Shown piece by piece: positions 1 through 34,957 of a DNA stretch of 34,957 bases (positions are counted from its first letter, which is position 1; each line of letters starts with the position of its first letter). The stretch comes from Nitrospinota bacterium (lineage in GTDB: Bacteria; Nitrospinota; Nitrospinia; Nitrospinales; VA-1), in NCBI GenBank assembly GCA_009873635.1, contig WAHY01000012.1, positions 2,695 through 37,651 of the forward strand. Reading direction: 5' to 3'. A program made the translations under genes and the position numbers. The notes under the pieces were generated by a model. It was not told the origin of the DNA. It made no database searches and saw only the letters and a program-made list of their open reading frames with translations.

Positions 1-941
1 TCCCAACCCACCCGGTTTAATGATTCACACAAAACATCACGTCTACTTCGGTAGGTTTCCCTGATTTCCTCCACACAATCGCGCGGACCATTCAAGGCAA
101 CAGTAGCCGCAATTTGAATTGGTTGAAACATTCCATAATCCTGATAGCTTTTGATACGCGCAAGAGCATGAATGATTTCAGAGTTTCCCACTGCAAAACC
201 TACCCTCCACCCAGGCATATTATAACTTTTTGACAAGGTAAAAAACTCTATTCCAACATCTTTAGCTCCGGGCACCTGAAGAAAACTGGGAGCCTTATAG
301 CCATCAAAAACAATATCTCCATAGGCAAAATCGTGGATCACAATCAGGTTATGTTCTTTGGCAAAGTCCACAACCTTCTCAAAAAAGTCTATTTCTACTA
401 CCTGAGTGGTTGGGTTATGTGGAAAATTTATAACCATCACCTTGGGCCTTGGCCAGTTCCTCTTGAATGCATCTAACAAGGCATCAAAAAAATCTATATC
501 AGAGCTGAGAGGGACATGAACAACGTCTCCGTTTGCTAAAATAAATGCATAAGTATGTATTGGATAAGTGGGGGTTGGCACCAGAACCGAATCACCTGGA
601 GAGGTGATTGCCAGAGCAAGGTGCGCAATGCCTTCTTTTGATCCTATCGTAGCAATCGCTTCTGAGTGCGGGTCCAGGTCAACATCGTGATTGCGCTTGT
701 ACCAGTCTGTGATAGCAAGGCGTAATTTATATATGCCCTTGGAAACTGAATATCTATGATTCGCTTCCTTCTGCGATGATTCCAGTAATTTATCCACTAT
801 ATGCTTTGGGGTTGCCATATCGGGGTTCCCCAAACCAAAGTCAATAATATCTTCTCCGCGTCGGCGGGCCTCATATTTCAGCTCATTGACGATCCCTAAA
901 ACATAAGGAGGAAGGCGCTCAATTCTGGAAAATTCTCTCAT
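1..941 (-). CDS. alaC: AlaC-type alanine aminotransferase, partial
   Basis: PLP-dependent class I/II aminotransferase, cytosolic. By family it makes alanine from pyruvate with glutamate as amino donor; related enzymes act as LL-diaminopimelate aminotransferases. I translated it from the minus strand: about 313 residues are visible and the C-terminus lies beyond base 1, compared with about 410 for the E. coli family member. Seen: an N-terminus [10 protein letters not shown], a substrate-loop GNPDMATP (residues 39-46), NFPHNPT (172-178), HDFAYGD (203-209) and the PLP-lysine motif [15 protein letters not shown] with K238. Start is ATG at 941; no clear Shine-Dalgarno precedes it. It is transcribed divergently from uppP. 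Nothing visible separates AlaC from a close DapL-like relative except overall resemblance, which is strongest to AlaC. Confidence 0.88.
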
Positions 942-1008
942 AAATATTCGTCAGGCAAATGCTACAAATCATTTCACAATCACTTATAGCCAGAAAAAGA
1001 AAAATAAA

Positions 1009-1178
1009 GGTGCCTCAAAAAAGGCATAAAGAATTCTTGTTCAATCTGGAATTGTGAGGAGGCAACCCATTATCTTCCGGGGGAATCCGGCTGATGCCCG
1101 CGTAAGATAGCATAATTTATAAAACCCGGCAAACCTAAAGGACTCGTTAAAATAACACTTTGCTCACATGGGTTAGCC
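1009..1178 (+). ncRNA. candidate structured leader or small RNA
   Basis: This lies in the 452-base gap between the divergent alaC and uppP starts. Seen directly: GGTGCCTC (1009-1016) can pair with GAGGCAACC (1059-1067) with one bulged A. GGCAACCCAT (1061-1070) can instead pair with ATGGGTTAGCC (1168-1178), 10 pairs with one bulge. The two stems share bases 1061-1067 and exclude each other. Inside the second lie TATCTT/AAGATA (1071-1076/1104-1109) and a CCGG/CCGG hairpin (1077-1080/1087-1090). Bases 1085-1105 faintly resemble the 3' half of a TPP riboswitch, but its CTGAGA motif is absent. A regulatory RNA is an inference; strand and transcription are unproven. Confidence 0.3.
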
Positions 1179-1193
1179 AATATTTCTTTTTGC

Positions 1194-1223
1194 TTGATTC
1201 AGGCCTTTTACAGGGAGTAGTAT
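1194..1223 (+). promoter_or_regulatory. possible sigma-70 promoter for uppP
   Basis: TTGATT (1194-1199), an 18-base spacer, then TAGTAT (1218-1223). Each hexamer matches consensus at four positions. It would give an untranslated leader of about 165 bases before uppP and would start downstream of the foldable stretch, so that stretch would not be in this transcript. Weak call. Confidence 0.25.
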
Positions 1224-1393
1224 CTCTCTGGATGTTTAAAAATATGTTGTTTTTTAAAATTGAAAGTTTCTTCCAAAACTTGATCTTAAGTTTTGAGGGT
1301 ACTGGTTTTTAGGAAAATTCAACACTTGCGATTTAATGACAGTGCCCGCTCCCGACTGGTATTCCGGCCAGCAACAATTCTCCAAATAAACGA

Positions 1394-2200
1394 ATGGAAT
1401 TTTTCCAGATAACTTTGTTAAGCATTATTCAAGGACTTACTGAGTTCCTGCCAATTTCGAGTTCAGGCCACCTGATTTTAACACCCATAATATTTAACTT
1501 TGCTGACCAGGGGCTGGCTCTTGATGCAATTTTGCATTTGGGCACTCTTCTGGCAATTATCGTCTACTTTCGTAAAGACCTGACTGATCTTATGAAGGGA
1601 CTGTTTGACCCCACAGGCTCTCCGGAAACCCACCACCTGGCACGTTGTATTATCCTTGCATCGATTCCAGCGGGACTTGCAGGATTGTTTGGGGCGGAAT
1701 GGATTGAAGCTAACCTAAGAAGCCCCACTTTTGTTGGATTCAATCTTTTATTCTGGTCAATAATATTTCTGATAGCAGACCGATATGGCACGAGTAACTC
1801 AAAATCTAATACTGAACTGAACCAATTAGGTTTGCGACAAATAATGTTTATTGGATGTGCTCAGGCTGTCGCCCTGTTTCCAGGAACGTCACGATCCGGA
1901 ATCACAATTGTTGCTGGTCTTTTCACCAATCTTTCACACACTTCAGCAACCCGGTTTTCTTTCTTATTGGGCACACCTATAATTTTCGCGGCAGGAATGC
2001 ACAAATTGATGCAATTCAGTATGAACCCGAACTCAGAACAGACCTATTCCCATATACATCTGGCAACCGGAATGGGTATAAGCTTTATAGTAGGGTTGTT
2101 GGCGATTAAACTTCTTCTAAAAGTTGTTGCAAGAGCTGGGCTCATGCCATTTATCATTTACAGACTGGCGCTTGCAAGTGGAATTCTTCTATATTATTGA
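1394..2200 (+). CDS. uppP: Undecaprenyl-diphosphatase UppP/BacA
   Basis: Integral membrane phosphatase that hydrolyses undecaprenyl diphosphate to the monophosphate, recycling the lipid carrier for peptidoglycan and O-antigen synthesis. Overexpression of family members confers bacitracin resistance. Its 268 residues match the family length. Motif 1 is QGLTEFLPISSSGH (residues 13-26, with E17 and H26). Motif 2 is PGTSRSG (163-169). Multiple hydrophobic segments span the protein. The ATG at 1394 is the first in frame and places motif 1 at the usual distance from the N-terminus; there is no strong ribosome-binding site. It is a single-gene unit, divergent from alaC and convergent with the secreted protein gene. 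Confidence 0.95.
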   Translation: MEFFQITLLSIIQGLTEFLPISSSGHLILTPIIFNFADQGLALDAILHLGTLLAIIVYFRKDLTDLMKGLFDPTGSPETHHLARCIILASIPAGLAGLFGAEWIEANLRSPTFVGFNLLFWSIIFLIADRYGTSNSKSNTELNQLGLRQIMFIGCAQAVALFPGTSRSGITIVAGLFTNLSHTSATRFSFLLGTPIIFAAGMHKLMQFSMNPNSEQTYSHIHLATGMGISFIVGLLAIKLLLKVVARAGLMPFIIYRLALASGILLYY

Positions 2201-2218
2201 GAACTGGAAAGCATAAAA

Positions 2219-2248
2219 AAAGCCGACCTGAAAAATCAGGCCGGCTTT
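2219..2248 (-). terminator. bidirectional terminator, stronger for minus strand
   Basis: AAAGCCG-A-CCTGA (2219-2231) pairs with TCAGG-C-CGGCTTT (2236-2248): 12 pairs with one A-C mismatch around an AAAA loop. Read on the minus strand, the stem is followed by a run of T residues (the A run at 2215-2221), giving a classic intrinsic terminator for the 2269-2697 gene. Read on the plus strand, only CTTTAACC follows, so termination of uppP is probably weaker. Confidence 0.85.
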
Positions 2249-2268
2249 AACCTTAAAACTGTCAGGAA

Positions 2269-2697
2269 TTAACCACAGCTTACGCTGAGATTGGTTGTTC
2301 CGGTATTCGTGATTCTAACTTCGCCACTGATGTCCCCAATAGAGTCACCACGGCTGAATTCTGGTTGTGATGACAGTACTACTTTTTTAGCTCCCATTGA
2401 ATGCTTACTGGACATATGTACCTTTGCGTTGCCTGCAGCTCCGCCGCCGTTACCAGGAAAACCGTTATTCGCATTCGGGCTCAAACTAATAGGTACTGTC
2501 GTGAAATTTGAAGACTTCCATATAGAAGCATTTCCTTCACCACGATCAATATCCCCACCACCAGTGTTTTCTAGTGTGATGGACTTAGCATTATTACACT
2601 TAGCTGTTTGACCTGGTGCTAAGTCCGCCGCGAATGCAGTACTTGTTAGACAAAAAGAAGCAACAGTAACAATTAAAACCATAGCGAGTTTCTTCAT
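2269..2697 (-). CDS. small secreted protein of unknown function
   Basis: Predicted 142-residue exported protein; I do not recognise the family. A clear Sec signal peptide is visible: a KK N-region, a hydrophobic core to about residue 20 and an AFA|AD cleavage site after residue 23. The mature part of about 119 residues is rich in Gly, Asn, Ser and Thr, with a glycine-rich stretch (GNGGGAAGN) in the middle. It has only two cysteines, C34 near the mature N-terminus and C141 next to last, so a single end-to-end disulfide is plausible. Alternating polar and hydrophobic residues suggest a beta-sandwich fold (inference). Ribosome-binding site GGGAGGA precedes the ATG. A strong terminator follows it, so it is probably monocistronic. 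Confidence 0.8.
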   Translation of the reverse strand: MKKLAMVLIVTVASFCLTSTAFAADLAPGQTAKCNNAKSITLENTGGGDIDRGEGNASIWKSSNFTTVPISLSPNANNGFPGNGGGAAGNAKVHMSSKHSMGAKKVVLSSQPEFSRGDSIGDISGEVRITNTGTTNLSVSCG

Positions 2698-3079
2698 TGT
2701 AAATCCTCCCTTACCCTAGTTAACAAACGTTTACCTACTAAATATTCTAAATGAGGCAAATTCCTTAAGGAACCAGCCCCCTCCCGATTTAGAACAAAAA
2801 TAATTTTCAAAGAACATTTGGAACCGCCAGAAAACCCGAAAAGTAGGACAAATTCTACTCAATGAAGATCGACTGCCGGTTTTCATCAGAAGTATACTTA
2901 TGCTTTAAACCATGTCAATCTTTATTTCCCAAATCCGCAATAAACCATTTAAATACAATAATATATAATCACACCCAATATAGTACCAAAAAAACAGATC
3001 GGCAATAGTTCTTATGCAAATATAGGAATATATCCTATATAAACAAACAATAAAGCCTGATTCCCGGGATGTTTTCCAG
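2698..3079. other. gap with palindromes upstream of secreted gene
   Basis: No convincing gene is present in these 382 bases. An open frame on the minus strand (2905-3099) overlaps the 3' end of the uridylyltransferase and has no ribosome-binding site or domain. The right part is very AT-rich. Closer to the secreted-protein gene are two perfect palindromes, TTCCTTAAGGAA (2761-2772) and AAACGTTT (in the 2725-2735 area). They could be operators around a minus-strand promoter with TAGAAT as -10. No factor can be named. Confidence 0.4.
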
Positions 3080-4447
3080 TCAGTCCTGGCGACTTTCATT
3101 GGCTAAATGCTCGCCTTCAGAAATTATCAACTCCTCCCTCATACCCTTTAAATGAACCTTACCCTTTAGAGAAGATGTTCCTTTAAATCGTACGCTGCCA
3201 TCAATCTTCAACTCCTCTAATTCAATCAGGTCAGGGATAACGGGAAAACAGTTTTGAAAGTTTTCTAATTTCTGCAACTTGTCACCTAATTCAACCAAAG
3301 GCAATGAAGCGGACTTCCTTTGAGAGTTCCTAACCAGCCTGCCATTATTCAAACCAAAAAGATTAGATTGAACCAACAATAAATCATCTGTCTTTTTTAC
3401 CGGTAAAAAACGTTCACGGGAAACCACGAGACCCACGGAACCTTCAAAACATTCCAAAGCAGATCCTATAGCAGTTTCAAGCTGTATAACAGGTACACCA
3501 TCAACATTTTTCCTGTTAACCAGAACGCTCAAATCCAGCGGCCCCTCGTCCAGCCTTTCGCTCAATGCCACCAGGTTTATCCAGATGTTATTTGTATTAA
3601 AAACCTTGAACTTACTCTGGTCACAAAATTCATCAACCTTGTCATCAGGAACCCGGGCGATCTCCAACAATTTAAGTTTGCCACCCTGCTGATAAAGAGT
3701 TCCTCCCTTAACATCTGCTGGAGTTTTGGCAGTCATTTCAATCAGGAAAGGGGTATTTTTTTCTAACATATAATTGAGGATAACAGGATCCACCACGGCC
3801 CCGAGGTTGTCTGCATTTGAAATAAAGAGAATTTCCTTGCCATCATTTATCAGCTTTTGCAGAATGCCCTGCTGCAAAACACAATTATAAAAATCACCAT
3901 GTCCGGGCGGATAATAGGCCTGATCTCCAAATATGTTCTCAGCAAGCGGACTCAAACTATCTGAATGCAAGCGAGGAAATTTATTCTGTTGAAAACCGAT
4001 TATTTCTGAAGAAACGTTTAGAGATGTCAAATGTTCCCGGGTTTTTTCATGCGTGTAAAAACTGTTCATCAACAGCAGAGGAATGTTTTGATTCCATTCA
4101 TGATTCAGACAATCAATTTGTTCCACGATCAGATCTAAAAATGTTTTATTTTTCCTTACCTCAATCAGTGACTTTGGCCCCACACAGCCCATGCTGGTCC
4201 CCAATCCGCCATTAAGCTTGCCAACTACAAGCTTAGATAAATGACTAGCGGTCTGATTGTTATCAGGAGATGGGAGGCTGGAAAAATCCAGTAGACTCTT
4301 GGAATCCGGAGTCATTATTGTGCTCCAGTTTTCTACCTTGGAAGGTCCTTTGCGGAACTGGCCAATCATCTTCCAAAAAATATCCAGTTCAATACCTGAA
4401 AGAGAGTTACCAAGCTCTTTCCATAGAGAATCTTTATCATCATTCAT
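3080..4447 (-). CDS. UTP-glucose-1-phosphate uridylyltransferase, eukaryote-type
   Basis: UDPGP-family nucleotidyltransferase (455 residues), forming UDP-glucose and pyrophosphate from UTP and glucose-1-phosphate in the cytosol. UDP-glucose feeds LPS sugars, exopolysaccharide or glycogen/trehalose metabolism. Seen: the nucleotide-binding loop KLNGGLGTSMGCVGPKS at residues 77-93, far closer to eukaryotic UGP2 than to bacterial GalU. Also seen are an acceptor-site stretch GHGDFY, a YYPPGHGD segment and an NADNLGA motif in the middle. The C-terminal part (KGTSSLKGKVHLKG) looks like the left-handed beta-helix end of the family. ATG at 4447 gives the normal N-terminal helix. It is divergent from the 4522 gene with 74 bases between starts. 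A UDP-N-acetylhexosamine specificity cannot be excluded from sequence alone. Confidence 0.88.
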   Translation of the reverse strand: MNDDKDSLWKELGNSLSGIELDIFWKMIGQFRKGPSKVENWSTIMTPDSKSLLDFSSLPSPDNNQTASHLSKLVVGKLNGGLGTSMGCVGPKSLIEVRKNKTFLDLIVEQIDCLNHEWNQNIPLLLMNSFYTHEKTREHLTSLNVSSEIIGFQQNKFPRLHSDSLSPLAENIFGDQAYYPPGHGDFYNCVLQQGILQKLINDGKEILFISNADNLGAVVDPVILNYMLEKNTPFLIEMTAKTPADVKGGTLYQQGGKLKLLEIARVPDDKVDEFCDQSKFKVFNTNNIWINLVALSERLDEGPLDLSVLVNRKNVDGVPVIQLETAIGSALECFEGSVGLVVSRERFLPVKKTDDLLLVQSNLFGLNNGRLVRNSQRKSASLPLVELGDKLQKLENFQNCFPVIPDLIELEELKIDGSVRFKGTSSLKGKVHLKGMREELIISEGEHLANESRQD

Positions 4448-4521
4448 AAAAAAACCCCAAAACTGATTTTTCGTGACAAACCTGTATGGAATTGCTTTAC
4501 TAGCTTTTTTTAAGGCCTGTT

Positions 4522-5118
4522 ATGCTCGTATTCAAAAAAAATATCTACGCGACCACTCAATCCAATCACCCCGAAAATGATGTTCAGCACAAACTGAATC
4601 CGCGTGAATTTATTTTCAAATCACTCACCACTGACCGGGAAATATTTTACGGGCTGCAAAAACTCCCTCAACTCGAAAGTCGCGAACGTTTCAAAACCTT
4701 ATTCCCTCATGTTTCACAATTTGGATCCATTTTACACGTCAACACATTTTCCCGGTCACTCCTGGAAGGACTGGTTGATAAATATAACTGGTATGGCATG
4801 AACGCGTATCATATGACATATCTTTTTGACAGTCTGCATGGCACTTTTGAGGATTATAGCTACTCTGAGACAGCACAACGAATAGAGTTATTCCCTGAAC
4901 TTCATGGTGAAGGGATAGATTTCGACCAATTTCTCGAAAATTATTTTTTTGGCACTGCGTTTTTAATGGCCCCTGATCGTTTCAACAACATGTCTCCCGA
5001 AGAAAAAAAAAGCCTGAAACTTACCGACCCATGCTTATTTGGGGTGATTAACAGATTAATTCCTACCGAGGAAGAGATTAAGCTCAAGATAAGTCCTAAC
5101 CCTCCATACGCCCATTAA
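4522..5118 (+). CDS. unknown protein, paralog A
   Basis: A 198-residue cytosolic-looking protein with no signal peptide or membrane segment; I do not recognise the family. It is clearly paralogous to the 5853-6461 product. Shared blocks in the same order: an N-terminus MLVFK(K/N)NIY, FPH/YPH (about residue 62), an MNxYHxxxLxD segment (about 94-103), a PELxG motif (about 130), NYFFxTxFLxxPDxFNxxxxEEK (about 139-162) and LFxVINxLxPTxEE near the C-terminus. The protein is rich in Phe, Tyr and His and looks globular and helical. ATG start is preceded by AAGG at suitable spacing and supported by the N-terminus conserved with the paralog. A glutathione peroxidase gene on the other strand separates the two copies. 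Function unknown. Confidence 0.75.
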   Translation: MLVFKKNIYATTQSNHPENDVQHKLNPREFIFKSLTTDREIFYGLQKLPQLESRERFKTLFPHVSQFGSILHVNTFSRSLLEGLVDKYNWYGMNAYHMTYLFDSLHGTFEDYSYSETAQRIELFPELHGEGIDFDQFLENYFFGTAFLMAPDRFNNMSPEEKKSLKLTDPCLFGVINRLIPTEEEIKLKISPNPPYAH

Positions 5119-5142
5119 CCTGACTTTTATCAGCAATAAATA

Positions 5143-5745
5143 CTATTTCCTTAATTCGTCTTCCAGCTTAAGTGTGAGTAATTTGGAATCTGGAGAAACC
5201 TCACTCAAAAAGCTGGCCACGGGGGCACCATCCCTTCCAATTAAAAATTTATGGAAATTCCATTGCGCTTCATTTCTTTCTGGCACCCATTTTCCTTTCA
5301 ACCTGTATAAAATCCATTTTACCCATCCAAAAATAGTTGATTGATACCCACCTGAGCCTTGATGCTTTAAATCACAATCATATAAATATTGATAAAGGTC
5401 AATCTTTTGGGGGCCCAGAACAGACACCTTACTGAACAGGTCGAAAGACACCTTGTATTTATTCATACAAAAAGCCTTAATTTCTTCATCGACACCCGGT
5501 TCCTGTGCCGCAAAATCATTACTTGGAAAAGCCAGAATACTCAAGCCCTGGTCACGGTATTGTTCATAAAGCTTTTGCAAACCTGAATATTGTGACGTAA
5601 ACCCACATTTTGAGGCCACATTAACGATTAAAAGAACTCTCCCCTGATATTCTGAAAGTCTAATTACATCGCCAGAAATGGATTGCGCCTCAAAGCAATA
5701 GATATTTTTTGCAACTGATCTCAATTTATTTTTATAGGAGGACAA
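5143..5745 (-). CDS. glutathione peroxidase family thiol peroxidase
   Basis: Thioredoxin-fold peroxidase reducing H2O2 and organic or lipid hydroperoxides with glutathione or thioredoxin as reductant. Of its 200 residues, the core is family-typical: NVASKCGFT with peroxidatic C47, the FPSNDF loop (73-78) followed by QEPG, and WNFHKFL with W162 and N163. The usual FPCNQF loop is changed: the loop cysteine that often resolves the peroxidatic cysteine is Ser75, and Asp77 sits where the catalytic Gln is expected. C93 and C124 remain as possible resolving partners. There is no signal peptide, so it is cytosolic. It lies between, and opposite to, the two paralogous unknown genes. Its start region abuts the promoter of the downstream paralog. 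Confidence 0.9.
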   Translation of the reverse strand: MSSYKNKLRSVAKNIYCFEAQSISGDVIRLSEYQGRVLLIVNVASKCGFTSQYSGLQKLYEQYRDQGLSILAFPSNDFAAQEPGVDEEIKAFCMNKYKVSFDLFSKVSVLGPQKIDLYQYLYDCDLKHQGSGGYQSTIFGWVKWILYRLKGKWVPERNEAQWNFHKFLIGRDGAPVASFLSEVSPDSKLLTLKLEDELRK

Positions 5746-5748
5746 GGG

Positions 5749-5778
5749 TCGAATTGAATCCCAAAATTCAGGTATAAT
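5749..5778 (+). promoter_or_regulatory. possible promoter for paralog B
   Basis: A consensus -10 TATAAT (5773-5778) lies 18 bases after a TCGAAT -35-like hexamer (5749-5754). Transcription would begin near 5785, about 70 bases before the 5853 start. The element begins directly beside the divergent peroxidase start. Confidence 0.4.
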
Positions 5779-5852
5779 AATTGTAATAATACACTAAAGG
5801 AACACTGTAAAATATAGCAGCTTAGAAATAAACCAATACCATTATTTTTTAC

Positions 5853-6461
5853 ATGCTTGTCTTCAAAAACAATATTTATGATACTTCATCACCCGGAAAA
5901 CTGGTTCCCAGTACCGACTCAGATTACAATGCCAGCTTTGATCCACTCCATTTCATTGAAGTTGCACTTGATCAGGAAGATGAAGTTCTATCTTTTATTG
6001 AACGCCAACCCAGAGAATACTGGATAGAAGACTTCCTGCAGTTCTACCCCCACGCTGGAAGAATGAACTCTTTACACGCGCTAAAAGAGCTTCTTAATAT
6101 ATTGATGTCTGGGTTAAACAAAACTGCATGTTGGCAGCATATGAATACATATCATTTTTGTTTTTTATATGACGTTCTGGTGCGGTTTTCTTTTAACTAC
6201 AACCACGATAATTTACAGGAGAAATTATCCTATCTTCCAGAGTTAAAAGGGAAGGATGTATATCTTGGTAACTTTGTAAACAATTATTTTTTTAACACAC
6301 ACTTTCTTACTGACCCCGATCATTTCAACTCCCTGGAGAAAGAAGAGAAATCAAGCTATGACTGCCCTCACCTGTTTAGCGTGATCAACGGCCTCAGCCC
6401 CACACGCGAAGAAATGGCATTAAAAGAGTCCCAAGACTACCCTTATACAATTTTTGTTTAA
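5853..6461 (+). CDS. unknown protein, paralog B
   Basis: A 202-residue soluble-looking protein paralogous to the 4522-5118 product; the family is not recognised. The conserved blocks are MLVFKNNIY at the N-terminus, FYPHAG, HMNTYHFCFLYD, LPELKGKDV, NYFFNTHFLTDPDHFN with EEK, and LFSVINGLSPTREE. The middle third (about residues 35-90) has diverged most, and the paralogs match best in the C-terminal half. No catalytic motif stands out, though conserved His, Tyr and Asp in the YHxxxLxD and PDxFN blocks could form a site. There is no Shine-Dalgarno before the ATG, but the start is fixed by the shared N-terminus. It probably has its own promoter. Function unknown. Confidence 0.75.
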   Translation: MLVFKNNIYDTSSPGKLVPSTDSDYNASFDPLHFIEVALDQEDEVLSFIERQPREYWIEDFLQFYPHAGRMNSLHALKELLNILMSGLNKTACWQHMNTYHFCFLYDVLVRFSFNYNHDNLQEKLSYLPELKGKDVYLGNFVNNYFFNTHFLTDPDHFNSLEKEEKSSYDCPHLFSVINGLSPTREEMALKESQDYPYTIFV

Positions 6462-6535
6462 TCTTTATCTTCAATTTAATATAAAAAACAACATTAAAGT
6501 TATCGAAATATAACAACGACCGGTCTTCGAGTTAA

Positions 6536-6564
6536 TTGTGTAAAAGTTTATATGTGGATAGAAT
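6536..6564 (+). promoter_or_regulatory. promoter for the nnr operon
   Basis: TTGTGT (6536-6541), a 17-base spacer and TAGAAT (6559-6564). Initiation would fall near 6571, leaving a leader of about 38 bases before the TTG start of nnr. A TATAAT-like string a little downstream is an alternative -10. Confidence 0.45.
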
Positions 6565-6608
6565 TAAAATATAATTATATTTTTTAAGCTTGATAAAGGA
6601 GAAACATA

Positions 6609-8153
6609 TTGCTCCCTGTTGTCACAGCAGCACAAATGCAGGCAATTGATCGACATGCAATTGATGGTTTTGGCATTCCCGGTATAACACTTATGGAAAA
6701 TGCCGGTGTCGGAGTTGTCCGTGAATTACAAAACCGCATTCCGGGTCTATCTGGCAAAAAAGTTTTTATCTTTTGCGGCAAGGGGAATAACGGTGGCGAT
6801 GGTTTTGTCATAGCCAGGCATTTGTTCAACCTGGGTTCTGAAGTTAGGGTTCTATTGGCTGGAAAGTATTCCGAGTTGAAAGGTGACGCTGAAACAAATG
6901 CCAATTCCGCACGCAACATTGGAGTGCAACTTGATGAAATTAATCCTGATGACTTGAACTGCCATGACCACAAACTGCGTCACTGCGACATAATCATCGA
7001 TGCTTTGTTTGGAACCGGATTGAATAAACCAGCCAGTGGCTTCATGGAAAATGTCATTGATAAAATTAACCAGTATAAAAAGTTTGTGGTCTCGGTAGAT
7101 ATAAATTCTGGAGTGGATTCTGATAGCGGCCAGTTAATGGGTCCTCATGTCAGGTCAGACCTGACACTTGCCCTCGCATGTTGGAAAAAAAGTCATTTAA
7201 TCCATCCTTCAGCCAGTGTAATGAAGGAAGTAAGCTTCATAGATATTGGAATTCCGGTAAAAGCCGTTGAAGAACAGAATATCCAGATTCATCAGTCTGA
7301 AGAGGATGACATCAAATGCTTTTTCCCGGAACGCAACCCTAATACCCATAAAGGGAGTTATGGTCATGTTCTCGTTTTGGCCGGATCTAAGGGGAAAGAA
7401 GGAGCCGCCGGCTTGACTTCTCTGGCCGTTTTAAGAGCCGGCGCAGGTTTATGCACCCTTGCCCTGCCAGATTCCTCTCAGGGTGCAAAACTACCTATGG
7501 AAGTAATGACCGTACCACTTCCTGAAACCCGGGAAGGAACCTTATCGTTGCAGGCAAAAGCAGCCATTCTTGAACTCATGAAGGACAAGTCAGTCGTTGC
7601 CATAGGACCCGGAATCTCCACGAACCCGGAAACGGTTGCTTTAATGGGCGACATACTTCCACAGGTTCTATGTCCGCTGGTTCTTGATGCCGATGCATTG
7701 AATGCAATATCGCTAAATAAAGAATGGCTGAATACGTTAAAACCTGAAACGGTTCTCACCCCACATCCGAAAGAAATGTCCCGTTTAACCGGAATTCCAA
7801 CTGAGGAAATCCAGAAAAACCGTATTGGAACAGCCTCAAAGTTTTCAAGCGATCATAATTTGAACCTTGTTTTAAAAGGTTCGCCAAGCTTAATTGGATT
7901 AGCTGATGGATCAGTCGTTATCAACCCCACAGGAAACGCTGGCATGGCAACCGGTGGATCAGGTGACGTTTTAACAGGAATCATAGCAGGATTAATTTCC
8001 CAGGGCTTATCTACTTCAAAAGCTTCAATTGCTGGGACCTATATGCATGGTTTGGCAGGCGATCACTTTGCTGAAGTTGAAAGCCAAACCACCCTGATTG
8101 CCGGTGACTTATTAAGGTCCCTTCCTGATACCCTGAAACGCATTTTACCCTGA
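6609..8153 (+). CDS. nnr: bifunctional NAD(P)HX epimerase/dehydratase
   Basis: Metabolite-repair enzyme. The N-terminal YjeF_N domain epimerises hydrated NADHX/NADPHX, and the C-terminal ribokinase-fold domain dehydrates the S form using ATP or ADP, restoring NAD(P)H. All 514 residues fit a full fusion. Seen: GKGNNGGDGFVIARH (57-71) in the epimerase half; then GHVLVLAGSKGKEGAAG, the DADALN and TPHPKEMSRL motifs, VLKG, and NAGMATGGSGDVLTG, the ATP and substrate site of the dehydratase. The start is TTG: AAGGAG (6596-6601) sits seven bases upstream, and no ATG gives a complete N-terminus. Its stop lies one base before the tsaE ATG, indicating translational coupling. Confidence 0.95.
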   Translation: MLPVVTAAQMQAIDRHAIDGFGIPGITLMENAGVGVVRELQNRIPGLSGKKVFIFCGKGNNGGDGFVIARHLFNLGSEVRVLLAGKYSELKGDAETNANSARNIGVQLDEINPDDLNCHDHKLRHCDIIIDALFGTGLNKPASGFMENVIDKINQYKKFVVSVDINSGVDSDSGQLMGPHVRSDLTLALACWKKSHLIHPSASVMKEVSFIDIGIPVKAVEEQNIQIHQSEEDDIKCFFPERNPNTHKGSYGHVLVLAGSKGKEGAAGLTSLAVLRAGAGLCTLALPDSSQGAKLPMEVMTVPLPETREGTLSLQAKAAILELMKDKSVVAIGPGISTNPETVALMGDILPQVLCPLVLDADALNAISLNKEWLNTLKPETVLTPHPKEMSRLTGIPTEEIQKNRIGTASKFSSDHNLNLVLKGSPSLIGLADGSVVINPTGNAGMATGGSGDVLTGIIAGLISQGLSTSKASIAGTYMHGLAGDHFAEVESQTTLIAGDLLRSLPDTLKRILP

Positions 8154-8154
8154 A

Positions 8155-8637
8155 ATGAAAAAGATATCGCATAGTCCAGAGGAAACCCTGCAACTAGGAA
8201 AGTCTCTCGGTAGCTCATTAATTCCAGGAGATATCATTCTTTTATTTGGAGACCTTGGTGCTGGAAAAACCCGACTGACCCAGGGAATCTGCAACGGTCT
8301 CGGGTTAGACAAAAACGAATATATTCGTAGTCCGACATTTACGCTTATCAACGAATACACAGGAAAGTTACCGATTTATCATATCGATTTATATCGTATT
8401 GATAATCAGAAGGAAATCTATTCACTGGGACTTGAGGAAGTCTTATTTAACCAGGGAATCACTATCGTTGAGTGGGCTGAAAAACTACGTTCTCCACAAA
8501 ACCCAGAGAATTTCATTTTCAATATTGAAGATAGAATAGAAATTGACATAAAAATTATCAGCGATTCAGAACGTGAGTTCTCCTGCAAAACTTTTTTTCC
8601 TGAGCCACGAACCCTCCCTGTTTTTTCTTTACTTTAG
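8155..8637 (+). CDS. tsaE: tRNA t6A synthesis ATPase TsaE
   Basis: P-loop ATPase needed with TsaB and TsaD (and TsaC) for N6-threonylcarbamoyladenosine at position 37 of ANN-decoding tRNAs. Its 160 residues are normal for the family. Walker A is GDLGAGKT (residues 32-39), followed by the family motif SPTFTLINEY and IYHIDLYRI. VEWAEK, with the family Trp, lies near the C-terminal third. The nnr-tsaE order is common in bacteria. It starts one base after the nnr stop, so translation is probably coupled. The last 20 or so residues are not conserved in any way I recognise. Confidence 0.95.
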   Translation: MKKISHSPEETLQLGKSLGSSLIPGDIILLFGDLGAGKTRLTQGICNGLGLDKNEYIRSPTFTLINEYTGKLPIYHIDLYRIDNQKEIYSLGLEEVLFNQGITIVEWAEKLRSPQNPENFIFNIEDRIEIDIKIISDSEREFSCKTFFPEPRTLPVFSLL

Positions 8638-8714
8638 GATATCCATGTGCAATCATTGCCCCTATGGTATGCCATTTGCATAAACTTTTAATGTATTATA
8701 AAATAAACATTTAA

Positions 8715-9140
8715 ATGGTTAATGCGATAAGGAGAGTTTTACTGTTGATTGCCTTAAGCGTTGTTGGTCTGGCAGGGTTCTACTATCTCAAGAGCCTTAA
8801 CACATCAATTGACATTAGCAACGTAAAAGTAAAGGTAATGGAAGATGGGGTTGATGTTGAGATTGAGAACTTTAAGATCACTCATGAAAATGAAGGTATC
8901 AAGGAGTGGGAACTCAGAGCGGATTTGGCTCAGGTCAACAACCAGCAAGATGTAACGAGAATGCAGAATGTAGTGATGGTCATTCATAAAGGAGGCGTCA
9001 AGCAATATACCATTTCCGCCGATTCGGGTATCTACAAGAGTTCAACTGAAGATGTAAATTTGGAAGGCAATGTTAAGCTTGTTGGCCCAGCCGAAGGATT
9101 GAGGCAAAGATTAAGTATAACTCCCAAACAAAGTAATTGA
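8715..9140 (+). CDS. lptC: LPS export protein LptC
   Basis: Inner-membrane component of the LptB2FGC transporter that passes lipopolysaccharide to the periplasmic LptA bridge. At 141 residues it is somewhat shorter than E. coli LptC (191). Seen: one N-terminal membrane helix (about residues 5-25) with RR before it, then a beta-rich periplasmic domain with the WELRADLAQV segment, the YTISADSGIY segment and DVNLEGNVKL, typical of the LptC/OstA-like jellyroll. The position directly before lptA and lptB supports the call. The 77-base gap after tsaE may hold an internal promoter, but no clear hexamer pair is visible. Confidence 0.88.
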   Translation: MVNAIRRVLLLIALSVVGLAGFYYLKSLNTSIDISNVKVKVMEDGVDVEIENFKITHENEGIKEWELRADLAQVNNQQDVTRMQNVVMVIHKGGVKQYTISADSGIYKSSTEDVNLEGNVKLVGPAEGLRQRLSITPKQSN

Positions 9141-9155
9141 AGAAAATTAAACAAA

Positions 9156-9725
9156 ATGAAAATAAATAAGTTCCTTATTGGAATTATCGTAATTTTGGCT
9201 TTAGGGTTAATTACAGTACCTTCCATAGCTCAAAAATCAGAGGATAAAGACACAAAAAAATCCAGCCAGGATAAAGAGCCTTTAGAAGTCACATCCGATA
9301 GAATGCGATCTGAGCAAGGCGGAGTTAAAATAATATTTTCCGGAAACGTGGTGAGTTATAAGGGCGACTTAAAGATCACTTCTGACATCATGGAGGTCTA
9401 CAATTCTGAAGATAAAAAAGAGACAGATGAGATCGTTGCTATTGGTAATGTCTTTATTACCAGAGGGTTAAAACGTGCAACCGGCGACAGGGCCGTTTAC
9501 CTGGACAAATTGCAAAAAATCATTTTAACAGGTACCCCAAAAGCCACTGCCTGGGAAGGGGATGATATGGTTGAAGGGCGGGAGATGATTTTTCTTTTGG
9601 AAAAAGACAGGTTCGTGGTCAATGAAAGAGTGCGAATGAAAATATTCCCAAAAGATGATAATGAAAAAAAACCCGCAAAAAAAAAGTCTAAACTAACCGA
9701 TAACAAACCTTCCTCCCCGAAATAA
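9156..9725 (+). CDS. lptA: LPS transport periplasmic protein LptA
   Basis: Periplasmic OstA-fold protein that multimerises into the bridge carrying LPS from LptC to the outer-membrane LptD. It has 189 residues. Seen: a signal peptide ending near SIA|QKS (about residue 25), a charged linker, then the jellyroll repeats [48 protein letters not shown] and [16 protein letters not shown]. The C-terminus is a basic, Lys/Pro-rich tail (from about residue 165) that probably lies outside the fold. It follows lptC by 15 bases and precedes lptB by 4. Confidence 0.92.
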
Positions 9726-9729
9726 AAAA

Positions 9730-10452
9730 GTGTCTGGCCTTAAAACTGAGAACCTCGCCAAGTCTTACCGGACAAGAAAAGTCGTCAAGAAGGTAAGCAT
9801 TGAAGTCAAACAAGGAGAGATTGTAGGTCTATTGGGACCTAATGGCGCAGGCAAAACAACCACTTTTTATATGGTCGTGGGTTTAACCAGGCCTGATGAA
9901 GGCAAAGTCTTATTAAATGACGAGGACGTTACAAATTTTCCTATGCACCAACGCGCTAAAAAAGGTATGAGTTATTTACCCCAGGAGCCTTCAGTTTTCA
10001 GAAAGTTGACGGTTGAAGAGAACATCATTGCTGTGCTTGAATCCCAGAAGCTTGGCAGTTTTGACCGAAAAAAAAAGGCCCGCGCGCTTCTAAGGGAACT
10101 CAACATTCTCCATATAAAGGACTCTAAAGCCTATTCACTTTCAGGAGGTGAACGCAGGCGTGTTGAAATCAGCAGAGCTCTGGCAACATCCCCGGTTTAT
10201 GTTCTGCTGGATGAACCTTTTGCTGGCATTGACCCAATAGCAGTGGCAGATATTCAGTCAATAATTTCGCAATTGAAAAAAAAGGGGATTGGAATCCTGA
10301 TCACAGATCACAATGTCAGGGAAACATTGAGTATTACCGATCGAGCTTATATTATCAACAATGGTGAAATCATCGCATCAGGTAAACCGATGGATGTTGC
10401 TCAGGATGAAAAAGTAAAACAAATTTATCTGGGCGACCAGTTTTCATTTTAA
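9730..10452 (+). CDS. lptB: LPS export ABC ATPase LptB
   Basis: Cytosolic nucleotide-binding subunit of the LptB2FGC exporter, powering extraction of LPS from the inner membrane. The 240 residues are the usual length. Walker A is GPNGAGKTT (about residues 36-44), the Q-loop is [13 protein letters not shown], the signature is [15 protein letters not shown], Walker B is [11 protein letters not shown] and the switch His is in [10 protein letters not shown]. These carry LptB-specific features. The start is GTG at 9730, four bases after the lptA stop; there is no separate ribosome-binding site, so translation is probably coupled. LptF and LptG are not in this window. Confidence 0.96.
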
Positions 10453-10469
10453 GCCAGGAGAAAACATAT

Positions 10470-11894
10470 ATGGCAATGGAAATGAAAATGAATTTGAACC
10501 TGAAGCTGGGCCAGAAGCTGGTCATGACCCCCATGCTTCAACAGGCCATCAAGCTTCTACCATTGGCGCGCCTTGAACTTGCTCAACTCGTACGACAGGA
10601 AATAATTGAAAACCCTGTACTCGAAGAAATGCTTGAAGATGATTCAGAGCAGGAATCCAGCCAAGAACAGGAAGGAGAGAAGGAAGAGTTTACGCCCGAT
10701 GCAGAAAACACTTCACCCCAAGAACAAGAAATAGACTGGGATAACTATTTTCAAGACAACATAGACAGAGGCATGTCGATAGAAAGTTATGCCGAAAAAC
10801 CCTCCATTGAGGCGACCTACAAAAAAGAAGCCACGTTGGTCGATCATCTTATGTGGCAATTGGATTTAAGCGTAGATACTGAAACTGACAAGTTTATAGG
10901 GTCCTGCATAATAGGTAATATCCAAAATGATGGATACCTTTGCGCCGATCTCCAGGAAATCATTGACATCAGCCAGTCCGATGAAGAAAGTGTTTTGAAG
11001 GTTCTAAATATTGTACAGGGATTTGAACCCATAGGGGTTGCCGCAAGATCTCTGCAAGAATGCCTGATGATTCAAGCTCGTGCCCTTCCAGAAAAGAATC
11101 CTTATGTTGAAACACTCATTGAAAATTATTTAGAGCGCCTGGAAGACAGATACCTGCAGAAAGTTGCCTCTGAACTTAAAGTAGATTTAAATTCAATATT
11201 AGAAGCCTTGGAAATCATCAAAGGTTTTTGCCCAAAACCAGGCCTGCTATTCAGTTCAGAGGGTGTTGACTACGTGGTTCCAGACCTGGTGGTGGTCAAA
11301 ACAGACGAGGGGTACGATGTAATGCTCAATGATGAAGGGGTACCAAATATCAGGATCAGTTCTTATTACCACAACCTGCTTAAAACCACAAAAGAAGGGA
11401 AAACCAAAGAATATTTGGAAGATAAATACAGGTCGGCATTATGGCTGATTAAAAGTATCGACCAGAGGAGGCAAACTATATACAAAGTCGGTAAAAGCAT
11501 CGTTAAGCTTCAAAAAGACTTCCTGGACGATGGATTATCTTATTTACAACCAATGGTGCTGAAGGATGTGGCAAAAGATATTGAAATGCATGAGTCAACG
11601 GTTAGCAGAATCACCACAAATAAATATATAGACACTCCACAGGGTGTTTTTGAGCTGAAATTCTTTTTCCATAGCGGTATCAAATCCTATATGGGCAATT
11701 CAATGTCATCCATCCGCGTAAAAAACATGATAAAGGAAATAATTAGCAAGGAGGATGAAAATAATCCCTTAACGGATGATCAAATGGTTCAGGAGTTGAT
11801 GATAAAAAATGCTAAAATAGCTAGAAGAACAATCACCAAATACAGAAAAGAACTTAATATTCCTCCTGCGAGCAAAAGAAAAAAATTGTTTTAA
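10470..11894 (+). CDS. rpoN: RNA polymerase sigma-54 factor RpoN
   Basis: Alternative sigma factor for -24/-12 promoters, requiring AAA+ enhancer-binding activators. It has 474 residues. Seen: region I, rich in Gln and Leu (LKLGQKLVMTPMLQQAIKLL), an acidic region II (about residues 50-95), the core-binding domain, the helix-turn-helix region VAKDIEMHESTVSRITTNKY and the diagnostic RpoN box ARRTITKYRKELNIP near the C-terminus. The lptB-rpoN-hpf-ptsN order is conserved in many Gram-negative bacteria. A ribosome-binding site (CCAGGAG) precedes the ATG. Confidence 0.97.
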   Translation: MAMEMKMNLNLKLGQKLVMTPMLQQAIKLLPLARLELAQLVRQEIIENPVLEEMLEDDSEQESSQEQEGEKEEFTPDAENTSPQEQEIDWDNYFQDNIDRGMSIESYAEKPSIEATYKKEATLVDHLMWQLDLSVDTETDKFIGSCIIGNIQNDGYLCADLQEIIDISQSDEESVLKVLNIVQGFEPIGVAARSLQECLMIQARALPEKNPYVETLIENYLERLEDRYLQKVASELKVDLNSILEALEIIKGFCPKPGLLFSSEGVDYVVPDLVVVKTDEGYDVMLNDEGVPNIRISSYYHNLLKTTKEGKTKEYLEDKYRSALWLIKSIDQRRQTIYKVGKSIVKLQKDFLDDGLSYLQPMVLKDVAKDIEMHESTVSRITTNKYIDTPQGVFELKFFFHSGIKSYMGNSMSSIRVKNMIKEIISKEDENNPLTDDQMVQELMIKNAKIARRTITKYRKELNIPPASKRKKLF

Positions 11895-11917
11895 TTTCAC
11901 CTGCCTTTTAGTAACGT

Positions 11918-11937
11918 ATGCACCTTTTAACGTGCAT
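11918..11937 (+). promoter_or_regulatory. small hairpin between rpoN and hpf
   Basis: ATGCAC (11918-11923) and GTGCAT (11932-11937) form a six-pair stem with an eight-base loop in the 81-base rpoN-hpf spacer. There is no T run, so it is not a terminator. It could be an operator half-site pair or a processing site. Weak. Confidence 0.25.
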
Positions 11938-11975
11938 TAACCATATATGTTGTTGATATTTTTTGGGAGAGATCG

Positions 11976-12305
11976 ATGAAATTAACAGTAGCGGGGCGCA
12001 ATATTGAAATCACAGATGGAATACGGGAGCATTTACAAAATAAAATGGATAAAACCATCCGCGAGTTGGCCGAAGAAACAGATGTTCACGTAGCACTTTC
12101 AGTGGAAAAACACCGGCATTTTGCTGAAGTCACAGTAAAATCCAAGGGTTTTACGGTACACAGTAAGGAAGAAACCGATGATCTCTACGCTTCTATGGAC
12201 AATGCTCTGACAAAAATTGAAAAACAGTTAAGAAAACATAGAGAAAAAGCCCAGGCACTCAGAATTAAAAAAGGTGCACAGTCTAAAGAGCAAAGCCAAA
12301 GCTAA
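11976..12305 (+). CDS. hpf: ribosome hibernation promoting factor, short form
   Basis: Binds the 30S decoding site in stationary phase and promotes 100S dimers or idle ribosomes. At 109 residues it is the short HPF type, lacking the C-terminal dimerisation domain of long HPF. Seen: the start MKLTVAGRNIEITDGIREH, the basic HRHFAEVTV segment, and DDLYASMDNALTKIEKQLRKHREK, the family's characteristic last helix. Then comes a polar Lys/Gln/Ser tail. GGGAGAG precedes the ATG. It lies in its usual place after rpoN. Confidence 0.95.
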   Translation: MKLTVAGRNIEITDGIREHLQNKMDKTIRELAEETDVHVALSVEKHRHFAEVTVKSKGFTVHSKEETDDLYASMDNALTKIEKQLRKHREKAQALRIKKGAQSKEQSQS

Positions 12306-12338
12306 ACCAAATTTATATATATTCCTCTCCCAATTAAT

Positions 12339-12803
12339 ATGAAAATTGCCGATATTTTAAAAAAGGACTCCATTATTCCTGACCTAAAAGGAGCCAATAA
12401 AGAAGAGGTCCTTCGTGAAATAACAGATTTCCTGAAAACTCAGGACCTGGTAAAGGACAAGGAAGCACTGCTCAAGACATTAATAGAAAGAGAAAAGCTG
12501 GGTAGCACTGGAATCGGTGAAAATGTTGCTATACCGCACGGAAAATCTGATGAGCTTTCTCAAATCGTTACGGTTTTTGCCCGTTCATTAAATGGGGTGG
12601 ACTTTGAGGCCCTAGACCAAAAACCTGTTCATTTTGTATGTATGGTTATAGCCCCTTCTAATTCTACAGGGCAACATTTAAAAGCACTGGCTCGAATTTC
12701 AAGAATTTTCAAAAACCAGAATCTACGAGATGGGATTTTAAATTTAAAAGACGCGGATGAAATTTACTCACTTCTTCTGGAAGAAGACGCTAAATTTATT
12801 TAA
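12339..12803 (+). CDS. ptsN: nitrogen-type PTS EIIA component
   Basis: Phosphoacceptor output protein of PTS-Ntr. By its phosphorylation state, family members regulate potassium transport, sensor kinases and stress functions rather than sugar uptake. It has 154 residues with active-site His67 in ENVAIPHGK. FVCMVIAPSN and HLKALARISRIF are the usual EIIA-fructose/mannitol-type core. It starts 33 bases after hpf and its stop is 6 bases before ptsI, so the two are probably co-translated. The usual intermediates are not visible next to it. Confidence 0.95.
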   Translation: MKIADILKKDSIIPDLKGANKEEVLREITDFLKTQDLVKDKEALLKTLIEREKLGSTGIGENVAIPHGKSDELSQIVTVFARSLNGVDFEALDQKPVHFVCMVIAPSNSTGQHLKALARISRIFKNQNLRDGILNLKDADEIYSLLLEEDAKFI

Positions 12804-12809
12804 CTTGCC

Positions 12810-14579
12810 ATGAAAGGTATTTCAGTATCAACAGGGGTTGCAATAGGGAAAGCATATCTACTTGATTCCACCAAGTTTTGCATCATTAAGCGGCAGATAA
12901 GCGAACTTGAAGTAGAAAAGGAAGTAGAACGTTTTCGACAGGCCATTGAAAAAACCAAATTTCAAATGGCAGAAATAAAGAAGCGTGCTGAAAAAATTGC
13001 CGATAAATACGCAGTAATTCTGGACACCTACTCCCTGCTTTTAGATGACGATATTCTGGTAAATGACACCATTGAAAATATCAGGAAACTTAAAGCTAAT
13101 GCAGAGTGGACCCTTACAGAAACATTAGGAAATTTTTTAACATTATTTGATAACATCAACGATGACTACCTGAAAGGTAAAAAAGACGACCTTGATCTGC
13201 TTGTTCAAACTATTTTGAAAAACCTTTTAGGCCACTCTCAGGAATCTCTTTCTGAAATTAATGAACCTGTAATCATCGCGACCCATTCTCTAACGCCCAC
13301 AGACACCATAATGATGCCCAGAAACCTGGTTAAAGGGCTAGTCACCGAGGCAGGAGGAAAGACATCTCACGTTGGAATATTTGCTGCCGCACTGGGTATC
13401 CCTGCCATAACTGGCGTTAAGACAGTCACTTCAAAAATTAACACTGGTGACCAGATTATTGTTGATGGCATTGATGGAGAAGTCATCATTAAGCCGTCTG
13501 ATGAAGTAGTAGAGCAATATGCTAAAAAACAGGAAAACTACCGTAAATATGAAGAACGGCTTTTAACCAATATACATCAACAAGCAGAAACTCTTGATGG
13601 GCTCCAGATTAAATTACTCGCCAATATTGAGTCAAATCAGGAAGTCAAAAGTCTGCACAAGTTTGGGGCAGAAGGTGTTGGGCTTTACCGCACAGAGTTC
13701 CTTTATCTGGCCGCTACATCCTTGCCTGATGAAAGGGAACTTTACGAGGACTTTAAACATGTTGTCCAGGAAATGGCTGACCAGCCTGTAGTCATTCGCA
13801 CCCTTGATATTGGGATGGACAAGCAATTTAGTGGTTTAGAGAGTAACAATGAGGACAACCCTGCCCTGGGGTTAAGAGGCATTCGTTTATCCCTGGCCAA
13901 ACCACAGCTGCTAACAGATCAGTTGAAAGGTATATTGAGGGCAAGTTTATATGGGAATGTAAAAATACTTTATCCCATGATCTCTTCTGCAAATGAAATC
14001 ATTCTGGCTAACAAGCTCCTGGAAGATGCAAAAAATTATTTACGTAATGAACAAATTCCATTTAATGAAGAGATAGAAGTTGGCGCCATGATAGAAACTC
14101 CTGCTGCCTCAATCTGTATAGACCACATTTTGCAGGAAGTAGATTTCATTAGCATTGGAACCAATGATCTAATCCAGTATCTTCTTGCTGTGGACCGTGT
14201 CAACGAAAATGTTGCCCACTTATATCAACCTTTTCATCCATCGGTGCTAAGATCCTTAAAAAATATTATGCAATCGGCCGAAAAAGCAGGTAAAAAAGTC
14301 TCAATTTGCGGTGAACTTGGTGGAGACCCAATGGCAACAATGCTTTTATTGGGACTGGGAACACTGGAAGCCTTGAGCATGGAACCTCACTCAGTACCCA
14401 AAGTAAAAAAAGTTATCCGGACTATACGACTTGAGGAAGCACGTCAATTAGCCGATGAAGTCCTTGAAATGAACTGTCCCGATAAAATCACATCCTATAT
14501 CACCAATACAATGAGGGCCAGGTTTCCCGAAGATTTTGACAGGGATATTAGTTTTGAGGAGAAGTTGAACCCAGCCTGA
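12810..14579 (+). CDS. ptsI: PTS enzyme I
   Basis: Phosphoenolpyruvate-protein phosphotransferase: autophosphorylates with PEP and passes the phosphate to an HPr-type carrier. The 589 residues match enzyme I without the N-terminal GAF domain of PtsP, so this is PtsI-like by structure although its neighbour is ptsN. Seen: active-site His187 in GGKTSHVGIFAAALGIPAITG (shortened), YRTEFLYL, the VRTLDIGMDK-type PEP-site segment (VIRTLDIG), GAMIETPAAS, GTNDLIQYLLAVDR and the catalytic Cys in SICGELGGDP. No HPr gene follows or precedes it. It is co-directional with ptsN and metK. Confidence 0.94.
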   Translation: MKGISVSTGVAIGKAYLLDSTKFCIIKRQISELEVEKEVERFRQAIEKTKFQMAEIKKRAEKIADKYAVILDTYSLLLDDDILVNDTIENIRKLKANAEWTLTETLGNFLTLFDNINDDYLKGKKDDLDLLVQTILKNLLGHSQESLSEINEPVIIATHSLTPTDTIMMPRNLVKGLVTEAGGKTSHVGIFAAALGIPAITGVKTVTSKINTGDQIIVDGIDGEVIIKPSDEVVEQYAKKQENYRKYEERLLTNIHQQAETLDGLQIKLLANIESNQEVKSLHKFGAEGVGLYRTEFLYLAATSLPDERELYEDFKHVVQEMADQPVVIRTLDIGMDKQFSGLESNNEDNPALGLRGIRLSLAKPQLLTDQLKGILRASLYGNVKILYPMISSANEIILANKLLEDAKNYLRNEQIPFNEEIEVGAMIETPAASICIDHILQEVDFISIGTNDLIQYLLAVDRVNENVAHLYQPFHPSVLRSLKNIMQSAEKAGKKVSICGELGGDPMATMLLLGLGTLEALSMEPHSVPKVKKVIRTIRLEEARQLADEVLEMNCPDKITSYITNTMRARFPEDFDRDISFEEKLNPA

Positions 14580-14647
14580 ATTAAAAGATCAAATCAAATA
14601 AATTTATTTATACTATTTTTCTAACCTTCCGAACAAAGGAAATTTTA

Positions 14648-15808
14648 ATGAACCCAGGAAATTACTTGTTTACCTCAGAATCTGTATCCGAAGGACATCC
14701 CGATAAAATTGCTGATCAAGTTTCCGATTCTATACTGGATGCAATATTGGAGCAGGATTCAAAGGCAAGAGTTGCTTGTGAAACAATGATCACAACCGGC
14801 TTCGCTGTGATAGCCGGTGAAATATCCACCAAATGTTATGTCGAGATTCCTAAAATTGTTAGAAAAACAATTAAAAATATCGGGTTCTCACATTCCGATA
14901 TGGGTTTTGATTTTGAAACATGTGGCGTAATGGTTGCCTTGGACGAACAATCTCAGGATATTGCTCAAGGAGTAGATGACTACAAACACGAGCAGGGAGC
15001 GGGCGATCAGGGAATGATGTTCGGCTATGCCACTGATGAGACACCAGAATTAATGCCGGCACCTATTATGTATTCCCATAAACTTGTACGTAAACTTGCG
15101 GAATTAAGAAAAAAAGGTGTTCTCCCCTACTTGAGACCTGACAGCAAATCTCAAGTCTCAGTAAGATACGAGAATAACAAACCTGTCTGCATTGAAACCG
15201 TGGTTATCTCTACCCAGCACAACCCCGGAGTGTCTAATAAGCAAATAAGGTCTGAAATTACGGAACAGGTCATCCAAAAAGTCATTCCTAAAAAACTGCA
15301 ACATAAAAAGATGAAAGTCCATATCAACCCAACAGGGCGATTTGTAATTGGCGGCCCACATGGAGATTGTGGATTAACCGGGAGAAAGATTATTGTCGAC
15401 ACCTACGGTGGATTTGCCCGACACGGTGGCGGGGCATTTTCAGGGAAAGATCCATCTAAAGTTGATCGTTCCGCCGCATACATGGCTCGATACATCGCTA
15501 AAAATCTTGTTGCAGCTAAAGTAGCCAAACGCTGCGAAGTTCAGCTTGCATACGCCATTGGAGTTGCCGACCCTGTTTCTGTTTGCGTAGAAACTTTTGG
15601 AACCCATAACGTTAACCCAGATATTCTGGAAGATCTGGTCAGGTCTAACTTTAATCTCAAGCCAGCAGGTATTGTTAAAACTCTGGATCTCCTAAAACCC
15701 AGGTATACGCCTACAGCAACTTATGGGCATTTTGGCAGAAAAGAAAAGTCTTTCACCTGGGAGAACACGGATAAAGCGAAAGCCATTAAAAAAGATGCGG
15801 GTTTATAG
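14648..15808 (+). CDS. metK: S-adenosylmethionine synthetase
   Basis: Makes S-adenosylmethionine from methionine and ATP in the cytosol, supplying the methyltransferase and radical-SAM genes also present here. The 386 residues are standard. Seen: [17 protein letters not shown] at the N-terminus with the ATP-site His and Asp, [12 protein letters not shown], the P-loop-like [13 protein letters not shown] and [25 protein letters not shown] lies just before the ATG. The 68-base spacer after ptsI has no room for a SAM riboswitch. It closes the long plus-strand run. Confidence 0.97.
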
Positions 15809-15829
15809 AGGTAGGAAATGGTTTATAAA

Positions 15830-15857
15830 GGGGGTCATCCTTTCAGGCTGCGCCCCC
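15830..15857 (-). terminator. weak hairpin at end of receiver pseudogene
   Basis: GGGGG (15830-15834) and CCCCC (15853-15857) can pair around an 18-base loop. On the minus strand the stem is followed by TTTATAAACC, a short T-rich run; on the plus strand A residues follow. It could end transcription of the broken receiver gene. Large loop, low confidence. Confidence 0.25.
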
Positions 15858-16236
15858 AAAAACCACTTGTTTAATTTTGGTACTTAATTTTTCTGGCTCA
15901 ACCGGCTTGACCAGGTATTCCTTTATACCGTATACCTGCTTGTGCTGGTTCTATTACTTTAGTACACTCCTTTTCAGCAGTAATCAGCAAGAATTGAATA
16001 TCATTAAACTTATGATTTTTGCTAAGAGTTTAAAAAAAATCAAGACCATCCATCTTTGGCATATGCCAGTTATAAATAATCAGGTCATACGTACTTCTCT
16101 CAAGCTCTTCCAGGGCCTCTTCACCATCGGCGCATAAAACCAAGTTCGTATAACCCAACTTTTTTAAAGTTCGGTGTAGAAAAAACCTAGTTTTCAATAG
16201 ATCTTCGATAATTAGAATATTAATGTCGTAACTCAT
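15843..16236 (-). pseudogene. broken CheY-like response regulator
   Basis: A single-domain receiver of about 130 codons, no longer intact. From ATG at 16236 the reading gives ILIIEDLLKTRFFLHRTL, then ADGEEALEELERSTYDLIIY and NWHMPKMDGLDFF, and hits TAA. The same frame continues with TLSKNHKFNDIQFLLITAEKE (shortened), the expected alpha4/beta4 region. After VIEPAQAG the homology moves to another frame: YGIKEYLVKP, with the receiver's conserved Lys-Pro, then VEPEKLSTKIKQVV and TGA at 15843-15845. So one premature stop (a Lys-to-stop change fits) plus one frameshift of about one lost base. In addition the phosphoacceptor Asp of the usual DWNMP motif is Asn (NWHMP). Confidence 0.85.
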
Positions 16237-16383
16237 AAGATCATTCTCATAATTATTACAAAAACAGTAAAATACTACATAAAACGAACATAGAATTACT
16301 TTAATATTTAATCATAAATAAGGAAAAATTATTGTTTTATATGAATTTTTGATCTCTATACTTATATTTAAATATAACCACAA

Positions 16384-16485
16384 TTGCCAAATAGAAAAAT
16401 TCGCATCGGAATTTTTGGTGCAGGGAAAAATACCAGGTAAGTTCACCTGCCCAAATTGCAAGCTTTACCTGGTGTAAAAATTCCA
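16384..16485 (+). pseudogene. remnant of a Gfo/Idh/MocA oxidoreductase
   Basis: Read in the frame of TTG at 16384, the sequence gives RKIRIGIFGAGKNTR, a stop (TAA, 16438-16440), then VHLPKLQALPGVKI. This matches the N-terminal Rossmann motif and the following helix of Gfo/Idh/MocA dehydrogenases (GxGxNTR, HxPxLQAxxGVxI). Beyond about 16485 the frame breaks up; scattered short pieces in other frames continue to about 16581, where the methyltransferase gene ends. No C-terminal half is present, so this is a truncated and decaying fragment. The same bases also hold inverted repeats that may be coincidental. Confidence 0.6.
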
Positions 16486-16582
16486 AAGTATCTTTCGGTA
16501 CAAATGAGCTTGCAAGACGAAAGCTGTTTATCGCAGTTACCGGAACAACGGTACCCGTGTGCCCGTATAATATTTGTAGATA

Positions 16583-17320
16583 CTAGGATTTCAATCTTGC
16601 CTTAGATAGAAAAGCACTTCCAGCATACACATTCTCTATATGATCAACCATGAACCCAGCTTCTTCCAACTCATGGGAGAGCTCCTCGCGACTATAGGCT
16701 TTCCACTTCCCCGATTTGAGTTGTTTGCTAATAAACTTGAGTCCCATAGTTTTTGTAAAAGGATAAATAAATATTTGTTTAAAAATACCAGTTAAAACTC
16801 CATAACGATTTCGGTCCAACCTTATACTTTCCTCAATAATTGAACCCGCATCATAATCAACAGAAGGGTTTACAAGAATCAGTTCTCCATCCGGGTTCAT
16901 GACTGACTTTAAGTTAGATAAAACCTTCTGTCTTATTCCATGCGATGCCAATGTATAAAGTGAAAAATGAGCAACGACCACATCGAATTTTTGCGTAGTG
17001 AATCGCTGAGTCAAGTCAGACTGTTCACATGAAACATGGCTGGCTAAACCCAACTTCTTAGCACGAAGCAAAGCTCTGGTTACTCCTTCGTCCAATACAT
17101 CGATTCCGGTATAAGTCATTCCTTGACAAATACGGTCTGCTAGAAAATTCATAAGCAGTCCAGATCCACAACCTGCATCCAGCAGGCTTAATCCTTTACC
17201 ACCTGGAACAACATCAACCACTCGTCTCATTGATTCAAAATAAGACTCTGGTGAGAGCAGATCGTACAATCTGGATTGAAACCCTATCGACCAGTAGTTT
17301 TTTCTATAATATTTGCTCAT
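16583..17320 (-). CDS. class I SAM-dependent methyltransferase
   Basis: A 245-residue cytosolic methyltransferase of unknown substrate. Motif I is SLLDAGCGSGLLMNF (about residues 45-59). An acidic residue after beta2 lies in TGIDVLDEG, and motif IV is in FDVVVAHFSLYTLAS. A post-I region GELILVNPS follows, then C-terminal segments including SREELSHELEEAGF and IENVYAGSAFLSKA that look like the lid of small-molecule methyltransferases (UbiE/Methyltransf_11-like). The fold is clear but the substrate is not. ATG at 17320. It is divergent from the 17414 gene, with a 93-base shared intergenic region. Confidence 0.82.
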   Translation of the reverse strand: MSKYYRKNYWSIGFQSRLYDLLSPESYFESMRRVVDVVPGGKGLSLLDAGCGSGLLMNFLADRICQGMTYTGIDVLDEGVTRALLRAKKLGLASHVSCEQSDLTQRFTTQKFDVVVAHFSLYTLASHGIRQKVLSNLKSVMNPDGELILVNPSVDYDAGSIIEESIRLDRNRYGVLTGIFKQIFIYPFTKTMGLKFISKQLKSGKWKAYSREELSHELEEAGFMVDHIENVYAGSAFLSKARLKS

Positions 17321-17353
17321 TTATTTTCCAAGAATAATTAACTGTTCAACCGC

Positions 17354-17382
17354 TTGTCAGACAAATACCAATTGAATATAAT
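17354..17382 (+). promoter_or_regulatory. near-consensus sigma-70 promoter
   Basis: TTGTCA (17354-17359), exactly 17 bases, then a perfect TATAAT (17377-17382). Initiation near 17389 would give a leader of about 25 bases before the 17414 gene. This is the best promoter match in the window. Confidence 0.7.
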
Positions 17383-17413
17383 TACTCGAGCAACTTAATT
17401 TAGGAGTGCCCGA

Positions 17414-17851
17414 ATGGCAAAAAAACCGTTTATCAATAAGCACGGGTTTGTTGAATACCCGTTTCTCCACGACACTCGCAAGCAAAAAAACTGGTGGTTT
17501 TATAACTTGATGGAGGACTACCTCAAACGCCGGGCCAGACAAAACGTTGGCCCCAATTATAAGCGAGAGGATTGCGAAGAAGACTTAAAAAAAATCCTAG
17601 CTAACACCAACCTTAAATTTTATGCATTGATACCTTCTGGAATGGGCATGGAGTTTAAACTGATCGGGAAATTTGAAACCCCTGAACTTATAGCAATCGA
17701 AGACCCCGTTCCTTTCATCACCGAAAAGTATGGCGGTGGCAAATTCAAAGTGAACATCTACCACGAAGGAACTTTTTGTGGAACAGAGAACTATAAAGCC
17801 CATGGAGACCCCAAATGGGTCGAGATTGAAGACGATAATCCTACAGGATAA
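17414..17851 (+). CDS. unknown small soluble protein
   Basis: A 145-residue protein with no signal peptide or membrane helix; not recognised. Seen: a basic, aromatic N-terminal third (YPFLHDTRKQKNWWFYNLM, with several Trp, Tyr and Arg), an acidic helix DCEEDLKKIL (about residues 57-66), then a beta-rich C-terminal half (FKLIGKF, GGGKFKVNIYHEG, CGTENYKAHGDPKWVEIEDD). The C-terminal pattern suggests a small beta domain. AGGAG stands at the right distance from the ATG and a near-consensus promoter precedes it, so it is very likely expressed and perhaps abundant. It converges with the Rieske gene with only 36 bases between stops. No function is proposed. Confidence 0.8.
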   Translation: MAKKPFINKHGFVEYPFLHDTRKQKNWWFYNLMEDYLKRRARQNVGPNYKREDCEEDLKKILANTNLKFYALIPSGMGMEFKLIGKFETPELIAIEDPVPFITEKYGGGKFKVNIYHEGTFCGTENYKAHGDPKWVEIEDDNPTG

Positions 17852-17887
17852 ATGCCGTCTCGCGAAACTGTCGTGATTTAATGGGGT

Positions 17888-18304
17888 TCAATCCAGCTCT
17901 TCGTCCGGATTGCGGGGCTTTTGAATGGTGGGAACATTAAACTTTAGACTTGAAGGCAGATTGGACGCCTTTTTCCCATAAGCTACCTTACCGGCTTCTC
18001 CTTCCAGGCCAATATATATGTTTTCGTTTTTGACCTTGACCGGATACGTTGGAATAAATAATTCCGGGTTCTGCATATTTGCCCCATTTTCCAGGTTAAA
18101 ACGCCATTCATGGTTAGGGCAGATCACTATGCCTTCTTCAATACGCCCTTCACCCAAAGGGGAACCTTTATGTGGGCATTTGTTGGCAACAGCATAATAC
18201 TTTCCCTTATAGTTAAAAAGGGCAATCTCAGACTCACCCGCTGATATGATCGCTGACTTCCCAATGGGAAGGTCTTCTTCACTCATGACTTTTACATACT
18301 TCAT
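17888..18304 (-). CDS. Rieske [2Fe-2S] protein
   Basis: A small soluble Rieske-type ferredoxin of 138 residues. Cluster ligands are seen as CPHKGSPL (C43, H45) and CPNHEWRF (C62, H65), with the usual 16-residue spacing between them. The single-domain form with no membrane helix resembles NirD or the ferredoxin component of ring-hydroxylating dioxygenases. The C-terminal 35 or so residues (KKASNLPSS onward) are an extension beyond the domain. No reductase or oxygenase subunit lies nearby. It starts 6 bases after the stop of tig, so it is probably translated from the same message. Its partner is unknown. Confidence 0.9.
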   Translation of the reverse strand: MKYVKVMSEEDLPIGKSAIISAGESEIALFNYKGKYYAVANKCPHKGSPLGEGRIEEGIVICPNHEWRFNLENGANMQNPELFIPTYPVKVKNENIYIGLEGEAGKVAYGKKASNLPSSLKFNVPTIQKPRNPDEELD

Positions 18305-18310
18305 AATATT

Positions 18311-19678
18311 TCAGCTTTCCAGTTCGCCTGGGGGCTCTTCACCATCTTTGTAATACTCAATCTCACAATTTGAGTAAATAAAGTTCATGGTTTTTTGCCC
18401 CAATAATTTACTGGTTGTCTGGTTCAACGAATCAGGGTTAGCCATAATCCTTTTTTGGACTTCTTCAACTTTCTGCTTCGTTTGTTTAGCCAGCAATTCA
18501 TATTCAGCTTCCATGTCCTGCTGGGTCAAATGGATGTTTTCAGCAGCGGCAACGGACTCAAGCATCATATAACCGGTAGTGTTAAAGATCGCCTTTTCCC
18601 GCCACTCCTTCATGGCTTTTTCCGGCTCAAACCCAGAGTCCTCAATTTTCATTCCAGACTGTGCAATCTGAAATTTCATGCCTTCAATCATGAACTTTAA
18701 TTCTCGTTCTATCGCTGACTCCGGCGGTTCAATTTCAGCGTCTTTGACCAGCATATTAAAAATATCTTCTTTAATCCTTAGCTCTTCATGTTGTTCTTTA
18801 TGGCCTTGCAAATCAATCTTGATAGCCCTTCGAAGTTCATCAACCGTATCGAATCCTTCCCGCTGGGCAATACCATCTGTTAAGTCTGGAAGATGAAGCG
18901 TTCTTATTCTTTTAATTTTGACTTTAAATATAGCACGGTCATCTTCCTGTTTTTCATCAGCACCGGGTATTGGAAAACTGATTCGGCGCATTTTCTGGTT
19001 CCAGTCAGCAGGTAGAACGACGGACACCTCGAACTCCTCATCCTGAACATGACCGATCAACTGATCTTCAAAGCCGGGAATCATTTTCTTTTCCCCTACC
19101 CTCATTTCATGATCGCTTGCACTGCCATTTTCCAGAGGGTGTCCATTCATAGTACCTTCAAAATCCAAAGTAAGGATGTCTCCATCCTTAACCACATATC
19201 CAGCAGGCATTTCCTCGACTGAACCATGGCGACTTAAAACCTTTTCCAATGTTTCTTCAATCTCCGCATCGGTGATAACCCCTTCTTTCTTTTTAAATTT
19301 AAGCCCCTTATAATCCTTAACTTTCAACTCAGGTTTGGTATCGAGTATCACAGCAAACTTTAAAGGCTCATCACGTTTTATATCCTGCATGCCTGAGTGA
19401 TCGATTTCCGGCTGACCGGTAGGCTTTAGCCCGGACTTCTGAAGGGCCTGTTCATAGTATTCCTGCATCAACTCCTGAAACATTTCCGTCATTGACTGCA
19501 TGGGGACCTGCTTCTCAAGTATTTTTTGAGGGATTTTTCCTGGTCTGAAACCAGGAATCTTGACTTGCTTGTTCAAAACCTTATAAGCGTCATCCACCCT
19601 TTTTGAGACAACATCCTTGGGAATGGTAATATTTAATTTTCGCTTCATCCCTTCTAATTCTTCAACATCAAATTCCAT
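18311..19678 (-). CDS. tig: trigger factor
   Basis: Ribosome-associated chaperone with peptidyl-prolyl isomerase activity, meeting nascent chains at the exit tunnel. It has 455 residues against about 430 for typical members. The N-terminal ribosome-binding domain carries the signature GFRPGKIP (about residues 43-50). The FKBP domain begins near 150 (DGDILTLDFEGT, then PGFEDQLIGH) and carries an insertion between LPADW and AIFKVK. The C-terminal helical arms follow, with a long coiled stretch and an acidic tail. ATG 19678 is supported by the start of the conserved domain. The usual clpP-clpX neighbours are absent; a Rieske gene follows instead. Confidence 0.93.
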   Translation of the reverse strand: MEFDVEELEGMKRKLNITIPKDVVSKRVDDAYKVLNKQVKIPGFRPGKIPQKILEKQVPMQSMTEMFQELMQEYYEQALQKSGLKPTGQPEIDHSGMQDIKRDEPLKFAVILDTKPELKVKDYKGLKFKKKEGVITDAEIEETLEKVLSRHGSVEEMPAGYVVKDGDILTLDFEGTMNGHPLENGSASDHEMRVGEKKMIPGFEDQLIGHVQDEEFEVSVVLPADWNQKMRRISFPIPGADEKQEDDRAIFKVKIKRIRTLHLPDLTDGIAQREGFDTVDELRRAIKIDLQGHKEQHEELRIKEDIFNMLVKDAEIEPPESAIERELKFMIEGMKFQIAQSGMKIEDSGFEPEKAMKEWREKAIFNTTGYMMLESVAAAENIHLTQQDMEAEYELLAKQTKQKVEEVQKRIMANPDSLNQTTSKLLGQKTMNFIYSNCEIEYYKDGEEPPGELES

Positions 19679-19716
19679 TTTAAAACCTTTTCACTATGTG
19701 TGGCCGGCTGTTCGCC

Positions 19717-19733
19717 GTTTATAAAATATAAAC
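19717..19733. repeat. perfect 7+7 inverted repeat upstream of tig
   Basis: GTTTATA-AAA-TATAAAC, a perfect inverted repeat about 40-55 bases before the tig start. It could be an operator or part of an AT-rich promoter element; a TATAAA-like -10 for the minus strand lies inside it. A small CGGC/GCCG hairpin lies closer to the gene. Confidence 0.35.
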
Positions 19734-19785
19734 TTGCCAGCGCCATAATTTAAACTGTACTGGGTCAATAAATTAAGTCTTTTTT

Positions 19786-20928
19786 CTAAGCAGGCTGAGA
19801 AAATTTTTCCTGAATCATCTGATCAATTTCCTTTTTCAATTGCCCCAGAATCTCATCATAAGAATAAGACCCCAAAGTTTCTGTTCCTTTTTTCAGGTTC
19901 ACACGTGTGGGGCCGCACCACAGCCCCAGATCCGCATCATCAGTTTCTCCCGGACCGTTCACACGACACCCCATAACCGCAATAGTCAGTTTATATTTCT
20001 CAGCATATTCGGTCATTTTCCGTACATCCTGAGCAAGATCAACAAACTTGTCATTCTCAACTCTGGAGCAACTCGGGCAGGCAATTATATTCAATCCATC
20101 AAGAAAGTTCTCAGGGACAGAGCGGAAGCGTCCTTCTGAAATGTCTTTTAAGATTTCCTGGCCAACCTTAATCTCCTCACCCTTCTCATCATTAGGTAGA
20201 GTCAGGGAAACGCGGATCGTATCCCCTATACCAGCTGAAATCAACTGTTCAAAAGCTATACGGGTTTTGATAATTCCTTCTGGAGGCAACCCTGCTTCCG
20301 TCACTCCCAAATGTAAAGGCACATCCGGTCTTTCTTTTGCAAACCTCTGGTTGGCCTCAATCACTTTCTGGGACTCAGAGTCTTTGAGTGAAACACAATA
20401 ATTCACAAAGCCCATCTCATCAAGCATCTGACAATGATCAACGGCCGATCTGACCATGGCTTCAACCGAATCCTCTTTATAGCGTTCCTTATAATCCGGA
20501 TCCACAGAACCACAATTGACACCAATTCGAATGGCACAATCATTTTCTTTTGCAGCATTGACGATGAACTCAACCTTCTCGCGAATCGTTTTTTCTTTTT
20601 CCAAATGGAACAAATGTCCCGGATTGTAGCGGATTTTATTCACAAAAGGGGCAACGATAGGTGCCAGTTTATAATTTTCCTGCAAGTCTACGGACCACAC
20701 ACTATCAGGAAACCGTTGGCGTAAAACTTTAAGAGCCGCCACATCCTTTTCGCTATCGACCGCAATACGAATAATGTCTGCCTGGGCCGCTTCAAGAACT
20801 TCTATCTGCCTGGAAGTCGCTTCCAGATCCTGGGTCTGTGTAGCAGCCATACTTTGCACCGCAATCGGGGCATCACCGCCAATTTCAAGGCTTCCTATAC
20901 GAATTTTTCGTGTTTTTCTCAAAGTCAT
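19786..20928 (-). CDS. ispG: 4-hydroxy-3-methylbut-2-enyl diphosphate synthase
   Basis: [4Fe-4S] enzyme of the MEP isoprenoid pathway, converting methylerythritol cyclodiphosphate to HMBPP with reduced flavodoxin or ferredoxin. The 380 residues correspond to the short bacterial form with a TIM barrel and a C-terminal Fe-S domain. Seen: [10 protein letters not shown] near the N-terminus, IRIGVNCGS and the cluster ligands C284 and C287 (ACPSCSR) and C321 with E328 (GCRVNGPGE). It provides precursors for undecaprenyl phosphate, which links it to uppP in function. It lies between pflX and tig on the same strand with gaps of 153 and 107 bases, so co-transcription is uncertain. Confidence 0.96.
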
Positions 20929-21081
20929 AAATTGTTATCCCTAAAAACAGGTCTAGATCAAAGATAAAGATTAACAAATAAAGGCTTCCAGAACAAGAAA
21001 GCTCTTATCCTTAATTTTGCCTCAATAATTTGAACAAATGATCAGAAAGTATAAACAACAGGCTTAACTGGAATCTTGACT

Positions 21082-22095
21082 TTACTGAGTCCTGACAATG
21101 TCCTGGTTATGGGCACGATCAAGAGGAAACGGGTTTTCCTTATCGTTAAAGTCTGGCAAATTATGCACTGCCGTTTCCATAGATTGAAGATACAAATTCT
21201 CAAATCCCAATTCCCGAGCCATGGAGATTGCGCTTTCATATTCGTCCCGGGTGATCTCGCGACTCAAAGGCTCATTTACTTTATGAACCGGACGATATTG
21301 ACTCATCAGGCTCAAAGGAACACTTGGCGACAACTCAAGAGCAATAAAACAAAGCGTCTCCCATGTTCCAGCAAGATTATCAGGCAGTATCAAATGTCTA
21401 ACCAGCAAACCACTTTCAGCTAATCCATCTTCACTTAATTCCAAAGGTCCTACTTGACGGTACATTTCCAGCACCGCCTGTTGGGAAAACTCCTTATATT
21501 CATGAATATGTGAAATTTCCCTGGCTTTAGCAGAATCCGAATATTTTAAATCAGGGAGATAAACATCCACCACCCCATCAAGAAGTTTTAATGTAGCCAG
21601 GCCATCGTATGCATTGGTATTATAGATTATGGGAATAGTAAGCCCCATTTCACGGGCAATAGACAGGCTTTTTAACAAACCTGGAACAACGTGGGAAGGA
21701 GAAACCCAACCGATAAAATGAACACCCTTCTCCTGCAAAAGTAGCATTTGCTCAGCCGTATTCTGCCAGGTCCGTTCAGGGCTGATTTTATCTACTTGTT
21801 TAGACCATAATTGGGAAATTTGAAAATTCTGACAATAATCACAACGCATATTACATGCTGTCACGAACAAATTACCCACTCCATTTGTACCTACCAGGGG
21901 CGGCTCTTCACCAAAATGCCGGACACTGGATGATATACTCAAAAGATCCGTTTGACCACAATAACCCGTTTGGCCTTGAGTTCGATCCACCTTGCAGGCA
22001 TGAGGGCATACCTGGCACTCATGATAAATTTCATAGGCCTCCTGGGCTCTCAACTCCAATTCAGACCGGCTCAACTCAAGGTATTTCGCAGACAT
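21082..22095 (-). CDS. pflX: PflX-type radical SAM protein
   Basis: Radical SAM enzyme of the pyruvate-formate-lyase-activase-like group (PflX, COG1313-type) of unassigned substrate. Of 337 residues, the SAM cluster motif CxxxCxxC is C81, C85, C88 (ACNMRCDYCQN). It is preceded by an N-terminal cysteine set C27, C30, C34 and C46 (CQVCPHAC, then GYCG), and by HFGEEPPLVGTNG, which is characteristic of this group. YNTNAYD and DVYLPDLKY follow in the barrel. The extra cysteines may bind a second cluster or a metal. No glycyl-radical enzyme or MEMO gene is in the window, so the substrate cannot be inferred. It is divergent from yejA. Confidence 0.87.
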   Translation of the reverse strand: MSAKYLELSRSELELRAQEAYEIYHECQVCPHACKVDRTQGQTGYCGQTDLLSISSSVRHFGEEPPLVGTNGVGNLFVTACNMRCDYCQNFQISQLWSKQVDKISPERTWQNTAEQMLLLQEKGVHFIGWVSPSHVVPGLLKSLSIAREMGLTIPIIYNTNAYDGLATLKLLDGVVDVYLPDLKYSDSAKAREISHIHEYKEFSQQAVLEMYRQVGPLELSEDGLAESGLLVRHLILPDNLAGTWETLCFIALELSPSVPLSLMSQYRPVHKVNEPLSREITRDEYESAISMARELGFENLYLQSMETAVHNLPDFNDKENPFPLDRAHNQDIVRTQ

Positions 22096-22131
22096 TTCAG
22101 CTAAGTTTTAGTTTGATAAACCTGTTTCCAC

Positions 22132-22160
22132 TTGAACCCACAGGAATGTTAAAATAAAAA
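22132..22160 (+). promoter_or_regulatory. possible promoter for yejABEF
   Basis: TTGAAC (22132-22137), a 17-base spacer, and TAAAAA (22155-22160). The -35 is good and the -10 is poor. Transcription would start about 15 bases before yejA. Confidence 0.35.
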
Positions 22161-22182
22161 AAACTAACTAATTCTTTTGACC

Positions 22183-24045
22183 ATGACAAAACTACTATCA
22201 GCCAGCATCATAATATTACTACTCGCTCAACAATCCTGGGCAACAGCCCAGCATGGACTATCATTATATAGTCCACAGGACTTGAAATACAAACCCGGAC
22301 AAAGTTATGAATACGCTAACCCCAGCGCACCTAAAGGAGGAAGTCTCGTGTTGGCGGATTTTGGCGCATTCACCAAACTAAACCCAGCCTCTCTCAAGGG
22401 TGTGACCGCACCCGGTATCGGGCAACTGGTATTTCAAACTCCTATGGACAGTTCTGCCGATGACGACGAGCCGTTTTCACAATACGGTAACCTGGTAGAA
22501 AATGTTGAGCTGGCCGAAGACCGGCTCTCCATGACTTATACCATTTATAAACAGGCCCGGTTTTCAGATGGACATCCCGTTACAGCGGATGATTTTGTTT
22601 TCTCATTCAACCTGATTAAGGATCCCGAATACCACCCAATCTATAAGGAATATTTCAAGGACATCAAGTCCATTGAAAAAATAAATGAACACACTGTCCG
22701 TTACCATTTTGCGATATACAACCAGGAACTACCTTTAATAACAGGGCAGATGCTGATATTTCCTAAACATATTTATGGTGCCAAGGGCAAATCATTTGGA
22801 GCGGATTTCGATGATATAGCCGTCGCAAGCGGACCCTACACCGTCGAAAAATACGAATATGGCAAATTTATCACCTTCAAGCGCAACCCGAAATGGTGGG
22901 GCAAAAACATTCCTGTCAATCGTGGGCGTTATAACTTTGACCGGGTCACATTCAAAATCTACCTAGATCCTGTAGCCCAGCGAGAAGCGTTCAAAGGTGG
23001 TGAATTCGATATGCAGTTGGTCAACAGTTCCCGGGACTGGGCATTGGACTATAAAGGTGACTTTGTCAAAAAGGGATACTACATCCGTGGAGAATTTCCA
23101 CACACACGGGTAGCGGGCATGCAGGGATTCGCCATGAATATGAGGAACGAATTCTTTAAATCTCGCAAAGTACGAGCCGCCGTTGCCATGGCTTTCGACT
23201 TTGAATGGAGCAATAAAAATTTATTTTATGGGCAGTATACTCGTAATGAATGCTACTTCGATAACAACCCTGAAATGAAAGCCCAGGGAGTACCTCAAGG
23301 TGACGTCAAAGACCTCCTCACACGTTTAAGAAAAAAATATAAAAGCCATGTTCCCAAAACAGCTCTCAGCAAGCCAGTAGGTGCTCCGGGGCAAGGCCAG
23401 TCAACTGCAAAAAATATCCAGATTGCCAACGTCCTTCTTGACTCAGCCGGTTGGAAAGTCGGCACAGATGGAATTCGTACCAAAGGCAAACAACGTTTAC
23501 AGTTTGAGCTTCTTTTAGCTGGACCCGGGTTTCAGCGCATCGCAGAACCTTATAAGAATAATTTAAAAAAAATTGGCGCTCAGTTGGACATTAAGGTTGT
23601 ACAAATTGCAGAATATGAAGAACGACTGAGAAACTTCAAATTCGGCATGATCGTGGCAAACTATCCTCAAAGCAGGTCACCGGGAAATGAGCAACGTTAT
23701 ATGTGGGGAAGTGAAGCAGCCATGACACCCGGAACTAGAAATTATATGGGTATAAAAAATCCTGCTATTGACGAGTTGATTGATGGAATTATTAAAGCAA
23801 AAACCCGAAAAGAATTGATCGTCAAAATCCATGCTCTTGACCGGATTCTCACCCACCAGTTTTATGTAGTTCCACATTGGTATATTGCCTACGATCGGGC
23901 AGTGTATTGGAATAAGTTCAGCCGTCCCGAAGTCAATCCATCTCAAAATAATATTTCCAACAACCTCCTGGAATGGTGGTGGTGGGATGGAGAAAAGGCC
24001 CGAAAGCTGAAGAAAGCAAAGGCAGAAGGTAAATCTCTCCGATAA
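22183..24045 (+). CDS. yejA: peptide ABC transporter substrate-binding protein YejA
   Basis: Periplasmic family-5 solute-binding protein delivering oligopeptides (microcin C-like peptides in E. coli) to YejBEF. It has 620 residues from this start. Seen: a signal peptide (MTKLLSASIIILLLAQQSW, cleavage after ATA near residue 21), KYKPGQSYEYANPSAPKGG, the SBP_bac_5 signature region FSDGHPVTADDFVFSF, and GPYTVEKYEYGKFITFKRNP. Late segments such as YFDNNPEMKAQG are YejA-like. I chose ATG 22183 over an in-frame TTG two codons upstream because it gives a standard signal peptide. No strong ribosome-binding site is present. The Trp-rich stretch WWWWDG near the end is notable. Confidence 0.94.
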   Translation: MTKLLSASIIILLLAQQSWATAQHGLSLYSPQDLKYKPGQSYEYANPSAPKGGSLVLADFGAFTKLNPASLKGVTAPGIGQLVFQTPMDSSADDDEPFSQYGNLVENVELAEDRLSMTYTIYKQARFSDGHPVTADDFVFSFNLIKDPEYHPIYKEYFKDIKSIEKINEHTVRYHFAIYNQELPLITGQMLIFPKHIYGAKGKSFGADFDDIAVASGPYTVEKYEYGKFITFKRNPKWWGKNIPVNRGRYNFDRVTFKIYLDPVAQREAFKGGEFDMQLVNSSRDWALDYKGDFVKKGYYIRGEFPHTRVAGMQGFAMNMRNEFFKSRKVRAAVAMAFDFEWSNKNLFYGQYTRNECYFDNNPEMKAQGVPQGDVKDLLTRLRKKYKSHVPKTALSKPVGAPGQGQSTAKNIQIANVLLDSAGWKVGTDGIRTKGKQRLQFELLLAGPGFQRIAEPYKNNLKKIGAQLDIKVVQIAEYEERLRNFKFGMIVANYPQSRSPGNEQRYMWGSEAAMTPGTRNYMGIKNPAIDELIDGIIKAKTRKELIVKIHALDRILTHQFYVVPHWYIAYDRAVYWNKFSRPEVNPSQNNISNNLLEWWWWDGEKARKLKKAKAEGKSLR

Positions 24046-24069
24046 AAATACAGGTTTTATTTTAATATT

Positions 24070-25209
24070 ATGACCGCATACATCATTCGCCGACTCTTAT
24101 TGATGTTTCCGACTTTAATTGGAATCATCACCATAACCTTTATCGCCACTCAATTTGTCCCAGGAGGCCCGATAGATCAGATGAAATCTCTATTGCGGGG
24201 GCACGGCAGCACTCTGACAGAAGCAGGAGGTGGTGCCTTGACGGGACCAGGTAAAAAGTTTGGCGAAATAGATCCCAAGCATATGGCCGCATTGAAAAAG
24301 ATTTACCATCTTGACCGGCCACTGTGGGAAAGATATTTGCGTACTTTTTTATGGTACTCCCCGAAAAATGAATCCGCTTCGTTTTTGGAAAATTTTTTTG
24401 ACCGCGACAATTGGGAAGGATTTCTGGTTTTTAAATTTGGCAACTCCTTTTATCGAAACAAGTCTGTTCTTGAACTAATCAAAGAGAAATTACCCGTCTC
24501 AGCTTCTTTGGGCATCACCAGCTTTTTTTTGACTTATACCATCTGCATTATTCTAGGTATCGCCAAAGCCGTTAAACATGGAACACGCTTTGATACAGTC
24601 ACAAGCATGATTGTACTTATTGGTTACAGCGTTCCAGGTTTTGTGCTGGCAATTTTTCTCATCGTCCTCTTTGGCCCAGGGGATGGTGCCATTGTCCACC
24701 TTATACCCATTGCCGGCCTGACATCAGTTGGTACTCCCGGTTACGAATCCTGGACGTTCTGGGAAAAACTTTCGGACTACCTCCATCATTTAGCAGCACC
24801 ACTGCTATGCTACGTGCTTGGAGGTTTTGCCACCCTCACCCTGCTGACCAAGAACGCGTTTCTGGAAGAGATGCGCAAGCAATACGTGTTGACGGCCAGA
24901 GCCAAGGGGTTACCAGAAAAAAAAGTTTTATTCAAACATGTACTGAAAAATTCGTTGATCCCCCTGGTGACTGGTTTTCCCATTGCTTTCCTGGCCATGT
25001 TCTTTTCCGGTTCACTGTTGTTAGAGCAAATTTTCACTTTGGATGGACTTGGGCTTCTTTCATATCAGGCGGTAATCCAAAGAGACTACCCAATTGTACT
25101 CGGCACCCTTTTTATTTTTTCTCTCATGGGACTGATAGGACAGTTACTGACCGACCTATCCTACATTTTAATTGACAGAAGAATCTCATTCGATGAATCC
25201 CAGGGCTGA
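24070..25209 (+). CDS. yejB: peptide ABC transporter permease YejB
   Basis: Inner-membrane permease of the DppB/OppB class, 379 residues, six membrane segments expected. Seen: an N-terminal helix with the class motif IIRRLLLMFPTLIGIITITF (shortened at 20), the periplasmic domain with KKIYHLDRPLWERYLRTF, and the ATPase-docking EAA loop LTARAKGLPEKKVLFKHVLKN (in part) around residues 275-295. It has a longer periplasmic loop than DppB, as YejB has. It lies between yejA (24 bases) and yejE (2 bases). Confidence 0.95.
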   Translation: MTAYIIRRLLLMFPTLIGIITITFIATQFVPGGPIDQMKSLLRGHGSTLTEAGGGALTGPGKKFGEIDPKHMAALKKIYHLDRPLWERYLRTFLWYSPKNESASFLENFFDRDNWEGFLVFKFGNSFYRNKSVLELIKEKLPVSASLGITSFFLTYTICIILGIAKAVKHGTRFDTVTSMIVLIGYSVPGFVLAIFLIVLFGPGDGAIVHLIPIAGLTSVGTPGYESWTFWEKLSDYLHHLAAPLLCYVLGGFATLTLLTKNAFLEEMRKQYVLTARAKGLPEKKVLFKHVLKNSLIPLVTGFPIAFLAMFFSGSLLLEQIFTLDGLGLLSYQAVIQRDYPIVLGTLFIFSLMGLIGQLLTDLSYILIDRRISFDESQG

Positions 25210-25211
25210 AT

Positions 25212-26477
25212 ATGCTGAAGTTGAATAAAGAACTAACAGAAAAGGTCGCTGTCTTTAAAAATGACAAGCGTGCCTATAACAGTTTTTTGGTTTTGTCATT
25301 TCTGTTTTTAATTACTTTGCCAGCCGAATTAATCTGTAATGTGCGACCATTGATAATCGTTGTGGAAAGTAAACCCTATTTCCCCATCCTCTTCACATAC
25401 AGCGAGAAAGATTTTGGGGGCACTCTACCGAGCGAACCGGATTATAAATCCCCCCGGTTTCTTGGAATATTAAAAGGAGTCCCCGATACTCCCGTTCAAG
25501 AAATACAGGATAAAAGTTCATTTGAGTTGCAACTGGATGACTTCGAAGATGAAGACGCAGTAGAAGAACCTTCATTCAGTGTCGAGCTTGATGATTTTGA
25601 AGAGATCGATGAAACGGTGACACCAACGGTTGAAAGTTCTTCACCCCAGCCAGTCACTCCAAGAGATCACTGGATACTATGGCCTCCAGTACGTTACGAC
25701 TATAAATACATACCAACAGAATCAAAAACCGGGAATGTAGTCCTCGCAGCACCCTACCGAACATCCCGGCCTCATGGAGACGGATTTATAGAAAGCTCCT
25801 GGATGGATGGGCATTATCTTGGAACCGATGACCGGGGGAGAGATGTTCTGGCAAGGTTAATATATGGGTTCCGCATTTCAATGGTGTTTGGCGCATCCCT
25901 GGCGATTACTGGCACCCTTATCGGATGCCTGATAGGCGGGACACAGGGGTTCTTCGGCGGTGCAATTGACCTTGTTGGTCAACGGTTGACAGAAATCTGG
26001 GGGTCAATTCCAAGATTATATATCCTGATAATTTTAAGTTCTTTTTTAGTACCTTCAGCACTGCTTCTTTTTTTAATTTTGAACCTGACCGCATGGATGG
26101 GAATTGCCGCCTACATTCGTGCAGAATTTTTAAAAGTCCGCAACTTTGAATTTGTTAAAGCGGCCAAGGGACTTGGAGTTTCAAACTTTACGATCATGCG
26201 TCGACATATACTGCCAAACGCCTTAACTCCGGTTGTGACGTTCTTTCCTTTCGAAGTCACAGCGGGAATTCTGGCATTGGTGAGTCTTGATTATCTAAAT
26301 CTGGGTGTGCCCAGTCCTGCTCCAAGTATCGGGGAACTGTTGGCACAAGGAAAAAACAACCTTCAGGCATTGTGGATTTTACTGCCGACTTTCGTCTCAC
26401 TAACTGCGACAATCACACTATTAACTTTTATAGGAGAAGGTATCCGCAACGCCTTCGATCCAAGAAAAGCTCTGTAA
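25212..26477 (+). CDS. yejE: peptide ABC transporter permease YejE
   Basis: Second permease (DppC/OppC class) of the Yej importer. It has 421 residues, about 80 more than E. coli YejE. Seen: the first helix (about residues 24-42) with AELICNVRPLI, YFPILFTYSEKDFGG, LGTDDRGRDVLARLIYGFRIS (in part) at 203-222, and the EAA loop AAKGLGVSNFTIMRRHILPN at 317-336. The end FIGEGIRNAFDPRKA is YejE-like. The extra length is an acidic insert at about residues 90-150, in the periplasmic loop after helix 1, containing two imperfect copies of an SFxxxLDDFE unit (103-114 and 121-132). It starts two bases after yejB, so translation is coupled. Confidence 0.95.
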   Translation: MLKLNKELTEKVAVFKNDKRAYNSFLVLSFLFLITLPAELICNVRPLIIVVESKPYFPILFTYSEKDFGGTLPSEPDYKSPRFLGILKGVPDTPVQEIQDKSSFELQLDDFEDEDAVEEPSFSVELDDFEEIDETVTPTVESSSPQPVTPRDHWILWPPVRYDYKYIPTESKTGNVVLAAPYRTSRPHGDGFIESSWMDGHYLGTDDRGRDVLARLIYGFRISMVFGASLAITGTLIGCLIGGTQGFFGGAIDLVGQRLTEIWGSIPRLYILIILSSFLVPSALLLFLILNLTAWMGIAAYIRAEFLKVRNFEFVKAAKGLGVSNFTIMRRHILPNALTPVVTFFPFEVTAGILALVSLDYLNLGVPSPAPSIGELLAQGKNNLQALWILLPTFVSLTATITLLTFIGEGIRNAFDPRKAL

Positions 26478-26481
26478 TAAA

Positions 26482-28506
26482 ATGATGTTATCAGTAAAAA
26501 ATCTAGCCACTCATTTTCATGCAGGATTGGGAAAGACTGCCCGAGCTGTAGATGGAGTATCCTTTGATCTTGAGCAGGGTAAGACTTTGGCCCTGGTTGG
26601 AGAATCCGGATGTGGAAAAACCCAGACTGCCTTTTCAATCATTCGCCTGATCGCTGAAAATGGTTATCACCCAACAGGTGAAATCCATTTTCAGGGACAA
26701 AATCTGTTCAAGCTGAATGATGAAGATATGCGAGGTATGAGGGGAAATGATATCGCCATGATATTTCAGGAGCCAATGACCTCCCTGAACCCCCTGTTTC
26801 GTATTGGTGACCAGCTTGCGGAGCCATTAAAACAGCACTTGAAGATTGCTACAGGGGATTCCCGAAAAAAAGCTCTTGAACTTTTGGAGAAGGTAGGAAT
26901 ACCTGATCCACATAAACGCATTGATGACTTTCCACACCAGCTTTCTGGAGGCATGAAGCAAAGAGTCATGATTGCCATGGCCCTGGCCTGCGAGCCAAAA
27001 CTGCTCATAGCCGATGAACCTACTACCGCTTTGGATGTAACGATTCAAGCACAAGTATTAAGCCTGATGAGTGAGTTACAAAAACAAAACGGTATGGCGA
27101 TTCTTCTTATCACACATGATATGGGCATCGTAAACCAGATGGCTGATGATTTGTGCATCATGTACGCTGGCCGGATAGCAGAGTATGGTAGCCGTGAGAA
27201 AATCTTTAACAAAATGGCTCACCCGTACACACAAAAGCTTTTCAGTTCAATCCCGAAACTTCAAAAAAGCAATCTTCTGCTAGACACCATTCCCGGCCTG
27301 GTTCCTTCGGCGACAGAATACAAGGATGGATGCAGGTTTGCCGACCGTTGTTCTGAAGTCATGGATATTTGCCACACACAAGAAAGTTCAGTCCACCAGC
27401 TAAGTAAAAATCATCAAACAACCTGCCATTTACTAGATAAAGGCCCTAGTCTATCTCAGAAGCAAAAAGGCAAAACACAACCTATTCCCATACGTAAAAT
27501 TGAAAACCAGCCGCTGGTTAAAATAAGAAATTTAAAAACCCATTTTCCAGTCCGCAAAGGTGTATTTCTGCGTGTGGCAAACCATATACGGGCAGTGGAC
27601 AATATAAACCTGGATATTAAAAAGGGTTCCACGGTTGCCCTGGTGGGAGAATCTGGTTGCGGAAAAACCACCTTGGGTGAATCTATCCTTCAACTGGTAC
27701 CTGATGCACAAGGAGAAGTGTTATTTGACGATAAAAACATTATGCTTCTTAAAGGAAAGGCTTTAAAAAAATTTCGTCGAAGTATGCAGGTCGTATTCCA
27801 GGATCCTTTCGGTTCGTTACAACCCCGAATGACGATAGAGAGAATTGTGGGTGAAGGGATTGAAACACACCAGCCCGACCTGTCACCCACGGAACGGATC
27901 AATAAAATTTCCCGGGTTTTAAAAGAAGTGGGGTTAAGTCCTGCCATCTTAGAACGTTATCCGCATGAATTTTCAGGAGGCCAACGGCAACGAATTGCGA
28001 TTGCCCGTGCTCTCATTTTAGAACCGGAATTTCTGGTACTGGATGAACCCACCAGCGCACTGGATGTCTCTGTACAGGCACAGGTTCTGAACCTGCTAAA
28101 GGAATTGCAGGCACGCCACAAACTGACTTATCTCTTTATCAGCCACAATCTCAGCGTAGTTCGTTATATGGCTGATACAGTAGCGATCATGTATCTTGGT
28201 AAAATTGTTGAACAGTCACCGGTTGAAGAACTTTTTGACAACCCACGTCACCCTTATACCAAATCGCTTCTAGAGGCTGTTCCCTCGCTGGAATCCCGTA
28301 AACCTTTCAAACCATTGACAGGAGATGTTCCCTCACCGCTCAACCCACCAAAAGGTTGCCATTTTCACCCACGCTGTCCGATTTATTTAAGTGAAGAGCC
28401 GGGATCCGAATTGTCAAAAAGATGTACCCGCCAAATTCCTGAAAAGTCAGGAGATACCCATTCGTTTGTAAGTTGTCACAACATAACACTGGCTCCAAAA
28501 AAATAA
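26482..28506 (+). CDS. yejF: peptide ABC transporter double ATPase YejF
   Basis: Fused pair of nucleotide-binding domains energising YejBE. It has 674 residues, longer than E. coli YejF (529). NBD1 carries GESGCGKTQ, LSGGMKQRVMIAMAL and LLIADEPTTALD; NBD2 carries GESGCGKTT, FSGGQRQRIAIARAL and LVLDEPTSALD. An oligopeptide-transporter C-terminal domain follows each NBD. After NBD1 it has cysteines GCRFADRCSEVMDICH, and after NBD2 GCHFHPRCP with a late Cys, the pattern that in DppD/OppD-type subunits binds a [4Fe-4S] cluster. NBD1 has Gln rather than Thr after the Walker A Lys-Thr. It starts four bases after yejE. Confidence 0.95.
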   Translation: MMLSVKNLATHFHAGLGKTARAVDGVSFDLEQGKTLALVGESGCGKTQTAFSIIRLIAENGYHPTGEIHFQGQNLFKLNDEDMRGMRGNDIAMIFQEPMTSLNPLFRIGDQLAEPLKQHLKIATGDSRKKALELLEKVGIPDPHKRIDDFPHQLSGGMKQRVMIAMALACEPKLLIADEPTTALDVTIQAQVLSLMSELQKQNGMAILLITHDMGIVNQMADDLCIMYAGRIAEYGSREKIFNKMAHPYTQKLFSSIPKLQKSNLLLDTIPGLVPSATEYKDGCRFADRCSEVMDICHTQESSVHQLSKNHQTTCHLLDKGPSLSQKQKGKTQPIPIRKIENQPLVKIRNLKTHFPVRKGVFLRVANHIRAVDNINLDIKKGSTVALVGESGCGKTTLGESILQLVPDAQGEVLFDDKNIMLLKGKALKKFRRSMQVVFQDPFGSLQPRMTIERIVGEGIETHQPDLSPTERINKISRVLKEVGLSPAILERYPHEFSGGQRQRIAIARALILEPEFLVLDEPTSALDVSVQAQVLNLLKELQARHKLTYLFISHNLSVVRYMADTVAIMYLGKIVEQSPVEELFDNPRHPYTKSLLEAVPSLESRKPFKPLTGDVPSPLNPPKGCHFHPRCPIYLSEEPGSELSKRCTRQIPEKSGDTHSFVSCHNITLAPKK

Positions 28507-28724
28507 CAAATGAATGCTGTAACAAATCTAATCCCACAACTTATTGAAATAAAAGGTGCCATAACCATCGCATTCATCAATTATTAAATTCTCTAAAAAA
28601 CACCTCGCCAAGAAAGTTGAATCTGTTGGTTTTACACGTTCTTTATTTACAGGAATGTAAGTCCGGGATATAGTTTTTGTTCATTCGGCGATCGGGTGCC
28701 TAAAAAAGATCAGGACTAAGTATC

Positions 28725-29372
28725 ATGAAAAAGATATTGTCAATATTTTTAGGTTTAGGTCTTCTCACTGCCAGCTCCTCAGCATTATCTCAGGAGGAAA
28801 TTCCTTCAGCACAGTCAATGAAAGCCGCATTACAAAAAGAACCTGATAATCCTGTTTTGCTTACACAGCTGGGTCTCATTTATCTTAAAAACAAAAAATT
28901 TCAACAAGCTATTCCACCCTTGGAACAGTCTTTAAAGATTCGAAAAGATGATTTCAAATCGCATTTTTATCTGGCCCTTGCTTATGGAGCTGTCGGACGC
29001 CACGATAAAAAGCTCGAAGAACTTCAGGAAAGCCTGCGAATCAAACCCGATTTTGCCGAAGCCAATTTTAAAATTGGTTTGGCCCATGCAGCTTTAAACA
29101 GACACCATGAGGCGACCGAATACTACCAAAAAGCCATTAAACTAGAACCCGACAATTACGATTCTCATTATTTCCTGGCATTGTCTTATTTTCTGTCCAA
29201 CAGGTATCAGGAAGCCCTTGCGGCCATTTTAGAATCAATCAGGCTCAATCCAAATAATGCAGAAGCCCAGTACACACTGGGACAAATCTATTTGAAGCTG
29301 GGCCGGTATAAAATGGCTATAAATCCGCTGCAAACTGCTATGAGCATCCACCCTAAATTGGCACAAAGATAG
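28725..29372 (+). CDS. secreted tetratricopeptide repeat protein
   Basis: Predicted periplasmic or lipid-free secreted protein of 215 residues, acting as a protein-binding scaffold by family knowledge. Seen: a signal peptide (MKKILSIFLGLGLLTASS, cleavage near ALS|QEE, residue 22), then five TPR units of 34 residues. Recurrent features are LxxxGLxYLKxxKFxxA, YLALAYxxxGRHDK, NFKIGLAHAALNRHHEA, YFLALSYFLSNRYQEA and YTLGQIYLKLGRYKMA, each ending in the helix-capping P(D/N). The repeats fill almost the whole mature protein. No partner gene is obvious. It is separated from yejF by 218 bases with no terminator or strong promoter visible. Confidence 0.9.
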   Translation: MKKILSIFLGLGLLTASSSALSQEEIPSAQSMKAALQKEPDNPVLLTQLGLIYLKNKKFQQAIPPLEQSLKIRKDDFKSHFYLALAYGAVGRHDKKLEELQESLRIKPDFAEANFKIGLAHAALNRHHEATEYYQKAIKLEPDNYDSHYFLALSYFLSNRYQEALAAILESIRLNPNNAEAQYTLGQIYLKLGRYKMAINPLQTAMSIHPKLAQR

Positions 29373-29536
29373 CCCTTATCATCATTGCGGTACTACCTCA
29401 AAATCCATTCTCGTTTCCCAGGTCTGAAAGTTTTTGAAGAAAAGTGCGACTTAGCTACACTAATTATGATATGGATTTGTTGTCACAAATAATGAGAAAA
29501 TAGATACACACAAATGGTCTGTGGAGGTCTTTTGAA

Positions 29537-30685
29537 ATGTACAAACAATATGCCGCCTTATTAATACTTTTCAGCTTTATTGTATTCTTAGCTTTTATAC
29601 CTAAAAATGTAAACAGTGCTTCCAAACAATCATCAATTGCCAGCAAAGATATCAACAATTCCACAAAGACAAAGACGGCAATATTTGCAGGGGGCTGTTT
29701 TTGGTGTATGGAGCACCCTTTTGAAGATTTGCCAGGAATATCAAAAGTCATCTCTGGGTACACCGGTGGAAAAGAGAAAAATCCTACTTACAAACAAGTT
29801 GCTTCAGGATCTACCCAGCATGTAGAAGCCGTCGAAGTTCATTTTAATCCAGGAAAAATTTCTTATTCTGACCTTCTGCAAATTTTCTGGAGAAATATTG
29901 ACCCAACGGATGCGGGAGGTCAGTTTGTAGACAGAGGCAAGCAGTACACTACGGGAATTTTTTATAAAAATAAGCAACAAAAACAAGCGGCAGAACTATC
30001 CAAAAAACAACTTGAAAAAAATAAAAGGTTCGGCAAAAAAATTGTTACCAGAATTGTCCCCGCCAGTCAGTTTTACCCTGCCGAGGAATACCATCAGGAT
30101 TTTTTCAAGAAAAATTATATTCGATACAGAGTATATCGGGCTGGATCAGGAAGGGATGAATATATATCCCGCGTTTGGGGAAAGGACAAAGAGTACAAAA
30201 TCTCAAAAATGAAGTTTAATGGAGCAAAAAACTTCGAGTTTACTTTAATCGGCAACATTAATGGATCAAAAAACCAATTGACTAAACTGCAGTATTACGT
30301 AACGCAAAAAAATGGCACCGAGCCGCCATTTAACAACGCCTATTGGGACAATAAGAAACCAGGCATTTATGTCGATATAGTATCTGGTGAACCTTTATTC
30401 AGTTCCAAAGATAAATTTAAATCAGGAACAGGTTGGCCGTCATTCACAAGACCGCTGGTACAGGAAAATATAATCAGGCAAAAAGATACATCCTTCAATA
30501 TGGTTAGAATTGAAGTGCGGTCAAAAGCTGCCAATTCTCATTTAGGTCATCTATTCCATGATGGACCCAAGCCAACAGGGTTAAGGTATTGCATCAACTC
30601 AGCGGCTATGAGATTCATCCCCGTTGAAAATTTAAAGAAAGAGGGTTATGCGGATTTTCTGAGCCTGTTTAACAATGGGGCCTGA
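29537..30685 (+). CDS. msrAB: membrane-anchored MsrA-MsrB fusion
   Basis: Bifunctional methionine sulfoxide reductase repairing both S- and R-sulfoxides in proteins. It has 382 residues. An N-terminal hydrophobic segment (about residues 5-22) is either an anchor or an uncleaved signal, so the enzyme likely faces the periplasm. MsrA domain: [12 protein letters not shown] with C54, SGYTGG and the YHQDFF end. MsrB domain: [21 protein letters not shown], the [10 protein letters not shown] site and catalytic C352 in [12 protein letters not shown]. The two CxxC zinc motifs of many MsrB proteins are not seen. GGAGG precedes the ATG. A GIY-YIG gene starts 8 bases later. Confidence 0.94.
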
Positions 30686-30693
30686 CCGTCACG

Positions 30694-30999
30694 ATGGGTT
30701 CCAACTCGAAAACTCTACCCTGGTACCTATATATGGTGAGGACTAAACATGGCCAACTCTACACAGGCATCACCCAGGATATAACTCGCCGGTTCATCGA
30801 GCATCAGGAGGGTAGCAACAAAGCTGCAAAATATCTCAAGGGGAAGGGACCTTTAACACTGGTCTTTCAACAGGAGATAGGAAGCCGCTCATTGGCATTG
30901 AAAGCAGAAATTGCGATCAAAAAACTGTCAAAAAAACAAAAAGAACACCTTGCAACAAACCCGGAAGAATTCAACCTGAAAAAACTGATAAACCTATAA
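30694..30999 (+). CDS. GIY-YIG domain protein (YhbQ/UPF0213-like)
   Basis: A 101-residue stand-alone GIY-YIG nuclease-fold protein. Seen: [20 protein letters not shown], equivalent to the GIY...YIG strands with Tyr retained, RRFIEHQ with the family Arg and His, and a C-terminal [19 protein letters not shown] helix with the conserved Glu. This matches the small YhbQ/YazA-type group. Substrates are poorly known; E. coli YhbQ has been linked to DNA damage response. There is no clear ribosome-binding site and only 8 bases after msrAB, so it is probably translated by reinitiation. It converges with the response regulator gene. Confidence 0.88.
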
Positions 31000-31009
31000 A
31001 GAACTATCT

Positions 31010-31663
31010 TTACTGGACAAGATTATTTTTGAAGGCGTAGTTTGTTATCTGCGCATTATTTTTCAAGGTGGTCTTAGCCAAAATTCTGCTCCTGTAGGTT
31101 CCCACGGTTCCCACACCCAGTTCAAGTTCCTTCGCAATTTCAGTCAAAGTTTTTCCAGCACCAATCATACAAAAAATTTGCAACTCTCTTGGAGACAAGT
31201 TCTCGTGCAAAGCCTTGTCTGAAGCGCTTGATAAACTACTGACCATTTTTTCAGCAAAATTTTGACTGATATAAATTCCCCCATCAGCAACCTTACGAAT
31301 GGCTTCAACAAGCTGCTCAGGAGCGCTGTCTTTTGTCAAATAGCCTGCAGCACCCGCCTTATAAAATTGTTTGGCATAATTCTCTTCTGAAGAGACACTG
31401 AGAATCACGACTTTAATATCAGGGTGGTCATTATAAACTTTCTGCATTACTTCCCATCCTGTTTGGCCTGGCATATTAATATCCAATAGCAAGACATCCA
31501 CATCCAAACCGGGAAGCTTTTCCAAAACTTCATCACCATCACCCGCCTGATAAATTAATTCCATGTCCGGTGTTTCATCGATTATCTGAACCAGACCTTT
31601 TCGAACAACAGCGTGATCATCCGCAATAATTATTCGAATATTCTTTGTTATGAAATTATTCAT
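31010..31663 (-). CDS. NarL/FixJ-type response regulator
   Basis: DNA-binding output partner of the adjacent kinase. It has 217 residues. Receiver domain: acidic pair in IIIADDHAVVRKG (D15, D16), phosphoacceptor D61 in LLLDINMPG, conserved Ser/Thr around VILSVSS and Lys in YLTKDSAP. C-terminal LuxR helix-turn-helix about residues 150-215: NLSPRELQIFCMIGAGKTLTE (in part), then KELELGVGTVGTYRSRI. Target genes are unknown, but autoregulation through direct repeats upstream of the operon is possible. Its ATG overlaps the kinase stop by eight bases, so the two are translationally coupled. Confidence 0.95.
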   Translation of the reverse strand: MNNFITKNIRIIIADDHAVVRKGLVQIIDETPDMELIYQAGDGDEVLEKLPGLDVDVLLLDINMPGQTGWEVMQKVYNDHPDIKVVILSVSSEENYAKQFYKAGAAGYLTKDSAPEQLVEAIRKVADGGIYISQNFAEKMVSSLSSASDKALHENLSPRELQIFCMIGAGKTLTEIAKELELGVGTVGTYRSRILAKTTLKNNAQITNYAFKNNLVQ

Positions 31664-32876
31664 TTACCACTTTTGGAATAGTTATTAATAATTGAGTACC
31701 ATTTCCAGTAGTCCCTTTAATAGAAAAATGGCCTTTCCAAATCAATACACGCTCTCGAATTCCTAACAACCCCAAAGACTTTAAATCATTAATTTTATCA
31801 CTATTGATACCTATACCATCATCATCAATAATCAACCGATATTCAGTTTTTGTTTCATGAAAGAAAACATTTACATTTTTAGCCATGGAGTGGCGTGAAA
31901 TATTAGTCAAAGCTTCCTGGAATATTCTAAACAAGTCGATAGACAAATCAGGATCTAGTTTGATTTCCTCTGAAGAAACTCTTAAACGGCAGCTAATATT
32001 TGTTTTATCAATAAAATTATCAACCTGCCATTGCAGTGCATTACAAAATCCCATTATATCAAGCACTTGGGGTCGCAACTCTGAAGAAACTCTACGAACA
32101 GTCTCCAGAGATTCTTCAATATGTGAATAGATTAATTTAATTTTAGCATTCATATTCTGTCCAGCGTTCACAATACTCTTTTCGATCGAAGTTAGTTCAA
32201 GTTTAATCGCTGTCAAAGAATGCCCCAATTCATCATGAATTTCTCTTGCAATTTTCTTCCTTTCATTCTCTATAATCTTTTGCTGCTTGTTACGTAAATT
32301 TCTTAATTGCTGAGTATTGTATTTCTTAATGGCAAGACTAGCTAAGTGAGCTACTGATTTCATCACCTTCAAATCCCATTCGGAAGGATGGTTAGGTTTA
32401 TCGTAGTAAAGGGCGAAGGTTCCCAATACTTTTCCATCTATATCAAAAATTGGGATGGACCAGCATGAGCGCAAGTTATGAGGAAGAGCTAGTTTTTTAA
32501 AGTCTTTCCAAAGTTTATTACTAGCTATATCCTCAACAATAATTGTTTTCTTTAGGTAAGCTGCAGTGCCACAAGAGCCAGCATTGTCTCCAATGGACAT
32601 TCCATTGATTGCATCACAATATAATTTGGGTAGATTAGGAGCCGCACCATGAATAAGACGTTTACCAGTATCATCTATTAATAGTATGGAACCTCTCAAG
32701 TTATCGAGCAGTTTTTCGATTTCAATAACAATAGAATTCAGAGTTTTTTTAAGTGAGGGCTCCTGAACAATAATTTCCAAAATTTTATTTTGGGTAAAAA
32801 GGTGTCTTTTATCCCGACTGCTCTCAAAAATATCTAAATTCGGAATATCGTTATATCCATTATTTGTTTCATGCAT
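31656..32876 (-). CDS. GAF domain sensor histidine kinase (HisKA_3)
   Basis: Soluble NarX/DesK-class histidine kinase, 406 residues, no membrane helix. GAF domain about residues 28-186, with SCGTAAYLKKTIIVEDI and CWSIPIFD, a pattern common in bacterial GAF sensors. HisKA_3 dimerisation domain: ERKKIAREIHDELGHSLTAI with phosphorylated H214. HATPase domain: FQEALTNISRHSMA (N box), IDDDGIGI (G1), LGLLGIRERV and GNGTQLLITIP. C102 in the GAF and other polar residues could bind a ligand, which is not identifiable. With the overlapping response regulator it forms a two-component system; a 31-residue membrane peptide gene lies 74 bases upstream on the same strand. Confidence 0.95.
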   Translation of the reverse strand: MHETNNGYNDIPNLDIFESSRDKRHLFTQNKILEIIVQEPSLKKTLNSIVIEIEKLLDNLRGSILLIDDTGKRLIHGAAPNLPKLYCDAINGMSIGDNAGSCGTAAYLKKTIIVEDIASNKLWKDFKKLALPHNLRSCWSIPIFDIDGKVLGTFALYYDKPNHPSEWDLKVMKSVAHLASLAIKKYNTQQLRNLRNKQQKIIENERKKIAREIHDELGHSLTAIKLELTSIEKSIVNAGQNMNAKIKLIYSHIEESLETVRRVSSELRPQVLDIMGFCNALQWQVDNFIDKTNISCRLRVSSEEIKLDPDLSIDLFRIFQEALTNISRHSMAKNVNVFFHETKTEYRLIIDDDGIGINSDKINDLKSLGLLGIRERVLIWKGHFSIKGTTGNGTQLLITIPKVVNE

Positions 32877-32950
32877 ATCTTTATATTCAATGACACCAAA
32901 TTAGAAGAATATGAAATCTATTTTATCCTTAAGGTAAACAATTTTAACGG

Positions 32951-33046
32951 TTATTCGCTGTTCCATTCAGTAACGAAATAATATACTAAAGTTATAGATA
33001 AAACTCCAACCACACCCGTCAAGATAATACAACTTAAGTTAATCAT
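32951..33046 (-). CDS. small single-helix membrane protein, 31 aa
   Basis: A short gene of 32 codons including stop. On the minus strand, AAGGA (33054-33058) stands seven bases before ATG 33046. The protein starts MINLSCIILTGVVGVL, continues ITLVYYFV as a single membrane helix (about residues 4-25) and ends in a polar TEWNSE. Ribosome-binding site, uninterrupted helix and polar end make it look real, in the manner of KdpF- or CydX-like regulatory miniproteins, but I see no homology to either. It lies 74 bases upstream of the histidine kinase on the same strand and could be the first gene of that operon. Function unknown. Confidence 0.6.
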   Translation of the reverse strand: MINLSCIILTGVVGVLSITLVYYFVTEWNSE

Positions 33047-33117
33047 TATATATTCCTTGAAAGTCTAATTGATAAGCCTTGCATTTTTACAAACTTTTAA
33101 ATTAAAAGATAATCTTA

Positions 33118-33140
33118 AAATTCAATGATAAATTCAATGA
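33118..33140. repeat. 11-base tandem direct repeat
   Basis: AAATTCAATGA occurs twice with a 12-base period (33118-33128, 33130-33140). On the minus strand each copy contains TTGAAT; the one at 33130-33140 is spaced 17 bases from GATTAT, a possible promoter for the small membrane protein and kinase operon. One-turn spacing also suits binding by a dimeric regulator. Confidence 0.45.
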
Positions 33141-33212
33141 AAAGTAGGCTAATTTTTTTAATATGCATATTAATTATATGGAAATGTCAAATATCATGTT
33201 TTTATAAAACTT

Positions 33213-33362
33213 ATGTATCTCTTTGTCAAAATATTTATGCACGGATCTGACTTCACTAAAGACTGCCTACCTCCCATAGAAAAAGAAATACGAAAAGTTT
33301 CCCTTGAGTCTTTTTTCTTTACATTGTTGTATGGTGTTAGGCGAGATTTAAAAAAATACTAA
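33213..33362 (+). CDS. possible 49-residue protein
   Basis: Open frame of 49 codons from ATG 33213. It starts MYLFVKIFMHGSDF and includes LPPIEKEIRKVSLESFFFTL and a basic end LYGVRRDLKKY. The charged-helix pattern looks more protein-like than the surrounding AT-rich DNA, but there is no Shine-Dalgarno and no recognised family. A second in-frame ATG lies eight codons in. It may be a small gene, a fragment of a lost gene, or chance. Confidence 0.22.
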   Translation: MYLFVKIFMHGSDFTKDCLPPIEKEIRKVSLESFFFTLLYGVRRDLKKY

Positions 33363-33533
33363 TAGATAAAGGATATAGAGCAGAAATGTATTATTCACAT
33401 AAAAGTACTTTTTACTATTTGCAAAAGACCGTAAACAAGAATATCTTAAATCTTTAACTACTCTTTTTTAGAGGAATTTTTGGATTAAGAAAATAAAGTT
33501 AAAAAAATTATAAAAGCAACATACCTTATCAGG

Positions 33534-34319
33534 TCAGGTCCGCAAACGATTAACATAACGGATCGTTTCCTGAGAATACTTGCCCGTAACTTGTGGGAGA
33601 ACCTTTGCAACCTGATCCCATGTTTTCACTGGCCCTTTTGAAACCTTATTAATCGCCCTTCCAATATTTCCGATACCTGCATTGTAAGCACCCGCAGCAA
33701 AACTCCAGGCCTCTTTATCACTGATTCCTTTTTCATGGTATTTGTTATAGAGCATTTTGAAATAACGTGCAGATGCGTCTAAATTTGACTCAGCATGCCA
33801 GACAGAACCAGGTGTCTTGTCATCACCCATATGCAGACCCAGTTCCCTAGCTGTATCCGGCATAATCTGTCCCAACCCCATAGCTCCTCTAGAACTCAAA
33901 GCTTTGGTATTAAACCCTGATTCAGTTTGAATAAGCTTTTGAAATAACCTGGAAGGTATGGAGTTTTTCTCAGCAATACGATCCGACATTTCCTTTAGGG
34001 TTAAGTTATTCAAGCTTTGCTTTTTACCAAAACTTTTCGCTGTCTCGTAGGTTTTTAAAACTTTCCGGAAATCGGTAGTGGGCTGAAAATTTTGTTTAGA
34101 ACCAAAGCCTTTTAATTTAAGAAGAACTTTCGAGAGAGAGAAAGGATCAATTGTCGACTCTGTACCCCTTTGTGGATTCCAAGCCTGAATCATATTCATC
34201 TGGTGTTTGATCAATATTGAGTAGAAAGGGTCTCCAATGTTCGAGTTGTTTTTTATATGAGAGGAGTTTGAATGTTGCAGTCCATTTAAGGTTCCAGGAA
34301 GGGTATTCAGGTACAGCAC
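33534..34319 (-). CDS. SLT-type lytic transglycosylase
   Basis: Cleaves peptidoglycan glycan strands, leaving 1,6-anhydromuramyl ends. It has 261 residues; the catalytic SLT domain is in the C-terminal half: LIQTESGFNTKALS with catalytic E133, GAMGLGQIMPDTARELGLH and AAGAYNAGIGNI, then the YVNRLR end. The N-terminal 115 residues are not recognised and carry no signal peptide. Start is GTG: GGAG (34326-34329) lies six bases upstream, while the next in-frame ATG (residue 41) lacks one. Lack of a signal suggests export by another route, for example a flagellar-type secretion system (inference), or a misplaced start. Confidence 0.88.
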   Translation of the reverse strand: MLYLNTLPGTLNGLQHSNSSHIKNNSNIGDPFYSILIKHQMNMIQAWNPQRGTESTIDPFSLSKVLLKLKGFGSKQNFQPTTDFRKVLKTYETAKSFGKKQSLNNLTLKEMSDRIAEKNSIPSRLFQKLIQTESGFNTKALSSRGAMGLGQIMPDTARELGLHMGDDKTPGSVWHAESNLDASARYFKMLYNKYHEKGISDKEAWSFAAGAYNAGIGNIGRAINKVSKGPVKTWDQVAKVLPQVTGKYSQETIRYVNRLRT

Positions 34320-34526
34320 TGGTTTCTCCAGATAATAATTTGACGCATTGATCGTTTATATGTCAATGCAGCAAAGCTCGTGCCAAATCAGTATCTTTGC
34401 ACACAACCGTTAAATCCTTCTAATATAATTCATTGCAAGTAAAAGACTTATAGCGCCTACACATACTCAGCCATTAATGCGGTAAATGCTTCAAATGGTA
34501 AAACCTCGCTTGGGTTGATCAAAACA

Positions 34527-34957
34527 CTATTCAGGATCATATAAGATACTACTATCTTTCAACCCAACCGCTTTAGCCTGTCGGTCTGCAAGATAAGAGC
34601 TTCTCACAAGGGGTCCTGCTTCGACATGTTTCAGGCCTAATGATTCACCCATAACCTTAAACTCTGCAAAACAGTCGGGATGAATGAACTCGACCACTTC
34701 CGTATGCGCGGGAGAAGGCCTGAGGTATTGCCCTATTGAAAGGATATGACATCCTGCCTCAACAAGGTCTTTCATAGTTTGAATCACTTCTTCTTTTTTT
34801 TCTCCGAGACCCAACATGAGCCCACTTTTTACTATTAATCCTTTTCTTTTAGATGCTACCTCCAAAGTCTTCAAGGACCAGTCGTATCTACACTGAGGCC
34901 GCACATTTTTTTGCAGTGATTCAACCGTTTCCAGGTTATGTGCCAGCACATCAGGCC
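34527..34957 (-). CDS. lipA: lipoyl synthase, C-terminal part
   Basis: Radical SAM enzyme inserting sulfur at C6 and C8 of octanoyl groups on lipoyl-domain proteins. The gene runs off the right edge; only about 143 residues are visible, and both Fe-S cysteine clusters lie outside. Seen: PDVLAHNLETV at the window edge, VRPQCRYDWSL, TKSGLMLGLGE-type motif (here VKSGLMLGLGEKKEEV), ILSIGQYLRPS and the C-terminal GPLVRSSYLAD with the catalytic RSSY serine motif. An internal GTG near the edge is not the true start. It ends in a normal family position. Confidence 0.95.
   Translation of the reverse strand, partial: PDVLAHNLETVESLQKNVRPQCRYDWSLKTLEVASKRKGLIVKSGLMLGLGEKKEEVIQTMKDLVEAGCHILSIGQYLRPSPAHTEVVEFIHPDCFAEFKVMGESLGLKHVEAGPLVRSSYLADRQAKAVGLKDSSILYDPE

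Follow-up and report, generated by a model that had tools for sequence, protein, structure and literature searches.

Two neighbouring genes of a Nitrospinota bacterium, here named A and B, encode members of a real and previously undescribed protein family, and the intervening glutathione peroxidase gene is most probably an optional passenger inherited together with this chromosomal slot. A connection with peroxide defence, though tempting, is doubtful and is most simply explained as positional inheritance. To judge from sequence comparison, A and B are the short members of one family of four paralogs (A, B, C and D), which appears to be essentially confined to the order Nitrospinales, a group of marine nitrite oxidisers. 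Nitrospinota are major nitrite oxidisers of the sea and all 64 genomes of the order that were examined harbor the family, yet it is contained in none of the searched family libraries. With four paralogs, one N-terminal signature and steady neighbours, it represents a compact target for annotation and structural studies.

The window, that is, the whole stretch of 34,957 nucleotides that was analysed, contains the following features of the locus:

3080-4447, minus strand: UDPGP-family uridylyltransferase gene (PF01704), usual left neighbour of A
4522-5118, plus strand: paralog A, ORF of 198 aa, predicted to be all-helical, undescribed Nitrospinales family
4522-4548, plus strand: N-terminal segment of A, MLVFKKNIY, conserved across aligned members
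5143-5745, minus strand: glutathione peroxidase gene (PF00255), spacer between A and B, judged to be a passenger
5853-6461, plus strand: paralog B, ORF of 202 aa, same undescribed Nitrospinales family as A
5853-5879, plus strand: N-terminal segment of B, MLVFKNNIY, conserved across aligned members
6609-8153, plus strand: NAD(P)H-hydrate epimerase/dehydratase gene (nnr; PF03853 and PF01256), usual right neighbour of B

Across the Nitrospinales, the usual gene order is UDPGP (minus strand), A, spacer, B, nnr and tsaE; exceptions include genome G029, where A has moved. Further to the left, the minus strand encodes a 142-aa protein with a signal-peptide-like start (2269-2697), which recurs close to UDPGP in several genomes of the Nitrospinales and has no match in Pfam. 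A scan for promoters and terminators revealed no excess over shuffled sequence, and a search for repeats gave nothing informative.

A preliminary description of this DNA had regarded A and B as paralogs, and their alignment bears this out. The two proteins are 34% identical from end to end over 201 columns, and the BLASTP E-value of 3e-36 argues against chance similarity. The N-terminal block MLVFKxNIY and the five further blocks described in order were all found at their places in this alignment. At the N-terminal block the two proteins agree in eight of nine residues. Among 188 nine-column windows of the alignment it is the only one with at least eight identities (hypergeometric p of about 0.001, uncorrected for the choice of the window). 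The nine codons concerned differ between A and B by four synonymous changes and one non-synonymous change. Since four of nine codons are synonymously changed, the identity has been maintained at the protein level, by selection on the protein, and recent gene conversion is ruled out as the source of the shared N-terminus.

C and D, with about 287 and 296 aa respectively, are longer and are encoded elsewhere in the genome; they have the core and the N-terminus in common with A and B. The core profiles of the paralogs are similar in hhalign, with a probability of 98.7 and an E-value of 3.5e-16 for the A/B profile against the C/D profile over residues 1-154. Furthermore, the N-terminal pattern ML-x-[FL]-x-[KNST]-[ND]-I is present in 33/33 aligned members. 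Seven residues are invariant in this set (A numbering: M1, L2, I8, L35, D103, F147, L188) and F4 is kept in 31 of the 33, in line with the earlier suggestion of a conserved short segment at the N-terminus. A family member is detectable at E 1e-5 in 64/64 Nitrospinales genomes and in one of the 13 genomes from the rest of the class (G067, a partial member at this threshold); A and/or B are present in 54 of the 64. The named relatives belong to records of Nitrospina, Nitrospinaceae and Nitrospinota, the one label from outside the phylum being a contig filed as Emcibacteraceae. Beyond the phylum, relatives were sought with B by scanning for exact peptides, and by tblastn in plasmids and phages, which gave nothing useful. 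The contig filed as Emcibacteraceae (L015, 4441 bp) carries A, peroxidase and B with 72-80% identity to the window; it probably stems from a Nitrospina and was misbinned.

The window's genome contains the start pattern ATG-Leu-x-Phe-x-[KN]-[ND]-Ile five times: four copies open the genes A, B, C and D, and the remaining one (C15:20671) begins no listed ORF of at least 60 aa. Over the 64 genomes, 184 hits were obtained versus 5 for the reversed control; these are pattern matches, part of which have been traced to family genes. A targeting or sorting tag, which would make the four paralogs cargo of one compartment or machine, could account for this excess of hits and for a short motif at the N-terminus of four proteins that have otherwise diverged. 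Such a tag would, however, be expected on other proteins as well, and in the window's own genome no unrelated protein was found to carry the motif, the extra hit included. We therefore consider this explanation quite improbable.

Searches of the family libraries confirmed the earlier statement that the family was unrecognised, as far as Pfam, NCBIfam, PHROGs and PDB sequences are concerned. For A and B, 0 Pfam families were found at E 10, none thus above curated cut-offs, and no Pfam family was matched consistently across the 33-member set. Neither the two proteins nor this set gave a meaningful match in NCBIfam or PHROGs; the scattered hits concern chiefly single members, with a best E of 0.0049. 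A sequence search of the PDB returned no relatives. Models of A and B calculated by AlphaFold from 27 sequences are of fair predicted quality (pLDDT 83.6 for A and 82.3 for B; pTM 0.82) and are all helix. The fold searches proposed at the outset produced nothing convincing among the matches listed: Foldseek found nothing significant (best E 1.9 for A and 3.3 for B), and the best Z-scores in VIA were 3.1 for A and 2.8 for B, the top match (Z 3.1) being an acyl-CoA oxidase with an rmsd of 6.0 over 122 aligned residues. A search of a viral fold library gave nothing useful. It is possible that a relative exists in a known but structurally unsolved family. In the accessible portions of the literature on Nitrospina and Nitrospinae genomes, proteome and signature proteins, no description of the A/B family was recognised.

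The conservation pattern bears on the question of function. The invariant residues of the family are mainly hydrophobic, with D103 (33/33) as the sole invariant polar residue; N94 is present in 31/33 members, and H97 is kept in the aligned A, B and C sequences, those of D having Y or F instead. A and B might be enzymes of unknown fold with N94, H97 and D103 as active site, a reading which the retention of these residues supports. We regard it as unlikely, since the Y or F of the D rows leaves one invariant polar residue family-wide and no known enzyme family or fold matching A or B was found. In A, B and C, the N-x-Y-H...D motif could nevertheless have a catalytic role. Because of the mostly hydrophobic invariants, the exchange of H97 in D and the single invariant polar residue, a non-catalytic role is preferred: A and B would be small soluble helical proteins that self-associate or bind some other molecule. 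Their binding face may be formed by the core helix around N-x-Y-H-x5-D, and the N-terminal segment may act as a clip whose hydrophobic residues L2, F4 and I8 fit into a groove. This picture of soluble binding proteins with a docking clip is offered tentatively. The clip is a guess, as the models are only moderately confident about residues 1-10 (mean pLDDT 62 for A and 69 for B).

In a tree of 39 A and 42 B rows, the A proteins form one clade and the B proteins another, with an SH-aLRT of 100. The trees are of a quick type and show long branches for G047, G048 and B_G046 with B_G059. Separate A and B clades across the order imply that the duplication predates the families of the order, and A and B appear to be the products of one tandem duplication older than its radiation. 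A tandem duplication with an insertion had been one of the possibilities considered in the preliminary description; the tandem duplication stands, but as an ancient one, and a recent event is ruled out by the two clades.

In 36 genomes A and B are located on one contig, and in 36/36 they are adjacent. The arrangements in the 64 genomes comprise A with peroxidase and B (24), A and B without peroxidase (12), B with peroxidase (5), A with peroxidase (1), A alone (11), B alone (1) and none (10). Where B is missing, A can directly adjoin nnr (L097, L098, L099); in G002 and G031 the slot lacks A and retains the peroxidase. As each of the two is retained alone in some lineages, the pairing of A and B is not required, and an obligate heterodimer is ruled out. 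Nine of the ten genomes of the order without A and B were checked for nnr at E 1e-40 (G054 was left out). Eight of these nine also lack nnr, so that sequence gaps are likely. In G010, a small genome that is 97% complete, nnr adjoins UDPGP (L142:3144-6276) and the A-peroxidase-B cassette is deleted, leaving at most a B-like trace of 16 residues (E 0.056).

The gene between A and B is unrelated to either of them. No ATG is found near its listed start (5745, minus strand), and since matches to orthologs begin at codons 7 to 15, a TTG at 5724 (minus strand) may be the real start. The preliminary description had considered selection for an association with peroxide defence. In such a relationship A and B would work with the peroxidase as redox partners or regulators, with conserved cysteines relaying electrons. 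A PF00255 gene is present in 30/64 genomes of the order, and 30/30 of these genes adjoin A or B. B and the peroxidase gene are divergent, with 107 bp separating the listed ORF starts, and A, peroxidase and B were lost jointly in G010. In addition, according to PMC3578206 and PMC8026999, neither catalase nor superoxide dismutase is present in cultured Nitrospinae.

Against this stands the absence of the peroxidase from 12/36 genomes with A and B, in which no PF00255 gene was found anywhere in the genome at E 1e-10. The suggested selection for peroxide defence is not supported by these genomes, and the proposed check of whether homologs keep the peroxidase neighbour had a divided outcome: every peroxidase adjoins A or B, but a third of the A-B pairs do without it. 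No peroxidase gene occurs in genus groups g4 and g5 or in families f2 and f4. In G052 and G050 of family f4, two of the 12, the A-B spacer is filled by a DUF5069 gene (L086:5099-5521 and L087:2143-2565; family match checked in L086). Nor does the cysteine motif of B follow the peroxidase. With G036 and G029 scored as lacking it, the CPC motif of B occurs in 6/29 genomes with peroxidase and in 7/13 without, and the cysteine in the same block of A in 20/22 with and 11/17 without. The opposite strands, moreover, preclude a common operon. A role of A and B as partners of the peroxidase is thus highly unlikely, and an obligate partnership is ruled out by the 12 absences and the independence of the cysteine motif of B.

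The passenger reading accommodates these data. UDPGP and nnr are likewise usual neighbours of A and B across the order, and the main groups of the peroxidase tree match those of the A+B tree, on which the peroxidase state changes at least three times (45 rows, leaving out the masked G036 and the rearranged G029). Because UDPGP and nnr are usual neighbours too and the main groups of the trees agree, the 30/30 adjacency fits one inherited insertion equally well or better. The joint loss in G010 and the constant adjacency stay compatible with a functional link.

The surroundings of C and D are different from this slot. D and a radical SAM/SPASM gene are arranged divergently, 254-445 bp apart, in 23 genomes belonging to families f1, f2 and f4, with an example from the window's own genome on contig C4 (L104:3162-5426). 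The radical SAM protein passes the general SPASM model alone among the NCBIfam models listed (27.6 bits versus a cut-off of 27). At E 1e-60, 87 copies of its gene were found in 52 of the 77 class genomes searched; the copies near D are 74-91% identical to each other, and a second copy (about 65%) is located elsewhere, with a family member nearby in none of the loci examined. Of 15 D loci examined, 11 also have hflK, hflC and trkA next to D (L104, L108, L110-L113, L115, L116, L118, L120, L123). C (L105:4572-9836) lies near genes for NAD+ synthase, an ElbB-type glyoxalase and a dTDP-glucose dehydratase-like protein, and adjoins a 236-codon frame without family match.

The divergent arrangement with D in three families, as well as the presence of the radical SAM gene in 52/64 genomes of the order and 0/13 other genomes of the class, which resembles the distribution of the family itself, might suggest that the family members are partners or substrates of this order-specific enzyme, recognised through their common N-terminus. 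Yet A, B and C are not known near the gene, no family member was found at nine second-copy loci and five first-copy loci away from D, and 64 of the 87 copies have no listed D within 1 kb, some of them lying at contig ends. This idea is extremely improbable. Only marginally more credence is given to a broader version, in which A to D would constitute a lineage-specific system whose N-terminal ML-x-F-x-[KN]-[ND]-I serves as recognition element for a shared partner, possibly the radical SAM/SPASM enzyme, and whose helical fold is so far unseen in the PDB.

Taken as a whole, an old, order-specific family of four paralogs with a passenger peroxidase and a non-catalytic helical binding role is slightly favoured as the explanation of the locus; for the family and the passenger, our confidence is high. 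A tandem duplication before the radiation of the order would have given rise to A and B, which would then have been passed on vertically with UDPGP and nnr on either side. In some lineages the peroxidase gene may have been inserted into, or retained in, the A-B spacer, and in others it may have been lost; it would play no part in the function of A and B, as far as gene content can tell.

In comparison with known systems, A and B resemble no known family in Pfam, NCBIfam, PHROGs or the PDB, the scattered hits going mostly to single members and none of them being consistent. The middle gene, in contrast, is the opposite-strand glutathione peroxidase that it had been taken for, matching PF00255 (GSHPx) with an E-value of 2e-37 and 127.5 bits, above the gathering cut-off of 27. 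From the BtuE type (NF007900) it differs in a score beneath the curated cut-off (E 1.1e-47; 161.9 bits versus 270). The catalytic tetrad of glutathione peroxidases is typically Cys/Gln/Trp/Asn, with the Gln in an NQF block, where the middle gene has NDF. It is like the glutathione peroxidase/BtuE type in its NVASKCG block, which holds the Cys, and its WNF block, which holds the Trp-Asn.
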